Positions 1-64,000 of a stretch of DNA of 64,000 nucleotides are shown here, piece after piece. Where the stretch lies: contig NZ_VDCS01000003.1 of assembly GCF_006265225.1 (NCBI RefSeq), forward strand, positions 124,001-188,000. Reading direction: 5' to 3'. Each line of letters opens with the position of its first letter. Positions within the stretch are counted from its first letter, which is position 1. Position numbers and translations under genes: made by a program. Below the pieces are notes generated by a model, which saw only the letters and a list, made by a program, of their open reading frames with translations, had not been told where the DNA came from and ran no database searches. The stretch comes from Allotamlana fucoidanivorans (lineage in GTDB: Bacteria > Bacteroidota > Bacteroidia > Flavobacteriales > Flavobacteriaceae).

Positions 1-136
1 AAAAAATTCATATTTATATTATTTGTTAAAAAAAAATGGTCGTGGGTTTTAATACCATTATTAAAAAGTATCTGATGAAAAAGCTAATTGTTCTGTTTTC
101 TAAAAATTAGAACTAACCATAAAATGCGCTTTTTAT

Positions 137-490
137 CTATTTACTATGTTTTGACTTGGTGTATTTAATCCATTGATTATATTTTTCTGAAGTGCATATC
201 TCTTTTAACTTTTTAATGAAAGATTTATTCAATTCTTTCATAGCTGATTTATAGTCAGCAGAACCACTTGTATAATCCTTTTTGATAGCGTGTTTCTTTA
301 AAAATTTTTCTTTTTTGGCCTCAATTAATTCATCCTTCTTACTTTCATCCAATTCTAATATTTCAACCATTTCTTCAGATTCCCTTTCCATACTCTTTAG
401 AACCTTTGCTTTTATATCTTGTGCAAATAGAGTTCCAGAAAACGCGGTTAAAAAAATTATTACACTTAAAATGCTAAAAAAATTTCTCAT
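137..490 (-). CDS. Small secreted helical protein, unknown function
   Basis: This 117-residue protein opens with a clear signal peptide (charged start, hydrophobic run, cleavage near LFAQ at about residue 24). The rest is lysine- and glutamate-rich and predicted helical, so the mature protein is probably a small periplasmic helical protein. The pattern recalls Spy/LTXXQ-like or heavy-metal-sensor-like small proteins, but I do not recognise a specific family. It lies 36 bases downstream of the DUF5703-type glycosidase on the same strand, so it may be the last gene of the polysaccharide operon seen here. Function is not assignable. Confidence 0.6.
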   Translation of the reverse strand: MRNFFSILSVIIFLTAFSGTLFAQDIKAKVLKSMERESEEMVEILELDESKKDELIEAKKEKFLKKHAIKKDYTSGSADYKSAMKELNKSFIKKLKEICTSEKYNQWIKYTKSKHSK

Positions 491-526
491 AATTTTACTT
501 TTATTTATTATTAATTTATTTGATAC

Positions 527-2749
527 TTAATTACAAACTATTACATCTTTTTTTCTTATTTCCGGAAAGACCTTTAGCTTTTTAATTTCTCCATTCTTAT
601 AAATACATTCTACTATGGTGTTCTCTGCAGTATGTAATTTGAACTCAACATCCCAATCTTTTGGCCAACTTGGGAACAAATAAATTTTACCATTTGATTC
701 TTTTACTTCCGGAGCAATAAGCATTTCTTGAAGCCCTGTCATCCCACTTCCTCCCCAATTATGATCAGGAATCCAATCATGTCCAGGTCCAAAAAAAGCA
801 GGAAATCTAGCTTGAGGCATTTTATTATTAGCCAATTTATATATAACTCTTCTCTTAGATTCTTCAGGTCTAGCCAATGCAGAAACATTAACTACATTTG
901 CCATCCAAGAGTAATCTTCATTAATACACCGAATTCTATTTTTTGGTATATTATCCCAAGTATTTCTTGCTAATTTTAATGTTTCGGGTTGAGTTATTCC
1001 AAAATAACGGTATGGCCAAAAAGAATACATTTCAATAGGTTCCCATTTGTTATGTATCCCTTCAAAAGATTTTGCTTCTTTAACAACTTTTACACCACTT
1101 CTTTCTCCAATTGGAATCTCTGGTAGATGCTTTTTTATTTCAATAAGCTGTTCCCTATCAGAACCTTTAATCTCATCAATCTCTAGTAGCCCTTCTGTAA
1201 CTCTCTTCAATCCACAAACAACCTCAATGGGATTGGTTGCGCCACTTAATAACTCCAGAGCATTGCTAGGGTAAATATTTAGCATGCCATCTTTATCTAA
1301 TTCACTTCCAGTTCTTTTTTTAGTTTCGTTTCTATAAAAACTATCATAAAACATAACAGTTCCTTTAATCCATTCTAAATGTTCCGTAATATCCAGACCC
1401 ATAGTATTGCGTGCTTGTAATGCCATCCACCCTATTTCTAGCATAACCGAAAAATGGTAAGTTAGGTGCTTAGATCCACAAAAACCATTGGGTAGAGGTT
1501 TTACACTACATAAGCCCCAAACGTCCATAGGCTCAGGATAGACTACGCCTTCTGCATTATTAGTTTTTGCTCTTGCTCTTGCTGTTAACTCCCGCTTTCT
1601 ATAGAATTCTAATGTAGGCTTTAGCATATCAACATCACCAGCTGCTATAGTAGGCCATCCCATCCACCTTTGGTTTTGGGACATAAAATGGGTGCCCCAC
1701 CACCTCCTAAAATCTGGAAATTCTTGACCTTCTCTTTTCTTAAAAGAGTATGTCATTCCTGTGATACGGTCATAAGCAACATCTGTAGTAAAAATACCTC
1801 CATTAAATAATAATGGAAATTCTCCATTTCTATTACATGCTAACATGTAGCGAAACAAGTTGTAATTTTGACTTACTAAGTATCCATCATTTGTTGGTAC
1901 TGCATCTGAATTAATATTTATATATGAACGTTTCCAGAACTCATTCCATTTAGCTAACTCTGATTTTTTTGCACTTTCACGAAACCTATCGTTAAAGAAA
2001 GTTTTAGCTTTTTTTTGCCATGTATTTTCATTGGAATTCATGCTTGCAATTAGACTAACAACTATTAAATGTTTACTCCTAGGCATAGTAACACCAGTCC
2101 ATAAGTACCCTTCCCATAATTGCCATTTAACATCAGACTTGGTAACCTTGTGCAAACCTTCTTTAACAGCCAATGCTCCTCCAAATACACGATTTGTTGT
2201 TACATCACAAACACTGTTTTCAGGGATACCCTGTTTTTCAGCCATCAAAACTACATCTTTAGCATATTCTTTATTTTTATGGTACCATACAAAACCAGAA
2301 TCATTTATATCAAATTTTTGATTATCTCTCCAAATACCATAAGCCACTTCAAATTTATGCTTAAAACTATTAGCTGTTTCTATTATTAGAGTTTCGTTAG
2401 AAAACCAAATAGACATAGAAAAATTACCCTTTGATATTGTTATTGTACCTGTTTGAGGGTCTAAACTTTGAATGAATCCATTTGAATCTAAATTGATGTT
2501 TTCGGGAATTAACTTTACGCACCCTAGCTTAAGTAATTTTCCATTTTCATCGTAAGCACCATTGTGAGCTAAATAAAGCCATATTGCGCCATCCTGAACC
2601 CATATATTTGCACCGGCCCCAAGAGAACCTGATAATGGCATAGAGTCTAAAGCATCTTTGGAAGGAGAATTCCAAACTATTTCTTGTGCTTTTACCTCTG
2701 TAAATAGGGCAATGGTAAAAATTAATAACTTAATTATTTTTAAATTCAT
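527..2749 (-). CDS. DUF5703/GH95-like glycoside hydrolase
   Basis: The 740-residue protein has a signal peptide (cleavage after about residue 21). Its N-terminal beta-rich domain contains SGSLGAGANIWVQDG, typical of the DUF5703 domain. A long helical region (about 280-660) follows, with an (alpha/alpha)6-barrel look similar to GH95: NGEFPLLFNGGIF near residue 310 and WMGWPTIAAGD near 365. Such proteins are periplasmic glycosidases found in Bacteroidetes polysaccharide loci. Its position downstream of SusC, SusD, a GH36-like enzyme and a heparinase-type lyase fits a role in trimming side chains or oligosaccharides after uptake. The substrate cannot be read from sequence. The family is fairly secure, the specificity is not. 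Confidence 0.75.
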   Translation of the reverse strand: MNLKIIKLLIFTIALFTEVKAQEIVWNSPSKDALDSMPLSGSLGAGANIWVQDGAIWLYLAHNGAYDENGKLLKLGCVKLIPENINLDSNGFIQSLDPQTGTITISKGNFSMSIWFSNETLIIETANSFKHKFEVAYGIWRDNQKFDINDSGFVWYHKNKEYAKDVVLMAEKQGIPENSVCDVTTNRVFGGALAVKEGLHKVTKSDVKWQLWEGYLWTGVTMPRSKHLIVVSLIASMNSNENTWQKKAKTFFNDRFRESAKKSELAKWNEFWKRSYININSDAVPTNDGYLVSQNYNLFRYMLACNRNGEFPLLFNGGIFTTDVAYDRITGMTYSFKKREGQEFPDFRRWWGTHFMSQNQRWMGWPTIAAGDVDMLKPTLEFYRKRELTARARAKTNNAEGVVYPEPMDVWGLCSVKPLPNGFCGSKHLTYHFSVMLEIGWMALQARNTMGLDITEHLEWIKGTVMFYDSFYRNETKKRTGSELDKDGMLNIYPSNALELLSGATNPIEVVCGLKRVTEGLLEIDEIKGSDREQLIEIKKHLPEIPIGERSGVKVVKEAKSFEGIHNKWEPIEMYSFWPYRYFGITQPETLKLARNTWDNIPKNRIRCINEDYSWMANVVNVSALARPEESKRRVIYKLANNKMPQARFPAFFGPGHDWIPDHNWGGSGMTGLQEMLIAPEVKESNGKIYLFPSWPKDWDVEFKLHTAENTIVECIYKNGEIKKLKVFPEIRKKDVIVCN

Positions 2750-2868
2750 AATTTATTTTTAAACCGTCTTTTATTTAGTTCAAAATATATGGGCCTCTGT
2801 TAACGGCTTCTTTTATCTTATCTTTAATAGGAATTAAAGTTCTCTTTTAAATTTTATATACATTCTTA

Positions 2869-5598
2869 TTAATATTTATTTCCGAATTTTAAAACATCTG
2901 GCAAAATATCTGATTGCTCAAAAAAGTCTATCTTTCCAGTATCCGACTTTTCCATAAAGAGTGTATTCCCAATTAACTTTGCTGTTTTTATGTTTTTTCC
3001 TAATTCAACTTTCTTTGCATTTTGACCAGAAACTAAAGCACAAGTTTCATCGTTTGACACAATTTCAATAAATGAAGGTCTGTTGGGGTCTAATTCTACT
3101 TTTACTTTATAATCGCCAACCTCTGCTACTGTAAAATTTTTAGTTTGAATTACATCAACTTTAGTGGAGACCTCTTCCCCATTTGGAAGAATTTCAATTA
3201 TAGTTAAAAAGCGTGTTGACTTTAGCTTGTCTGTAGTTGTGAATGAACCATGCCACTGGTTTGGATAATTTTTGGCTCCATTACCCTGCCTACCTCTCCA
3301 ATCTAAGGCTGAACCACTAAAAAACTTATCTGTAACCATCGTTTCAACTGTATTTTCACATAATAATTGTGCATTTGCTCGTGCATGGGCATTTGATGTT
3401 GACAACTTATTATCGCCAATTTGCTCCATATTGTCTTGAGCATTTAGCTTAAAGGTCCAATGGATAGGTTCTTTAGCTTCCAATTCATCATAAACTATTA
3501 TGTGATTGGGGCGCAACATAGCTATATGTCTCCTGAAACGTGTTACTTCTGGATTACCATAACCATTGGCTTCAGTTACAGATATTCCTTCCTTTTCTAA
3601 ATAACTTTTTTTGGAAGATTGAACTCTATATATTCCTGAATAAGCATTTGAGGCATCACCAACCGTATAAGAAATTTTTCTTCCAGTTACAAAACGAGGT
3701 ACCCAACCATAACCTGATATATCTGTTGATTGGCCAAATCCATTAGCTAAAATGGTATTGTGAGCTCGAGAATGTTTAAAACTATAAACCTTATGCTTAT
3801 CTATTGAATTATAATGTCCCGTTCTCCAAAATAGTGGTTCACCGCCATAAGCGATATTAAATGCATTTTGTGCAGGATGGGCATGGTTTAATTGTCCAAA
3901 TGGGCAAGACCTAAAGTTGAGCAACAAATTTTTAGAAGGATTAACAAGGTCTGTATGCATACCTACATAACCTATATCTCGAAACAAAGCACTTAACTCT
4001 TTAGGTTGATCTACTTTTATAAAATCCGGATCTAATTTATTAGTATTCCATACTGATAACAAAGACCAGGGGGCTTCATTTTCTCCAACCTTATTAATAA
4101 ACCATTTTTTATCAATTCTCCCAGTTGTTTTTAATCTCCATTTATTCCAATAGTTATCGGCATGAATATGTGCTAATGCTTCAACTAAGTTATAGTGACC
4201 TGCTCCGTCGGTACCATTACCATCTCCAAATGCTAATCCTGGATTTCCAACTGGATTGGAATATGACAAGTATTTAGCTACATTTCTATACCAAGGATGG
4301 TTAAAATAATCATAACCCATAAGCTTACTCATTACCCATGGGGTATAAAGTAATTGCCTTTCATTGGTTCCAAAATACCCATTACCTCCATGCCATCCAC
4401 CATCATTTCTACTGCCCGCTGGATTTCTATACAACCACAATTCGTAAGCATACTCCAACCATAGCTGCGCTTCTTCTTTGTATGGACTTAAGACTATCGC
4501 ACTCATGAGTAATGTTTGCACTCCTGCCTGCCATAGATGAGCCTTATATGCAATATGTTCAGAAAACTCAAGTTGTTTATAAAAATTTAAGTAACCCTCT
4601 TTTTTATATTTAAAAAGTAGATTAACTATCTTGGTTTTCCATTCTTTATTCAAATCCTCTGAAAAGGCATCTAAAATAAGAGTCATTAATTTTATATGGG
4701 CTTCAAGTACAAAATCGTCGGGATATCCTGGATGTTTACCATATTCCATCATTACAGTATGAAACTCATTATCCAGTTTATAAAAATCCTCTAATCCTAT
4801 TCTTTTATACTCTTCGTTACCTGTTAGAAGGTAAGCCTTTAATAAAGATTCTATTCTATTTGCAAAACCCTTAAATTGTTTTAAGGTTGACAATTGAAAA
4901 AATCGAAACTTTTTATTTTCATAATCTTCCTTTAGAAGATTCGGATAAGTACTTTCATCTACTACTACTTTTACTTCTGGTCTAATATTTAATAGTTTTT
5001 TATAATTATTCAGAATACCCTCTTTAATTTCAGGTTGACTACTCGGTAATAAATTTCCAATTTCATCCTTTAATAATACTACATGAGGAGCTTTAGTACT
5101 AGATATACGTTTAATGACCTCATCTGGAGTAGGAGGGACTACCACTCTCTCATTGCCTGTAATAACAAAAGAGTACTTATCATTTGACCATTTAATATCC
5201 GCTGGAGTTGTATCTAATGTATATCCGTATTGCCAATACCAATTCCCTTTTTTCAAAACGCTATATGGGTTAAAGAATGACCAACGTTTTGCTTTACTTC
5301 TTATAACATCTTTCGTAAATGTAGAGTCTTGTGATAATTTGAAATAATAAAGTCTATGTCCTAACTCATTTTTATTTAACGGTATTCTAAAATGTAACCA
5401 AGGAGAATTTTCATCAACCATTCCCTGTGGAACTGGTGCCTCGAGAGTGTTATCATAAATAGAATGTTTTTTAATAGTTTTCTCAGAACCATTAATAATT
5501 TTAGCATTTTGACCATAAAAACTAATGCTAGCAAAAATTATCGTAAGTAAAAAAAATCTGTTCAAAAAAGTATGATATATTAATTTAGTCTTTTTCAT
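2869..5598 (-). CDS. Heparinase II/III family protein (DUF4962) polysaccharide lyase
   Basis: The 909-residue protein has a signal peptide (about 1-29), then a DUF4962-type N-terminal region with the motif PWLHFRIP, a helical toroid domain (about 200-520) and a C-terminal beta-sandwich. The motif NHAHPAQNAF near residue 570 matches the conserved NHxHxDxxxF region of heparinase II-like lyases, which holds a metal or catalytic histidine. These enzymes cleave uronic-acid polysaccharides by beta-elimination, usually in the periplasm. It sits 13 bases downstream of the GH36-like gene, so the two are co-transcribed. A uronic-acid-containing substrate for the locus is an inference from this family. 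Confidence 0.8.
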   Translation of the reverse strand: MKKTKLIYHTFLNRFFLLTIIFASISFYGQNAKIINGSEKTIKKHSIYDNTLEAPVPQGMVDENSPWLHFRIPLNKNELGHRLYYFKLSQDSTFTKDVIRSKAKRWSFFNPYSVLKKGNWYWQYGYTLDTTPADIKWSNDKYSFVITGNERVVVPPTPDEVIKRISSTKAPHVVLLKDEIGNLLPSSQPEIKEGILNNYKKLLNIRPEVKVVVDESTYPNLLKEDYENKKFRFFQLSTLKQFKGFANRIESLLKAYLLTGNEEYKRIGLEDFYKLDNEFHTVMMEYGKHPGYPDDFVLEAHIKLMTLILDAFSEDLNKEWKTKIVNLLFKYKKEGYLNFYKQLEFSEHIAYKAHLWQAGVQTLLMSAIVLSPYKEEAQLWLEYAYELWLYRNPAGSRNDGGWHGGNGYFGTNERQLLYTPWVMSKLMGYDYFNHPWYRNVAKYLSYSNPVGNPGLAFGDGNGTDGAGHYNLVEALAHIHADNYWNKWRLKTTGRIDKKWFINKVGENEAPWSLLSVWNTNKLDPDFIKVDQPKELSALFRDIGYVGMHTDLVNPSKNLLLNFRSCPFGQLNHAHPAQNAFNIAYGGEPLFWRTGHYNSIDKHKVYSFKHSRAHNTILANGFGQSTDISGYGWVPRFVTGRKISYTVGDASNAYSGIYRVQSSKKSYLEKEGISVTEANGYGNPEVTRFRRHIAMLRPNHIIVYDELEAKEPIHWTFKLNAQDNMEQIGDNKLSTSNAHARANAQLLCENTVETMVTDKFFSGSALDWRGRQGNGAKNYPNQWHGSFTTTDKLKSTRFLTIIEILPNGEEVSTKVDVIQTKNFTVAEVGDYKVKVELDPNRPSFIEIVSNDETCALVSGQNAKKVELGKNIKTAKLIGNTLFMEKSDTGKIDFFEQSDILPDVLKFGNKY

Positions 5599-5611
5599 GT
5601 TTTAATATCAC

Positions 5612-7951
5612 TTAAAACCTTATTTTCCAATTCACGTTGCCTGTTTCTTCTGGCAAATAAGTTAATCGAGCTATTTCACCATCTAGTACGACATCCATAG
5701 CTTTCCCATCGCACATTGCCGTTTTTGGAATACCACCATCTTCAGGAAGTATAACCCTTAATTCATATGAATCCCCTTTAACAACTTTACTCGTACCCGA
5801 AAGTGTTTTAGATAATGTATTCCAAGACTCATTGACTATATCAATTAAACCTTGTGTAATATGTCGAGATGTACTTATAACCTGAGGATAAGACTTTATT
5901 TCTTTAAGTGCCAAAATTTGGCATGAAGCTGGGGCCAATGTAGATGTAAGCTCTTCATTAATTTTTCCTAAATATTTATTTTTCCAAAAATCAAAAACAC
6001 CGTACTGCTTAGATATATCTAAACCCAATTTGTCTAAACTATATTCAATTTTTGTCTCTTTTTGCTCATACCAATTAAAAAGACCTACTATAGATAGTCT
6101 ATCGTTTTGAACCATCCAGATTTTAGGTTTTTCATTTTCAAGAATATCTACTGGTCTCGCCGTAAGATTATGGGTAGGTAATGCTCTTTTTATCAGATTC
6201 AATCTCTCTGCTGTAAGATTAGCATATTGCATACTAGAAGTTCCCATTACCCCTGAAACCGCTTGCCAAGATACCATCCATCTTGCCTTATTTAAAGGAT
6301 TGGTATTTCTAACATAATATGGATCAGGGTCATTGTACCAAACTTTATTGTTTAGAAAATAAAGATTGCCTGCATAATCTGCTCCTTTAGTAATATTTTT
6401 CCAATCTCCATTTCTTGCTGTATCATTATCTGGACCAACTCGCATTGCATGTACAGCACCAATTGACGATGTAAAGGCACTCATATTTTGAGTTATTGTA
6501 CAACCAAGTAAAAATGCATCTGGCGCTTCTTCTTTTAATATGGTTATACCCCTCCTGAAACACTCTGTAAAAGTTAAATCATCATTATATATTTTAGCAT
6601 TAGCATAACTATTCACACCATTGTAGGATCTATTAACATATACATTTTCACTTGGAGCACCTGTATGTAATCCGTCTATTTTAAAATATCTATATCCCCA
6701 GTTATATAGTCTTTTAAATCGTTCCCTTAAGAACATTTCTCCTTTCGGATTAGTAGCATCGATAATAGTTCCGGACCATTTCTTAGCTTCAAATGGTAAA
6801 CCTGTTTTTGCATCAGTCGCAAATATTTCTGTATTAAAATAAGAGTTATGTTTATCTCCGGAAAATGGCATAAACCATATACCAGGCACTAATTTACTCT
6901 CGATAATTGCATTAGCTGTGTGCCTCATTCCAGAGGGATAATTAAAATTACTCTCTGCAAATGTTTTAATGGGCCCTCCACCAAGCTTATGCTCTTTAAA
7001 CTCTTTTTTATTCTTATAATTAAGACCTTTTATTAAAGAGCTTTGCCAGTGGTCATCAATTTGAATAGTATTTAACCCAAAATCAGCTAAGTTCTCTGAA
7101 ATATATTCCACATTTTCTTTTAAATCTTCTTCAGTTGAAGCTCCTGAGCCATTTAAATCTCTATGGTACCATGTACAGTATACTTCTGGTTTTTTTGGCA
7201 AGTTGATATTATAAGCCTTTGCCAAGTGATTTCCGTATAGTTCTAAACCCTCTCTGCCGTCGTTAAAAAAGCCTAGTATCATCGTATCTGTACTTCTTTT
7301 CTCTTCTTTCTTAATTTTAAAATGACCAAATTCTAATCCTGCCTTTAACTCATAAGACTGTATTTTATCGTTTTCTGTAGTAATTTTTGGATAGAAAGTA
7401 CCTACACCTTTAGATTGGGTTAGCCAACCTGTTAAAATGCTATTTCTATTTTCTGGATTAGATAGCATACTATACAAATAGCTACCTTCTGAATTTTTTA
7501 CTGTTTTTAGTCCCCCTGTACCTAGCGTATTCAAACTATCAAACTCACTTCCTACGCTTAAACTTATGGTTCCAATATCTAATTCAGAAAACACTACATC
7601 TTCCTTTTCATTATTACATATGGTTGTGCTAAGATGAACAAATGGATTGCCGGAGTATAACGCAATTGTTGTTTTATACCCTTTTCTATCTCCATGCAAA
7701 AACACCAATTGTTTTCCTTTACCCCAAATATCATCTGTAAAAGGCAGGTATTCTTGTAGTTCAATTTCCCCTAAAACTTTAAAAGAAGCCTTTAACTCAT
7801 TATTTACAGAACTTGAAATATCAATTTTGCCTTTATTTATCTTAACAGATACATATTCATTATTAATGTTAGTAATTGTCTTTTTTTTACATGAAACAAT
7901 AGCTAGCGTGACGAAAATGGAAAACAAGCCTTTTAAATATACTTTTTTCAT
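5612..7951 (-). CDS. GH36/GH27-like alpha-galactosidase-type lipoprotein
   Basis: The 779-residue protein starts with a lipoprotein signal (hydrophobic run ending AIVSCKKK). A beta-sandwich N-terminal domain is followed by a TIM barrel of clan GH-D type. The barrel shows CTWYHRDLNG and TIQIDDHWQ, the likely nucleophile Asp in YFKIDGLH near residue 424, and the likely acid/base Asp in MRVGPDND near residue 507. Family members remove alpha-linked galactose or related sugars. The C-terminal beta domain ends at the stop. It is probably anchored on the periplasmic or outer face of a membrane. The exact sugar is not known, and alpha-galactosidase is the class-level call only. Confidence 0.75.
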   Translation of the reverse strand: MKKVYLKGLFSIFVTLAIVSCKKKTITNINNEYVSVKINKGKIDISSSVNNELKASFKVLGEIELQEYLPFTDDIWGKGKQLVFLHGDRKGYKTTIALYSGNPFVHLSTTICNNEKEDVVFSELDIGTISLSVGSEFDSLNTLGTGGLKTVKNSEGSYLYSMLSNPENRNSILTGWLTQSKGVGTFYPKITTENDKIQSYELKAGLEFGHFKIKKEEKRSTDTMILGFFNDGREGLELYGNHLAKAYNINLPKKPEVYCTWYHRDLNGSGASTEEDLKENVEYISENLADFGLNTIQIDDHWQSSLIKGLNYKNKKEFKEHKLGGGPIKTFAESNFNYPSGMRHTANAIIESKLVPGIWFMPFSGDKHNSYFNTEIFATDAKTGLPFEAKKWSGTIIDATNPKGEMFLRERFKRLYNWGYRYFKIDGLHTGAPSENVYVNRSYNGVNSYANAKIYNDDLTFTECFRRGITILKEEAPDAFLLGCTITQNMSAFTSSIGAVHAMRVGPDNDTARNGDWKNITKGADYAGNLYFLNNKVWYNDPDPYYVRNTNPLNKARWMVSWQAVSGVMGTSSMQYANLTAERLNLIKRALPTHNLTARPVDILENEKPKIWMVQNDRLSIVGLFNWYEQKETKIEYSLDKLGLDISKQYGVFDFWKNKYLGKINEELTSTLAPASCQILALKEIKSYPQVISTSRHITQGLIDIVNESWNTLSKTLSGTSKVVKGDSYELRVILPEDGGIPKTAMCDGKAMDVVLDGEIARLTYLPEETGNVNWKIRF

Positions 7952-8137
7952 TTAATTCCTATGTAGTTTTATAAATCGTTTTAAAATAGATTAATGATTA
8001 TGTTAGCAGTTAATATTTACCCTAAAAACAAATAATCCCGAAGTAGAATCAATTCAATGATAGAGTATCATCTACTCCAGAAATTATTTAACGCTACTAA
8101 CCGCTCTAACTAAAAACTTATCTACTTTATTTAAATC

Positions 8138-9865
8138 TTAATAACCCGGGTTTTGAGTAAGCAAGAAATTACTATCAAGAATCTCGTTATGTGGAATCGG
8201 ATAAAGTTCGTGCTTATTTGGTGTATACAATTCGCTAGCCAAATGAACTCTTAATCCATAAAACTTGTTTTTGGGATCTGTTAGTAGAAATTCTCTAAAA
8301 TCCAACAATTTTTCTTGCAATATATTCCATCTAATCAAATGAAATTTTCGGTTACCCTCTCCTGAAAATTCTCGAGCATTTTCGTCTATTAAAAAATTTA
8401 AAAATGTCTCTTTGTCTGTAGTAAACTCGAAAGGTACATCAGCAATTTGGCTAGAAGAATTTATGTCAAATCCGTAACCTCTGCGCCTAACTTTATTAAC
8501 TAGTTCTATAGCCTCTTCTGTTGGACCATTATTAAGTTCGTTTAAAACCTCAGCTCTCATTAATAAAACATCTGAATACCTCAAAATTACGTAATTTGCA
8601 TCTGTGTTATTAAATTGAATAGCTTCTGGAAAATGCCAATCCCTTCTCCATTTTGCACAACCATATGTTGCATTGTTATTATACGGAATAGGCTTTTTTG
8701 AAAGAATATTTGTCGCTTTGTCTCCTATTAGGTCAAAGTCCGCAATACTTATGTCTCTTCTCAAGTCTCCATCCTGAAATTTTTGTGATAAAAAATCACT
8801 TGTTGTCATTCTTATGTTTGTACCAATTTTCACTCCTGTACTACTCGTGTAATTTTTTATTCTAACACCAATACTTCTGGAACCTATGCGCCCTGAATTT
8901 TGAAATGAGCCATTCATTACTGCTAAGTCTATTTCAAACATAGATTCGCTTGGCTCTAAAACACTTCCTGTTATTTTTCTATAAATATCTTCATAATCTG
9001 GATTTAATTCATGTCTATTAGATTCTATCAACTCTTTACTTATTTTTTCGGCCTTATTATAATAATCTAAATAATTCTCTGGTCTTTTTACCTTACCATC
9101 TTGATATAAATTATATCCTCCCGCAAATAACATTGCTCTTACATAAAGTCCCATAGCCGCACCCTTACTTAAATGACCTAACTCAGCTTCTGGATCATTA
9201 TGCCAAGGTAAATCTGGTATAGCTTCCTCAAAATCTTTTGAAATTTGCTCATATATATCAACCCTTGCACTTCTGGGTAAATTTAAGTTTTGAGATAAAT
9301 CTGAAGGTTGAAGTCTCAAAGGCACGTCGCCCCAACGTCTTACCAAATTAGCATATAAAAACGCTCTTAAAGCTTTTGCTTCAGCAACATAGGCTTTAAC
9401 CAATTTTTCTTCTGTTTTGTTATGTGTAACCACTTTATGGGCATTTTCAATTACATTGTTTGCGCGATTTATTGAACTGTAAAATACCAACCAAAGATTT
9501 TCAATCGGTCGACTTTCGGACTGCGTGTTGTAATGCGCAATCTCCTGTTCACTCCCCAAGTTACCATTTACATTTCTTCCATCTGCCGTAAGAATATCTG
9601 TATCTCCTGACAGCATAATCTCAACATATCCATAGCCTTCAGTAGTAGCTAGTTCTTCATAAATTCCTAAAACTGCAGCTTTTAATCTGGTCGTAGATGT
9701 AAAAAACTCATCTGTTGAAAATGCTGACAGGGGGTCTTCTTCCAAATACTCCTGACATGAATTATTTAAACTTACAATTGCAACACTGCAAACAATTACA
9801 ACATTGTATAAATTTATTCTGACAAACATCTTATATCTGCTTAATGTATTAAATATAGTTTTCAT
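8138..9865 (-). CDS. SusD/RagB family outer-membrane glycan-binding lipoprotein
   Basis: The 575-residue protein has an N-terminal membrane signal ending in NNSC at about residue 37, the probable lipidated cysteine. An internal ATG (MFVRINLYN) is an alternative start. The SusD hallmarks are visible: CQEYLEEDPLSAFSTDEFF at the mature start, tetratricopeptide-like helices, AEAKALRAFLYANLVRRWGD, and a C-terminal ending in LLTQNPGY. SusD proteins cap the SusC channel and bind glycans at the cell surface. It lies 9 bases after the SusC gene, the usual arrangement. This pair defines the region as a polysaccharide utilization locus. Confidence 0.93.
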   Translation of the reverse strand: MKTIFNTLSRYKMFVRINLYNVVIVCSVAIVSLNNSCQEYLEEDPLSAFSTDEFFTSTTRLKAAVLGIYEELATTEGYGYVEIMLSGDTDILTADGRNVNGNLGSEQEIAHYNTQSESRPIENLWLVFYSSINRANNVIENAHKVVTHNKTEEKLVKAYVAEAKALRAFLYANLVRRWGDVPLRLQPSDLSQNLNLPRSARVDIYEQISKDFEEAIPDLPWHNDPEAELGHLSKGAAMGLYVRAMLFAGGYNLYQDGKVKRPENYLDYYNKAEKISKELIESNRHELNPDYEDIYRKITGSVLEPSESMFEIDLAVMNGSFQNSGRIGSRSIGVRIKNYTSSTGVKIGTNIRMTTSDFLSQKFQDGDLRRDISIADFDLIGDKATNILSKKPIPYNNNATYGCAKWRRDWHFPEAIQFNNTDANYVILRYSDVLLMRAEVLNELNNGPTEEAIELVNKVRRRGYGFDINSSSQIADVPFEFTTDKETFLNFLIDENAREFSGEGNRKFHLIRWNILQEKLLDFREFLLTDPKNKFYGLRVHLASELYTPNKHELYPIPHNEILDSNFLLTQNPGY

Positions 9866-9874
9866 AGTAATTTT

Positions 9875-12800
9875 TTAAAGTGAAACATCTAGTCCAAACA
9901 CATAGGATACCGAACGCGGAAAACTTCCTCTATCTATCCCTGGTGTTAAACCATTATTAGCATTCATTCTTACCTCAGGATCAAAACCTGAGTAATCTGT
10001 AATTGTTAACAAATTATTAAAAGATGCATATAATCTAAATTTACTTAAGCCTAAATCATTTAAGACATTTTTTGAAAAGCTATAGCCTAAAGTCAATTGG
10101 CTTAAACGCGCATATGAAGCATCTTCAATCATATAACTGTCTAATCTTACAAAATTTGCTCTTTGTGAAGGTAATTCTGCGTTTTCGTTAATTGCCTTTA
10201 AAGCCTCTACATTTCCTGTAGCTAACAAATCATTTCCTTGGCTATCATATGTTTTATATTGTTTATCGTAAATAAATTTAGCAGTACTTTTATTGGAACC
10301 TCCTCTCAATAATTGGTAAACATTCCCGTTAAGTATGTTACCCCCATATTTAAAATTCCAAAACATGGACAAGTCTATGTTTTTGTATCTGAAGGTATTA
10401 AGAATTCCTCCAGTAAAATCTGGATTTGCATCTCCTATAAAATCTTTATCTTTTGCATCTAATATTCCATCTGGAATACCATCTGGACCACTTACGTCAA
10501 CATATTTAGTTACACCGGGTTCAGGTGTTTGAAATGAACTAACAGGAATACCATCTTTCAGCACCCAAGCACTATTATCCGCATCCCAATCAAAATCATC
10601 TGTAGTATACAAACCGTCATATACTAGCCCATACATTAAACCTGTAGTCTTTCCTTCTTCAATTACAAAATCTGACCCAGAATTATTAACTGTTCTAGAT
10701 TGAATCTCCCATCTCTCCTTATCTGCTAATTTTAACACTTTGTTCTCATTGAATGCTATGTTAAAATTTGTGGTCCAACTAAAATTTTCATTTCGTATAT
10801 TTCGACTTTGAACACCTATCTCTAGCCCTCTGTTCTGAGTTGAACCTATATTTCTTATAGCCGTAGAAAACCCAGAATTATTTACTAATCTAGTACTCAA
10901 CAACAAATCTCTACTTTCATTTTCATACAGATCTGCAATAATGACTAATCTATTTTTAAAAAACCCCATTTCCATTCCAAGGTTCTTAGATATGTTGGTC
11001 TCCCATTTAAGATTCGAATTAGGTAATGTAGGTAAGTATGACACTCCTGGCCTATTATTGTAAGGCGTAAAATCACTTTCATACAAGGATAATGATTGAA
11101 AATTTGGTATTCTACTATTTCCTGTTTCTCCGTAAGAAACTCTAAATTTTAAATTCGAAAAAACATTTAGGTTTTCAATAACTTTTTCCTTGTGTGCCTG
11201 CCATGACAAAGCAACTGCTGGAAAATAGCCCCATTTGTTGTTTTGACCGAATTTAGTAGATCCATCTGCCCTTAATGTAGCAGTTAAAATATACTTATTA
11301 AAGAGTTTGTAGTTGGCACGCCCGAAAAAAGAAAGTAATTTTTCTGAGGCCTTATTAGTATAAGGAATACCCGGTATGGTACCTAACTGCATAGCATTTA
11401 TCCCAAAATTCTCATCTGGAAATCCACTAGCTGAAACACCTAAACTTTCTGACTTAAATTCTCTAATTTCCTGCCCCACAAGTACATCAAACTTATATTT
11501 TTTCCCTTTGAGTATTGGTTTATAGGCTAAAGTATGGTTTCCAAAATATTGATATTGCTTCTGTTGATCCAACTGACCAGAAGGCCCACCAGATAATCTT
11601 GCCGAACTAGATCTGGCCGTAAAGAACCGGGAGGTCATTACTTCATTATTGGTCATACCAATTGAAAAACTATATTTAAATGAATCATTAATATCATAGT
11701 TTAGCCCAAAAGAATATGTAGCGCGTATTTTTTCTCTATCCCTTAATTGAGTTTGCAAATTTGTGAGTGGATTAACATCAATTACAGTATCATCTTCATC
11801 ATCAAACAAGGGATCGATATCATTATTAATTAAATCCTCATCAGAAAAATTAATCCCTGCTGTAGGCCTATAATTTATCAATTTTATCATTTGCCTTCCG
11901 CTTTCTCCATAGGGACCCACTCCTCTTAAATTGTCAGTAAAATAGTTTATATTTAAGTTAACTTTCAATTTTTCACCCATTTTTTGTCCAAAGCTAGCTC
12001 GCAATGCCTGAGTACTATACCCACTATTGGGCACGATATTATCATCGTCATTAAAGGTATATGTCATATTATAAGTATTGCTCGAAGATCCTCCACTTAA
12101 TGATATTCTTTGCATTTGATTAATTGCAGCTTTACCTCCATAAACCTCATCCTGCCAATTAACACCTTTTCTATTCGCATAGTTTTTCTCTACATCTTCT
12201 ATCGGCCCATAAATTTCTTCCCATCCTACGCCTCCTCCTGTGCGTTCATAATCATATAAAACATATTCAAGTGGGTTTAATACATCTATACGCCTAGAAG
12301 GTGTTTTTACCCCAACAAAAGTTTGGTAGTTTATTGTACTTTTCCCTTCAAAACCCGATTTAGTAGTAATAATAATAACTCCATTTGCACCGTTGGATCC
12401 GTATATAGCTGTAGCAGCAGCGTCCTTTAGGACATCGATACTTTCAATGTCGTTTGGATTTAAACCTTCAAAACCATCAATCATAGGAAAACCATCTACT
12501 ATATACAATGGAGAATTATTTTGTGTAATCGAAATCCCTCCTCTCACTCTAACACTAATTTCTGAATCTTGAGCCGCTGAACTTGAAATGATGGACAGTC
12601 CTGGAATCCTACCCTTTAAAGCATCCAAAGCATTAGGCACGGGCACATCCTCCAAATCTTCACCTTTAACCGAAGAAATAGCACCCGTCACATCTTTCCT
12701 TTTTTCAGTCGCATAACCTATAACAACAACTTCATCTAAAATATTATCATCAGATTGCAACAATGTAACGTTAATAACACTATTACCCGAGTATGGAATA

Positions 12801-13069
12801 TCAATTACATCCATACCAATGTAACTAAATTGTAGTACAGCACCTCTAGCAGTATTTTGCCTCAATTTCAATTCATAAAAACCATCAAAATTGGCGACTG
12901 TAGCGTTGTTTGTCCCCTTTTCTAAAACAGTAGCACCTATTAATGGTTGCCCATTAACATCAATAATCTTTCCTGTAATAGTAATATCCTTCTCTTGCCC
13001 CCCCAAATAGTTACTTGAGTACACGCAAAACATCATTAATAATAAAATCTTAACCTCTCTTTTTGTCAT
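9875..13069 (-). CDS. SusC/RagA family TonB-linked outer-membrane transporter
   Basis: The 1064-residue protein has a signal peptide, a carboxypeptidase-regulatory-like beta domain (ITGKIIDVNGQPLIGATV), a TonB-box-like EVVVIGY segment, a plug domain (IPGLSIISS, the conserved SPLYIVDG motif, SIDVLKDAAATAIYGSNGANG) and a beta-barrel ending in an aromatic-rich strand. It imports oligosaccharides with SusD using TonB energy. No STN domain is seen, so it is a plain transporter rather than a sigma-factor transducer. It is the first gene of the minus-strand operon. No regulator of the locus lies in this window. Confidence 0.95.
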   Translation of the reverse strand: MTKREVKILLLMMFCVYSSNYLGGQEKDITITGKIIDVNGQPLIGATVLEKGTNNATVANFDGFYELKLRQNTARGAVLQFSYIGMDVIDIPYSGNSVINVTLLQSDDNILDEVVVIGYATEKRKDVTGAISSVKGEDLEDVPVPNALDALKGRIPGLSIISSSAAQDSEISVRVRGGISITQNNSPLYIVDGFPMIDGFEGLNPNDIESIDVLKDAAATAIYGSNGANGVIIITTKSGFEGKSTINYQTFVGVKTPSRRIDVLNPLEYVLYDYERTGGGVGWEEIYGPIEDVEKNYANRKGVNWQDEVYGGKAAINQMQRISLSGGSSSNTYNMTYTFNDDDNIVPNSGYSTQALRASFGQKMGEKLKVNLNINYFTDNLRGVGPYGESGRQMIKLINYRPTAGINFSDEDLINNDIDPLFDDEDDTVIDVNPLTNLQTQLRDREKIRATYSFGLNYDINDSFKYSFSIGMTNNEVMTSRFFTARSSSARLSGGPSGQLDQQKQYQYFGNHTLAYKPILKGKKYKFDVLVGQEIREFKSESLGVSASGFPDENFGINAMQLGTIPGIPYTNKASEKLLSFFGRANYKLFNKYILTATLRADGSTKFGQNNKWGYFPAVALSWQAHKEKVIENLNVFSNLKFRVSYGETGNSRIPNFQSLSLYESDFTPYNNRPGVSYLPTLPNSNLKWETNISKNLGMEMGFFKNRLVIIADLYENESRDLLLSTRLVNNSGFSTAIRNIGSTQNRGLEIGVQSRNIRNENFSWTTNFNIAFNENKVLKLADKERWEIQSRTVNNSGSDFVIEEGKTTGLMYGLVYDGLYTTDDFDWDADNSAWVLKDGIPVSSFQTPEPGVTKYVDVSGPDGIPDGILDAKDKDFIGDANPDFTGGILNTFRYKNIDLSMFWNFKYGGNILNGNVYQLLRGGSNKSTAKFIYDKQYKTYDSQGNDLLATGNVEALKAINENAELPSQRANFVRLDSYMIEDASYARLSQLTLGYSFSKNVLNDLGLSKFRLYASFNNLLTITDYSGFDPEVRMNANNGLTPGIDRGSFPRSVSYVFGLDVSL

Positions 13070-13746
13070 GTTTAATCATTTTAGTTTAGTTAATATTAGT
13101 TGGCACATATTTAAGAACAACTTCATCTTAATCCTATAATTCATTTAGTTAGAACTAAATTATGTTGTTATCAAATACAACACAAAGTAAATGATCTAGC
13201 TTAAATTTAAATGTTAATATTGTTGAATACAGTTGAACTTATGTTGAAGTTTTATCATACTAACCTATTAATCGCCTATCTCTACCGCTATGTGGCTATT
13301 TGTAAAACAAACTTGTTTTAAAATTTTCAAGTTAAATTTCCATTTTTGGTAGCCATGACTGAATATAATAAAAGAGAATCCTTATACCGCTTTCAAGTTT
13401 GGTGTTGAACTGATTTAGTAAAAAACGAAATTAAGTTACTTTAGCATTGATAAACTCTTTAGTTATATTTAGTAGTAAGGTTATCATTATTAATACTCTT
13501 ACACATACTCACCCTTCGATTACGTTTGCTAAAACCAATAATGCGTAAAATTCTATTCGTTCAGGGCCCTTATAACAATAAGATTAAACTACTACACGTT
13601 CTAGAACAACATACAAAATTAGGTGAGGTTATAGATGTTCACTTAAAAAAAACTACTTTATAACTGGAAAACGATATTTACAAACCATCGTGTATTTGCA
13701 ATGGATTGGATTGATTGATTTGTCCATAACACATATCTAAAATATT
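13070..13746. other. 677-base gene-poor junction between the polysaccharide locus and the tra operon
   Basis: AT-rich DNA with no convincing gene. It should contain the promoter of the SusC operon and, if the tra operon marks the end of the mobile element, the left element boundary. A plus-strand 40-residue open frame at 13541-13663 (starts MRKILFVQGPYNN) has no recognised family and could be a gene remnant. I found no copy of the tRNA-Pro 3' end here, so no left attachment site can be named. Confidence 0.5.
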
Positions 13747-14538
13747 TTAAAAACATATTTCCATCCTTCTATTCCCTTTCTTTTCCGTGAGTTCAATACT
13801 TAACAAATCGGTTTTACCTAACACAAACTTCGGAAACACCAACACAAATCTAGTTTTGCTAGTAGAATTTATAATTTTGGGCATTCCATACTCAAACAAA
13901 ATCTTTTGCTCCACTTTTTGATAAGACGCTCTAAGCTTTTTATTTCCATTTTCAATAAACGCCTTCAGATAATCGACTTCAAAATCAATAGTAGTCCTAT
14001 TGGTAAATTCCAAAACTAGGTATACTAGGTTTTCTTTATAATCCATATTTTGCAGTTGAAGTTTTAAACCTTTTTCTCGTTTTGTTGCGAGCCGCATATT
14101 TTTTGATTTGAGTAACTGCTTACAATGTCCTTCAAAAAAACGCTTGCGAACTTCGTGCTTTTTTACATCATTTAAGTTATCGCGTTTATTAGTTATGGAT
14201 TTTTCCCGACCGATACTTTCTTCTTTATTTATAAAGTAATTGAGCTTTGTTAAACTGTCTCTGTATTTTAATATGTAAGCGTAAACCTGCCCCATCTTGG
14301 TAACAGTAAGCAAATTACTTTCTGTTCCTGGAATGGCTTGTAGTAATCCGAAATACTGTTCTTTTTCCCTATTATAGGTAAACACAAAATTATCTGAACC
14401 CGTAATACCTTGCTTGATGGGTTCTGTAAAAAACAAAGCTACATTGTGCGATGCATTTGCATATATGGTATCTAAAGGCTTTTGTGCCCACAAGCTATTT
14501 AAACTAGCTAATAGCACTAATGTGATATATGTTTTCAT
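13747..14538 (-). CDS. traN: Conjugative transposon protein TraN (DUF4138)
   Basis: The 263-residue secreted protein (signal peptide ending LNSLWAQ) matches the TraN/DUF4138 pattern: an opening beta domain with IYANASHNVALFF, a central lysine-rich linker and a C-terminal beta-rich half. TraN is a periplasmic or outer-membrane part of the Bacteroidetes mating-pair apparatus and acts with TraM. It is the last gene of the transfer operon, 20 bases after traM. In CTnDOT-like elements traO, traP and traQ usually follow; here the operon simply ends. Confidence 0.85.
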   Translation of the reverse strand: MKTYITLVLLASLNSLWAQKPLDTIYANASHNVALFFTEPIKQGITGSDNFVFTYNREKEQYFGLLQAIPGTESNLLTVTKMGQVYAYILKYRDSLTKLNYFINKEESIGREKSITNKRDNLNDVKKHEVRKRFFEGHCKQLLKSKNMRLATKREKGLKLQLQNMDYKENLVYLVLEFTNRTTIDFEVDYLKAFIENGNKKLRASYQKVEQKILFEYGMPKIINSTSKTRFVLVFPKFVLGKTDLLSIELTEKKGNRRMEICF

Positions 14539-14558
14539 ATGATTGTGTTTTAAGATTA

Positions 14559-15512
14559 TTAGCGGTTATCGGTTTTTAAAATGAGTTTGTATTGATCGGC
14601 TATAGTTACTTTGACATTGCGATTGTTTCGTTGAAAAATGCGTTTTATGCCATTTACACCTGAGTTTAGCCCAGAGGACACATTTGGCACACCTGCGATA
14701 TTAATGTCATGAACCAAATCATCGACCAGTTCTTGTCTAGCTTCAGCCCTGAAGCTGTTTTCTATATAAATTCCTTCATTCCCATCCTGAAAATCATAAG
14801 CCTTTAATTTAACAGGCTTGTGATTGATGGTACTTATAGCTATAATTGTTCGATTTGGTCTAAAGGTCACAAATCCATAAACCGCTGTATGTTTTGGATA
14901 ATACGAACCACCAATGGTATTACCCTCTGCTAAGCGCATGGCTAAGCGATAATCTTTTTGAACCGTTTGCTTACCATCCACATAGGCTTGAATCCAAGTT
15001 TCAGGGGTGTCATCTATTGGTTTTATTAAGGGTTTTGGTGCTGATGCAAAAAACAACTGGTGTTCCAAAGCCAAGGTTTGAGGATCTTTTTCTGTGACTT
15101 TGGTTTCTTCTATTTCCATGGAATTATTACCATTATTTTTGGGCTGCTCTCGTTCCACAGGTTTGAGCTGCTGTCTTGTGTAGGTCTCCTCTTGATAGGT
15201 GTAAATACTATCCAATAATTCTTCCTTTTGCTTGTCTAATAGTTTATCATCATAAATCCCATCTTCATTCCATAAATTCTCATTATAAACGCTGGGAGCC
15301 ATTTGTGTTCTTTCTTCTTTTAAAGCGTCTATGGCCTCTCTTTTAGATTGGTATGTTTTATCCGTTTCTTCTAATACCGGAACAGGTATGTGATTGGTGT
15401 CTAATTCGAGGTCATCTTCTGCGTGATTTAAGCTAAGACCATAGGCTATGATAAATACAATCACACAGGCGATCAGCATGATGAGGATGATTTTTTTACT
15501 ATCTAAATGCAT
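14559..15512 (-). CDS. traM: Conjugative transposon protein TraM
   Basis: The 317-residue protein has one N-terminal membrane helix (about residues 8-27), a long charged and glutamine-rich middle, and a C-terminal domain (about 170-317) typical of TraM, with MRLAEGNTIGGSYYPKHTAVYGFV and PNRTIIAISTINHKPVKLKAYD. The layout resembles VirB10-type scaffold proteins that span the envelope. It sits between traK and traN with short gaps and is part of the same operon. Confidence 0.87.
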   Translation of the reverse strand: MHLDSKKIILIMLIACVIVFIIAYGLSLNHAEDDLELDTNHIPVPVLEETDKTYQSKREAIDALKEERTQMAPSVYNENLWNEDGIYDDKLLDKQKEELLDSIYTYQEETYTRQQLKPVEREQPKNNGNNSMEIEETKVTEKDPQTLALEHQLFFASAPKPLIKPIDDTPETWIQAYVDGKQTVQKDYRLAMRLAEGNTIGGSYYPKHTAVYGFVTFRPNRTIIAISTINHKPVKLKAYDFQDGNEGIYIENSFRAEARQELVDDLVHDINIAGVPNVSSGLNSGVNGIKRIFQRNNRNVKVTIADQYKLILKTDNR

Positions 15513-15524
15513 AATTGATGGAGT

Positions 15525-16145
15525 TTATTCGTTAGTAAAGGCTTCTAATTTTTGAAGTTTATTTTCAAAATAATTTGTGATTAATAATCCATGCGGATTA
15601 TTGGGAAAATGCCGATCGACATGAACCAGGTTTCCTGAGGTCTCTAAGCGGTAGGTATCCACCACAGAACCACGGTTGATTTCAAAAACGGTGGTTGTTC
15701 TAAAGGTATAAGGTTCGGTTTGTGTTTGAATAATAGATTCAATCCTTAGGACTTTTTGAATCAAGGAATATTGCAACAAACGGTTGTAAACTCCATCTGC
15801 TCTTTTCTGTTTGTACAGAGCATCTACCGAACTATCGCCTAACCATAAGGCCTTATCCAAATGCTTTTCAAAATTACTGGCATCCAAATGATAGAAATAC
15901 CGATGAAACTGTTCCAAATGCGACAACAGCTCTACTTTCTGGTGTTCTCGTTGCTCTGCAAGCTTCAATGGGATAACATGACCTTCGGTATTAATCATAA
16001 AGGCTTTGTTTAAACTGTCTTTATGCAATTTGACTACGGCTAGGACGGCTACACAAGTGGTAAGCCCGCTTACAAGAACCACAGCAAGGACAACAAACCG
16101 ATTTAACTTCAGTACGCCGTAAATATTTTTATAGGGTGTTTTCAT
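15525..16145 (-). CDS. traK: Conjugative transposon protein TraK (VirB8-like)
   Basis: The 206-residue protein has a short cytoplasmic start, one membrane helix (about 15-35) and a periplasmic domain of NTF2-like size. This is the TraK pattern, functionally comparable to VirB8. The segment YFYHLDASNFEKHLDKALWLGD is characteristic of TraK. The gene lies 12 bases before traM and 21 bases after traJ in the same minus-strand operon. Confidence 0.87.
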   Translation of the reverse strand: MKTPYKNIYGVLKLNRFVVLAVVLVSGLTTCVAVLAVVKLHKDSLNKAFMINTEGHVIPLKLAEQREHQKVELLSHLEQFHRYFYHLDASNFEKHLDKALWLGDSSVDALYKQKRADGVYNRLLQYSLIQKVLRIESIIQTQTEPYTFRTTTVFEINRGSVVDTYRLETSGNLVHVDRHFPNNPHGLLITNYFENKLQKLEAFTNE

Positions 16146-16166
16146 AGATGTTAATTTTTAATTCAA

Positions 16167-17006
16167 TTAACCTGTAAAGAGTCTTATAACAAAGCTGCTG
16201 GCTCTTCTGTAGAGTTTGAATTTTAGCAGAACAATAAAGCCTATGGAACCAAATTGAAGCAGTGGCGCAAAGAAATCACTGCCCCAATCCGTTCCGAAAA
16301 GCGCCGACCAAAAATTGCTATTAATCTCAGAGTACAGGTTATTGACAAAAACATTGACCAGAAAAAAAGCAGGCACCAGCATATAAACTGCGGCATAAAG
16401 CTTAAAAAAGTTATAGGCCAGATTTCTGAATTTCTCAAATACGGCTAGGCTAATGACAAGCGGAAAAAACGCTTGCATAATGCCCAACAGAAAATATCGC
16501 TCTGCTAAAAACAAAGGATAGATAAACAAATCTAAAAGCCACAAAAAGATGCCCATAATAAAGGCTATGGCTTTTAAACCGTATAAGGGTGTAACCAAGG
16601 CTTCATACAATAAAGCAAAGGCTTTTTTGGCGGCTTCCAAGGCACCCACATCGCGCTCCAAATCAATGTCCTGCATCTGCAACGGAAGGAGTGCTGGAGC
16701 CGTATCACGATACGCCGTTTCTATGGCCACTAAAATACCATCAAACACATCCAATACCTGTGTGGAAAATAAAACTACAATAACCACGGCGAAGTTCTTG
16801 GCTAATTCTGTTGGGCTTAATCCCCAGGTATAATCATCTTTATTAACTACGCCTTCGTTATACTTTTTAAGGATGTTTACCAGAAACAGTAAAATGGCTA
16901 GTGCCTTCATTCCTGTTAAGGTGTATTGAGAAAAGGCACTGTTCTTAATGGTACTAAACACTGTATCTACATATTCTAATCCTATGCCTAAAACGATTCC
17001 TGCCAT
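16167..17006 (-). CDS. traJ: Conjugative transposon protein TraJ (TrbL/VirB6-like membrane protein)
   Basis: The 279-residue protein contains six or more hydrophobic segments (for example ALAILLFLVNIL, AIAFIMGIFLWLLDLFIYPLFL and the C-terminal YMLVPAFFLVNVFV). It has the conserved N-terminal GLEYVDTVFS. TraJ forms the inner-membrane part of the channel and is comparable to VirB6/TrbL. Its start codon overlaps the traI stop by one base, which indicates translational coupling. Confidence 0.87.
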   Translation of the reverse strand: MAGIVLGIGLEYVDTVFSTIKNSAFSQYTLTGMKALAILLFLVNILKKYNEGVVNKDDYTWGLSPTELAKNFAVVIVVLFSTQVLDVFDGILVAIETAYRDTAPALLPLQMQDIDLERDVGALEAAKKAFALLYEALVTPLYGLKAIAFIMGIFLWLLDLFIYPLFLAERYFLLGIMQAFFPLVISLAVFEKFRNLAYNFFKLYAAVYMLVPAFFLVNVFVNNLYSEINSNFWSALFGTDWGSDFFAPLLQFGSIGFIVLLKFKLYRRASSFVIRLFTG

Positions 17007-17635
17007 TAGTATGCACCCTGGCGATTATTAATTTTATCCTGTAAACGTCTAAAGGCAATAATTTCTTTATAACGTCGTGTTTTGGCTTCTATCTCGGCCA
17101 CCATGTCTTGGGATTGCCGTTCCATCGTTTTCAGTACCTCCACACGTTCGGCATCTGTCATTTTTAAATTATGGCTTGAGAGAATCTGGTCTAAATAATT
17201 CAAGCCTTCTAAGGAGTTATCTACAATAGCATTAAAGGATGCAGATACTCGGTTTACTTCATCGGATTTGATATAAGGCGAATTGAGTATTTCCCTTAAA
17301 TCGTTTTGAATAATATTGTATAGCTTTTGATTGTTTCTCGTGAGTTCCCGAACTGCTTTTAATTGCTTGATTACCGTATTTACCTTTTCTATATTCTCTT
17401 TTTGGGTTTTAAGAAATTGTACCGTTTTTAAGAGTTGTGAGGTTTGCTTCGCAGACTCTATCAGAGATTTAGTAAAGCTGATAAAATTCGTATTATCATA
17501 TACCGGCATCCCCTGGGCCAAAATGTGGCCAGATGTTGAAATGACAAGCAATACTGCTAATACCAAGGTTTTGTTTTTAACAACAAAACAGGTTTTTGGT
17601 TTATGTGGTTTCTGAATGTTTTTTGAAGATTTCAT
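17006..17635 (-). CDS. traI: Conjugative transposon protein TraI (VirB5-like)
   Basis: The 209-residue protein has a signal peptide-like helix (about 23-40, ending HILAQ) and a long predicted coiled-coil/helical body (SLIESAKQTSQLLKTVQFLK onward). The size and pattern match TraI of Bacteroidetes conjugative transposons. VirB5-like proteins sit at the pilus tip or in the periplasm. The gene follows traG by 12 bases. An internal ATG near the hydrophobic segment is not needed because the longer start is well placed. Confidence 0.82.
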   Translation of the reverse strand: MKSSKNIQKPHKPKTCFVVKNKTLVLAVLLVISTSGHILAQGMPVYDNTNFISFTKSLIESAKQTSQLLKTVQFLKTQKENIEKVNTVIKQLKAVRELTRNNQKLYNIIQNDLREILNSPYIKSDEVNRVSASFNAIVDNSLEGLNYLDQILSSHNLKMTDAERVEVLKTMERQSQDMVAEIEAKTRRYKEIIAFRRLQDKINNRQGAY

Positions 17636-17647
17636 AAGGTTTAGATT

Positions 17648-20083
17648 TTAATTTATAGTTTCTGTATTATGGATGAAGGTGGTAATAGCTTCTTCCATGT
17701 TTTTTGTTTGTTCATATATGGCCATGATACGGTCATTTTCTCTGCCATCCGTGAGATAGGCAGCATAGACTTCTTTGGGTACTTCCAAGCGAAAAATGTT
17801 GCTTTCCTTTCCTATTTTGATAAAGATTTCGGTATACTTCCTATCGCCGGTTAGTTTATTTCGGATGGATTTTAATTGGTTTAAATCATGACTGGAAAGG
17901 TTAAGCCTCTTGGCTAAGGCTTCATAGCCTTTTTCGTTTCTTAGGCTATAAATGATCTGGGTGTTTTCCAAAATACTGGCCGATGTTGACGTATCTGGTA
18001 GTTGGTTGATGGATTGTAATATGATGCCGATGGCACCATTTTGCTTTCGTATGGCTTGGTAATAGAATTCTACACTCTCTAGCACATTTGAAAACTTCAA
18101 CTGTTTGGCAAATTCATCGAATAATATGATGCCTTTTTCCGAGCGGTTACGCCATATAGTGCGTTGGATGGCCGTTTTTATCAATTTCAGCATGACCGAT
18201 AAAATTTCTTTATTGTCTTTCACTTCATCAAGCTCAAAAACAATGAGGCGCTTGTCCTCTAGTTTATAAGTTTGGTCTTCACTTTCATTAAACAGAAAAC
18301 TATACAGTCCACCATCAACATATTCCGAAAGGATATGCAAAAAATTATAGACGCTAAAATCCGTCTCTCGTATATTAAGCTCTTTCAAAAGGCTGTCCTT
18401 TTTTTGATCTACGAAGGCATACAGTGAAGCTAAGGAGTGCTGTGAGCGAATGTGTTTATAGTAATGTAGCAGCACTTTTTTGATGGCTACCGTTTTGGCT
18501 TTGGATACCTCATGCCCTGCAGCCAATAATTCTAAAAGAAAAACAGCAAGGTCTTCCAATCGTTCGGGAGTCAAATCAGTTGCACTCGAAATATAAAAGG
18601 GATTGATGCCTAAATTTTTGCCTTGTTCATACCTCAAAATGGTATGGCGCTCAGGATAGAGTTTGGCAAACTTGGCATAAGAACCTCCCAAATCGATAAT
18701 AACCAGTCGTAGCCCTTGTTCAAAATATTGCCGAAGAATATTATTAGCTAAAAAGGACTTACCTTCTCCTGTGGGGGCAAAAATGGCAAAATTACGCGCT
18801 TTGATTCGCTTTTTATCCTCATCCCAAACATCTTTTAAAACCGGGATGTTAAACTGCCGGTCATTAAAAATGATGCCTTGCTCATCAGATTTGTAATTAC
18901 TGTTGTTGATGAATAAACACAAGGCATGTTTCAAATCGGTTACATACAGATCTTCATTTGAGAAATGGGTCGCAAAAAAGGGATAGGAATTTAAAATATA
19001 GTGTTTCCGTTCTTCCCCTTTGGGGTAATGTGGTACGATGTCTAACTCCTTAAATTCGCTCTTTATCCTTGAAGCTATTCGCTTTAAGGCTTTTTCTTCT
19101 TTACTCCAGAATACCACATTGAGATGCCCTCTAATAATTCTAGAATGATCGTCTTCATTAATTTTAGCAACAATGGCCTCAATCTTCTTTTTAATAACCT
19201 TATTTTGTGTGCCGAAGTTGGCACTCTTACTGAGTTCTTCAATTTTCTTCTCCAATAGTTTACGCCATTTGTGTTTGTCATCTAGATAAATGATGTGATT
19301 GATGATATGGTTTTGGTTGAGATTAAGGCCCAGTCCATCCAAAAAGCCCTGATGAAATACAAAGTCATCCGAAGTAAACTTATCATTGGTTTTACTACTT
19401 TGTACCGATTCTCCAAAGCACAACTCACTATTGATAGCTAATACATCAAAAATATGTTCGCCAATGGAGATTTTGACATTACCGCTTTCGCGTAGAGATT
19501 TTAATTGAATGTCGGTTGTAATCCCCGTATTGAAGCCATTGAAATAGGCATCGGTTAGACCATAAATTTGTTTGGCGTTTAACGGGGTTAATTGTACCGT
19601 CCTGCTGTTATTGATATATCCCACGGCATCATTTACAGATTCTACAAATTCTTGTACCTTATTATCGGTGGCTTGGAGATTACTTTTTACTGCTTTACGA
19701 AAAGGATTGGTAAACTTGGAGGCATTCAAGGTTTTATCTAATGGCAGAATAAAAAACAAGTAGCTGCTATGTTGTAAATAGTCACGTTCTTTAAAGTGTT
19801 TATGGGTGGCCTGTTGTAAAAAGGTTTGCTGTGGTAACTTGTCTACTGCATAGTGTTCTTTTTGATAGATGTCTTGCTTGTGAATTACCGTGCTTGTTGG
19901 TAAAGATTTAAAGGCTTGAAACCAGACGCTGTGTAGGTTTTCAAAATCTTGATCTGAAAGCGAATAGATCTCTGGTAATTCCACTTTATAAGCTAATACC
20001 ACATTACCATTACTGGCAAATACCATGTGCTTATCTATGTTTAATATGGGATAATATGACGCTATGTTTATGGTCTGCATCAT
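17648..20083 (-). CDS. traG: TraG family conjugation ATPase (VirB4-like)
   Basis: The 811-residue protein carries an N-terminal domain typical of VirB4 proteins (about 1-400) and a RecA-like ATPase domain. Walker A is APTGEGKSFLANNIL near residue 440 and Walker B is GIILFDEFAKQL near residue 654; IILQSINQLPD follows as a sensor-like segment. It powers pilus assembly and substrate transfer at the inner membrane. It overlaps traF upstream by 4 bases, so the two are coupled. Length is normal for the family, so it looks intact. Confidence 0.95.
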   Translation of the reverse strand: MMQTINIASYYPILNIDKHMVFASNGNVVLAYKVELPEIYSLSDQDFENLHSVWFQAFKSLPTSTVIHKQDIYQKEHYAVDKLPQQTFLQQATHKHFKERDYLQHSSYLFFILPLDKTLNASKFTNPFRKAVKSNLQATDNKVQEFVESVNDAVGYINNSRTVQLTPLNAKQIYGLTDAYFNGFNTGITTDIQLKSLRESGNVKISIGEHIFDVLAINSELCFGESVQSSKTNDKFTSDDFVFHQGFLDGLGLNLNQNHIINHIIYLDDKHKWRKLLEKKIEELSKSANFGTQNKVIKKKIEAIVAKINEDDHSRIIRGHLNVVFWSKEEKALKRIASRIKSEFKELDIVPHYPKGEERKHYILNSYPFFATHFSNEDLYVTDLKHALCLFINNSNYKSDEQGIIFNDRQFNIPVLKDVWDEDKKRIKARNFAIFAPTGEGKSFLANNILRQYFEQGLRLVIIDLGGSYAKFAKLYPERHTILRYEQGKNLGINPFYISSATDLTPERLEDLAVFLLELLAAGHEVSKAKTVAIKKVLLHYYKHIRSQHSLASLYAFVDQKKDSLLKELNIRETDFSVYNFLHILSEYVDGGLYSFLFNESEDQTYKLEDKRLIVFELDEVKDNKEILSVMLKLIKTAIQRTIWRNRSEKGIILFDEFAKQLKFSNVLESVEFYYQAIRKQNGAIGIILQSINQLPDTSTSASILENTQIIYSLRNEKGYEALAKRLNLSSHDLNQLKSIRNKLTGDRKYTEIFIKIGKESNIFRLEVPKEVYAAYLTDGRENDRIMAIYEQTKNMEEAITTFIHNTETIN

Positions 20084-20403
20084 GGCTTTGAAATTTGGTT
20101 GTTTGTAAAAAGGCTGGTCAATCCCATTTTCTTATTACTGAGGGTTTTGGGGAATACCCTTTTAAAATGTAATAAGCTAGGGTGTTTGGTGAGCTGTGTT
20201 AGGGCAAGAAATAGCCCACCATTAAAAAGAAATACCATAACAATAATCCATAAGCTAAATGAAAATATGATGAGTAATAAAGAGCCGATAACCGATGTCA
20301 TTTGTAAAGCGAACCATGAAATGGGTAAGCCCATAATCATGGCGCGCTTTCTGATATCTTTATAGATGTTGTAAGTTTTCAAAATCTTCTCATTCAAATT
20401 CAT
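20080..20403 (-). CDS. traF: Conjugative transposon protein TraF (DUF4133)
   Basis: The 107-residue protein has two closely spaced membrane helices (about 27-75) preceded by a short basic start with KTYNIYKDIRKRAMIMGLP. This fits TraF/DUF4133, a VirB3-like inner-membrane component that works next to the VirB4 ATPase. The downstream overlap with traG and the traE neighbour are the expected order. Confidence 0.85.
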   Translation of the reverse strand: MNLNEKILKTYNIYKDIRKRAMIMGLPISWFALQMTSVIGSLLLIIFSFSLWIIVMVFLFNGGLFLALTQLTKHPSLLHFKRVFPKTLSNKKMGLTSLFTNNQISKP

Positions 20404-20427
20404 AAATGTTCATTATGGTTGCCAAAT

Positions 20428-20440
20428 GTCGCTTAGCGAC
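20428..20440. repeat. Perfect hairpin directly after traE
   Basis: GTCGCTTAGCGAC forms a 5-bp stem with a 3-base loop and ends at the traE stop codon, between traE and traF. It has no T-run, so it is more likely an mRNA processing or stability element that could set the traE:traF ratio than a terminator. Eleven of its bases recur in the candidate oriT hairpin at 48370-48380. Confidence 0.5.
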
Positions 20441-20727
20441 TAGACAACGATTCCTATTAGGTAAGTGAAGATGCCCACTACGGCTCCAGCAATAAGCACA
20501 AAGACGAGCACTCGGGTAATGCCTTTTTTGAGGTCGGCATTCTCGCCGAAGAAATGTCCTGCATTAAATAAAAAGCCGATCAAAAAGATTACCCCTAGAA
20601 TAATAGGGAAAATGACTCTGATGGTATCAGATACATCATTTACGGAATCTTCAATACCTCCGATTTGTGCAAAAAGGGTTTTGCTAACTGTGAATAAAAA
20701 AACGGTAAAGATTAGTGATTTTTTCAT
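20440..20727 (-). CDS. traE: Conjugative transposon protein TraE (DUF4134, VirB2-like)
   Basis: The 95-residue protein has a signal peptide (ending LFAQ) and two hydrophobic helices (FPIILGVIFLIGFLFNAG and VLVFVLIAGAVVGIFTYLIG). This is the shape of VirB2-type pilins and of TraE/DUF4134. It is the first gene of the transfer operon, as in CTnDOT-like elements. A 256-base gap upstream presumably holds the operon promoter. Confidence 0.87.
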   Translation of the reverse strand: MKKSLIFTVFLFTVSKTLFAQIGGIEDSVNDVSDTIRVIFPIILGVIFLIGFLFNAGHFFGENADLKKGITRVLVFVLIAGAVVGIFTYLIGIVV

Positions 20728-20983
20728 CTGTTTTTAAGTTTAAATAGTTTGCGTTTTTGACTATTCAAAAGTTACTTAAAAACAAACCTTAAATCACGTA
20801 AACACTATCATTTACAGGAATAATTTTATTTGATGTGGATTGATTTTAATTGAAAATAAATGGAATCAAATCGTATGAGGGATTTTAGATTTCTAAATGA
20901 AATCAACTTACTTTTGAATATATTTTCTTACTTAAAAACGCTAGATTATTGCAATCGCCATGATTTTTTATCACATTTTTCAC

Positions 20984-21649
20984 TTAACGACGTTTGTCTT
21001 GACTATTTTTTTCGAAGGCTATCAAATTAAACAATTCACGCATCCTCGAACGCACCCGATTGCCGTAAAGTTGTTCCAGTTCTTGGGCATTCAAATTGGT
21101 GGTGGCATGAGTTTTAAGTTTGGTTTTAAGGAATAAATCATGACGTGATATGAGGATTTCTCCAAGAACATTACAGTCTTTACCATAATGCCTGCCCATT
21201 GGTTCTACACCCAAATCATCAAAACAAAAAAACTGGGTATTGCCATAATCTTCTATAGTTTTATACCCCAAGTAATTAAAACCAAAAACGATATTACGTG
21301 CTGGAATCATTTTGTAAGGCTTGCGGTGTGGTGTTAAGTAACGCATCAGTGTCATGAGGCTTGTTTTGCCACAGCCTACTGGACCAGATAGCAGAATGCC
21401 TTTTTGAGGATCTAAACCCAGTTTCTTGCACATGGTTTTATCTTGAATGGCATAATTACAAAGCTTGAACAGAATATCGCGATCTTCCTCATACAGTCTA
21501 AACCCATGACCGAACAGGGACTGCCCTTTGGCTTCCAAATAGACCAGCATTTTATCAAAATCATAGAGAATCTGTTGGCCTCTAAGCTCCCCCAATTCGT
21601 AATCGAGCTTACCTTCTGAAATGATATAGGGTTTGTTTTTAGTTTCCAT
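20984..21649 (-). CDS. DnaC-like AAA ATPase
   Basis: The 221-residue protein has a Walker A motif GPVGCGKTSLMTLM near residue 91, a Walker B-like FFCFDDLGVE near residue 142 and the arginine-rich sensor segment NRVRSRMRELFNLIAF near the C-terminus, as in DnaC/IstB-type helicase loaders. It probably loads a helicase at the element origin during replication or transfer. The start codon overlaps the stop of the preceding gene by one base. Such ATPases are regular parts of flavobacterial ICEs. Confidence 0.8.
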   Translation of the reverse strand: METKNKPYIISEGKLDYELGELRGQQILYDFDKMLVYLEAKGQSLFGHGFRLYEEDRDILFKLCNYAIQDKTMCKKLGLDPQKGILLSGPVGCGKTSLMTLMRYLTPHRKPYKMIPARNIVFGFNYLGYKTIEDYGNTQFFCFDDLGVEPMGRHYGKDCNVLGEILISRHDLFLKTKLKTHATTNLNAQELEQLYGNRVRSRMRELFNLIAFEKNSQDKRR

Positions 21650-22188
21650 TATAGCGGATCGTTGTAATTTTTATCAGTACTGGTCTTGAGGTTGTCCGTA
21701 TATGGGACACTGCGGTTCTGTTTTTTGCTGTTTGAAAAACCTTTAGTTTTTAAAATTTTAAAATTTTTCTGTTTGTTAATGTTTTTATTGTTTTCTATAG
21801 TTTGTATATGTTTTATTATAGGTACCACTGCTTGTCCACTGCTTGTCTCGATTTTGGTACGGCTTGGGTACAGTACTTGTCCAGAGCTTGTCCCAAAATC
21901 GAACATCTTAATTCGACTCCCTTTGAACGGATTATGCGAAGGCGTATACAAAATGTAGTTCCAATGACTGAGCTGTTTAATGCAGCGATGATAAGTTGAT
22001 TTTGAACCAATCTTGGAATAGACCATCACTTCTTCTCGATTGATGAAAAATGTGGGGTTAAAATAATTAGCATTCCACACCTGAAACAAGGCTATATACA
22101 GGCTAATGTGGGTCGGGTTTAACCGATTGTCCTTTGCAAACTGCTCAAACACCCCATTGAGGTGTTTGATGTAATTTATGGGCTCCAA
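21649..22188 (-). CDS. Winged-helix replication-initiator-like protein of ICEs
   Basis: The 179-residue protein has an N-terminal helix-rich region (NPTHISLYIALFQVWN) followed by a winged-helix-like segment (MVYSKIGSKSTYHRCIKQLSHWNYI), resembling primase/replication-initiator N-terminal domains. The C-terminal third is low-complexity and basic. The frame starts at a TTG codon at 22188, three bases after the upstream gene's stop, with no better ATG. It precedes the DnaC-like loader, so a role in element replication is likely but inferred. Confidence 0.6.
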   Translation of the reverse strand: MEPINYIKHLNGVFEQFAKDNRLNPTHISLYIALFQVWNANYFNPTFFINREEVMVYSKIGSKSTYHRCIKQLSHWNYILYTPSHNPFKGSRIKMFDFGTSSGQVLYPSRTKIETSSGQAVVPIIKHIQTIENNKNINKQKNFKILKTKGFSNSKKQNRSVPYTDNLKTSTDKNYNDPL

Positions 22189-22191
22189 AGC

Positions 22192-22638
22192 TTAAAACTT
22201 ATTATGAATTTTGTTTTGCTCCAATACTTTTAGAATGTCTTGGTAATCGTAGTACAACACGCCTCCTACTTTTGAATAGGGCAAGGTGCCATTTATTCTT
22301 AAGTTTTGCAAAGTTCCTGGAGAAATACTTAACAAAGCCCTAACTTCTGGGGATTTTAACCACTTTTTATGCACTTGCCCTTGCGTAGTTTCTAAGAGCT
22401 GCTTGATGTCGTCCAATAATTCTAATTTGAAATCTCGTAAATCTTCCGAGGTAATAATTGTTGCTGCCATAGGAATTGTTTTAAAAACAAAGCCGCCAAG
22501 GTTCATTTCTTTTATGACGACTTTGCTATGATTTGACTTTCGTATGACAAAATTGAAACGACTTTTTAAGTATTCTTCTATAGGCATTCCCAAGGTGGGT
22601 GTTTTTTTTCTGCCCAATTTTTGGGGTGTTTTGGACAC
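22192..22638 (-). CDS. Helix-turn-helix (excisionase/MerR-like) protein
   Basis: The C-terminal 60 residues (WLKSPEVRALLSISPGTLQN and the wing SKVGGVLYYDYQDILKVLEQ) form the HTH_17/excisionase-type fold common in Bacteroidetes mobile elements. It may act in excision or in regulating the tra block. An internal ATG at 22470 gives a 92-residue protein of the usual family length starting MAATIITSEDLRDFK; the longer frame adds 56 residues with basic character. The shorter start is at least as likely. Confidence 0.75.
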   Translation of the reverse strand: MSKTPQKLGRKKTPTLGMPIEEYLKSRFNFVIRKSNHSKVVIKEMNLGGFVFKTIPMAATIITSEDLRDFKLELLDDIKQLLETTQGQVHKKWLKSPEVRALLSISPGTLQNLRINGTLPYSKVGGVLYYDYQDILKVLEQNKIHNKF

Positions 22639-22738
22639 TTTTGAAGAGTGGGTTCACTTTTTTTTAGTCAAAAATACTTGCCTTTAGAGGTTGCCACATG
22701 GAGATACTCATTTTCCCAAGGTGGGTGCGTATTGGGAA

Positions 22739-23578
22739 TTATTCATCTGATGCATCACAGCGTTGGTTCAAACCATCGACCAAACGGTCTAAAAACTTGG
22801 TTCGGCTGTGTTTTCGGGCGCGTATCTCTATAAATGTGTGGTAATAATTACCTAAATCCATATTAAATAGGGTTTCAAAAACAACTGCAATTTCTTTGAT
22901 GTCGGCGGTACCGCTGTTTATGCTACCACTGGCATGCAGGGCATAAATAAGTTCGATGAGATCGGTTTTGCTTCCGGTCCAAAATAATTTTGATACGTGC
23001 TTCATGTGAGAGGTTTTAGCGTTATCTGTATCGTTTTCTAATTTTTCAATTTCTTGTTGTAAATAGACAATAAGCATGTCAAAGGCCATGATGGTAGCTA
23101 CCGTATGATCTTGACAGGTTGAGAATGCATCATCTGTAAAATAATGATAAGAGGCCGTGGGAAAGCGTAAATCTGATTGTCCTCTTAAAAAATACTGAGT
23201 ATCCAGAGTAGTGGCACCTCGCCGATAATAATGATAGAACTCTAAATTATCATTAAAATACAGCTGAAGTTTATTAATATGTGCGTTTAAATATTTTACC
23301 TGAAACTTTGTACTACTTCTTGGCCGTTTGCATTCTATATGGTGTAGCTTTACATAATAGATTAGCTTACTCATGATTTGAGGCTTGACATGTTTGAAAA
23401 AATGAATTTCATCCTGCTGACTTTCAAAACCAGATGCTATGACGGCTTGACGTAAGGTTTTGATATACTTTTCACAATGGGATATACCCGTTTCTGCGAT
23501 AAATAGAATATCGGTTTGTGTTTTATCTATAGCGTCTAGTTGGGTTTCAAATGCCGTTAATACTGATTGAAAATTCAT
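22739..23578 (-). CDS. rteC: RteC family regulator
   Basis: The 279-residue protein starting MNFQSVLTAFETQLD matches RteC, a transcription regulator that promotes excision of CTnDOT-type elements. Visible family features are the all-helical N-terminal region with FFKHVKPQIMSKLIYYVKLHHIE, the YYRRGATTLDTQYFLRG segment and the C-terminal winged-helix part with LIYALHASGSIN. A TTG start 18 bases upstream is possible, but the ATG at 23578 is preferred. It sits next to the oxoamine synthase gene on the same strand, separated by 33 bases. Confidence 0.87.
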   Translation of the reverse strand: MNFQSVLTAFETQLDAIDKTQTDILFIAETGISHCEKYIKTLRQAVIASGFESQQDEIHFFKHVKPQIMSKLIYYVKLHHIECKRPRSSTKFQVKYLNAHINKLQLYFNDNLEFYHYYRRGATTLDTQYFLRGQSDLRFPTASYHYFTDDAFSTCQDHTVATIMAFDMLIVYLQQEIEKLENDTDNAKTSHMKHVSKLFWTGSKTDLIELIYALHASGSINSGTADIKEIAVVFETLFNMDLGNYYHTFIEIRARKHSRTKFLDRLVDGLNQRCDASDE

Positions 23579-23611
23579 GGCTATAAAATCCCTCAATTTT
23601 ATAAGCTTGAT

Positions 23612-26014
23612 TTATTCCAAAATTCCAATAAGTTCCAGTGTATAGTTATCTGCTGTTTGTAAATAGGCAAACTTTTCTTCAACCACAGCTCCTAATTTTC
23701 GTTTTTCAAAGGCGGCTGTCATTCCAAAATCAATTTTCGGTATTTGTAATGCAATAGCGCGATTAATAGTTTGATACAACAATTGTCGGTACACATGGTA
23801 TTCTAACACATAGTTGTAATCTAAACCTACAAAAGCTGGAACATACACGGTGTTGTTATTGTTGTAACACAGCATCACACCAATAATCTTTAACGGGTTT
23901 TCTCTTAAACGGATGGTTATAAACTCCCAATTGGGGTGTTCAGACATGCTCGCAAACAACTTCTGCGGAAAAGTAAATGTATTAAGTCCCAAATTGTTTT
24001 TATGAACGTTATGATACAACTGCGCTATTTGATGTAACTGGGAGGTGTCAGCCTGTTGTAAAACTTCTATATGCAAATTATCTTCATGGGCTAAAATCTC
24101 CTTTCTGATATGCCGTCTGTTTCTGGACGAAAGCTGCTGCACGAAGGTCTCCATAGTTATGCCTTCTTTCAAATCCACATGGCAAGCATTGGGCATTTTT
24201 ACCCGAACAAACCCCTGACCTTGAAAATAATCATGCCATGGGGTATCTGCATCAAAGTCACGAAGCACCACCATTTTCGCTTGAAGCTCTTGCTCTAAGG
24301 TTTCAGTCGTTTTTATCAATTGCCCCAAAGCTTCTTGTTTTAAATGATGCTGCTCATTAAGGTACCAATGCTCGCCTTCAGTAAATAAGGATCCCATGCT
24401 CAACACCCGAGATGTTAAATGATAGGGCATGGTTTCTCTTTGGTTTTCGATTTGCTTCGATGCACTTTCCTTGGCAAGCATATCATCTTTCCATAATCCC
24501 AGCGTAAGAAATGTGAGTAATATGGGCTGCCCTTTAGCATCACAAATTTGAATATACTTGAATGTCCAATTGTGTTCGGGTTTACGGTTTCCACTAAAAA
24601 CACTTTCTAAAAATTGTAAGCCTTCCCAATCATAAACACCTCTTTTACCAACGGTTGTATTCCAAAGCTGTTTATCAAGCTGCTCAATCCTGCTATAAAT
24701 CTTTACCTGCAGTTCGGTGGGTACTTTGATTTTGTCCTGTTTTTCCGTTTTAGGCTCCATCTTGAAGGCTTTACAAACCCGCTCTAAATTGGTGTGGGTG
24801 TCTTCTAAAGCTTTGGGAAAATGGTATACCATAGCTTCCTCCAAACTTTCAATTTCAGGTTTTTCATTATGTCGTGATATGGTAAGACGCACTCCTGTAT
24901 TCTTCACAGGTACTGCTGGAAATATGCCCAAATTCACAAAAAACCCTTCTTTCATTAATCGGCTCACAAAATTATAACCTGTTTTGGGCATGACTGTTCC
25001 AATAAAAAATACAGGAGAGTGATTTTGGTCGATAAGTGGCAAATTGGTATTTTGCAATAGGATATTGAAATACATAACCCGTTCGTTCAAATCGTTTTGC
25101 AATTCATATATCTCTTCACTCAGATGGATATCTGCTGATGCTATGGCTGCAGCTACTGAGGCGGGTTCAAGCTGGGCAGAAAAGGTCAGCGGCCCGCCAA
25201 AAGTCTTTATTTCGTGATACATTTTTTCATTTGAACAGGCTAATACGGCACCGCTAGCTCCAAAGGTTTTGCTTAAGGTTCCAAATACCAACATATGCTC
25301 TGAGAGTTCGCCCAATTCCCCAAGCGCATAGCCCGTGCCGTTCTTTCCAGTCCAACTCATACCATGCACATCATCGATATACAAATGCAGTTGCGGGTAT
25401 TTAAGACAGAGGGCTTTTAAATCTTTTAAGGGTGCAAAATCGCCATACATGGAATAAATGCCATCGGCCATATACCATATGCGTTTATGCTTATCGGATA
25501 AACGTTTGATTTTATCTTCGAGCATGTTTAAATTATTGTGCCGAATCATATCAATGGGTACACTGCGGTTCTTTAATACCTTGGCGGCACTCTGTACACT
25601 CCAATGTACTTGATGGTCTAAAATAATAGCATCTTGATCACTTACCGCATTGGGGATAACACCCATATGTCCTAAGGTGCTGTTCTTGGTAATAATAATT
25701 GGATTTTGATACATTTCGGTTAGCTTAGCTTCTAACTCAGCATACAAGGGGTTGGAAATATAGGATTTCGATAAGGGAAATTGGGTGCCATATTTTCGGA
25801 TGGCCTCAATAGCTGCTTCCTTTAAACGCTGGTCTTGTTCCAAACCCAAGTAGCCAGTTGTTCCAAAATGAAATAGGTTTTGACCCCCAACACCTATCGT
25901 TCTTCCTGAGAAATCTTCGCCTTCAGCATAAAGGTGCATGATACCCTGCTGTTTTGCGTCTGTAAATACCTCGTTTACGGTATCTAAAAAATTGTTGTGT
26001 GTGATTTTTGCCAT
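23612..26014 (-). CDS. Alpha-oxoamine synthase / GNAT acyltransferase fusion (PLP enzyme)
   Basis: Residues about 1-400 are a PLP-dependent alpha-oxoamine synthase like BioF, serine palmitoyltransferase or CqsA. Evidence is LYIDDVHGMSW near 214 and the PLP-binding lysine in GTLSKTFGASGAV near 248. Residues about 560-800 look like a GNAT/FemAB-type acyltransferase (RNRRHIRKEILAHE, IDFGMTAAFEKRKLG). The enzyme should condense an acyl thioester with an amino acid to an aminoketone and then modify it. It is isolated from biotin genes, sits beside rteC and is divergent from a STAS-like and a PAS-AraC gene, so a lipid or signal product is more likely than biotin. The product is unknown. Confidence 0.82.
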   Translation of the reverse strand: MAKITHNNFLDTVNEVFTDAKQQGIMHLYAEGEDFSGRTIGVGGQNLFHFGTTGYLGLEQDQRLKEAAIEAIRKYGTQFPLSKSYISNPLYAELEAKLTEMYQNPIIITKNSTLGHMGVIPNAVSDQDAIILDHQVHWSVQSAAKVLKNRSVPIDMIRHNNLNMLEDKIKRLSDKHKRIWYMADGIYSMYGDFAPLKDLKALCLKYPQLHLYIDDVHGMSWTGKNGTGYALGELGELSEHMLVFGTLSKTFGASGAVLACSNEKMYHEIKTFGGPLTFSAQLEPASVAAAIASADIHLSEEIYELQNDLNERVMYFNILLQNTNLPLIDQNHSPVFFIGTVMPKTGYNFVSRLMKEGFFVNLGIFPAVPVKNTGVRLTISRHNEKPEIESLEEAMVYHFPKALEDTHTNLERVCKAFKMEPKTEKQDKIKVPTELQVKIYSRIEQLDKQLWNTTVGKRGVYDWEGLQFLESVFSGNRKPEHNWTFKYIQICDAKGQPILLTFLTLGLWKDDMLAKESASKQIENQRETMPYHLTSRVLSMGSLFTEGEHWYLNEQHHLKQEALGQLIKTTETLEQELQAKMVVLRDFDADTPWHDYFQGQGFVRVKMPNACHVDLKEGITMETFVQQLSSRNRRHIRKEILAHEDNLHIEVLQQADTSQLHQIAQLYHNVHKNNLGLNTFTFPQKLFASMSEHPNWEFITIRLRENPLKIIGVMLCYNNNNTVYVPAFVGLDYNYVLEYHVYRQLLYQTINRAIALQIPKIDFGMTAAFEKRKLGAVVEEKFAYLQTADNYTLELIGILE

Positions 26015-26211
26015 AATTTTACGTTTTATGTCATAAAATTTAGGGCGGTTTGTAGGTATTTAATAAATCTAGAGTTCAAAAATCCCTTAGGGTAAAATTA
26101 TTATCCTTTCTAGTCAATAATTTTACTGAATTTACTAGGCTAATCGATGTATGGTCATAAGTTTTGTTGATTATTTTGTAAGTTTAGAAAGAATTACCAG
26201 TTTTCCATATC

Positions 26212-26598
26212 ATGAGGAATTATTTTGAGAATGACTATACCTCGTATAGGTTTCATGATGACATATTACACATTACTTATCATCACGGTGTTCATATTGA
26301 TTATAACGCCGCGGTGGGTATTGTAAAAGATCGATTGTCTCTGCATCAAGGACAAACCTTTCCCATACTCTGTGATATTCGAGGCATCAAAACCATAACT
26401 AAAAAAGCTAGAGCTTATCTCGCTGTTGAAGGCTCTACCTTAATTAAAGCCGTAGCCGTTATTGTTGAACCACCAGTTTCTGAAATGCTATCGGAGTTTT
26501 ATATCCGAACAAGCAAACCACCCATACCTACCAAAACCTTTACGAATACTGAAGAAGCCTTGCTTTTTCTAAAGTCTTACCAAAATTCGCCTTTATAA
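26212..26598 (+). CDS. STAS/SpoIIAA-like DUF7793 protein
   Basis: This 128-residue protein has the alternating beta-alpha pattern of SpoIIAA/STAS-like domains, including the strand LHITYHHGVHIDYNAA and TFPILCDIRGIKTITKKARAYL. No membrane or signal segment is seen. Such proteins are thought to bind ligands or partners in regulation. It is 19 bases upstream of the PAS-AraC gene and divergent from the oxoamine synthase gene, which suggests the three form one regulatory-biosynthetic unit. Biochemical role unknown. Confidence 0.65.
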   Translation: MRNYFENDYTSYRFHDDILHITYHHGVHIDYNAAVGIVKDRLSLHQGQTFPILCDIRGIKTITKKARAYLAVEGSTLIKAVAVIVEPPVSEMLSEFYIRTSKPPIPTKTFTNTEEALLFLKSYQNSPL

Positions 26599-26617
26599 TA
26601 CTAATCGCACATATACT

Positions 26618-27586
26618 ATGGGTTTAAGTAAAAAACAACGGATAAAACAAATCAATAAGATGCTTTTAGAAATGGCTACAGGTAATTTTTTTTACCGTTT
26701 GGAACGTTCTACTAAGAATGATCATCTAGAAGCTATTAGTATTTCTCTTAATATGCTGGCAGAAGAATTGCAGGAAGCCCTGACCCATGATGGCTATGTT
26801 AATACTAATGACCCCATGGTAGATATTGTGCAAATGAGTTTTATTTTGGATCAAAACCAAAACATTCAATTTGCGAATCAACAATCTTGTCAAATTCTGT
26901 CTGTGCTGCATGCCGACCTTATTGGTCAGCAACTAAAAGCTTTTTTAACTGATGACTCCTGGGCACAATGGCAAAAATTCTACAATAAAAATAAACTTAA
27001 AACAATCTATGATTTTTGTATCAAACTGCATTTTAAATCTAAAGAAGGACTCATAATATCTAAACCCTGCTATGTTACCAGCTTTAATGATAGTCAGCAA
27101 AACAAACAACAAACCCTTCTTACGGCAATCCATCATACTAGAAATCATACCTCCTCGGCACTTTCAGCTCCGTCCACATCTTCTAGTAAAAGTCCTTTAA
27201 AAACAGATACTACTTCCGCTGAAAAATCTAAAATACGTTTAAGTTTTGATGATATCCGTAAGATTAGAGCAGCGCATGATATGATAACTAATAACCTCGA
27301 TAAGGACTTTCCATCCCTTCGGGATTTTGCTCTTCAAATCGGCACCAATGAATTCAAACTGAAATATGGTTTCCGTGAGCTTTATGGAACTTCAGTATAT
27401 AGATTCTTGGCCCAAGAACGCTTAAGAAAATCCAAAATGCTCATTCAGCACACCAACCAATCTCTGAAAACCATAGCCCAACTTACGGGCTATAAAAGTA
27501 GTTCCCATTTCTCACGTGCCTTTAAAAAGCATTTTGGTTGCGCTCCAAGCCAACTCAGAACCCTTTCAAAACAAAACACAGACTAG
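26618..27586 (+). CDS. PAS-domain AraC family transcription regulator
   Basis: The 322-residue protein has a HAMP-like helical start, a PAS domain (about 65-160, with DQNQNIQFANQQSCQIL), a serine/threonine-rich linker, and a C-terminal AraC-type double helix-turn-helix (SLRDFALQIGTNEFKLKYGFRELYG and TIAQLTGYKSSSHFSRAFKKHFG). The PAS domain may sense a small molecule, for example the product of the divergent oxoamine synthase. It is in one unit with the STAS-like gene. Confidence 0.85.
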   Translation: MGLSKKQRIKQINKMLLEMATGNFFYRLERSTKNDHLEAISISLNMLAEELQEALTHDGYVNTNDPMVDIVQMSFILDQNQNIQFANQQSCQILSVLHADLIGQQLKAFLTDDSWAQWQKFYNKNKLKTIYDFCIKLHFKSKEGLIISKPCYVTSFNDSQQNKQQTLLTAIHHTRNHTSSALSAPSTSSSKSPLKTDTTSAEKSKIRLSFDDIRKIRAAHDMITNNLDKDFPSLRDFALQIGTNEFKLKYGFRELYGTSVYRFLAQERLRKSKMLIQHTNQSLKTIAQLTGYKSSSHFSRAFKKHFGCAPSQLRTLSKQNTD

Positions 27587-27686
27587 TCTACCTTACACCC
27601 AAAACACATTAAATCCTTAACAGTCAAAAACTTATCCCTTAAAATTAAATTTTACTTTGGAACTTTACCATATCAAATCAAACGAT

Positions 27687-28145
27687 ATGAAATGGCTTCA
27701 AAAACATGCAAATTTTATTATAGAATGTATTAGTGTGCTATACATCTTGCTATTTGTATATGCAGCAGTTAGCAAATTACTAGATTTTCAGAAGTTTAAA
27801 ATTCAAGTTGGACAATCGCCCATTCTAACAGCACTTGGTCATTGGATTGCCATTCTTGTTCCTATCTTGGAAATCCTCATAGCCACCGGTTTAATGTTTC
27901 CTGGGCTCAGACTTAAGTCCTTATACGCCTCCTTATTCCTGATGACTATTTTTACTACCTACATCATTTTCATACTTAATTTCAGTCCATATATACCCTG
28001 TTCCTGTGGTGGAATTTTAGATGATATGGGTTGGAACGCCCACCTAGTTTTCAATCTCGGCTTTGTGCTCTTGGCCATTTTAGGAATATTGCTTTTGGAA
28101 CACAAAAAAGTTAAACCGTCTTTTAAAACTTCAACTGTATCATGA
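27687..28145 (+). CDS. MauE/DoxX-type redox-associated membrane protein
   Basis: A 152-residue integral membrane protein with four hydrophobic helices (CISVLYILLFVYAAVSKLL, ILVPILEILIATGLMF, SLFLMTIFTTYIIFILN, NLGFVLLAILGILLLE). The cysteine pair CSCGG lies between helices 3 and 4 at about residue 111. This arrangement matches MauE/DoxX relatives linked to disulfide chemistry. The ATG at 27687 (MKWLQKH) is preferred over an upstream TTG. Its stop overlaps the next start by four bases. With the small cysteine peptide and TlpA-like protein nearby it may oxidise secreted cysteines (inference). Confidence 0.8.
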   Translation: MKWLQKHANFIIECISVLYILLFVYAAVSKLLDFQKFKIQVGQSPILTALGHWIAILVPILEILIATGLMFPGLRLKSLYASLFLMTIFTTYIIFILNFSPYIPCSCGGILDDMGWNAHLVFNLGFVLLAILGILLLEHKKVKPSFKTSTVS

Positions 28146-29245
28146 AGTCTAGTCTAATTAAAATACTGGTCTGTCTTTTTACGGGAGTTTTAACCGTAAG
28201 TATCCTTTATGGTCTTTCTGATACCCTCACACATAAACGAAATAGTTTTTATAGGTATTTCACAACACATCCTGTTTCATATAATAAGTCTATTGATCTA
28301 AAATACAATTCTTACTATTTTGCTGGAACATCAAATGATTATGTTTACCTGAGCAACCTTACAGCGCCTTTACATCTGTTGAAAATAAACCTAGCGACTA
28401 TTGATACCAACCATTACACAATTAAAATTGATGATAAAAACCCTTTAAAATTTAGCAACAGTACTCGTGTCAGTATTTTTAACCCCCATTTCTTTATTAC
28501 CGATGGTATTGAACCTAGAATACTAAGGGGAACTATAGGAGAATGGTCTGCAAAACGAATAATGTATGACAGCATGTACTTTAATGATGCTAAACCTATC
28601 GGTTCGAAATCATTTGTGCTTCGCAGCATTAGTTCAAAAACAAATGAAAACATTTTAGGAAAAGAATCTAACACAAAACCCCATGTTATTTTAAATGATC
28701 AATTATTAAAAAAACAAGTTGATGGCATTTTCTGTACTGATGGCATACTTCGTTACAATAAAAATCTTTCTAAAATCATATACCTCTACCATTACAGAAA
28801 TGAATATCTGGTAATAGACACTACCCTAACGCTTCTGAATAAAGGGCATACCATAGATACAAACACCGTAGCTAAAATTAAAGTGGCTTCTATTACATCC
28901 AATCAAACAAAAACGATTAGTGAACCTCCAATTGTTGTTAATAAAAACGCTGACGCGTATAACAACTATTTATTTGTTCATTCTGGGCTTATGTCAAAAA
29001 ATGAAAGTAAAAAAACATTTCAGGAAACCTCTGTTATTGATATTTACAATATCCTGAGTAATACCTATGAATTCAGCATCTATATCTACCCATATAAAAA
29101 ACAAAAACTTAAGCGGTTTATTGTAACTAACAAGTACCTATTAGGTATACATAATCAATATTTGGTCGTTTATGACCTCAATCCCAAATGGTTTAAAGAT
29201 TTAAATACAAAACCCAAAGAAAATAAAGACATTTTATCGCGATAG
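28142..29245 (+). CDS. Membrane-anchored hypothetical protein, possible beta-propeller
   Basis: The 367-residue protein has one N-terminal hydrophobic segment (about 6-26), then a beta-rich body with repeated short strands (YYFAGTSNDYVYLSNL, RVSIFNPHFFITDG, ILRYNKNLSKIIYLYHYRNEYLVID, NNYLFVHSGLM). The pattern is compatible with an NHL/six-bladed propeller facing the periplasm, but I do not recognise a specific family. It is co-translated with the MauE/DoxX protein (4-base overlap) and precedes the small DUF6520-type peptide, so it probably belongs to the same module. Function unknown. Confidence 0.6.
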   Translation: MKSSLIKILVCLFTGVLTVSILYGLSDTLTHKRNSFYRYFTTHPVSYNKSIDLKYNSYYFAGTSNDYVYLSNLTAPLHLLKINLATIDTNHYTIKIDDKNPLKFSNSTRVSIFNPHFFITDGIEPRILRGTIGEWSAKRIMYDSMYFNDAKPIGSKSFVLRSISSKTNENILGKESNTKPHVILNDQLLKKQVDGIFCTDGILRYNKNLSKIIYLYHYRNEYLVIDTTLTLLNKGHTIDTNTVAKIKVASITSNQTKTISEPPIVVNKNADAYNNYLFVHSGLMSKNESKKTFQETSVIDIYNILSNTYEFSIYIYPYKKQKLKRFIVTNKYLLGIHNQYLVVYDLNPKWFKDLNTKPKENKDILSR

Positions 29246-29324
29246 AATCAGGATATCACGACATAAACACCTGTATAAAAAAGTTAGTGTCATTAAATCA
29301 ATGTATAATTTAAAAATTAAAATC

Positions 29325-29573
29325 ATGAAAAAATTCAGAGTATTTATGCCTATAGTGGCATTTGTTTGTGCTATTGCCTTTTCTTTTGCATCTGTAAAAA
29401 TGGCTGATTCGGAACCCGGAACATTTATTCAAAATTCAAATCCTCAACAATGTCAGTCTGTTGCTGTTGATTGTGAGGGCGAAGGTGCTACATGTACCTA
29501 TTTTGGACAAAGCGTATATGGTTTAAGGGATGGTACGATATGTTCTCAATTACTGGAAAAAGATCCAGAATAA
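29325..29573 (+). CDS. Small secreted cysteine-rich peptide (DUF6520 type)
   Basis: Starting at the ATG at 29325, this 82-residue product has a signal sequence (KKFRVFMPIVAFVCAIAFSF), then a short acidic body with cysteines at about residues 43, 50, 57 and 73, enough for two disulfides. This is the DUF6520-type small protein seen beside MauE/DoxX genes in flavobacteria. An upstream ATG at 29301 would add eight residues. It is followed by a terminator. The neighbouring redox genes and TonB transducer make it a candidate secreted signal or substrate of the module (inference). Confidence 0.72.
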   Translation: MKKFRVFMPIVAFVCAIAFSFASVKMADSEPGTFIQNSNPQQCQSVAVDCEGEGATCTYFGQSVYGLRDGTICSQLLEKDPE

Positions 29574-29594
29574 TGAGTTCATATTAGTCAAGAA

Positions 29595-29630
29595 AGCGGC
29601 TGCCTGATTAAGGCAGCCCTTCTTTTTTGC
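29595..29630 (+). terminator. Rho-independent terminator after the small peptide gene
   Basis: GGCTGCCT at 29598-29605 pairs with AGGCAGCC at 29611-29618 around a 5-base loop and is followed by CTTCTTTTTT. It lies 24 bases after the peptide stop, between convergent genes. It ends the plus-strand unit that starts at 27687; the T-run on the opposite strand is weak. Confidence 0.85.
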
Positions 29631-29647
29631 TATCAACTCCTTCATTT

Positions 29648-31057
29648 TTAATCTGAAATAACAATCACATTAAACGCTTTCTCTGCAAGTTGAATTTGAA
29701 ATCCTTGACTTCTCAATACCTTTTTTATTGCCTCGAAATCAAATAAGTTGACATCGGTCTGAGGGATGTCAATATAGCTATGATCGGATATTTCATTAAT
29801 GATTGGCAACTGTAATTTGGGTGCAACCAAATAAAAAAGAGCTCCCAAATACCCATTTATACTTGTATTTGTAAAACTGATTCTGGTATACGTGTCTGTT
29901 ACAATTTCTGAATTTCCGCCTTTTGTCTTTAGTTTTTCTAAAGCCGCTTTAGAAGTCGTAATTTGCCAATACGGCAAGCTTCGTTTTTCAATGGCAACAT
30001 CAAACTCAAAATATGATTTCAAATCACTTTGCATTTTCTTCATCAAAAAAATAGGCGTCGCTCTTTTTTTTGGCACAATAAGACTATAAACAAAGAGGTT
30101 GTTTCGGGTTTCATAATTAATATTCTTAAAAAGAGTATCATTCTCAAGCTCTAAAACAACTTGGTTATAATTCCCTTTGTGAACATAATCTGACTTATAT
30201 ATAGCTCCTGTGTCGCCCCGATAGCCAAAATAGGCCAGCTTATACAATTCTGCTAAGGTTTCCCAGCCTTCTAAAACTCCTTTCTGCCCAAAGTAATCAT
30301 CCTTGCTTGCCGATATTATGGTTCTAGGTATTTTAGGAATCTTAGGAGAGTGGGGTTGATACTCGGCAAAAACTGACCGATATGAAAATGCTGTAGGCAG
30401 ACCACCATTACCATCTACTAAAAAAGGTTTTTTTCGTGTATACAGGTGTTCCTTTTCCTTTTGCAATCCCCTAAAAGATTTATCATGGTAAAAAAATGAC
30501 TTACCGCTTAGTAATGCTCGAAGTTTGTTTTCATCAAGCTTATATGTAATAGCCTTGATTACACCATTTTTATCTACCAGTATAACATTAGGTACCGCAT
30601 TGCTAGGTATTAGCTTTTGAAATAATTCTGAATCAAAAACGGAAGGCACATTCAATCCGAAGATAAGCTCTAACTTTTTGTACAATTCGTTGAAATTTTT
30701 CAAACTTGGTTCTGATCCTTTAAAATAGAACCTTTTTTCACTGGCACCTCTTGAATTACCACTTATCAGGAAAATAGTCACGCTATCCTTATATTTCTTA
30801 TGTAATTCGTTTACGTTTTTGAGGCTTTGAACCGCCCCTGAACAATACCTGCTCCATAAATACAACACATAAGGCTTACCCTTCAAGTCTTCAGAACGCA
30901 CTTTCTTTTCTGAATAATTCTGAATACCCTGCATTTCAAAAAAAGGCATGGGCTTTCCTATTTCTGGAAAATGATTAACACTAGATTGTGCACATAAACC
31001 TGAAACTCCAAAAAGGATTAACAAACGAAATACAAACCTAAATTTTTCAACTCTCAT
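29648..31057 (-). CDS. TlpA/redoxin-like secreted protein with a single active-site cysteine
   Basis: The 469-residue protein has a signal peptide (ending GLCAQ), a thioredoxin-like TlpA domain (about 30-185, GKPYVLYLWSRYCSGAVQS and PNVILVDKNGVIK) and a C-terminal beta/alpha domain (about 230-469) of the kind found with SusC/SusD pairs. In the place of the usual CxxC only one cysteine is seen (SRYCSGA near residue 70), so a classical dithiol reductase activity is doubtful. It follows the SusD gene by 29 bases and is probably the last gene of the sigma/FecR/SusCD operon. Confidence 0.78.
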   Translation of the reverse strand: MRVEKFRFVFRLLILFGVSGLCAQSSVNHFPEIGKPMPFFEMQGIQNYSEKKVRSEDLKGKPYVLYLWSRYCSGAVQSLKNVNELHKKYKDSVTIFLISGNSRGASEKRFYFKGSEPSLKNFNELYKKLELIFGLNVPSVFDSELFQKLIPSNAVPNVILVDKNGVIKAITYKLDENKLRALLSGKSFFYHDKSFRGLQKEKEHLYTRKKPFLVDGNGGLPTAFSYRSVFAEYQPHSPKIPKIPRTIISASKDDYFGQKGVLEGWETLAELYKLAYFGYRGDTGAIYKSDYVHKGNYNQVVLELENDTLFKNINYETRNNLFVYSLIVPKKRATPIFLMKKMQSDLKSYFEFDVAIEKRSLPYWQITTSKAALEKLKTKGGNSEIVTDTYTRISFTNTSINGYLGALFYLVAPKLQLPIINEISDHSYIDIPQTDVNLFDFEAIKKVLRSQGFQIQLAEKAFNVIVISD

Positions 31058-31086
31058 TTGGCTTCTATTTTTATTTTTTAAAATTG

Positions 31087-32481
31087 TTAGTATCCTTCGT
31101 TTTGTGTTAAGTTTGGATTTTTTGCAAGCTCCTGCTCTGGTATTGGATATTTTTCGTTAGTTTCAGACCAACTCCCATGCTTTACTGATAAAATATCTGA
31201 AGCTTTCCCTGTTCGTATAAGATCAAACCAGCGATGCCCTTGTTCTGTAAAAAGTTCAATTCTTCTTTCTTTACGAACAGCATCCAGTAAGTCCTTAGAA
31301 GTATTTGCATTAGTAAATGATAATCCTGCTCGACCACGTATGACGTTAATATCATCCTGCGCTCCCGATAGATCCCCTAACTGCACCCTAGCTTCAGCAC
31401 GAATCAAATACAACTCTGCTAAGCGGAAAACTGTGCTGTATTCTGAAGGCGGGTCAATAGTAAATCGAATTTTATATTTATATGCGTAATAAGCTAAATT
31501 ACTCCCTTCTCCAACCGTGGTTATCCAATGCTCAAAACGATGGTCTCCTGATTCAAATGCCGTTATTAATCCATCGCTTAAGGCTACAGGATTTAGAAAA
31601 TAATTCACACTTCGTATAATAAAAGCTGCGCCGTCATTAGTATGACCCGTAGTACCAACTGGAGCGAGTTGCCAAATAGCCTCTTCGCTATTAGCCAAGA
31701 AAACATCGTCAAGATTGTTCAAAATGGTGTATTGCGAACTCGTATTAATGACTTCAGACACCTTTTCCTCTACAAGACTCCAATCCTCTTGATATAAATA
31801 TACGCGAGCCAACAATGCGGTTGCAGCATAGCGATTGAGATGGGAGCGAATCCCATCACGGTACTCTGGTGCCAACAAATCTACCGCAGTTTCTAAATCC
31901 ACTATGATTTTTTGATAACATTTTTCCTTAGAATCGCGACTGGCTAATGCATTTGTAGTATAATCGGTTGAAAGAATTAAAGGGACACCGCCGTATAGAT
32001 TTACTAAATTAAAATATGTAAAAGCTCGAATAGCAATTACTTCGCCTTTAAGTTGTTGCTTTAAGGTTTCACTAATAGCATGAGACGCAGCTAAACCTTC
32101 TAATACTGTATTACAATGGTAAATGATATTGTAAGCCGAAGACCATATACTTAGGTTAATACTACTATCAGGAGCTATAGTGTTGTCATAAAAAAACGGG
32201 TATTCAGGAAATGCCAAGGTATTATACAAATCCAGTTCATCTGAAGACACTCCTGTTAAAACTGTAATGGAGTTTACGCTTCCACTTGCAAATCCCGAGA
32301 AATTAAAAAGTCTATGATAAATACCATCTACTGCTGCTGTAGCAAGATTTTCACTTTGATAAACCACTGCACTAACTACTCTAGAATTTGGCGGGTCAAC
32401 CTCTACAAATTCTTCACATGAAAAGCATGTAATCAATGCCATTACCGTAACTATTCGATATATATGTTTTATTTTATTCAT
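31087..32481 (-). CDS. SusD/RagB family outer-membrane lipoprotein (transducer module)
   Basis: The 464-residue lipoprotein has a lipobox (ITCFSCEEF) at residues 17-25 and SusD features: VEVDPPNSRVVSAVVYQSE at the mature start, GEVIAIRAFTYFNLVNLYGG, the C-terminal LFTEQGHRWFDLIRTG and the ending KNPNLTQNEGY. It partners with the SusC-type protein 12 bases upstream. Because the partner has an STN domain and a sigma/FecR pair, the complex may recognise a peptide or other signal rather than only glycans. Confidence 0.9.
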   Translation of the reverse strand: MNKIKHIYRIVTVMALITCFSCEEFVEVDPPNSRVVSAVVYQSENLATAAVDGIYHRLFNFSGFASGSVNSITVLTGVSSDELDLYNTLAFPEYPFFYDNTIAPDSSINLSIWSSAYNIIYHCNTVLEGLAASHAISETLKQQLKGEVIAIRAFTYFNLVNLYGGVPLILSTDYTTNALASRDSKEKCYQKIIVDLETAVDLLAPEYRDGIRSHLNRYAATALLARVYLYQEDWSLVEEKVSEVINTSSQYTILNNLDDVFLANSEEAIWQLAPVGTTGHTNDGAAFIIRSVNYFLNPVALSDGLITAFESGDHRFEHWITTVGEGSNLAYYAYKYKIRFTIDPPSEYSTVFRLAELYLIRAEARVQLGDLSGAQDDINVIRGRAGLSFTNANTSKDLLDAVRKERRIELFTEQGHRWFDLIRTGKASDILSVKHGSWSETNEKYPIPEQELAKNPNLTQNEGY

Positions 32482-32493
32482 AATACTTAAGAT

Positions 32494-35400
32494 TTAAAAA
32501 GTTAACTGAACTCCTGCCGTTACTGTGCGAAGTGGCGGTAGATTTCTAAGTGACCCTAAAGGAGCTGATTCTGGGTCTAAACCTTTGTAATTCGTAAAAG
32601 TTAATAAGTTCTGCCCATGCAAATACAGTCTAACGGATTTCAATCCTGAAAGGCCTAAAACTGTTGATGGCAATTGATAGGAAAGTGATAGGGTTCGTAA
32701 TCGAATAAATGAAGCATCTGTAACAGACATGTCGCTAAGCGCTGCTCTATTATAAGTCCTATTAGAAGTGGATGAAACCGAGAACTTTTGAATATGGCTC
32801 ATATCGCCTTCTTCCTGCCAACGATTCATAACCAAAGTTGCTTGGTTCAGTTCATTTCGTCCTGGTGTAGCAAATAAAGACAGGTGGTTTCTCCCTTTTT
32901 GTTTAACAAATTGAAAAAAGAAATCTAGACTAAATCCTTTATAACTTATAGTGTTATTCAATCCGCCAAAATATTGTCGGCCCATATCTTGAATAATGGT
33001 ACGATCTTTATAATCAAAACGCTCATCTTCATTTACATCGTCCATGACAAACAAGCCCGTTTCTGAGTCTACACCCAGATTATGATATAACAAGGCACTA
33101 TTTAAGGAATGACCTACACGATAACGATTGGCATAAGAACTCTCTTCTAAATTTTCAAATTCTAGGAGTTCATTTTTAGGGAATGTAAGAGTGAGGTTGG
33201 TCTTCCAATTAAAATTTGTCCCTTGGATATTCGAACTCATAAGCTGCAATTCCCAACCTCTGTTTTCTACAGTAGCCGGTAAATTTGCCTGAATAGAAGT
33301 AAAACCAGTAAGTGCCGGGAGCGAATACCCCACTAATTGATTTGAAGATCGGTTACGGTACCAGCTTGCAGAGAGCATTAAGCGGTCTTTAAAAAAGATA
33401 AACTCTCCAGCTAGCTCCAACTTTTTATTCACTTCCCACGAATAATTCGGATTGGCCAATTGCGTTGGATACAATCCGTTAATACCATTAGTTGATTGAT
33501 ACGTATCATAATACCCATAATCAGAAATTTGATCATTGCCAGAGGTACCATAACTTCCTCGAAGTTTTCCAAAACTTAAAACGGGTAGTGATTCCTTTAT
33601 AAAGGTCATATTTGAAAACACCCAGGCTGCACCTACAGCTCCAAAATTTCCAAATTTTCGTCCAGAACCAAAGCGTGAGGAGCCGTCTCTTCGTCCTGTA
33701 AAATTTAAAAACAAACTCTTATTCCAGTTATATGCCAAACGACCAAATATGGCATTATAAGCATATTCTCGATCATCCTGAATCAAGAAACTCTGTCTTT
33801 CTGCCGTCGCAAAATTGTCCATCATGCGCTCGTCAACAAATCCTTGTCCAGAAATTAATATACGATTGGAATTGCTCCTCTGAAATGTTACTCCTGCCAG
33901 AGCTTCTAATTCATTTTTACCAAATACAAATGAGTAGTTCAGTTGAGGCTCTAAAATATAGGATTCTCGTTTTGCTGTATCCCGTTGGGCATTATTTTCT
34001 TGTTCAAAATTGGGGTCTTTGCTACTTATTGGGTCTTTTGCTAGAGCATCACTATGATAGCTGGTATAGCCCATATTTAGCTTTGCCCAAAATTTATCCA
34101 AGAGTTCATATTGCAGTACCGCATTAACTACCAAATTCTCTGTCCTAATTTTTTGAGTTTTTAGTAAATCTGCCATGGGGTTTGACCAGCTAGAATCTTC
34201 CCAATTTAAGCTGCCGTCTTCAAGGTATAATGCAGGTGCATTTGGTGCCAAAGTGATCGCATTTTCAATAAATTGGTTTGAGTTAAAGCTTTCATTAGTA
34301 TCGATACCATAACTACTTGACATAGTAAAACGAAACCGATTATCGACACTATAGTGATTCAAATTAAAATTTCCAGTAAATTTCTTGTATCCAAAATCTC
34401 CAGGAAATACCAAAGATTCGGTATGATGTCCTAACCCAAATAAAAAAGATGTGCTTTCTGAGCCACCAGACAGTGCTTTTTGCACATCTGAAATGAATGC
34501 CGTTTCGCCAAGTAGTGTCTCTTGCCAATCTGTATAACGGTCTTGATCCCATAATAGTAAGTCTGGCGCATTAGACGCCCTTGGTGTTCTGTTTTCATTG
34601 GTAAAAGCCTCCTGACGCATCTCTAAATAATCCGCGGTGTGAAGCATATCCAATTTTTTAGAAATTCGACCTATTCCTGAATAGGCACTCAAATTTAAAC
34701 TAGCCTTTCCTGCCTTTCCTTTTTTTGTGGTAATTAATACGACACCATTGGCTCCCCGTGAACCATAAATAGCTGTAGCATCCGCATCTTTTAGCACTTC
34801 AATGCTTTCTATGTTAGCTGGATTTAGATTACTTAAGGGGTCGACACCTGAAATGGCATAGAGACCGAAAGCATCTACTGCTGCTGCATTTATGGGAACA
34901 CCATCCACAACATAAAGTGGTAAATTTCCATCATCCCGAAGGCTGTTCCGTCCTCGAATTCGAATTACTGGATTTGCTCCTGGCATACTGTTTACCTGAT
35001 TAACTTCCACGCCCGCCATTCTGCCTTGTAGGGCTTGTAATGGATTGACTACTGGCTGTAGTTCAATATCTTTGGCCACCACACGACTGATGTTTCCAGT
35101 GCGTTCTTTTTCAGATACTGAATAATACCCCGCATTAATAGTTACGGCATCTAAGGCGGTAATGGCTTCTTTTAATTGTACATTAATTAGGGTACGGTTA
35201 TTTATGGCTATGTTTTGAGTCTCATACCCCATTATTGTGAAAACCAAGGTGTCCTTAGGTTTGGCTTGTATCTCATAACCACCATCAAAATTAGAAACCA
35301 CACCATGGCTGGTACCAAGAACCAAGATATGCACCCCAGTAATGGGCACCTGTTTTTCATCGGTTATGATGCCTTTAACTTCAATCTTTCCCTGTCTCTT

Positions 35401-35778
35401 TGATTTTAAAGCTTTTCGGGTTATGACGATATGATGATCCTCCAACTCTGAAACTTTATAAAGGTGTTTTGGTAAATACTGCTTTAACAGGGTAGTAATC
35501 TTTACCACACCTTTTTTGAGTTGTATGGGGGCCAAATCTTCAAAAATATGAGATTGATAGATAAAGGTATAATCGCTTTGTTTTCTTATGAGTTCTAAAA
35601 GGGCTTCAATGGTCATGGTTTGGTCGGTAGCTATGGTTATCTCTGTGTTTTGAGACAGCATAGGGTTGGAAGTGAAACCAAAAACCACAGTAAAACTTAA
35701 AAGCACTAAGGTTTTCATAAGGCATTTGAGCAGGCTTTTCTTAACCAAGAAAAACCCATTTGTTAATTTAATTTGCAT
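32494..35778 (-). CDS. STN-domain SusC/RagA TonB-dependent transducer
   Basis: The 1094-residue protein has a signal sequence, then an STN domain (about 45-125, TMTIEALLELIRKQSDYTFIY), a carboxypeptidase-regulatory-like domain (GIITDEKQVPITGVHILV), the plug (LYVVDGVPINAA, SIEVLKDADATAIYGSRGANG) and a long beta-barrel. STN domains transmit ligand binding to FecR-type anti-sigma proteins. The adjacent FecR and ECF sigma genes complete the cell-surface signalling set. It likely senses and imports a ligand with the SusD protein. Confidence 0.93.
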   Translation of the reverse strand: MQIKLTNGFFLVKKSLLKCLMKTLVLLSFTVVFGFTSNPMLSQNTEITIATDQTMTIEALLELIRKQSDYTFIYQSHIFEDLAPIQLKKGVVKITTLLKQYLPKHLYKVSELEDHHIVITRKALKSKRQGKIEVKGIITDEKQVPITGVHILVLGTSHGVVSNFDGGYEIQAKPKDTLVFTIMGYETQNIAINNRTLINVQLKEAITALDAVTINAGYYSVSEKERTGNISRVVAKDIELQPVVNPLQALQGRMAGVEVNQVNSMPGANPVIRIRGRNSLRDDGNLPLYVVDGVPINAAAVDAFGLYAISGVDPLSNLNPANIESIEVLKDADATAIYGSRGANGVVLITTKKGKAGKASLNLSAYSGIGRISKKLDMLHTADYLEMRQEAFTNENRTPRASNAPDLLLWDQDRYTDWQETLLGETAFISDVQKALSGGSESTSFLFGLGHHTESLVFPGDFGYKKFTGNFNLNHYSVDNRFRFTMSSSYGIDTNESFNSNQFIENAITLAPNAPALYLEDGSLNWEDSSWSNPMADLLKTQKIRTENLVVNAVLQYELLDKFWAKLNMGYTSYHSDALAKDPISSKDPNFEQENNAQRDTAKRESYILEPQLNYSFVFGKNELEALAGVTFQRSNSNRILISGQGFVDERMMDNFATAERQSFLIQDDREYAYNAIFGRLAYNWNKSLFLNFTGRRDGSSRFGSGRKFGNFGAVGAAWVFSNMTFIKESLPVLSFGKLRGSYGTSGNDQISDYGYYDTYQSTNGINGLYPTQLANPNYSWEVNKKLELAGEFIFFKDRLMLSASWYRNRSSNQLVGYSLPALTGFTSIQANLPATVENRGWELQLMSSNIQGTNFNWKTNLTLTFPKNELLEFENLEESSYANRYRVGHSLNSALLYHNLGVDSETGLFVMDDVNEDERFDYKDRTIIQDMGRQYFGGLNNTISYKGFSLDFFFQFVKQKGRNHLSLFATPGRNELNQATLVMNRWQEEGDMSHIQKFSVSSTSNRTYNRAALSDMSVTDASFIRLRTLSLSYQLPSTVLGLSGLKSVRLYLHGQNLLTFTNYKGLDPESAPLGSLRNLPPLRTVTAGVQLTF

Positions 35779-35866
35779 AAATTTGCGTATTAGTTAGTTT
35801 TTAAACTGATTAATCTTAAGGGGATTCAGCTGCACTGTCCAGGTCATAGCTTTGTTCCCTTTCTTT

Positions 35867-37018
35867 TTATTTTATAGTTACGGTCTTGTTGTTTATGTCA
35901 TAGGCAGTAATGGCGTTAGTGATTTGTATTCCTTTTAATATATCGTTCAGGTGTTGTGTTTTACTGAGTATGCCGCTAAACTTTACGGTTTCTAAATGAG
36001 CATCTTCAAAATGAACATCTACATCATACCATCTGGAAAGCACCTGCATGATTTCCTTTAAGGGCTTGTCTTTAAAGTTGAAATACCCATTCATCCATGC
36101 GGTGGCATATTCGGTGTTGATTTTAGTTATGTTGAGTCGTTTAGATTGACGATTTAATATGGCTTGGTCTCCTGGTTTTAATGCCCTTGTTTTGTGGTCT
36201 ATTTCAAGAGTGATACGCCCTTCGGTTAGGGTAGTAACAATATTGGGCTCGTCTGAATAAGTTTTTACATTGAATTTGGTGCCTACCACTTCTATAGTTT
36301 GGTGTTTTGTGCGAACCTGAAACATGTCTTTGTTTGGGTCTGTACTTGGGCTTACTTCAAAAAAGGCTTCACCGTATAAAAGTTCAACTATTCGAGGTGC
36401 ACCTTTTTTAAAGGCCGCTGGATATTTTAATTTGGTATCTGCATTCAACCACACTATGGTGCCGTCTGATAAGGCTATTTGATACTGTCCGCCTCTTGGG
36501 ACGGTCAAATAATTAAATACTTCAAATGTATGGGTTGATTCATTGTGATATTCTAACCGCTTTCCATTGCTTTGGACTAACTCATTTTTAAAAGGGACTC
36601 CCTTTTCTAAAGCAATTTCTGAACCATCTGAAAGTGTTAATATAGCCTTATCGGTTCCGGCTAAGACTTGAGATTCTTCAGACTTCAAGTGTTCATTTGT
36701 TGGGCTTAGGGTTAATATCACATAGGCTACAGAAATCAATAAAATAAGCACAGCGGCCACTTTATAAAAAGATGCTATTAATGGTTTTGGTTTAGGTTCA
36801 AGTTGAGATGCTACTTTTTTCCAATCATTTTCAGTGTCAATAGATTGTAGTTGCTTGACATTATATTCAACAGCTTCCTCGTTCAACGCATCTAGCATAT
36901 CACTTTTTGTAGCAGCATCGAATAAATTGGTTGCTTTGAGGTCTTTTGGCTCCTCTCCTTTTGATATGGCTTTCGCCGTTTTCCTCGCTAAGGTAAAAAT
37001 GCGTTTATAAATACTCAT
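35867..37018 (-). CDS. FecR-type anti-sigma factor (DUF4974)
   Basis: The 383-residue protein has a cytoplasmic N-terminus, a single membrane helix (about 85-105, FYKVAAVLILLISVAYVILTL), a FecR domain (about 165-270, YLTVPRGGQYQIALSDGTIVWLN and VVGTKFNVKTY) and a C-terminal DUF4974 domain ending TAYDINNKTVTIK that contacts the STN domain. It lies between the sigma factor (57 bases upstream) and the transducer. Together they should control the SusCD/TlpA genes in response to a ligand. Confidence 0.92.
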   Translation of the reverse strand: MSIYKRIFTLARKTAKAISKGEEPKDLKATNLFDAATKSDMLDALNEEAVEYNVKQLQSIDTENDWKKVASQLEPKPKPLIASFYKVAAVLILLISVAYVILTLSPTNEHLKSEESQVLAGTDKAILTLSDGSEIALEKGVPFKNELVQSNGKRLEYHNESTHTFEVFNYLTVPRGGQYQIALSDGTIVWLNADTKLKYPAAFKKGAPRIVELLYGEAFFEVSPSTDPNKDMFQVRTKHQTIEVVGTKFNVKTYSDEPNIVTTLTEGRITLEIDHKTRALKPGDQAILNRQSKRLNITKINTEYATAWMNGYFNFKDKPLKEIMQVLSRWYDVDVHFEDAHLETVKFSGILSKTQHLNDILKGIQITNAITAYDINNKTVTIK

Positions 37019-37075
37019 AGAAATTGTTTTGTACTTCTATGACATGGAATAATAAAATGCGTCTACAAGACCTGA

Positions 37076-37618
37076 TTAAAAAATCAGGAAAAATTGATTT
37101 AATTGGCTCAAAATACCCTTTAACTTTAAATAAGCGCGACTTTTTTGGGTACGAACCGTACTTGGTGTGATGGCGAGCTCTTCAGCAATTTCTTTGGTGG
37201 TATAATCTTTTAGAGTAAGCTCAATTACTTTAGCCGTTTGTTTGGGTAAGGTTTTAATAGCTTTATACAAATGGGCATAGGTTTCTACCATGGTTATATC
37301 TGCTAAAACAACGACTTCATGTTTCAAATTTTCAATATCTATAGATGTGGTTTTTCGCATCTGTTTAGCCTGCTTGCTATGTAAATAATTCAAACAACGG
37401 TTTTTTACCATGGTATATAAATAGGCTTTTACCGCATTTTGGTTTTTAAGTTCTGGCTGTTTTTCCCATACTGAAATAAACACCTCCTGCACGAGGTCTT
37501 TAGCACTATCCATATCGTTAAGATACCGCTTAGCAAATAGACACAGCGAGGGGTAAAGCGTATCAAAAAGTACTTTGAACCCTTTTAAGCTTGTAAAATG
37601 TAATGTACCACTTGGCAT
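37076..37618 (-). CDS. ECF RNA polymerase sigma factor (FecI-like)
   Basis: The 180-residue protein has region 2 (LCLFAKRYLNDMDSAKDLVQEVFISVWEK) and region 4 (LPKQTAKVIELTLKDYTTKEIAEELAITPSTVRTQKSRAY) of extracytoplasmic-function sigma factors, Bacteroidetes type. It is the first gene of a minus-strand sigma-FecR-SusC-SusD-TlpA operon. Its target promoters are not identified, but autoregulation of the downstream operon is the standard expectation. Confidence 0.92.
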   Translation of the reverse strand: MPSGTLHFTSLKGFKVLFDTLYPSLCLFAKRYLNDMDSAKDLVQEVFISVWEKQPELKNQNAVKAYLYTMVKNRCLNYLHSKQAKQMRKTTSIDIENLKHEVVVLADITMVETYAHLYKAIKTLPKQTAKVIELTLKDYTTKEIAEELAITPSTVRTQKSRAYLKLKGILSQLNQFFLIF

Positions 37619-37998
37619 AGGCCGTTGGTATTAATTTAAGATAACTCTCATAGTATTGTGCGTAACAAACCCTTAGGAAAAGGGTATAAACCCAATAGGT
37701 TTAAACAACATTAAAAATGTGTAGAAAAAATTGGGCGCAGCACTCTACTTACCTAAACTGAGGTACTGGTATACCTTGCACTGATAAGAGAGCCCACGCC
37801 CGGGTCGTGAGCCAATCTACTTATCATCTCTAGTGCAAAAAATTACCAGTTTTCAGTTTAGAGACTCTAAGCGATAGCTTCTAATATTTTAATACGAAGA
37901 ATCGCAAATATATGTATTCACTAACAAATATAGGACAAATATTTTGATTGGACACTATCGTGACCAACATTCAACTTCCTTATGTTTTCCTTTGCTTA
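37619..37998. other. Intergenic region between the sigma gene and the defence island
   Basis: 380 bases without a convincing gene. It holds the sigma-gene leader, the structured inverted-repeat element at 37754-37860, and TATATTTG-type (TAnnTTTG) elements on the minus strand at 37905-37912 and 37925-37932 that could be -7 promoter boxes for transcription toward the structured element and sigma gene. The region is also the boundary between two cargo modules. Confidence 0.5.
37754..37860. repeat. 107-base nested inverted repeat; candidate structured RNA or small non-autonomous element
   Basis: Four nested arm pairs fold on one another: TAAACTGA (37754-37761) with TCAGTTTA (37853-37860), ACTGGTA (37765-37771) with TACCAGT (37844-37850), GCACT (37778-37782) with AGTGC (37832-37836) and GATAAG (37783-37788) with CTTATC (37820-37825). 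The centre is GC-rich around CCCGGG at 37799-37804. The nested pairing is far beyond chance for such AT-rich DNA. It is either an RNA structure or a mobile-element-like inverted repeat; no target-site duplication is obvious. Confidence 0.55.
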
Positions 37999-38286
37999 AT
38001 GCCTAGCAATAAGAATAATCAAAAGATATACCTTACAAGTAAATATGTATGTAAGTACATAAGTGAGGAGTGGCTTATTGATGGGAAGTCTACTAGAGAA
38101 TATGGTAAGATATATGGTGTACATAAAAATACCATCGAAAAAATAATGGAGAAGGATGGATATAACTTACCCTTATACACATTATCCATTATTTGCTTCA
38201 ATAAAGGCGTAAAACTATCTGATTTTTTTAAACTAGTAGAAAACAAATATGGAGGAAAACTAAATGATTCATTTATTTTGAAATAA
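37999..38286 (+). CDS. Small XRE-like helix-turn-helix protein
   Basis: From the ATG at 37999 the product is 95 residues, with a helix-turn-helix-like stretch (KSTREYGKIYGVHKNTIEKIMEKDGYNLPLYTLSIICF). The rest resembles the C-terminal half of XRE repressors (GVKLSDFFKLVE). A TTG start at 37948 would add 17 residues. It is the first gene of the defence-type island and could regulate it. Weak family signal. Confidence 0.55.
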   Translation: MPSNKNNQKIYLTSKYVCKYISEEWLIDGKSTREYGKIYGVHKNTIEKIMEKDGYNLPLYTLSIICFNKGVKLSDFFKLVENKYGGKLNDSFILK

Positions 38287-38385
38287 AAAATGTATCTCAT
38301 TGATTATTCTGAACCTCGCCTTTGACGATTGGTTTTTCGTGTTAGATATTTATTAAAAAAAACTTATTCAACGTAAGAACTTGTT

Positions 38386-38393
38386 TATTTTTG
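38386..38393 (+). promoter_or_regulatory. Possible TAnnTTTG promoter -7 box for the HTH gene at 38460
   Basis: TATTTTTG matches the Bacteroidetes -7 consensus 67 bases upstream of the ATG. No clear TTG -33 box is seen at the right distance, so the call is tentative. Confidence 0.35.
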
Positions 38394-38459
38394 AAAGGAT
38401 GTGAAACAATAATTTTTTATCCAACTAAATAGCTTCTAATTAATAACAAAAATTGCAGT

Positions 38460-38711
38460 ATGGGTAAATTGAAACCGGAAGATATTGCATTGAATACAAG
38501 TATAGCCTTAAGAATAAAGGAATTAAGGATTAAGGCTAATCCAAATCAATCAAAATTTGCTGACAAGCATTTTATTGATAGACAAATCGTAAGTCGATGG
38601 GAAAACATCAATGATAAGCGCGGGGTTTCAATTCACACCATAAATCGCTTTTGTAAAATGGTAAATATTTCTTTAAAAGAGTTTTTTGATTCGGATCTTT
38701 TTCTTGGTTAA
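38460..38711 (+). CDS. XRE family transcription regulator
   Basis: The 83-residue protein is essentially one helix-turn-helix domain (IALRIKELRIKANPNQSKFADKHFIDRQIVSRWENINDKRGVSI). It is the size of phage-type and conflict-system repressors. It lies 212 bases before the ABC-3C operon on the same strand and may control it. Confidence 0.72.
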   Translation: MGKLKPEDIALNTSIALRIKELRIKANPNQSKFADKHFIDRQIVSRWENINDKRGVSIHTINRFCKMVNISLKEFFDSDLFLG

Positions 38712-38832
38712 TTGTTGCAATATCCTAATTTGCTATAGAAACAAAACCAAATTTCAAAAAAATTATATAATCAAGCCTACTTCAAAGAAAAAAGTTCATT
38801 CAAAAGAATAATAATTAAAGTAAGATTTTATT

Positions 38833-38840
38833 TATATTTG
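38833..38840 (+). promoter_or_regulatory. Possible TAnnTTTG promoter -7 box for the ABC-3C operon
   Basis: TATATTTG fits the Bacteroidetes -7 consensus about 84 bases upstream of the SMEK gene ATG. The -33 element is unclear. Tentative. Confidence 0.35.
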
Positions 38841-38923
38841 ATAAATTCAAAAAAACTAAATCTTTTCCAATAATTCAATTTTTCTAGTTAGAAGAATTAC
38901 CTTTGACCAAACCTACGACGCGA

Positions 38924-39892
38924 ATGAACAGAAGCAAATATTTCGAATATGTAGATGAGAAAATCCACATACTTGCTCATAGAATTAATACCAGGGGGAA
39001 ACTTAACATTCTAAACCTGCACCTTCATTCGGAAAACTTCTATCTTCATTTTTTTAATTTACTTTTTGACTTTCAATTGGTTAATTTAAATAGTAGTGCT
39101 CAGAATGTTGAAGCAATTGACTTAATTGACCATAAAAACAAAATAATCTTCCAAGTATCAGCTACCTGCACGAAACAAAAAATAGAATCAACACTCACAA
39201 AAGATATTTTTAAAAAATACAAAGGCTATAATTTTAAGTTTATTTCCATTTCAAAAGATGCTACGGATTTAAGAACCAAAACATATTCGAATCCTCATTC
39301 TGTTCCTTTTAAACCTTCAGGAGATATTTATGATATTACATCTTTACTGAATATAATTCTCGGAGAAAGCCCAAAACGGCAACGAGAAATTTATGAATTC
39401 ATAAAAGATGAGTTAGGAGAAGATGTTGACATTGTTAAACTAGATAGTAATCTTGCCACGATAATAAACATTTTGTCACTTGAAAAGTGGGATGACTCTA
39501 ATAGCGATGATAGCTATAATAGTTTCGAAATAGATAGGAAAATTCAATATAATGAACTTGATGATGCAAGAGAAGTAATTGAAGAGTTTTGTGTATACTA
39601 TAAAAAAGTTGATGAAAAATATACAGAGTTTGATTTATTAGGCGCTAATAAGAGTAATTCTGTATTAAATTCGATTAGAAAGGAATATAGAAAACTTAAA
39701 AAAACGGATAACAAAGATGACGTTTTCTTTGAAACTATAGAAAGTATTAAAAGTAAAGTTCTTGAAAGTAAAAACATAGATGATATCCCTATTGACGAAA
39801 TAGAATTATGCATAGACATTTTAATTGTGGACGCTTTCATAAGATGTAAAATTTTCGAAAATCCAAAAAATTATAATTATGTTACTACCTGA
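38924..39892 (+). CDS. SMEK-domain protein with ABC-3C C-terminal domain
   Basis: From the ATG at 38924 (MNRSKYFEYVDEK) the product is 322 residues. Residues about 1-140 form a SMEK domain (KYFEYVDEKIHILAHRIN, AIDLIDHKNKIIFQVSAT), a nuclease-like effector domain with PD-(D/E)xK features (the D-x-x-D-x-K and QVS segments). The C-terminal part (about 210-320, ELCIDILIVDAFIRCKIFE) resembles the ABC-three-component C-terminal domain. This would be the effector of an ABC-3C conflict system. Its stop overlaps the next gene by 14 bases. A TTG start at 38903 is less likely. Confidence 0.78.
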   Translation: MNRSKYFEYVDEKIHILAHRINTRGKLNILNLHLHSENFYLHFFNLLFDFQLVNLNSSAQNVEAIDLIDHKNKIIFQVSATCTKQKIESTLTKDIFKKYKGYNFKFISISKDATDLRTKTYSNPHSVPFKPSGDIYDITSLLNIILGESPKRQREIYEFIKDELGEDVDIVKLDSNLATIINILSLEKWDDSNSDDSYNSFEIDRKIQYNELDDAREVIEEFCVYYKKVDEKYTEFDLLGANKSNSVLNSIRKEYRKLKKTDNKDDVFFETIESIKSKVLESKNIDDIPIDEIELCIDILIVDAFIRCKIFENPKNYNYVTT

Positions 39893-40103
39893 TAATATTC
39901 ATCCAGAAAATAGCATATATTATAATGCATCTCTTGCTTTAAAAATATTGCAAGAACACGGCAAACTAGATATGTTAGACTTATATCAAAAAATATCTAA
40001 AACAAAAAAAATATCATTTCCTGTTTTTATTTTGTGTTTAGACTGGCTTTATATAATCAACGTAGCAGAATTAAAAAAAGGAGAGGTTAAATTATGTTCT
40101 TAA
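39879..40103 (+). CDS. ABC-three-component system middle component
   Basis: This 74-residue protein has one winged-helix-like fold (YYNASLALKILQEHGKLDMLDLYQKI and FILCLDWLYIINVAELKKGEVKLC), the pattern of the small middle components of ABC-3C systems. It overlaps the SMEK gene by 14 bases and the ATPase gene by 10 bases, which shows tight coupling. It probably bridges the effector and the ATPase. Confidence 0.78.
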   Translation: MLLPDNIHPENSIYYNASLALKILQEHGKLDMLDLYQKISKTKKISFPVFILCLDWLYIINVAELKKGEVKLCS

Positions 40104-41806
40104 AATCACTTCAAATAATAAATACTAAGAGTTCCTCTATAATTCGTGATATTGAATTTCGTGATGGAATAAATTTGATTGTTGATGAGAGTAAAGGGAG
40201 TATCACGGGAAATAATATTGGAAAAACCACAGTTTTAAAACTTATAGATTTTTGTTTTGGAGCTAATAAAAGTAATATATGGCAAGACCCAGAAAATCCC
40301 AAAGAAGTATATGCTCTTGTAAAAGAATTTTTAATCGATAATGACGTTCTTGTTATTCTAACGCTTTCCGATACTCTTAATCCTAAAACAGAAACAGAGT
40401 TTGTAATTGAGCGTAACTTCCACAGTTCTAGAAAAACAGTTATAAGACGGATAAATGGAACTCAATACACAGATGATGAATTCGAAGATGTCCTTAAAGA
40501 ACTATTTTTTCCAAATCTTATAGCTGAAAAACCTAGTTTTAGACAAATTATATCTCATAATATTAGATATAAAGATTTGAGTATTAATAATACCCTAAAA
40601 ACACTAGATAAGTTTACTTCAGATGCCGAATACGAAACTTTATATCTTTATTTATTAGGCTGTGAATTTAATGAGGGTAATAAAAAGCAAGAGATTCTTC
40701 AGAACATACGTCAAGAAAGTAATTTTAAAAACCGGTTAGAGAGATTTCAAACAAAATCTGCTTATGAAACGACTTTATCTCTTATAGAAAATGACATTGA
40801 AGAATTACAAAACAAGAAGTCTAAATTAAACTTAAATGAAAATTTTGATTCGGACTTAAACAAACTCAATGAAGTTAAATATCGGATTAATAAATTGAGT
40901 TCAGAGATAAGCAAAATTAACATTAGAAAGGAGTTAATAATTGAAGCCAAGATCGAGCTTGAAGCAAATAAGTCAGAAATTGACCTTTTATAATTAGAGC
41001 AAATCTATAGTCAAGCTACAGACATTTTAGGGGAATTACAAAAATCATTCGAAAATATGGTAAACTACCATAATCAGATGATTTCAGAAAAAGCAAAATT
41101 CATTAATAACGAGCTACCAAATTTGGAGCAAAAACTTGAGAAAAAGAATCAAGAATTAAAAACACTACTAAGAGAGGAGGCTATATTATCTCAAATTATA
41201 GCCAAAAGCGATTCATTCGAAGAATTGGAAGTCTTAATCAGTGAGCTGACTGAAAAATATAGACTTAAAGGAGAGTATGAGAATACGATTCAACAACTAC
41301 AAGAAGTCGAGGACAATTTAAAATCCTACAATGACGAACTTGATGAAATTGATGATGCCTTATTCTCAGACGAGTTCGAAGAAAAAGTAAAGACTCAATT
41401 AAATAAATTCAATAAATATTTTTCATCTGTCTCTGAATATCTTTATGATGAAAAATATGCTTTGAAATATGAAAAAATCACCAACAGAAAAGGCCGGAAA
41501 TTATATAAATTTTCAGCATTTAACACGAATTTTAGTTCAGGTAAAAAACAAGGCGAAATATCTTGTTTTGATATAGCTTATATTCTATTCGCTCGTGATG
41601 AAGAAATGCCAAGTATGGACTTTCTATTAAATGATAAGAAAGAATTAATGCACGATAATCAATTAGTGAAGATTGCCAACTTTGTGAATGACAAGAATAT
41701 TCAATTCGTTGCATCAATACTAAAAGATAAATTACCTAGTGAATTGAATAATAAAGACTACTTCATTCTAGAACTATCTGAAAATGATAAACTTTTTAGA
41801 ATATAA
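40094..41806 (+). pseudogene. ABC-3C DUF2326-type SMC-like ATPase with one in-frame stop
   Basis: The reading frame at 40094-40993 ends in TAA, but the same frame continues at once for a further 270 codons to 41806. Together they give one 570-residue protein with a single interruption at 40991-40993. The N-terminal part has Walker A (GNNIGKTTVLKLIDFCFG near residue 40). The stop falls inside the coiled coil. The C-terminal part carries more coiled coil and the DUF2326-like ATPase half (ISCFDIAYILFARD). Such ATPases sense triggers and activate the effector in ABC-3C conflict systems. The two halves may be a dead gene, two separately translated chains or a sequencing error. Confidence 0.72.
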
Positions 41807-41962
41807 AAAAATAAAGCTAAAATTAATTTAAAAACATTTCTTTTTTATCTTATTGTAATCCAAAATGTTATCAGATATCGGAAAGCGTCTTTAAAATCGG
41901 CGTCATCCAAATTAATTAACTACTTTAAAACAAATCAATATAACATTTTATCTTATAAAACT

Positions 41963-42307
41963 ATGTGTAAATATTTAGGACTAGATTTAGGTATAAACTC
42001 TATTGGATGGGTACTAGTAGATAATCAAGAATTAAAAAGTTATGGCGTACGAAGAATCAAAAGTAGCCAGCGTCTTGAGAAAAGAAATTTTCGTAGAAAA
42101 TATCAACGGGGTTTAGCAAAAATAAAAAAAGCCTTTTCTTCTAAATTAAGAACACTATTTACCAAAAATTATCGATTAACCTTATTGTCAATCTTAACTT
42201 TTGTATTATTTCTATTCAGTTTTATTTTTTTTGAATATTGGCAGCTATTTTTAAATCTTGGAATTGGAGGACTCATTTCAATTCTTTCTGTTGAAAAAAA
42301 AGTATAG
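41963..42307 (+). CDS. Mini membrane protein with Cas9-type RuvC-I and bridge-helix-like start
   Basis: The 114-residue product opens KYLGLDLGINSIGWVLVD, which closely follows the RuvC-I motif of Cas9, including the catalytic-type aspartate at residue 8. Residues 29-53 (VRRIKSSQRLEKRNFRRKYQ) are arginine-rich like the Cas9 bridge helix. Instead of the recognition lobe, HNH and RuvC-II/III, the protein has two hydrophobic helices (about 72-90 and 93-110) and stops. No CRISPR array or cas1/cas2 is nearby. It is 36 bases upstream of the FRG gene, likely one operon. It is either a remnant fused by chance to membrane helices or a genuine small family; nuclease activity is not expected from RuvC-I alone. 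Confidence 0.72.
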   Translation: MCKYLGLDLGINSIGWVLVDNQELKSYGVRRIKSSQRLEKRNFRRKYQRGLAKIKKAFSSKLRTLFTKNYRLTLLSILTFVLFLFSFIFFEYWQLFLNLGIGGLISILSVEKKV

Positions 42308-42343
42308 GTATTGCTTTCAGTTCTTTAATTGATCAAATCATCT

Positions 42344-43795
42344 ATGTCACAAACATACGAAGTCAAAAATATTGCGGAAGCATTAAAACTTGCCAAACAG
42401 TTTCAAAGAATAGAAAAATATAATTTATTTCGCGGACAGGCACAAAACTGGGAAGTTATACCTACAGCTGGGAGGCTTTCAAAAAAACAATTTGAAAAGT
42501 CTATAGAACAAATTGAAAGAATATTTACTTTTTTCAACATAGATAAAACATTAAAAAAATATTGTACAAATGTAGACTATTACTTCGCGATTGCTCAACA
42601 TTACGGCATCCCAACTAATTATATTGACTTTACACAAAGTATTGATGTTGCTTTCTATTTTGCCACTAATTCACAATCAAACAAAATTGGCGAATATTGT
42701 TCAATAATTTGTTTAAACGAATATGACTTTGAAGATTTTATTCAGATTATTAAAGTGTTATATGACAGAGAGAATGTTGTACCTTCTTACATCTCAAGAG
42801 TAGAAGTTGATAACTTATGGCGGTTACAAGCTCAAAAAGGCTGTTTTTTGTTCACGCCTTACCATCAAATTGAACAATACTATCCATTTGACAGAATTAT
42901 ATTTCCATATACAGAGTCTTATAATAAAATTAAAAAAGCTGACATATATCCAGAAAGAAAAAGTGAACTAGAAATCATTCTAGATGGTTTTTTTGATACA
43001 GAAAAACGGATTGAAGGTCTAAACAGGATAAATAATCTTGCAAAACAATTAAAATCCCCGATTATATCTATACCTAACAATAATCAGTATGAAATCTTGG
43101 AGAAAAAAGAAGTTCATAAAAGCTGGTATTCATATACTTATCAAAAATGGAAACACTCATTCAAGGAGGAATGGAAATCTTCTAAAAACGAAAAACAGAT
43201 TCAAATTCATATTCTACAAAAATTTGTTAATGACGAATTCATTGAAACTATTAAAGCCAATCTTACTAGAGAATTTAAAAATAAAAGAATAGATAAAAAA
43301 ACACCCCTAATTTTTGATTTTTCTGTCAAACCGATTTTATCTAAAAAAAATTCAAGAATTATTAGTGTAAACTGCAGAAATATTTGGGATGGAACAAGAA
43401 ATTTACCATACAGTATTGAAGATATTTTATCTATTTTAACCACATACTTGTCTTTGGAACTTCAAGACATTTTCACTCAAGATAGCGAAGAGTTAATACT
43501 ATTAGAAATGGCTAATAAATATGGAAGTCGTGTAAGATTTAAAACTAAAAAAAACAATATTATAAGCTATTTTAGGAATGATTTAAACGATATTATTTTG
43601 AAAAAACTTCCTCGTCCTATTCCTGCTGAATTACTACTACATTTAAACAAACCACGCTATGTGTTCGATTTTAAAAAACTTATTGAATTTTTCAAAACAG
43701 AAGCCATTGCTAATCAAGTCTTTTATAATAGAGAAAACAAATTTCCTGTAATTTTTTATACACCAGTTCAAATTGACATTTTAGGGTATGCCTAA
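42344..43795 (+). CDS. FRG-domain protein
   Basis: Starting at the ATG at 42344 (MSQTYEVKN), the 483-residue product has the FRG domain: YNLFRGQAQNWEVIPTAGR near residue 30 and FAIAQHYGIPTNYIDFTQSI near residue 85, followed by VAFYFAT. FRG domains are predicted effectors in anti-phage and toxin-type systems. The C-terminal half (about 240-483) has no family that I recognise and may bind a partner or sense infection. Upstream lies the mini RuvC-I membrane protein in probable operon, a pairing I do not know from described systems. Confidence 0.82.
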   Translation: MSQTYEVKNIAEALKLAKQFQRIEKYNLFRGQAQNWEVIPTAGRLSKKQFEKSIEQIERIFTFFNIDKTLKKYCTNVDYYFAIAQHYGIPTNYIDFTQSIDVAFYFATNSQSNKIGEYCSIICLNEYDFEDFIQIIKVLYDRENVVPSYISRVEVDNLWRLQAQKGCFLFTPYHQIEQYYPFDRIIFPYTESYNKIKKADIYPERKSELEIILDGFFDTEKRIEGLNRINNLAKQLKSPIISIPNNNQYEILEKKEVHKSWYSYTYQKWKHSFKEEWKSSKNEKQIQIHILQKFVNDEFIETIKANLTREFKNKRIDKKTPLIFDFSVKPILSKKNSRIISVNCRNIWDGTRNLPYSIEDILSILTTYLSLELQDIFTQDSEELILLEMANKYGSRVRFKTKKNNIISYFRNDLNDIILKKLPRPIPAELLLHLNKPRYVFDFKKLIEFFKTEAIANQVFYNRENKFPVIFYTPVQIDILGYA

Positions 43796-43879
43796 AAATG
43801 ATTTTATATTATAAACCTTTTCAATTCAGCAAGATCAAATTCCTGTTATATTTTACATAACAACAAACATTATACATAA

Positions 43880-43899
43880 ACAAATTTGTTTACATTTGT
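43880..43899 (+). promoter_or_regulatory. Promoter -7 box inside an inverted repeat, likely autoregulatory site of the TA pair
   Basis: TACATTTG at 43891-43898 fits the TAnnTTTG -7 element. ACAAAT (43880-43885) and ATTTGT (43894-43899) form an inverted repeat that overlaps it, a few bases before the antitoxin ATG at 43903. This is the usual layout for an antitoxin that represses its own promoter. The transcript would be nearly leaderless. Confidence 0.45.
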
Positions 43900-43902
43900 A
43901 AT

Positions 43903-44388
43903 ATGAATATCTTAATAGAAAAATACAAAGGCATACACCCTGGGTTTGTTATTGAGCGCATATTAAAAAAACGTTCGATACGCCAACGCCCCTTTGCGCT
44001 TTCTATTAATGAGCATCCACAAACCTTAAATGCCATTACAAAAGGGCGTAGAAGTTTAAATACAGCTTTGGCCTTAAAAATAGAAGAAGTCTTAGAATTA
44101 GAGGAAGGCTCTTTAGCCCTTTTACAAACCTATTTTGATATTTCAAGAGCTAAAAACAAACAGCAAGCTGCAACACCTAATCTTTCAAAACTTAGAGCTT
44201 CTTTATTTTGGGACACTGATTACTCAAAAATTGATTGGAAAAAACAATACAGAGCAGTAATCAATAGAGTTTTTGATCGTGGCAATGAAAATGAAAAACA
44301 AGAAATTAGCAGATTTTATGGTAAGAATACCATTAATGCTGTATTAAACTCAAAACTTAGAAAGCCTTACACCGTTTCTAGTTTATAA
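43903..44388 (+). CDS. HTH antitoxin-like protein (HigA-like plus DUF6922)
   Basis: The 161-residue protein has an N-terminal helix-turn-helix like HigA/plasmid-maintenance antidote proteins (IHPGFVIERILKKRSIRQRPFALSI and TLNAITKGRRSLNTALALKIEEVLEL) and a C-terminal DUF6922-type segment (LFWDTDYSKIDWKKQYRAVINRVFDRG). It lies 9 bases before the AbiEii-type gene, so it is the expected antitoxin and repressor of a toxin/antitoxin pair. Confidence 0.82.
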   Translation: MNILIEKYKGIHPGFVIERILKKRSIRQRPFALSINEHPQTLNAITKGRRSLNTALALKIEEVLELEEGSLALLQTYFDISRAKNKQQAATPNLSKLRASLFWDTDYSKIDWKKQYRAVINRVFDRGNENEKQEISRFYGKNTINAVLNSKLRKPYTVSSL

Positions 44389-44397
44389 TGTACTTCC

Positions 44398-45051
44398 TTG
44401 ATGCTATACTATAATACAGTAAATAAATTGCTCCATGACAGTCTTTTAAAACTAATGGCTTCAGAGGTATTCAACGATTTTAGATTGGTAGGTGGTACTG
44501 CGCTTAGCTTACAAATTGGGCATAGAGCATCTATAGATATTGACCTTTTTAGTGATGCCCGTTATGGTTCTATTGATTTTAAACAAATTGATACCTATCT
44601 AGGATCTAATTTTAAATATGTTGATTACCCGAAGAACATTGAGCCGGGTTTGGGAAAAGCATATTTTATTGGAACTGACCAGACAAACTCTTTAAAACTA
44701 GACGTTTTTTATACAGACAGCTATATACAACCACCTATAATTGAAGATGGTATTCGGTTGGCTACTATTGAAGAAGTCATAGCCATGAAATTGGATATTA
44801 TACAAAGAGGAGGACGAAAAAAAGACTTTTGGGATTTACATGAACTTCTAAACACCTACAACATTGAACAGATGTTAAAATTACACGAACAGCGTTATCC
44901 CTATAACCATGACCGAGAATTAATTCTTAAAAATTTTGTAGATTTCGATTTAGCAGATAATGACTTTGACCCCATTTGCTATTTTGGCAAACATTGGGCT
45001 TTTATTAAAGAGGATATTACTGACAAGCTAGAACGCTTTAAATCAAGGTAA
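44398..45051 (+). CDS. AbiEii/AbiGii-type nucleotidyltransferase toxin
   Basis: The 217-residue protein has the nucleotidyltransferase signature FRLVGGTALSLQIGHRASID followed by IDLF, with the acidic metal-binding residues of the DxD type. It also has the typical mid-region IATIEEVIAMKLDIIQRGGRKKD with conserved KLDI and KDFWDL. AbiEii toxins modify tRNA or other targets with nucleotides and stall growth after infection. With the upstream HTH protein it makes a type IV-like toxin/antitoxin unit at the right end of the defence island. Confidence 0.9.
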   Translation: MMLYYNTVNKLLHDSLLKLMASEVFNDFRLVGGTALSLQIGHRASIDIDLFSDARYGSIDFKQIDTYLGSNFKYVDYPKNIEPGLGKAYFIGTDQTNSLKLDVFYTDSYIQPPIIEDGIRLATIEEVIAMKLDIIQRGGRKKDFWDLHELLNTYNIEQMLKLHEQRYPYNHDRELILKNFVDFDLADNDFDPICYFGKHWAFIKEDITDKLERFKSR

Positions 45052-45150
45052 CTTTTATTCCTATATTCCATTGTTTTCCTTCTACAATATTCCATCAAAT
45101 TAAACGTCTCAGAATATTTGCTCTAAACAAATTTTAAACTCAAAACACTA

Positions 45151-46599
45151 TCATTTTCCCGCTTCAAACATCCTTCTTATATCTGAATGAATTTTTTGAA
45201 AATTGATATCCAGATCATCAACAGAGTAGCTTTTTAAAACAGGTGGTTTTTCTTTTTTCATTTTCAATAATCTGAACTGCACTTTGCGGTCTTTACCATC
45301 GGCGAAGACGACAAACTGCCCTGTTTTTAGCCTAAAGAACTCATTGGCTCGGCGCTTGCTAACCTCTTTCTCGCCTTTGGTTATTCTGCTATTAAAATTC
45401 CAACTGCTATCCTTACTCACACTTCTAGTAGGTTTAGTCACAATTTCAAAGAAGCTTTCATAGTATTTGGCGGTATCGGGGTCATTGGCTTTTCCAAAAA
45501 ACTGATACGACAAATTGCTAATTATCGCTCTACTGGCTTTATCGCCGTAGAGCATATCGTTCTGAATTTTATCCTGCATCACATATACAGTGGTAATATC
45601 ATAACTCCTTAAGGTAGCTGGTATTCTGTGCATATGCAACAGTTTGATGGTTGGTGCTTCTTCCATAAGAATAAAAGCCGATGCTTTGCCACGTTCACTC
45701 ATTTGCTTCACCACCGTATGTATGACCATAGCTATTACTGGTGCAAAGGTTGTTTCGTATTTGGGATGGTTAGATATGGCGATAATTCCCTTATTCTCGG
45801 TATCATTGACATTTAGTGGCACTTCATCGGCTGACAATGCCATAAATAATTGGCGAGTGCTTAACTTTTTTAGTGCATTGGATAAAGTACTGCGCACCCC
45901 TGCAGTTTGTTTCTCGGAATCTACACCGTGTAAAAAAGCACTGGCCATAGCTCTTGAGGTTATGTTGGTGTTTAAAAACTGTACGAGCCCATCTTTCTCT
46001 AAATACTGAAATAGAGCTATCACATGGGGTAAGGTACAATACTGCGGATAATAGCTACGTAGGTTCCAAATAACTCCTGATAACAGCCCTTCAACGGCAT
46101 CTGAGAAAAATTTATGGCTCCCCGAAGATTCAGAACTGTGCTGTTCAAGTAAATTTTCCATAAGTACTTTGGTAACCTCAAGAACGCTTTCTTCATTGGA
46201 CAGGTATTTTGGTGCTATAGGATTAACTCTGTAATATAAAGTATCAAAGGCTATGGTGTATAGGGTGATGCCATTGGCGTGACATAAAGGATATACCAAT
46301 TCCGTCAATTCCAAATCTTTGTAATCGTGTACAATGCCACAAAATTTGTGTTTTGTAAAATGCTTTAAGAACTGATAGATGACACTTTCGGTTTTACCGC
46401 TTCCTGCTGAGCCAATGATACAGGAACCTCGTCTAATATTCGCAATCTTCAATCGCCCTGATAGGAGCTGAAATTTCATTTTGTATTTCTTGTGAACTTT
46501 AGCGGTATTTCCGTCCCAAAACAGCAAGTATAGTAGCATAATTATACATGCTATGGGTAATGCATAGATTATCATATTTTGTAAGATGGGGTCTTTCAT
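45151..46599 (-). CDS. VirD4-type coupling protein (TraG/TraD family)
   Basis: The 482-residue protein has an N-terminal membrane helix (about 10-28), Walker A in CIIGSAGSGKTESVIYQF near residue 66 and Walker B in SAFILMEEAPTIK near residue 315. This is the VirD4 family that hands relaxase-bound DNA to the secretion channel. The Bacteroidetes mob version is about this length. It overlaps mobB by four bases and ends the mobilization operon, convergent with the toxin gene. Confidence 0.9.
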   Translation of the reverse strand: MKDPILQNMIIYALPIACIIMLLYLLFWDGNTAKVHKKYKMKFQLLSGRLKIANIRRGSCIIGSAGSGKTESVIYQFLKHFTKHKFCGIVHDYKDLELTELVYPLCHANGITLYTIAFDTLYYRVNPIAPKYLSNEESVLEVTKVLMENLLEQHSSESSGSHKFFSDAVEGLLSGVIWNLRSYYPQYCTLPHVIALFQYLEKDGLVQFLNTNITSRAMASAFLHGVDSEKQTAGVRSTLSNALKKLSTRQLFMALSADEVPLNVNDTENKGIIAISNHPKYETTFAPVIAMVIHTVVKQMSERGKASAFILMEEAPTIKLLHMHRIPATLRSYDITTVYVMQDKIQNDMLYGDKASRAIISNLSYQFFGKANDPDTAKYYESFFEIVTKPTRSVSKDSSWNFNSRITKGEKEVSKRRANEFFRLKTGQFVVFADGKDRKVQFRLLKMKKEKPPVLKSYSVDDLDINFQKIHSDIRRMFEAGK

Positions 46600-47633
46600 A
46601 TTTCAATAGAACCAGAACGCATGGCCCTGGTTAATCCTTTTTTAAGTTGTTTCACAATTTTAGCCGCAAGCTGCGCTTGATTTACTGGTATGGACGGTAA
46701 TTTGGTTTGTATGCCTGCTTCTCTGAGTATATGAAACCCCAGTGCCCGCTGTTTTGGTGTCATTTGCCACAGTTGTTTCAAATAAACATCTGGTTGTTTC
46801 AACAATGTTTTTCTCGCTTTATATTGCTCGACATAATGGCGTTTATAATTAAACTGTTTGTCAAATTGTTTTTCTGCCTTTTGATAAAACCTATCCCTAT
46901 CGAAGCCTCGTTTTACAAGCTTGCCATTTAACTCAACGGTTGAGGCTTTGTATTTGCTGCCTGGAGACAGGCTATAGCGATTGGATTGATCTTTGCGGCT
47001 CATAATAATATGCACATGGGTTTGCGCCCCTGCTTTGGGCATACCAGCTTCAATCATTTTACCATTTAGCTTATGAGGGGCTGTAGCTCTAGCCTGCTCA
47101 ATGGCTTGTTGCTTTGCTTTTACACTACCTGCCATTTCATTGCGTTCAATCTTAACAATATGGTGTTTGAGCTTCGCAATTTTAGCGATGTACTTTTGGT
47201 TTTCCCGAACCGCTTTATCCGTTCCTTTATAACTACGGCTATATTCGATTTTTGCAAAGTATTTTAAATCCTTTACCGTTATGGCGCGTCCTTCAATTTC
47301 CCGATGGAATGAGGCGGCATAGGCTTTCATTAACTCTCGGGTGTAGGCTTTTAAATCTTTGGTATGATTTTTTAAAGCCGATAGCTCACGTTGGCTCGGA
47401 TTAATGGTAATGGAATAGAACTTAGGTTCATGCTTGTGCAGCTTTTTGGTATTGGCATCAATATCGGTAATGACCTGAAGACTAGTAATTCCGTCATTAT
47501 CCTGATTAAAAAAATAGGCTTCGTCGGCTTCTAGGCCATAGTTATCGTTCTCCTTTTCCAGATACTTAACAAAGTCTGAAACGCTTTGCAGATAGCTACT
47601 TCCTGTTTTTTGTGGGCTTATGGTTAGATACAT
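46596..47633 (-). CDS. mobB: MobB relaxase-type protein (DUF5712)
   Basis: The 345-residue protein fits DUF5712/MobB. The N-terminus has MYLTISPQKTGSSYLQSVSD; QTHVHIIMSRKD in the middle carries the HxH pattern of relaxase metal ligands; the C-terminus is basic. It should nick at oriT and lead DNA transfer. It overlaps the BfmA/BtgA gene by 38 bases and the coupling-protein gene by four, so the three are translated together. Confidence 0.88.
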   Translation of the reverse strand: MYLTISPQKTGSSYLQSVSDFVKYLEKENDNYGLEADEAYFFNQDNDGITSLQVITDIDANTKKLHKHEPKFYSITINPSQRELSALKNHTKDLKAYTRELMKAYAASFHREIEGRAITVKDLKYFAKIEYSRSYKGTDKAVRENQKYIAKIAKLKHHIVKIERNEMAGSVKAKQQAIEQARATAPHKLNGKMIEAGMPKAGAQTHVHIIMSRKDQSNRYSLSPGSKYKASTVELNGKLVKRGFDRDRFYQKAEKQFDKQFNYKRHYVEQYKARKTLLKQPDVYLKQLWQMTPKQRALGFHILREAGIQTKLPSIPVNQAQLAAKIVKQLKKGLTRAMRSGSIEI

Positions 47634-48237
47634 GGCTTTGGGTTTTTAATTGTTTGTAATCGGTTTTGGATATTTCCAGTCTGACATAGCCCGATCCAAA
47701 AGATGGACTGATATACTTCGACTGTTTGAGGCTCTTGTTTATTAGACTTTGTAAATCCTGTAATTGCTGCTGAGTTTTGAAATATTGGTTCTTATAGTGT
47801 GTATACCCATCAATAGGTATGTCTTGGAGTTTGGCTAATATGGCTTCATGTTTTTCAAAGGATAGTTCAGGCTGATCTAATACTTTTAACCCCGCAATGG
47901 TTTTGGATGTCTCAGGCGGTTTCCTCAGTTGCCCTCCTGCTTCCTGAAATAACAGTTGTAACATTTCATGGGTTGGTGCGGTCTGTTGTCTTTCAATGTC
48001 TCGAATGATAGCCACCAGAGCATTGATGCGCTTTTTTATGGCTTGCTCTACTTGTCCCAGATGGGATTCCAAAGTATCGGTTGGTAGCATATCATTACCC
48101 TTAAAAAAGTCCATCATATTATTTAAGTTCATGGACTGCGTTACTTTCAGCTCCCTGCAGAAACTACGATACCGCATGGCGACCGAGGCTTTAATGCTCA
48201 GATTTTTAAAGGGTTCATCTTTGGACCATTTTGCCAT
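47596..48237 (-). CDS. mobA: BfmA/BtgA family mobilization protein
   Basis: The 213-residue protein begins WSKDEPFKNLSIKASVAMRY, a ribbon-helix-helix-like DNA-binding start of the BfmA/BtgA family, followed by a long helical part (LGQVEQAIKKRINALVAIIRDIE). Such proteins bind oriT and assist the relaxase. It is the first gene of the mobilization operon; the 400-base region upstream has hairpins suited to oriT. Confidence 0.87.
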   Translation of the reverse strand: MAKWSKDEPFKNLSIKASVAMRYRSFCRELKVTQSMNLNNMMDFFKGNDMLPTDTLESHLGQVEQAIKKRINALVAIIRDIERQQTAPTHEMLQLLFQEAGGQLRKPPETSKTIAGLKVLDQPELSFEKHEAILAKLQDIPIDGYTHYKNQYFKTQQQLQDLQSLINKSLKQSKYISPSFGSGYVRLEISKTDYKQLKTQSHVSNHKPTKNRK

Positions 48238-48645
48238 TTTCCGTGAAATTTTTACCGTATTTACTGGGCTCAGGGTGCGTTTCCGTGAAATCGAAAAACT
48301 CCTTACAAATCACAAACCCGAACAAACCCTTTATTTACAAGGGTTTTGAGAGTTTTTTAAATCTGTAACGTCGCTTAGCGCGTTACCCTCTTGCTATTCG
48401 ATTTCGTCCCGCCCGCGGGACAAAATTTTCATGCAAGCGTTTACCATCTGCATGTCTTTATTAAAAGTAGTGGATTCTTATAAATCCTTCAAATGACGTT
48501 TGGTTGCAATTGGTTTGAAATGCCTATAAATTGTATGCGCTTTAAAAAAATAGCCGTTTAAAACGTTAGATTTCCTGAAATGCCTTCTGTATTTGAAAAG
48601 AAAAAGACCCCGATTATTGAGGTCTTTGATGTTTGGTTTTAAAGT
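48238..48645. other. Non-coding region upstream of the mob operon, candidate oriT
   Basis: Two hairpins lie close together. GTAACG-T-CGC-TTA-GCG-CGTTAC spans 48365-48386 and GTCCCG-CCCG-CGGGAC spans 48406-48421. They stand out from AT-rich DNA and lie about 130-180 bases upstream of the BfmA/BtgA gene. Bacteroidetes oriT sites commonly occupy this position. The nick site cannot be named from sequence. Confidence 0.45.
48598..48627 (-). terminator. Rho-independent terminator after the 48646 gene
   Basis: On the minus strand AAAGACC (48627-48621) pairs with GGTCTTT (48609-48603) and is followed by a T-run (the A-run at 48598-48605 on the plus strand). It lies just after the stop codon of the small gene at 48646-48843. 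Confidence 0.75.
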
Positions 48646-48843
48646 TTAGATTTTGAAAACATACTTGTAATTATACAAATTCCGTATGGCTTCTTCCTCA
48701 AGCATTGTGTCTAAGTTAGTATTGTGCTTGGTGGCATAATCCATCAGATCCTTGCCATATTTCCTTTTGACATCTTCTTTAGAACTCGCTATCAACCGTT
48801 CTTGTGCCTCTTCGTTTAAATCGGTAAAATTTAGGTGTATCAT
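48646..48843 (-). CDS. Small ICE-associated hypothetical protein
   Basis: A 65-residue acidic/helical protein (starts MIHLNFTDLNEEAQERLIAS) with no recognised domain. It lies 12 bases after the DUF6876 gene, is on the same strand as the ssb block and is followed by a clear terminator, all of which support a real gene. Role unknown. Confidence 0.6.
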   Translation of the reverse strand: MIHLNFTDLNEEAQERLIASSKEDVKRKYGKDLMDYATKHNTNLDTMLEEEAIRNLYNYKYVFKI

Positions 48844-48855
48844 AGCTTTCAGGTT

Positions 48856-49236
48856 TTAATATTCGCTTGGTAGCATCAAGGTATCGTTCACAAAAAACAG
48901 TCGTAACGCATCTAAAGGAAAATCGGTTACCCGATATCCGTGTCTTTCCAAAATAGTGTCGTTCCCATCACTGTAAACAATCTCCGCCTCGTATCCTGAA
49001 GCTGTCCGTTTATCCTCGGGCAACCTTTTAAAATCTATCGTAATCCAACCGCTTTTGTATTTCAGGCTCTTGGCTATTACCGAAGCATCTGTAATCAACC
49101 AATAACAGTCGGCAACATCGGCAAGGTATTTCAGCCCATCCGTAAAACGGGTCTTTAATATAGGGATGTGGTAGTACATTTCAGTTCCTGTGAAATGCTG
49201 TAATTGCTTTTCTATTTTATTGACTTGTGTGTCCAT
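48856..49236 (-). CDS. DUF6876 family protein
   Basis: From the ATG at 49236 (MDTQVNKIEKQLQ) the product is 126 residues. The segment YWLITDASVIAKSLKYKSGWITIDFKRLPE and the DAARLFF-like ending (DALRLFFVNDTLMLPSEY) are typical of DUF6876 proteins found on Bacteroidetes conjugative elements. A further upstream ATG at 49281 would add 15 residues. Function is unknown. Confidence 0.75.
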   Translation of the reverse strand: MDTQVNKIEKQLQHFTGTEMYYHIPILKTRFTDGLKYLADVADCYWLITDASVIAKSLKYKSGWITIDFKRLPEDKRTASGYEAEIVYSDGNDTILERHGYRVTDFPLDALRLFFVNDTLMLPSEY

Positions 49237-49324
49237 TGTGGTGTGTTTTAAAAAGTTATGGTTAAAAGGAGGATGCTCCATATCCTTTGGAACACCCTCT
49301 TTCTTAATTGCTGTAAGGGTTGGA

Positions 49325-49663
49325 TTAACTGTTATTTCCTAATAACAATATTTCAGATACGATGACCTCGGTCACATAACGTTTATTACCGTCTTTATCA
49401 TCATAGGCTCTTGTACTCAATTTACCCTCTATGGCTATTTCTTTGCCCTTAGTAACATACCTTTCAATTATGTCAGCCGTCTTGCCCCATGAAATAATGG
49501 TATGCCAATTGGTATCGGTCTGTTTTTCGCCCTGCCCGTTTTTGTAATGTCCATTGGTTGCCAATGACAGTCGGGCTACTTTTTTGCCGTTTTCCAAATT
49601 CGTAATGCTAGGCTCTTGTCCTACGTTTCCAATTAACTGTACTTTGTTTTTTAGTGTACTCAT
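49325..49663 (-). CDS. ssb: Single-stranded DNA-binding protein
   Basis: The 112-residue protein is a compact SSB: STLKNKVQLIGNVGQEPSIT at the start, WHTIISWGKTADIIERYVTKGKEI in the middle and GNKRYVTEVIVSEILLLG at the end. The acidic tail of housekeeping SSB is missing, as is usual for SSB carried by mobile elements. It protects single-stranded DNA during conjugative replication. Confidence 0.92.
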   Translation of the reverse strand: MSTLKNKVQLIGNVGQEPSITNLENGKKVARLSLATNGHYKNGQGEKQTDTNWHTIISWGKTADIIERYVTKGKEIAIEGKLSTRAYDDKDGNKRYVTEVIVSEILLLGNNS

Positions 49664-50418
49664 AATAAAAGATTTTTAAATGCCTACCTTTTGGCAAGCG
49701 GGTTAATGATTTCCCTTTTTGATTTATGGTTCCCGTTTTCAAGAGAATGCAACTAAATTTTAAGGGGTGTTTTGTATGATTTCTTGCGTGCATAGCACTA
49801 ATGGAGAAAGTGGGTTTTGTCAAGACTTTTAGAAAATAAATCAGGAGTGTCTGCAACGTCGTTTTTACCGAAGGGCTAAAAACAAGGAAGTAGAAACCTT
49901 ATTTTTATCTAAAACCTGTCTTGGTCTTGACAAGTTCTATAGGGCATTAGCAGGTTCTTTTAATCCCATTTACAAAGAAGCGTACGGGAAGTTAAGCGCG
50001 TGGAGTCAGTGGGATTAATTTAGAAATGCTTATGTACTGCCTGTTTTTCGATGATCCGAAAAACAACTAAAGGCTTTATCTATTACAAACCCCTTAAAAT
50101 TTGCAAGTCAGCGATTCGGTTTTTAGGAATTTTCGAGAAAGCCCCAAGAAGGGCTTACCGTAAATTCTGTTAAGTAAATCGAAATGATGACTTTCCGATT
50201 ATAAGTGGACTCCATTTCCAATTTTGGATAGAAATGAAGTGCTCCTTTCTTGCTTTGCGGAAAGGGCCAACGCAATGGAAAGACAACATTGGGGATGGTG
50301 TCCAAGACTTTTCAAGAGAAGCTCTTTTTCCGAAATGAAGAGCATCGGAATGAAGGGAAATGTGCTGAACGATTAATTAACATTGATTTCTACTTGAAAC
50401 AAACATTCTAAAAACACC
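49664..50418. other. 755-base non-coding region with several inverted repeats
   Basis: No gene fits here; the open frames present look spurious. Visible structure: TTAATCCCA (49960-49968) with TGGGATTAA (50010-50018), GTTTTTCG (50043-50050) with CGAAAAAC (50057-50064), and AAGCCC (50139-50144) with GGGCTT (50151-50156). The region sits between ssb and a hypothetical gene upstream of ParB, a place where an origin of replication or structured RNA could lie. Confidence 0.45.
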
Positions 50419-50982
50419 TTATTCCTCAAAGAGTTTTTCTTGAATTTTAACTGGTTTGTGTTTATCTATTCTTTTGACTTCCTTCAGTTTGGCCTTTAGC
50501 GCTTTTCTTCTTTTGTCATAAATCCAAATTCTTAGGTATTTTAACAAACCTTGTTCGTGATCTGAAAGTTTTTCGGGAATTATATCCAACATAGCCTCTT
50601 TCATTTCTTTCCTTTGATTTTGGTTATTGAATATTGTAGCATATTGGAACCCACACCAAGTGTAGATATTTACCCATTCAGAAGGCAAAGGTGCTTCAAA
50701 GGTTCGGGGCATCATATAAGCTACCACCTCTGTTATAGACGCCATCTTTTCCCTTTTAAGTTGGCATATCATACGACTTATGGTTATCTTACTTAATAGA
50801 TCCTTTGGAATAGCATCCTGCCATGCAGATTTATAAACTATTATTGGGCTAGTAAGACTATCCATGAGTTCAAAGACCAAATCTTCCTGAGCCTTTTTAC
50901 TATTGGTTGTTTTTATATTATTATTTAGGTTAAGCTCCACTTTAAAACCAAAATCGAACTGTATTGTTTTTATATTTTTCAT
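50419..50982 (-). CDS. Hypothetical ICE protein downstream of ParB
   Basis: From the ATG at 50982 (MKNIKTIQFDFGFKVEL) the product is 187 residues; a longer frame starting at 51069 adds a hydrophobic stretch and seems less likely. It has helical segments and a basic C-terminus (YDKRRKALKAKLKEVKRIDK). No domain is recognised. It follows ParB by 95 bases on the same strand and is probably part of element maintenance. Confidence 0.6.
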   Translation of the reverse strand: MKNIKTIQFDFGFKVELNLNNNIKTTNSKKAQEDLVFELMDSLTSPIIVYKSAWQDAIPKDLLSKITISRMICQLKREKMASITEVVAYMMPRTFEAPLPSEWVNIYTWCGFQYATIFNNQNQRKEMKEAMLDIIPEKLSDHEQGLLKYLRIWIYDKRRKALKAKLKEVKRIDKHKPVKIQEKLFEE

Positions 50983-51077
50983 GATGTAAGTGTTAAGATG
51001 AAACAATAATGAAATGAATGTGAGAGAAAAGAAAAGGGAGCTGAAATGTATTATCAACTCCCCTTTCACAACAAGAG

Positions 51078-52856
51078 CTAAGCGCTCAGTATCTTTACCT
51101 TTTTCTCAAGGGTGGAAATACGTTCCTTTAACCGTTGCTCTCTTTTTTCACGTTCTTCTAAATATCGTGCTTCGATTTTTTCCATGGCATTCTTATGGTA
51201 CGAACGCATAGCATTATAAAACGATATATTAGTAAGGTTGTTGGTATGGTTGCTCTCTCCAAAATGAACCTGCTGGGTAAGAATCAGCCTTATCAGTTTG
51301 TGGAACATTTCCTTTTTAAAGTTTTTCTTGAACTGTTCGGCCAACTTTACCTTGCTCATATTTGATTTCTTACCAAACATTCCAGAAAAGTATTTTTGCT
51401 GGCTCGTATATCCAACATTGTTTTCATAAAGCGAAATTGTAAAGGCAATCATTTCATCCTCTGAAAGTGTCTTTTTGGTGTTGATATAATCTGTTTCTCT
51501 AATCATATCCACAACTTCCTCAAACTGCTTATTGTTTTCAATTTGCTGCTTTCGGATTTCACGCTCCTTAATTTTTTGTATTTGTTCTTTAGGAGTGCAA
51601 TCTGCCATTTTACGTTCTGAAACTGGTATGACATGACTATCCGATGGTTTTGAAGCTGTTTCTAGTATACTTACATAGCAATCTTTATAGCAATATGTTT
51701 CCGGGTTAAACAGTATTCCTTTTACAAAGCCATTTTCACTTGTTAAACTGTATGCTTTGCATTCTTCCTCATAGTCTTTTTGTGCCGATTCTAGTTTGTC
51801 TTGTAAATTTTCATCTGTATAATTGTAGTAACGATACTGTTCTTTTAGACTTTCTAGTGTTGGTGCTTCTGGTTTCTCAATAAGTTCTAAATCATCTAAT
51901 AAATAAACTTTCAAACCATGTTTTTCAAGTGTACTTAGTATGAGCTGATTGTTTTCTTCGTTTGCCCAATATTTTCGTACCTCAGGAATTAACAGGATGT
52001 TTTCCTTTTTCGCTTTTTCTATGAGACTCTTGAATACCTGTTGTTTCTTGGTTGTGTAGCAAACAGATTTTGTGCAAATCATTTTACCCGCCCCAAACAA
52101 ATGCCCTTGATTGACAGCGTTAAATGGACAGATCACACAGGCTCCTGCCTTCGTCACAATGGTGTCATCTTCAATACTGAAGGGTGCACGCTCCAAATCA
52201 AAAGATTGTTCTTGAATTAAACGATCAATCAAATGCGCACTAAACTCCACTCCCATAGTTTCTAACATCATAGCTTGTTCTTGGGGTTCAAAAAGTCCGA
52301 CTCTAACGCCTTGCTTTAATGACATTTTTCCTGAGCGTATAAATTGCTTGAATCCCTCAATTAATCCTGCTAATTTTAATCGCTGACGGATAAAATGATC
52401 ACTTCTACCCAAGCGTTGTGCAATCTCAGCTGCCTCATATTTTTCATTGAGATAAGCAATGGCTTCAGCTTCTTCTGTGGGTTCTACATCTTGGCGTTGT
52501 AGGTTTTCTATAATTTGAACCTCCATAACCTCTTGTTTTGAATACGCCTTAACCATACAGGGTATATTTTTCAAGCCTGCTAGTTTACACGCTCGATAAC
52601 GTCGCTCTCCCATGACAATGACATAATCATCATCTACCTGTCGGACAGTTATAGGCTGAAGTAGGCCATGAACTTTAATACTTTTCGCTAATTCAGCCAA
52701 TAGTTGATCATCAAAGGTTTTTCTCGGCTGTAAAGGGTCTGGTTGAATCTTCTGAATTTCCAGAGATACAATCTCCATTTTTGAGGCATCCTTTTTCTCG
52801 GTTTTTGCAGCACTGCTTGGTGCATTCTTTTTGGTACGTTTTGCTCTTGTTGTCAT
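51078..52856 (-). CDS. parB: ParB/RepB/Spo0J family partition protein
   Basis: The 592-residue protein has a ParB N-terminal domain (about 28-120): IQKIQPDPLQPRKTFDDQLL, the catalytic GERRYRACKLAGL motif and ENLQRQDVEPTEEAEA. A helix-turn-helix region follows (AEIAQRLGRSDHFIRQRLKLAGL), then a long C-terminal part with a cysteine cluster (CVICPFNAVNQGHLFG, CTKSVC). It may act in element partition or in regulation. No ParA is found in the window. Its long C-terminal half is typical of ICE-encoded versions. Confidence 0.9.
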   Translation of the reverse strand: MTTRAKRTKKNAPSSAAKTEKKDASKMEIVSLEIQKIQPDPLQPRKTFDDQLLAELAKSIKVHGLLQPITVRQVDDDYVIVMGERRYRACKLAGLKNIPCMVKAYSKQEVMEVQIIENLQRQDVEPTEEAEAIAYLNEKYEAAEIAQRLGRSDHFIRQRLKLAGLIEGFKQFIRSGKMSLKQGVRVGLFEPQEQAMMLETMGVEFSAHLIDRLIQEQSFDLERAPFSIEDDTIVTKAGACVICPFNAVNQGHLFGAGKMICTKSVCYTTKKQQVFKSLIEKAKKENILLIPEVRKYWANEENNQLILSTLEKHGLKVYLLDDLELIEKPEAPTLESLKEQYRYYNYTDENLQDKLESAQKDYEEECKAYSLTSENGFVKGILFNPETYCYKDCYVSILETASKPSDSHVIPVSERKMADCTPKEQIQKIKEREIRKQQIENNKQFEEVVDMIRETDYINTKKTLSEDEMIAFTISLYENNVGYTSQQKYFSGMFGKKSNMSKVKLAEQFKKNFKKEMFHKLIRLILTQQVHFGESNHTNNLTNISFYNAMRSYHKNAMEKIEARYLEEREKREQRLKERISTLEKKVKILSA

Positions 52857-53390
52857 AATACATAATTTTTAGATTAAACAATATTTGAGCATACACCAAA
52901 CGGAAGATAAAATACCAACACAAAAGGAAACGGAATAAATAAGCAAAGGCTAAGGCTGGGGCTTTATGCCGTAGTCTTTATCAGGTGGTATTTTACGAGT
53001 TTAACTTTGGTTAATATTGTATGATAATTAACTATCTATATAAAATCGATTTTAATGTGAACGCGACAGGATTTGAACCTAATTCTTATCTCTTGTAATT
53101 ATTGAAAATTTTTATAAAATTCTCTTGTATTTGTAGATCGATTTGTTAATCGCATTGGTTTATTTTCTAATTCCCTTCTAGTAAAAAGTCAAAAAACTAA
53201 AAAATGGCAAATCATATGAGCTTAATACCTTAACTATTTTTACGACAATAGCATCAGAAGAACCCTTACACTAGACAAACAACTGAAAGTATTCGTATTT
53301 AATTACTAATTTACAGCTTATTGAACCCAACATTCATGTAATCCACTATTTTGACACATTACCTTTATTTCTTTTTTGTAAATTACAAGC
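52857..53390. other. 534-base non-coding region with a tRNA 3'-end-like remnant
   Basis: AT-rich intergenic region between divergent parB and SRAP genes, so both promoters must lie here. The only striking sequence is the tRNA-like fragment at 53062-53080. No other gene or repeat is supported. Confidence 0.5.
53062..53080 (-). repeat. tRNA 3'-end-like fragment, possible old attachment site
   Basis: Read on the minus strand, AGGTTCAAATCCTGTCGCG is a T-loop (TTCAAAT) with part of the T-stem and the acceptor strand of a tRNA, and nothing of the rest. It differs from the tRNA-Pro in this window. Tyrosine integrases use this part of tRNA genes as core site, so it could be a trace of an earlier integration or a tandem element end. 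Confidence 0.45.
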
Positions 53391-54122
53391 ATGTGTTATT
53401 CAACGGCATTACGAAAAAAAAAAGAACAGATTGAGCAAAGTCTGTTAGCTAATTTTGATGCAGATTTTGAAATTCCATTAGAGTACTTACCGTATTATCA
53501 TTTAAACGGGTTTACACATGGTAATTTGTACATTATTAAAATGGATGAACCTGAAAAAATTTATCCAGCTAGTTGGGGCTTAGTTCCTAATTGGGCATTA
53601 CATAACCCCGAAGGATTTAGAAAAAAAAGCAACACACTTAACGCAAGGGCTGAGAATGTTTTTGAAAGAAACTCTTATAAAGATATTGCTGAGGATAAAA
53701 GATGTCTCATTTTAAGTGATGGCTTTTTTGAACCTCATCATGAAAATGGTGTTTCAATACCACATTTCTGCTATCAACCCTCTAAGGAATATCCTGAGGG
53801 AGATTTGTTTTTGTTTGCAGGGTTATACAATGAGTTAGATGATGAATTATATACTGCCACTATTATTACAGTAGGGGCAAATGCTTTTTTTGCTGAAGTT
53901 CACAATAAAAGAAAGCGCATGCCTTTGGTTCTGGCTGATGATTTGTTTGAAGATTGGCTCGATGATGGTATGAATCAACCGCAATTAAATGAGCTCATGG
54001 CATATGGTTTTACAAGTCAAGACTTTAAAGCTCATCCTGTGACTAGAGAAATATATAAAAAAGGTATTGATACTAATACACCTAGATTCATAGCACCAGT
54101 TGATAAGGGTACTTTGTTTTAA
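53391..54122 (+). CDS. SOS response-associated peptidase (SRAP/HMCES-like)
   Basis: The 243-residue protein has the catalytic Cys at position 2 (MCYSTAL), NARAENVFERNSYKDI with the conserved Asn and Glu, CLILSDGFFEPHH, and the final active-site His in ANAFFAEVHNKRKRMPLVL. SRAP proteins crosslink to abasic sites in single-stranded DNA and shield them. On a conjugative element this can protect transferring single strands. The gene runs toward the integrase, with convergent ends. Confidence 0.92.
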   Translation: MCYSTALRKKKEQIEQSLLANFDADFEIPLEYLPYYHLNGFTHGNLYIIKMDEPEKIYPASWGLVPNWALHNPEGFRKKSNTLNARAENVFERNSYKDIAEDKRCLILSDGFFEPHHENGVSIPHFCYQPSKEYPEGDLFLFAGLYNELDDELYTATIITVGANAFFAEVHNKRKRMPLVLADDLFEDWLDDGMNQPQLNELMAYGFTSQDFKAHPVTREIYKKGIDTNTPRFIAPVDKGTLF

Positions 54123-54219
54123 CTTAGGTTTTTATTAAATCGATTTAAAAATCCTACCTCTGTGGCAGAACTTGTAAAAACATAACTGTCTGAGGTCAAA
54201 ACCCTTCCCCGCTATAACA

Positions 54220-55503
54220 TCATACGATACGCAAATGTCCTTTTTTTATCTCCTTATGTTTTGAATTCTTTTTTGATTTGGACTTCAATTTCAATCTTAA
54301 CTTGTTCATATCCTGACTGATTTTCTTCTCTACTACTCGTGCGTATCGCTGCGTAGTTGATAATTTAGTGTGTCCTAGTAGTTTTGATACCGTTTCTATA
54401 GGCACTTGATTTAAAAGTGCTACCGTTGTTGCAAAGGTGTGTCTTGCAACATGGAATGTTATATTCTTTTCTACGCCACAGCTTTTAGCAATGACTTTAA
54501 GATATTTATTCATTTTTTGGTCACTATATACAGGTAGTAAAGCAAAATTATTTTGGTTATTTGGATAATTCACGTAGGTATCTAAAATTGCTTTAGCTTC
54601 ATCTAATAGTGGAATCTTTGTTGCTATTCTCGACTTTTGTCGTCTCAAATTCAGCCATTGTTCCTCATCAATTCCAGTCACTATGTTTTGTACTGTAAGT
54701 TGCTTAACATCAATGTAAGATAGTCCTGTATAACAAGAAAATACAAATACATCTCTAACCAATCGCATGCCCGGTTTTTCAATTTCAAGGTTCTTAATGG
54801 CGTTTAACTCTTTTTGGTCTAAAAAAGGACAATCGTACGCTTCAAACTTTAGTTTATAGGAGGCAAATGGATGCACTTTTATCCAACCATGATTTGTAGC
54901 TAGGGTCATAAATTTCTGTAAACGCTCCATATGCTTCATAATTCCATTATTTTTTAATGGCTGCGATTTCACTAGTGGGGTGCAATTACGCAGGTAATTA
55001 TCAAAGTTTACAATAAAGGAATAATCCACATTTGTTAATAGTAAATCCTCCGTTTTATAAACTTCTTTTATAAAACGATTTAGGTATTTTTCGGTTGCCG
55101 CATAATTTTTTGCCGTGCCTTTGGCTAATTTTTTTAATTCATGTTCTCTATGATATCGTACAATGTCGTTTAACGTTAACACCGCCTTGTCTTTACCTAA
55201 AAAACGTGATTTTACTGCCTTTGCAGAAATTACCCTGCCCTCCTCTATTAGTTGCTTATATGCGATTTTAATTTTTGCTTGAATATCATCAAGGGCATTA
55301 TTGATGACTTTAGCATACTTAGTACGTGATTTTACACGAGCTCTTTCTAGATTCCAGTGCTCCTCTAAAACAGCTTCTTTGGTACTGATATCAACAGGCG
55401 AACTGTCAATCCATATGCGCGCGTAGATTGGGATAGTACCATCATTCTTGATGGACACTTTTTTTAACCAAAAATGAACATTTAATGTGTGTGTTGTTCT
55501 CAT
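54220..55503 (-). CDS. int: Tyrosine recombinase / integrase of the element
   Basis: The 427-residue protein has an N-terminal Arm DNA-binding domain, a SAM-like domain (about 110-220) and a C-terminal catalytic domain. Catalytic residues visible are HVARHTFAT (HxxR near residue 353), LGHTKLSTTQRYARV with the Tyr nucleophile near 386, and a lysine between. The first Arg position has Ser (CYTGLSYIDV near residue 260), as known for IntDOT of Bacteroidetes. It ends near a tRNA-Pro gene, with GACAC repeats in between. It performs excision and integration. Confidence 0.93.
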   Translation of the reverse strand: MRTTHTLNVHFWLKKVSIKNDGTIPIYARIWIDSSPVDISTKEAVLEEHWNLERARVKSRTKYAKVINNALDDIQAKIKIAYKQLIEEGRVISAKAVKSRFLGKDKAVLTLNDIVRYHREHELKKLAKGTAKNYAATEKYLNRFIKEVYKTEDLLLTNVDYSFIVNFDNYLRNCTPLVKSQPLKNNGIMKHMERLQKFMTLATNHGWIKVHPFASYKLKFEAYDCPFLDQKELNAIKNLEIEKPGMRLVRDVFVFSCYTGLSYIDVKQLTVQNIVTGIDEEQWLNLRRQKSRIATKIPLLDEAKAILDTYVNYPNNQNNFALLPVYSDQKMNKYLKVIAKSCGVEKNITFHVARHTFATTVALLNQVPIETVSKLLGHTKLSTTQRYARVVEKKISQDMNKLRLKLKSKSKKNSKHKEIKKGHLRIV

Positions 55504-55604
55504 TACTTTCGTTTTAAATTGAAGAATCAGTTAAACGAAAGCCAAATCGCTCCGATGGTCAATTATCGTAGCATCCCAAATTTATGAAATTAATTCCTAA
55601 AATA

Positions 55605-55730
55605 ATAGGACACGAAATAGGACACTAATTGATATGCTGTAATTTAGACATAAAAAAAATCAGCAAAAATGTATTTTACTGATTTTTAGTTTTTTAAGTG
55701 TCTTTTGTTTTATTTTGACACCCTATTTGT
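55605..55730. other. Probable element right end (attR region) with repeated GACAC motifs
   Basis: ATAGGACAC occurs twice (55605-55613 and 55617-55625). GTGTC (55698-55702) and GACAC (55717-55721) form an inverted pair closer to the tRNA. Such spaced repeats between an integrase gene and its tRNA target look like integrase arm sites. No matching left copy was found in the window. Confidence 0.45.
55649..55690. terminator. Bidirectional terminator downstream of tRNA-Pro
   Basis: AAAAAAATCAGCAAAA and TTTTACTGATTTTTAG form a long near-perfect hairpin with T-runs on both strands. Read on the minus strand it terminates the tRNA-Pro transcript; it could also end transcription from the element. Confidence 0.7.
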
Positions 55731-55804
55731 CGGGGTGGCAGGATTCGAACCTGCGACCTCCGCGTCCCAAACGCGGCGCGATAACCGGGCTACGCTACAC
55801 CCCG
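55731..55804 (-). tRNA. tRNA-Pro (anticodon TGG)
   Basis: On the minus strand the sequence starts CGGGGTGTAGCGTAGCCCGG and folds into a cloverleaf: acceptor stem CGGGGTG/CACCCCG, anticodon stem-loop CGCGTTTGGGACGCG with anticodon TGG, and T-arm GCAGGTTCGAATCCTGC. No CCA is encoded. It borders the integrase end of the mobile element and is the likely integration target, since its 3' end faces the element. Confidence 0.97.
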
Positions 55805-56043
55805 ATTTGGTTATCTGTAAGCGGATGCAAATATAGTTTTTTTATTCAATTGAAAACACATTTTACAAAAAAAATATTTTCAACAATGACCAACCTCATA
55901 ATAAAAAGAATCTATCAAACCTTAAATTTTAAAAAGATGAAGTAACTTAAAAAAACAAATACTTAAAACTATAAAAAAGACAACACATGCGATGTCAATT
56001 TTATTATGTATTTTAATCTAACTTTAAATCAAAAGAAAAACTA

Positions 56044-57171
56044 ATGAGAAAGTCTATCTCACTATTAACGTTAATTTTAATAACCTGTGCAACATGTGCC
56101 CAGCAAACAGAATCTGAAATAAAAGCTGAATCACCCGTTGATTTTCATTATACCACAGAGCTTATTGTTCCTGAATTAAATATTCCATGGGGTATGGCTT
56201 TCTTACCTGATAACAGCATCCTCATTACCGAAAAATCTGGAGAACTTATTCTCTTTAAAGACAACAAAAAAACAATTATTCAAAATCCTCCAAACGTTTA
56301 TGTTAGAGGGCAAGGCGGACTTTTAGACATTGCATTACACCCGGATTATGAAAATACAGGCTGGATTTATATGTCTTATGCGTCTTCAGAAGATCATGAA
56401 GAAGGTGGCAATACAGCGTTAGCCAGAGCAAAATTAAATAATAATACCTTGGTCGATTTTGAAGTGTTGTACAAGGCTGAGCCGAATACAAAAAAAGGAC
56501 AACATTGGGGCTCTAGAATTTCATTTGACAATGACGGACATATATACTTTTCTATTGGAGACCGCGGTAACAGAGACGAAAACCCTCAAGATATCACCAA
56601 AGATGGCGGTAAAATATACAGACTAAATGATGACGGATCTATCCCCTCAGACAACCCATTTATTAACACCCAAAATGCAAAAAAAGCCATTTACAGTTAT
56701 GGCCATAGAAATCCCCAAGGCATGACAAAACACCCTGTTACTGGTGCTATTTACGTTAATGAACATGGCCCTAAAGGCGGTGATGAAATAAATATCATTG
56801 CCAAAGGTAAAAATTATGGTTGGCCCGTTATCTCTTATGGTATAAATTACAATGGTACGCCTTTTACAGACATCACAGAAAGAGAAGGTATGGAACAACC
56901 TCTTTTCTATTGGGTGCCTTCTATTGCTCCATGTGGTTTTGTTATTGTAAACTCAAATTTTTACCCCGAATGGAGAGGCAATTTTTTAGTGGGCTCTTTA
57001 AAATTTCAATATTTAGAACGTCTTGTAGTAGAAAACAATCAGGTGATTAAGCGTGAAAAACTATTTGAGCATATTGGTCGCGTAAGAAACATAAAACAGG
57101 CTCCTAATGGCTATCTTTACATGGCGGTTGAAGGCCAGGGTATATTCAAAATTATTCCAAATCAAAACTAA
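56044..57171 (+). CDS. PQQ-dependent soluble aldose sugar dehydrogenase
   Basis: The 375-residue secreted protein (signal peptide ending CATCAQQ, possibly lipidated) has the six-bladed beta-propeller of GSDH enzymes: LNIPWGMAFLPDNSILITEK, GGLLDIALHPDY, YIYFSIGDRGNRDE-like NDGHIYFSIGDRG, and HGPKGGDEINIIAKGKNYGWP. It oxidises aldoses in the periplasm with PQQ. The cytochrome c gene starts 5 bases after its stop, so the electrons likely pass to that protein. Confidence 0.92.
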   Translation: MRKSISLLTLILITCATCAQQTESEIKAESPVDFHYTTELIVPELNIPWGMAFLPDNSILITEKSGELILFKDNKKTIIQNPPNVYVRGQGGLLDIALHPDYENTGWIYMSYASSEDHEEGGNTALARAKLNNNTLVDFEVLYKAEPNTKKGQHWGSRISFDNDGHIYFSIGDRGNRDENPQDITKDGGKIYRLNDDGSIPSDNPFINTQNAKKAIYSYGHRNPQGMTKHPVTGAIYVNEHGPKGGDEINIIAKGKNYGWPVISYGINYNGTPFTDITEREGMEQPLFYWVPSIAPCGFVIVNSNFYPEWRGNFLVGSLKFQYLERLVVENNQVIKREKLFEHIGRVRNIKQAPNGYLYMAVEGQGIFKIIPNQN

Positions 57172-57175
57172 GACT

Positions 57176-57574
57176 ATGAAATTATACTATACTCTAATTA
57201 TCATTTTAACCGGTTTACCGTTAGCATTACAAGCCCAGTCACCTCTAGAAAAAAGTATAAAACGCGGAAGTGACCTCTATGAAGACTTCTGTGTATCCTG
57301 CCATATGTCTTATGGTCAAGGTATTCCCAATGTTTATCCCCCATTAGCCAAATCAGATTTCCTAATGCAAAATCGAAAAGCTAGCATCAAGGCTATTAAG
57401 TATGGTCAAACTGGAGAAATTGTGGTAAACAACAAGCCTTATATTGGCTACATGGCTCCACCGGGTCTTAGCGATGATGAAATTGCAGATGTTATGAATT
57501 ATATCACCAATACATGGGGTAACAAAAACACAAAAATGATAACAGAGGAAGAAGTATCTCTTGTTGAAAAATAA
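57176..57574 (+). CDS. Small periplasmic c-type cytochrome
   Basis: From the ATG at 57176 the product is 132 residues with a signal peptide (PLALQAQ) and a single haem motif CVSCH near residue 40. The likely axial Met is in YIGYMAPPG. It is the probable electron acceptor of the sugar dehydrogenase encoded just upstream. A longer frame start at 57107 lies inside the upstream gene and is rejected. Confidence 0.88.
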   Translation: MKLYYTLIIILTGLPLALQAQSPLEKSIKRGSDLYEDFCVSCHMSYGQGIPNVYPPLAKSDFLMQNRKASIKAIKYGQTGEIVVNNKPYIGYMAPPGLSDDEIADVMNYITNTWGNKNTKMITEEEVSLVEK

Positions 57575-57579
57575 ACATG

Positions 57580-57616
57580 TTTTGGCCGTATTCATTTTTA
57601 CATTTAATTACATTTG
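57580..57616 (+). promoter_or_regulatory. Bacteroidetes-type promoter of the udk operon
   Basis: TTTTG at 57580-57584 and TACATTTG at 57609-57616 match the -33 TTG and -7 TAnnTTTG elements, with spacing of about 24 bases, slightly long. The udk ATG lies 27 bases downstream. Confidence 0.5.
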
Positions 57617-57643
57617 TAAAAAAGCACAATAAACTTCAATATC

Positions 57644-58249
57644 ATGCTCATAATTGGAATAGCCGGTGGGACCGGCTGTGGAAAAACAACCGTGGTGAAT
57701 AAAATACTCCATGAACTTCCTGAAGGCGAGGTTGGTATTATTTCACAAGATTCCTATTACAAAGACACCACACATTTATCATTTAACGAGCGTGTAAAAA
57801 TCAATTTTGACCATCCTACATCAATTGATTTTGATTTACTTATTAATCATTTAGCTAAACTAAAAGCAGGACAATCGATTCACCAACCTGTATACTCCTT
57901 TGTAAAACATAACAGAACAGGCGATACTATTTTTACTCATCCTAGAAAGGTGATGATTGTTGAAGGTATTTTAATTTTAACCAATCCCAAACTACGTGAT
58001 ATGTTCGACATTAAAATATTTGTGCATGCTGATAGCGATGAACGATTAATAAGACGCTTAAAACGTGATATAGCAGAAAGAGGCAGAGATCTTAATGAAG
58101 TTTTAACACGCTATCAAAACACATTAAAACCTATGCACAATCAATTCATTGAGCCCACCAAAGAGTTTGCCGATATTATCATTCCTAATAATAAACATAA
58201 CACCGTTGCTATTGACATTGTAAAAACCATCATAACAGACCGTTTATAA
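57644..58249 (+). CDS. udk: Uridine kinase
   Basis: The 201-residue protein has the P-loop GIAGGTGCGKTTVVNKI at residues 5-21, QDSYYKDTTHLSF and NFDHPTSIDFDLL for nucleoside binding, and RRLKRDIAERGRDLNEVLTRY in the lid region. It phosphorylates uridine and cytidine in pyrimidine salvage. It opens an operon with the DivIC-like, MutA and MutB genes; the next gene starts 1 base after its stop. Confidence 0.96.
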   Translation: MLIIGIAGGTGCGKTTVVNKILHELPEGEVGIISQDSYYKDTTHLSFNERVKINFDHPTSIDFDLLINHLAKLKAGQSIHQPVYSFVKHNRTGDTIFTHPRKVMIVEGILILTNPKLRDMFDIKIFVHADSDERLIRRLKRDIAERGRDLNEVLTRYQNTLKPMHNQFIEPTKEFADIIIPNNKHNTVAIDIVKTIITDRL

Positions 58250-58250
58250 C

Positions 58251-58574
58251 ATGGATTTTAAGAACAATAAATACCTAAAACCCTTTAAAAGTATTTTTAT
58301 ACTTATATTAGTATTATTTGCTGTTTGGATGCTTTTTTTCGATACTAACTCATGGCTTATTCATCATGAATTAAACACTGAAATTGAGGAGCTTGAAAAT
58401 GAAAAAGAGTACTACCAAAAAGAAATTGAAAAAGACAATAAAGACTTAAAGAAACTGAGCACCGAGGAAGGCTTAGAAAAATTTGCAAGAGAGACCTACT
58501 ACATGAAGCGAGAAAATGAAGAGATTTTTATTATTGAATATGAAGACAGCTTAAAAGCAGAACAACATGACTAA
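58251..58574 (+). CDS. Septum formation initiator (DivIC/FtsB-like)
   Basis: The 107-residue protein has one membrane helix (about 15-32) followed by a coiled coil (ELENEKEYYQKEIEKDNKDLKKLS) and the conserved LEKFARETYYMKRENEEI ending, the FtsB/DivIC pattern. It is part of the divisome. The gene overlaps mutA by 8 bases and follows udk directly, a common order in flavobacteria. Confidence 0.9.
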   Translation: MDFKNNKYLKPFKSIFILILVLFAVWMLFFDTNSWLIHHELNTEIEELENEKEYYQKEIEKDNKDLKKLSTEEGLEKFARETYYMKRENEEIFIIEYEDSLKAEQHD

Positions 58575-59922
58575 TGGTTTATTTGATGAATTCAACGCGA
58601 TTTCAGCCAAACAATGGAAACAAAAAATTCAGTTTGATTTAAAAGGCGCTGATTACAATAAAACCCTTGTTTGGCAATCAGAAGAAGGGATTTCAGTAAA
58701 ACCTTTTTATCATGCTGATGATTTCTCAAACGCACCTATTATATCAAAGCCTTATCATACATCTTTTAAAATTGCACAAACCATTTTTGTAGCTCATGCT
58801 GAAAAATCGAATGCCAAAGCACTTGATGCCTTATCGCGTGGTGCCGAATGCATTAAATTTATTATCCATTCAGAAACCATAGCTATAAATGTCCTTCTAA
58901 AAGATATTGACACCCAAAAAACGCCTGTTTATTTTGAGCTACAGTTTTTATCAGAATCTTTTATACAAAACCTTTTAAAATCAGTTCCAAAAGAAGGTAT
59001 TTACGTTCAAAATGATATCATCTATAATTTATCTAAAAAAGGTAATTTCTTTACTAATTTAAAAAGTGATTTTTCCCTGTTTTCAAGTAGCGTTAATCAA
59101 TCTAAAACAGTTGGTGTTGATGCTTCTTTGTATCAAAACGCGGGCGCAAATATAATCCAACAGTTAGCCTATGCGTTAGCACACGCTAATGAATATTTGA
59201 ATCATTTAGCCCCCACCCATGACATTCAATTTAATTTCACTATCGCTATTGGTTCAAACTACTTCTTTGAAATCGCCAAATTAAAAGCATTGCGACTGCT
59301 TTGGGATACGCTAGCTTCAGAATATAAAGCGCCTAGTAGATGTCAAATCTTTGCTACACCAACAAAACGAAATAAAACCCTGTACGATTATAATAACAAT
59401 ATGCTTAGAACAACCTCCGAATGTATGAGCGCTATTTTGGGAGGTGCAGATATGGTTTCAAACTTAGCTTATGACGCTATTTATCATAAAGACAATGAAT
59501 TTGGTGAACGCATGGCCAGAAATCAACTACTCTTATTAAAATATGAAAGCTATTTTGATAAAGTTACCAATCCGTCTGACGGTGCCTATTATATTGAGAG
59601 CATCACCAATCAATTAGCCGAAAAAGCCCTTGAATTGTTTAAAGATATTGAAAACCAAGGCGGTTTCTTAAAACAACTAAAATATGGTGTTATTCAAAGA
59701 AAGATTAAAGAAAGTGCGCATAAAGAGCAACAGCTTTTTAACCATGGAGAAAAAACTTTAATTGGATCAAACAAATATATAAACTCCAAAAACCACATGA
59801 AGAATGAGTTAGAACTCTATCCTTTTGTAAAAACAAATCCTAGAAAAACATTGATTCAACCCATAATTGCAAAAAGATTATCCGAACAATTAGAACAAAA
59901 CCGATTAAAAAATGAACTTTAA
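58567..59922 (+). CDS. mutA: Methylmalonyl-CoA mutase small subunit
   Basis: The 451-residue protein has the TIM-barrel architecture of MCM: ISAKQWKQKIQFDLKGADYN at the start, NIIQQLAYALAHANEYL, FTIAIGSNYFFEIAKLKALR and TNPSDGAYYIESITNQLAEK. It lacks the C-terminal B12-binding domain, as expected for the non-catalytic small subunit. It pairs with MutB encoded after an intervening small lipoprotein gene. Confidence 0.93.
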   Translation: MTNGLFDEFNAISAKQWKQKIQFDLKGADYNKTLVWQSEEGISVKPFYHADDFSNAPIISKPYHTSFKIAQTIFVAHAEKSNAKALDALSRGAECIKFIIHSETIAINVLLKDIDTQKTPVYFELQFLSESFIQNLLKSVPKEGIYVQNDIIYNLSKKGNFFTNLKSDFSLFSSSVNQSKTVGVDASLYQNAGANIIQQLAYALAHANEYLNHLAPTHDIQFNFTIAIGSNYFFEIAKLKALRLLWDTLASEYKAPSRCQIFATPTKRNKTLYDYNNNMLRTTSECMSAILGGADMVSNLAYDAIYHKDNEFGERMARNQLLLLKYESYFDKVTNPSDGAYYIESITNQLAEKALELFKDIENQGGFLKQLKYGVIQRKIKESAHKEQQLFNHGEKTLIGSNKYINSKNHMKNELELYPFVKTNPRKTLIQPIIAKRLSEQLEQNRLKNEL

Positions 59923-60568
59923 CAGGAACTCAAAAATTTATTTTATTGCTTTTTTATTTTCGCTTATCGTTTTTAGTTGTAAAACCGATTCGTCATTTTC
60001 TAATTTCAAATATCTTGACAAACCCCAAGTATTAAATTGCGAAGGATTAAATTCAAAACTATATAATGAAGCGCTTTATTGTTTTGAGGATGATATTTTG
60101 GCTTTTTATAGCAAAAATAATACTAAAGCCTCATTAGTTAATGCCTATTCTCAATTTGTAAGAATGGCGGTATACGGAAGTCTCAACTATGACAATATCG
60201 TTTCAAAACACACAAAAGAAGTATTTGAAGCTTTAAAAAGTGAAGCCGATTTATGGGATGCTAAAAACCCTAAAAGTCACCTAAATTACAATAGCACCAT
60301 CATGAATTGTATAGCTAACAATATAAAAGATGACAACCTAAAAACCACTTTAAATGCGCTTATGTCAACCAACAGTATGAGCCCTAAATTGTTTGGCACG
60401 CCTGTTATGAATAAATACAGAAATGCCCTTAATGACAAGTATTTGGGCGCTTACATAGCGTTTGATTTGTATTTTGCCAAACTGTTTACAGTAGACTTTG
60501 CTAAAGTAAATTTTGACAAACCTGAACAAAAAGTTGATTTTAACAAAATACCTCAAGATTCAAAATAA
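59912..60568 (+). CDS. Lipoprotein of unknown function in the mutAB operon
   Basis: The 218-residue protein has a lipoprotein signal (SLIVFSCKTDS). The mature part is alpha-helical with no recognised domain. It overlaps mutA by 11 bases and precedes mutB by 18, so it is a fixed operon member. This position is often held by a similar lipoprotein in flavobacteria, but the role is unknown. Confidence 0.78.
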   Translation: MNFNRNSKIYFIAFLFSLIVFSCKTDSSFSNFKYLDKPQVLNCEGLNSKLYNEALYCFEDDILAFYSKNNTKASLVNAYSQFVRMAVYGSLNYDNIVSKHTKEVFEALKSEADLWDAKNPKSHLNYNSTIMNCIANNIKDDNLKTTLNALMSTNSMSPKLFGTPVMNKYRNALNDKYLGAYIAFDLYFAKLFTVDFAKVNFDKPEQKVDFNKIPQDSK

Positions 60569-60586
60569 GATAAACCGCTTCAAAGT

Positions 60587-62704
60587 TTGAGAAAAAATCT
60601 TCAACATATCACTGTAAAACAACTTTCAAAGCCAACCACTAGTAAGGTTGACATATTTGAAACAGCTGAAGGAATCTCGGTGAAATCCGTTTACACAGAA
60701 GCAGACCTTAAAGATGTTGACCACCTAAATTTTGCGGCTGGCATACCACCGTTTTTAAGAGGCCCATACAGCACCATGTATGTAAGGAAACCGTGGACTA
60801 TAAGACAATACGCTGGTTTTAGCACGGCAGAAGAAAGCAATGCATTTTACAAAAGAAATTTAGCCGCTGGGCAAAAAGGCCTTTCGGTAGCTTTTGATTT
60901 AGCAACACATCGCGGTTATGACTCTGATCATGAGCGTGTGGTTGGTGATGTAGGCAAAGCTGGTGTAGCTATTGATACTGTAGAAGATATGAAACTGCTT
61001 TTTGACGGAATACCACTAGATAAAATGTCAGTTTCCATGACCATGAATGGCGCGGTACTTCCCATTATGGCATTCTACATTGTGGCTGCCGAAGAACAAG
61101 GCGTTTTACCAGCGCAACTCTCAGGCACCATTCAAAATGACATCTTAAAAGAGTTCATGGTACGTAATACGTACATTTATCCGCCTAAACCATCTATGAA
61201 GATTATTTCTGATATTTTTGAATACACCAGTAAGAACATGCCTAAGTTTAATAGCATAAGTATTTCTGGGTATCATATGCAGGAAGCAGGAGCCACTTGC
61301 GATATTGAATTGGCCTATACGCTTGCAGATGGTTTAGAATACATTAAAAAAGGACTTGAAGCTGGGCTGGACATTGACACCTTTGCTCCTAGGCTTTCTT
61401 TTTTCTGGGGTATAGGTATGAATCATTTTATGGAGATTGCCAAAATGCGTGCCGCTAGAATGCTGTGGGCTAAATTGGTAATGCCTTTTCAACCTAAAAA
61501 TGAAAAATCGCTCGCCTTACGCACGCACTGCCAAACATCAGGATGGAGTTTAACTGAACAAGACCCTTTTAATAATGTGGCACGCACTACCATTGAAGCT
61601 GCCGCTGCGGTATTTGGAGGTACACAAAGCCTGCACACCAATGCCCTTGATGAAGCCATAGCCTTACCCACAGATTTTTCAGCTAGAATTGCCAGAAACA
61701 CACAAATATATTTGCAAGAAGAAACAGAAATCACCAAAACGGTTGATCCGTGGGCTGGCAGTTTTTATATAGAAAAACTAACGCATGATATAGCCAATAA
61801 AGCTTGGATTCTTATTGAAGAAGTAGAAGCGCTTGGAGGCATGACAAAAGCTATTGAAGCTGGAGTTCCTAAAATGCGAATTGAAGAAGCGGCTGCCCGT
61901 AAACAAGCGCGCATAGATTCGGGGCAAGACATTATTGTTGGGCTTAACGCCTTTACCCTTGAAGAAGAAGCTCCTATTTCTATTTTAGAGGTTGATAATC
62001 AGGTTGTAAAAAAGACCCAGATTGAGCGTTTACAAAACGTTAAAGCCGAAAGAAATACAGAACAGGTTAAAACCGCTTTATCGCATTTAACGGAAGCTGC
62101 TCGCTCAGGACAAAATAATTTATTAGCTTTAGCTATTGAAGCTGCCAGACTAAGAGCAACACTCGGTGAGATTAGCGATGCTTTAGAAGTTGTTTTTGGC
62201 AGACATAAAGCACAAATAAAATCATTTTCAGGAGTGTATAGCAATGAAATAAAAAATGACGATACCTTTAAAAAAGCGCAAGAGTTAGCCGATATTTTTG
62301 CAGAACAAGAAGGCCGAAGACCCCGTATTATGATTGCAAAAATGGGACAAGATGGTCATGACCGCGGTGCTAAGGTTGTAGCCACAGGGTATGCTGATGT
62401 GGGTTTTGATGTAGATATAGGGCCGCTTTTTCAAACCCCTCAAGAAGCTGCAAAACAAGCGATTGAAAATGACGTTCATATTCTCGGCATATCCTCACAA
62501 GCTGGAGGACACAAAACCTTGGTTCCTCAGGTGATTGACGCACTAAAAAATTATGGTAGAGATGATATTATGGTTATTGTTGGTGGCGTCATTCCAAAGC
62601 AAGATTATCAGTTTTTATTTGATGCTGGAGCCATTGCCATATTTGGCCCTGGCACAAAAATAAGTGAAGCAGCCATTAAACTATTAAACATCTTAATAGA
62701 TTAA
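60587..62704 (+). CDS. mutB: Methylmalonyl-CoA mutase large (catalytic) subunit
   Basis: The 705-residue protein has the substrate-binding barrel (about 1-530, with [60 protein letters not shown]) and a B12-binding domain (about 575-705, [20 protein letters not shown] with the cobalt-binding His near 588). It interconverts methylmalonyl-CoA and succinyl-CoA. The start is TTG at 60587: an in-frame stop at 60566-60568 rules out an earlier start and no early ATG exists. Confidence 0.95.
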
Positions 62705-62711
62705 CAGCATA

Positions 62712-62752
62712 AAAAAAGCAAGCTAAACGTTGAAGGTTTAACTTGCTTTTTA
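62712..62752. terminator. Bidirectional terminator between mutB and the M16 peptidase
   Basis: AAAAAGCAAGCTAAAC pairs with GTTTAACTTGCTTTTT (one G-U) around a short loop and carries T/A-runs on both sides. It serves both convergent genes. Confidence 0.85.
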
Positions 62753-62771
62753 TTCTTAAATCAGAAGGGTA

Positions 62772-64000
62772 TTAATCTACTTTTTTATCTTCAGTATTTA
62801 TTTTATTTTCAACAAAATCGCCAGCATTAACCACCGTCCATTTATCAAAAAGTTTAAAGTACTTTTTTATCACCTTGTTTACATCGTCCACGGTTAGATT
62901 GGTAACTTTATTCTCTACTTCTTTTTGAAACATCATGTCTCGGTCATAGTACAGATTATTGTTTATAAGCGTAGACAACTCGTTATCTTTTGCCCTTGAA
63001 ACCGCTTCCCCTTGAACCCAACTATTAACGGCAATCTTCAGTTCTTCCTCCGTAATGCCATCGTTTATAAATCGTTCTATTTCTTCTTTAAAGCCACGCT
63101 GTACCTTTAAAGCATTTTCTGGTGCATAAATGGCATACACCACAATAGCCGATCTTTTATCTTTCTCATCGGCATCAACGTTAACATAACCTCCCGCTCC
63201 ATAACTAACACCATCTTGCTGTCTTAGTCTTGTGGTAATTCTGGAATTTAACACCCCTCCACCAAAAATAGAACTTGCTATCTGTAAAGCGCCATAATCA
63301 TCATTATCTTGACTCCCTTCAAAAGCCATTACTCCAATACTTATAGCATTTTTCTTATCTGGTGTTTTTAAACTTTTGTTCACCTCATTGTTTGGTTTAA
63401 AAGGATTTGAGATTGACTCATAAGGCTTATCTACTCTAAAATCGGCAAACGCCTTCTCAAAATAGTCTTTCAGTTCTTCCTCATCAATATTTCCAATAGC
63501 CACTAACGAGGCGTTATTTGAAATTCCATAAAAATCATCATAATACTCTTTAATCCCATCTACGCTAACCGCTTTAATGTCTTCTATATCTTCTTCAATA
63601 GTTGACACATATAACGGATGTCCTTTTGGGTAATTTTGATTTAGTAACCTTAAATTTTTGCTGGCCAGAAACTGTGGTTCTGTTTTATTCTCTTCAATAG
63701 AGGCTAAATCTTGTGTTTTTAGTTTTTCTAGCTCTGCACTATCAAACTTAGGGTTTTTAAGCATCTCTGTCATGAGTGCAATTGTTTCTATCAAATCATC
63801 CTCTGTAGAACTTATACTCGCTACAATTCTTCCGTTTGATCCGGAAAAACGTATAGACGATTTAAGCTCACTCAATTTATCTTCAATCTCTTGTCTTGTA
63901 TAGTTTTGAGTGCCTTTGTTTAACATTCTGGCTGTGAAACTGGCTAACTGACCTTTATTCATAAAGTCATCTACCTTTCCGTTTCTAATCACAAAAGAGA
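62772..64000 (-). CDS. M16 (insulinase-type) peptidase, C-terminal part, 5' end outside window
   Basis: The reading frame runs off the right edge of the window, so the N-terminus is missing. The visible part is the C-terminal M16 half (GQLASFTARMLNKGTQNYTR, LVAIGNIDEEELKDYFEKAF, IASSIFGGGVLNSRITTRLRQQDGVSYGAGG with the R/Y pair). It lacks the zinc motif HxxEH, which belongs to the N-terminal half or a partner. It is likely a periplasmic zinc protease. Confidence 0.88.
   Translation of the reverse strand, partial: SFVIRNGKVDDFMNKGQLASFTARMLNKGTQNYTRQEIEDKLSELKSSIRFSGSNGRIVASISSTEDDLIETIALMTEMLKNPKFDSAELEKLKTQDLASIEENKTEPQFLASKNLRLLNQNYPKGHPLYVSTIEEDIEDIKAVSVDGIKEYYDDFYGISNNASLVAIGNIDEEELKDYFEKAFADFRVDKPYESISNPFKPNNEVNKSLKTPDKKNAISIGVMAFEGSQDNDDYGALQIASSIFGGGVLNSRITTRLRQQDGVSYGAGGYVNVDADEKDKRSAIVVYAIYAPENALKVQRGFKEEIERFINDGITEEELKIAVNSWVQGEAVSRAKDNELSTLINNNLYYDRDMMFQKEVENKVTNLTVDDVNKVIKKYFKLFDKWTVVNAGDFVENKINTEDKKVD

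What the first reader, a model, noticed from the sequence alone, without database searches (positions are those of the whole stretch)
41963..42307. Tiny membrane protein that starts like Cas9 (RuvC-I plus bridge-helix-like stretch)
The first 20 residues repeat the Cas9 RuvC-I pattern, including the catalytic-type Asp at residue 8, and are followed by an arginine-rich helix like the Cas9 bridge helix. The protein then turns into two membrane helices and ends at 114 residues. No other Cas9 domain, CRISPR array, cas1 or cas2 is seen. A nucleic-acid-binding Cas9 start tethered to a membrane is unusual. It may be an accidental remnant or a small family with a role such as membrane sensing of nucleic acid.
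Basis: partly seen in the sequence, partly recalled or inferred. Interest (0 to 1): 0.85.

Follow-up and report, generated by a model that had tools for sequence, protein, structure and literature searches.

The report
Membrane-anchored stub of Cas9's first domain
Some flavobacteria carry, on mobile DNA and mostly near defence or toxin genes, a small preserved membrane protein whose front end is the very start of the gene-cutting enzyme Cas9; what it does is unproven, but it may guard or sabotage CRISPR immunity.

Summary
Window 41963-42307 (+) encodes 114 aa: Cas9 RuvC-I plus the start of a bridge helix (NCBIfam E 2.6e-7; PADLOC E 2.5e-9), then two hydrophobic helices. It is not an isolated remnant. 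Fifteen relatives of the same layout (93-121 aa) were found: in 14 of 398 genomes of the genus holding Flavobacterium frigoris, and on one viral contig found by a hairpin DNA motif. L5 G6 L7 D8 G10 S13 I14 G15 W16 D20 and hairpin W93, N98 are identical in 16 of 16. In all 22 pairs tested, replacement changes are rarer in the first 20 codons than in the rest. The genes sit on mobile elements; in 13 of 16 loci a fetched neighbour matches, or is homologous to, a defence or toxin-antitoxin model. The host also has a separate full-length cas9 with an array. Only 2 of 16 keep the long arginine-rich helix, so nucleic-acid sensing is not the shared feature. Best guess, unproven: a two-helix membrane effector with a captured Cas9 stub as decoy sensor. 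Main rivals: cas-derived anti-CRISPR, or membrane partner of the neighbouring enzyme.

The parts
41963..42307 (+). Gene of the short protein (114 aa): Cas9 RuvC-I stub plus membrane hairpin
41963..42055 (+). Residues 1-31: Cas9 RuvC-I strands (LGLDLG..SIGW), predicted three-strand sheet
   Evidence: dN/dS of relatives
42062..42181 (+). Residues 34-73: arginine/lysine-rich helix resembling the start of the Cas9 bridge helix; long form kept in 2 of 16 relatives
42182..42304 (+). Residues 74-114: two-helix membrane hairpin with the family motif at residues 92-98 (YWQLFLN here, mostly NWQFWLN elsewhere)
42344..43795 (+). FRG-domain protein, 36 nt downstream, probably co-transcribed (inferred from spacing)
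   Evidence: Pfam FRG E 1.7e-15; PADLOC PDC-S15 E 1.3e-23
38903..41806 (+). ABC-three-component defence genes upstream (SMEK-CTD10, MC6, ATPase with DUF2326 in two frames 40094-40993 and 41057-41806)
43903..45051 (+). HigA-like/DUF6922 and AbiEii-type genes downstream
45151..47633 (-). Conjugative coupling protein (T4SS-DNA_transf) and DUF5712 protein of the mobile element
17648..20083 (-). TraG-type conjugation ATPase of the mobile element
54220..55503 (-). Tyrosine integrase of the mobile element

Best explanation
Shown: the gene belongs to a small, conserved protein family made of the first strands of Cas9's RuvC domain, a basic linker and a two-helix membrane hairpin, carried on mobile elements, mostly near defence or toxin genes. 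Inferred: the basic linker holds the Cas9 stub on the cytoplasmic side. Guessed mechanism: the hairpin is a membrane effector and the Cas9 stub is its sensor, a decoy. When a phage or plasmid factor aimed at Cas9's conserved N-terminus binds or alters the stub, the hairpin oligomerises and damages the inner membrane, stopping the infected cell. A partner enzyme next door (AbiEii-like, FRG, UPF0489-like, DUF6994) may set the threshold. The confidence is for this mechanism; that the family is real I hold at about 0.97.
For: Family and shared hairpin: 16 members; the window protein's C-terminal part alone scores 17.3 bits against a hairpin model built without it, best of 999 scored shuffles 8.8, and 15.0 bits (E 0.0029) among 3020 frames where the best non-member has 9.5. 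Cas9 origin: TIGR01865 matched by 15 of 15 members scanned, best 8e-17. Constraint on the stub and on D8, W16, D20 in 16 of 16. Hairpin weakly recalls 2TM effectors: SLATT_4 in 5 of 15 members (best E 0.02), Cap15_TM in 1 (E 0.087). Defence or toxin neighbours in 13 of 16 loci. Precedents in passages I read: a mini-Cas10 paired with a two-TM effector that kills when phage anti-defence acts (Panoptes, PMC12657230); the anti-CRISPR AcrIIC2 co-crystallised with only residues 16-77 of Cas9, bridge helix and part of RuvC-I (PMC6594998).
Against: No functional evidence at all. The effector matches of the hairpin are weak and would not pass as membership. The bridge helix bound by AcrIIC2 is absent in 14 of 16 members, and I know of no anti-CRISPR that binds only the RuvC-I strands. 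No enrichment beside a host Cas9: 6 of 14 carriers have a listed Cas9 match versus 118 of 384 others, p 0.38. In 3 of 16 loci (G820, G1123, G846) no scanned neighbour was a convincing defence gene. The closest pair G1010/G790 does not show a lower dN/dS in the stub. RuvX, another RNase-H-fold family, matches 14 of 15 members in Pfam (best 5.4e-5).
Confidence: 0.3

Rival explanations
1. Anti-CRISPR made from a piece of cas9: the mobile element carries a membrane-tethered RuvC-I segment that competes with or misassembles the recipient's Cas9 (or pulls it to the membrane), so the element survives entry.
For: Small size, location on conjugative or integrative elements, Cas9 ancestry, the host has a full-length Cas9 with array. 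Precedent: AcrIB3, a Cas5 homolog that displaces Cas5 (passage in review PMC13131331; the original paper is not held). Lack of co-occurrence with a resident Cas9 is also expected for an element that must enter other hosts.
Against: Neighbours are defence and toxin genes rather than a recognised anti-CRISPR locus (no such locus was searched for). Loss of the RNA-binding helix in 14 of 16. The strictly conserved hairpin motif (W93, N98 in 16 of 16) suggests the membrane part does more than tether.
Confidence: 0.25
2. Membrane partner of the neighbouring enzyme: the protein anchors, restrains or executes for an adjacent toxin (AbiEii-like, FRG, UPF0489-like, DUF6994), and the Cas9 piece is only a convenient interaction module.
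For: Tight spacing: 6-14 nt after an AbiEii-like gene in 6 loci, 8 nt before a UPF0489-like gene in 4, 36 nt before FRG (window), 18 nt before DUF6994 (G930). An FRG homolog in G096 has a different small two-helix protein next door (L049); a UPF0489-like homolog in G832 is preceded by a different protein with a C-terminal hydrophobic helix (L214; helices judged by eye).
Against: Four of 16 loci (G790, G1010, G1144, L227) have no tight neighbour (gaps of about 170-213 nt upstream). Partners are unrelated to each other. The AbiEii and UPF0489 matches lie below Pfam's cut-offs. It does not explain why a Cas9 catalytic-strand motif is kept unchanged.
Confidence: 0.25
3. Accidental remnant: a decayed 5' end of a cas9 gene fused by chance to a hydrophobic frame.
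For: Broken or truncated cas9 genes do occur in the searches (for example G453); a 29-residue frame in G1099 looks like such a remnant.
Against: Fifteen relatives with the same hairpin, dN/dS 0.16-0.72 in 22 pairs, hairpin homology tested without the window protein.
Confidence: 0.03

Closest known systems
Cas9 (type II CRISPR effector), RuvC-I and bridge helix
   Same: First ~31 residues, and in the window protein and G930 also the arginine-rich helix; Cas9 model matched by 15 of 15 members scanned
   Different: No REC, RuvC-II, HNH, RuvC-III or PAM domain; membrane hairpin instead; under 125 aa
RuvX/RuvC resolvases (RNase H fold)
   Same: Same GxDxG first-strand motif; weak Pfam RuvX match in 14 of 15, RuvC in 4 of 15
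   Different: Match to Cas9 is far stronger (best 8e-17) and extends to W16; rest of the fold absent
Two-TM effectors of bacterial immunity (SLATT_4, Cap15/2TM-beta)
   Same: Two-helix hairpin; weak matches SLATT_4 5 of 15, Cap15_TM 1 of 15
   Different: Below significance; no beta-barrel after the helices; soluble part is a Cas9 stub in front
Panoptes (mCpol, a mini-Cas10, with 2TM-beta)
   Same: Logic only: a shrunken CRISPR effector piece paired with a two-helix membrane protein (passages of PMC12657230)
   Different: Here one fused protein, Cas9 not Cas10, no nucleotide cyclase seen
Cas-homologous anti-CRISPRs (AcrIB3 and others)
   Same: Cas-derived gene on mobile DNA (passages of review PMC13131331)
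   Different: Derived from Cas9, membrane-bound, inhibition untested

Membership tests
Cas9 | RuvC-I motif with Asp | tested here: met
Cas9 | Full-length model score over curated cut-off (100 bits) | tested here: not met
   29.3 bits for the window protein
Cas9 | HNH, RuvC-II, RuvC-III, REC domains | tested here: not met
   Protein ends at 114 aa; Cas9 models match only residues 2-71 or less
Cas9 | Arginine-rich bridge helix | tested here: inconclusive
   Aligned in the window protein, long helix kept in 2 of 16 members only
IscB/IsrB | N-terminal PLMP domain ahead of RuvC-I (definition recalled) | tested here: not met
   The protein starts 4 residues before the RuvC-I motif; no IscB/IsrB model listed (whether the libraries hold one was not checked)
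SLATT_4 / Cap15 two-TM effectors | Match to the Pfam model of the TM hairpin | tested here: inconclusive
   Best E 0.02 (5 of 15) and 0.087 (1 of 15)
Cap15 / 2TM-beta | Beta-barrel ligand domain after the two helices | tested here: not met
   Protein ends after helix 90-113
Panoptes | mCpol cyclase gene next door | not tested
   No mCpol model was searched for as such; none was listed among the neighbours scanned
Anti-CRISPR (cas-derived) | Inhibits Cas9 interference | not testable with these tools
   Needs an interference assay
This family (Cas9 stub + hairpin) | Hairpin homologous to the other members, independent of the Cas9 part | tested here: met
   17.3 bits vs best shuffle 8.8 of 999; E 0.0029 among 3020 frames

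The most novel reading that the evidence does not exclude
A natural 'Cas9 bait' guard: a membrane-killing effector whose sensor is a preserved copy of Cas9's first catalytic strands, so that a phage or plasmid protein evolved to disable Cas9 also springs a suicide trap, independent of any CRISPR array in the cell and spread by conjugative elements.
Probability: 0.22. Interest if true: 0.95.

Novelty: categorically new. Interest (0 to 1): 0.75.

Why it matters
Captured pieces of Cas proteins are known as inhibitors and as signalling enzymes, but five literature searches (open-access PMC only, no preprints) returned nothing on a Cas9 fragment fixed to a membrane. If the decoy reading is right, bacteria guard Cas9 the way plants guard immune targets. 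If the anti-CRISPR reading is right, it gives a Cas9 inhibitor made from Cas9 itself. Both can be tested with a gene of about 300 bases.

Tried and rejected
Searches that gave nothing: viral contigs with the window protein alone; plasmids and phages by tblastn with the window protein, with two Flavobacterium members in plasmids, one in phages, G930's protein in plasmids and G820's in phages. These gave only partial matches; those bearing a gene name were cas9, and of the unannotated ones I looked into three records (Phocaeicola plasmid: 1504-aa frame; Pasteurella plasmid: next to cas1/cas2; faecal phage: 1370-aa frame). Genome contigs with the window protein alone found nothing.

Wider taxa: in 299 genomes of the family searched with the window protein and in 259 searched with the family profile no further short form appeared. 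In 395 class genomes searched with a Cas9-start profile I fetched 7 of the weak or short-frame matches: broken cas9 (G453), a sequence gap (G762), contig ends (G710, G474, G663), and two with no open frame bearing the motif (G497, G666). G727 (438-aa frame) was not fetched.

Rejected: an upstream small peptide or RNA. A block of roughly 100 nt upstream is similar in G820, G846, G1117, G1123 and partly G1010/G1144, but reverse-strand frames are not conserved and no alignment with the window upstream was convincing. Fold comparison did not help: best Foldseek hit C. jejuni Cas9 at E 0.17, none at 0.001 or better; VIA-align rows are mostly helix-hairpin look-alikes, SaCas9 at Z 2.7. A condensin-like operon in L227 looked like Wadjet to me; PADLOC gave no match at 1e-5, Pfam gave MksE and a weak MukB match, so I do not call it Wadjet.

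Full report
What is there. The frame 41963-42307 (+) encodes 114 residues. Residues 1-31 are the RuvC-I strands of Cas9, followed by an Arg/Lys-rich helix that aligns with the bridge helix, and by two hydrophobic helices. Pfam gave no significant match for the protein (best 0.0052, far below its cut-off) and PHROGs none.

Setting. The gene lies on a conjugative element: TraG-type ATPase (17648-20083), coupling protein and DUF5712 protein (45151-47633) and tyrosine integrase (54220-55503) are on the same stretch. In its cargo, in order and on one strand: ABC-three-component genes (SMEK, CTD10, MC6, DUF2326), the short gene, an FRG-domain gene 36 nt later, a HigA-like gene and an AbiEii-type gene. 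The same genome holds, on another contig, a 1402-aa cas9 followed by genes that I recognise as cas1 and cas2 (by eye, not scanned) and ten ~46-nt repeats at 75-76 nt spacing. Its Cas9 start differs from the short protein (41% identity over the alignment), so the short gene is not a recent copy of it.

A family, not a remnant. A scan of genome contigs with a profile (window protein plus Cas9 starts) returned two 100-aa frames with the same start and a shared hairpin motif: Flavobacterium frigoris and F. cellulosilyticum. A DNA pattern for the hairpin motif in viral contigs matched 16 stretches, of which one encodes another member, 108 aa, again with the Cas9 start (L227); a profile scan found the same contig and no other. 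Total 16, of 93-121 aa.

Controls. A hairpin model built without the window protein gives its C-terminal part 17.3 bits; 999 scored shuffles reach at most 8.8. Among 3020 frames of the held loci the 14 model members score 60 bits or more, the window protein 15.0 (E 0.0029), the next frame 9.5 (E 0.15). Over the RuvC-I part alone Cas9s and short forms cannot be told apart: full Cas9s reach 60.9 bits against the whole model, the window protein 53.7. TIGR01865 is matched by 15 of 15 members scanned (L227 was not in that set). Pfam RuvX matches 14 of 15 at E 5.4e-5 or worse, as expected for the shared RNase H fold.

Selection. Twenty-two pairs within three subgroups (window and G930 not included) give dN/dS 0.16-0.72. 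dN in the first 20 codons is lower than in the rest in 22 of 22 pairs; the clearest are the three comparisons with G1117, where silent sites of the stub are near saturation or beyond (dS 1.4, 3.2, not computable) while dN is 0.12-0.15 against 0.51-0.61 in the rest. Against this: 20 codons are few, pairs share ancestry, dS in the stub is also lower in many close pairs, and G1010/G790 shows no lower ratio in the stub.

What is conserved. In 16 of 16: M1 L5 G6 L7 D8 G10 S13 I14 G15 W16 D20 L75 W93 N98; in 15 of 16 also L9, A17, N92, F95, W96, T102 (window numbering; the window protein is the exception in all but L9). Linkers have 7-16 K+R and 0-2 D+E, consistent with the stub being cytoplasmic (inference). 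Only the window protein and G930 keep a long basic helix, so most members have shed the part that binds guide RNA in Cas9.

Neighbours. Six loci: 6-14 nt after an AbiEii-like gene (Pfam E 2.5e-4, just below cut-off; in G1033 that gene is in two frames). Four: 8 nt before a UPF0489-like gene (E 3.3e-5, below cut-off). Window: FRG. G930: DUF6994 (18 nt). G790, G1010, G1144 and L227 have no tight neighbour. Library-supported defence or toxin neighbours: AbiEi/AbiEii (G790), type I restriction (G1047, G977; G909 by homology), type IIG (G1033), SIR2 (G1007), a dCTPase model (G1067), Schlafen/AlbA_2 genes (G1010, G1117; G1144 by homology), a kinase matching PD-T4-6/mad6 models (G930), an MksE-type condensin gene (L227), and the window set: 13 of 16. 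In G820, G1123 and G846 none was convincing among the few scanned; in G846 the upstream gene looks like a metal-transport ATPase (by eye). Mobile-element genes: eight loci share one backbone (families F1, F2), with integrase-family genes in five of them; four share a topoisomerase/DUF3945 backbone; the window, G930 and L227 have recombinases or conjugation genes; G909's 9-kb stretch shows none. That both backbones are mobile elements is partly inference.

Partner swapping, small numbers. An FRG homolog was found in 1 other of 397 genomes (G096) and has a different small two-helix protein beside it, unrelated in sequence. UPF0489-like homologs were found in 3 of 247 genomes: two with the short gene, one (G832) preceded by another protein with a C-terminal hydrophobic helix.

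Cas9 in the same genome. Listed Cas9 matches occur in 6 of 14 carriers and 118 of 384 others, Fisher p 0.38.

How it may work. Shown: architecture, conservation, setting. Inferred: topology, effector-like hairpin (SLATT_4 and Cap15_TM matches are weak). Guessed: decoy sensor. I prefer it slightly because an unchanged Cas9 surface in front of a conserved membrane hairpin among defence genes fits a bait, and because nature has already paired a mini-Cas10 with a two-helix effector (Panoptes, passages) and a phage protein is known that grips a Cas9 N-terminal fragment (AcrIIC2, passages). The anti-CRISPR and partner readings are nearly as likely.

Literature. Nine searches were made. Five aimed at this architecture and returned nothing that describes it in titles and abstract starts. 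The library has open-access papers only and no preprints.

Noticed in passing
L062 (Chitinophagales MAG contig JAATFC010000091.1), frame 2789-5575, match at 4001-4162: A frame that reads as alanyl-tRNA synthetase (by eye) carries in frame about 47 residues of Cas9 RuvC-I plus a basic stretch (VLGLDLGTNSIGWAIIDEEK...KEQRR); real insertion or assembly artefact unknown.
   Followed up: partly
Window 40994-41056: The ATPase gene of the ABC-three-component set is in two frames in the same phase, 40094-40993 and 41057-41806, with a stop between: probably a broken gene.
   Followed up: no
L049 1665-1979 (G096): A different small two-helix protein sits 84 nt downstream of the only other FRG homolog found.
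   Followed up: partly
L214 1406-1846 (G832): A 146-aa protein with a C-terminal hydrophobic helix precedes a UPF0489-like gene where relatives have the Cas9 stub protein.
   Followed up: partly
L189 3721-3810 (G1099): A 29-codon frame with an exact RuvC-I start and nothing after it; looks like a remnant.
   Followed up: no
Upstream of the short gene in L183-L186, L175, L176: Roughly 100 nt of partly conserved non-coding DNA before the start codon; promoter or regulatory element not tested.
   Followed up: partly
L178 8419-9183 (G1033): The AbiEii-like gene next to the short gene is in two frames, although the short gene itself is intact.
   Followed up: no
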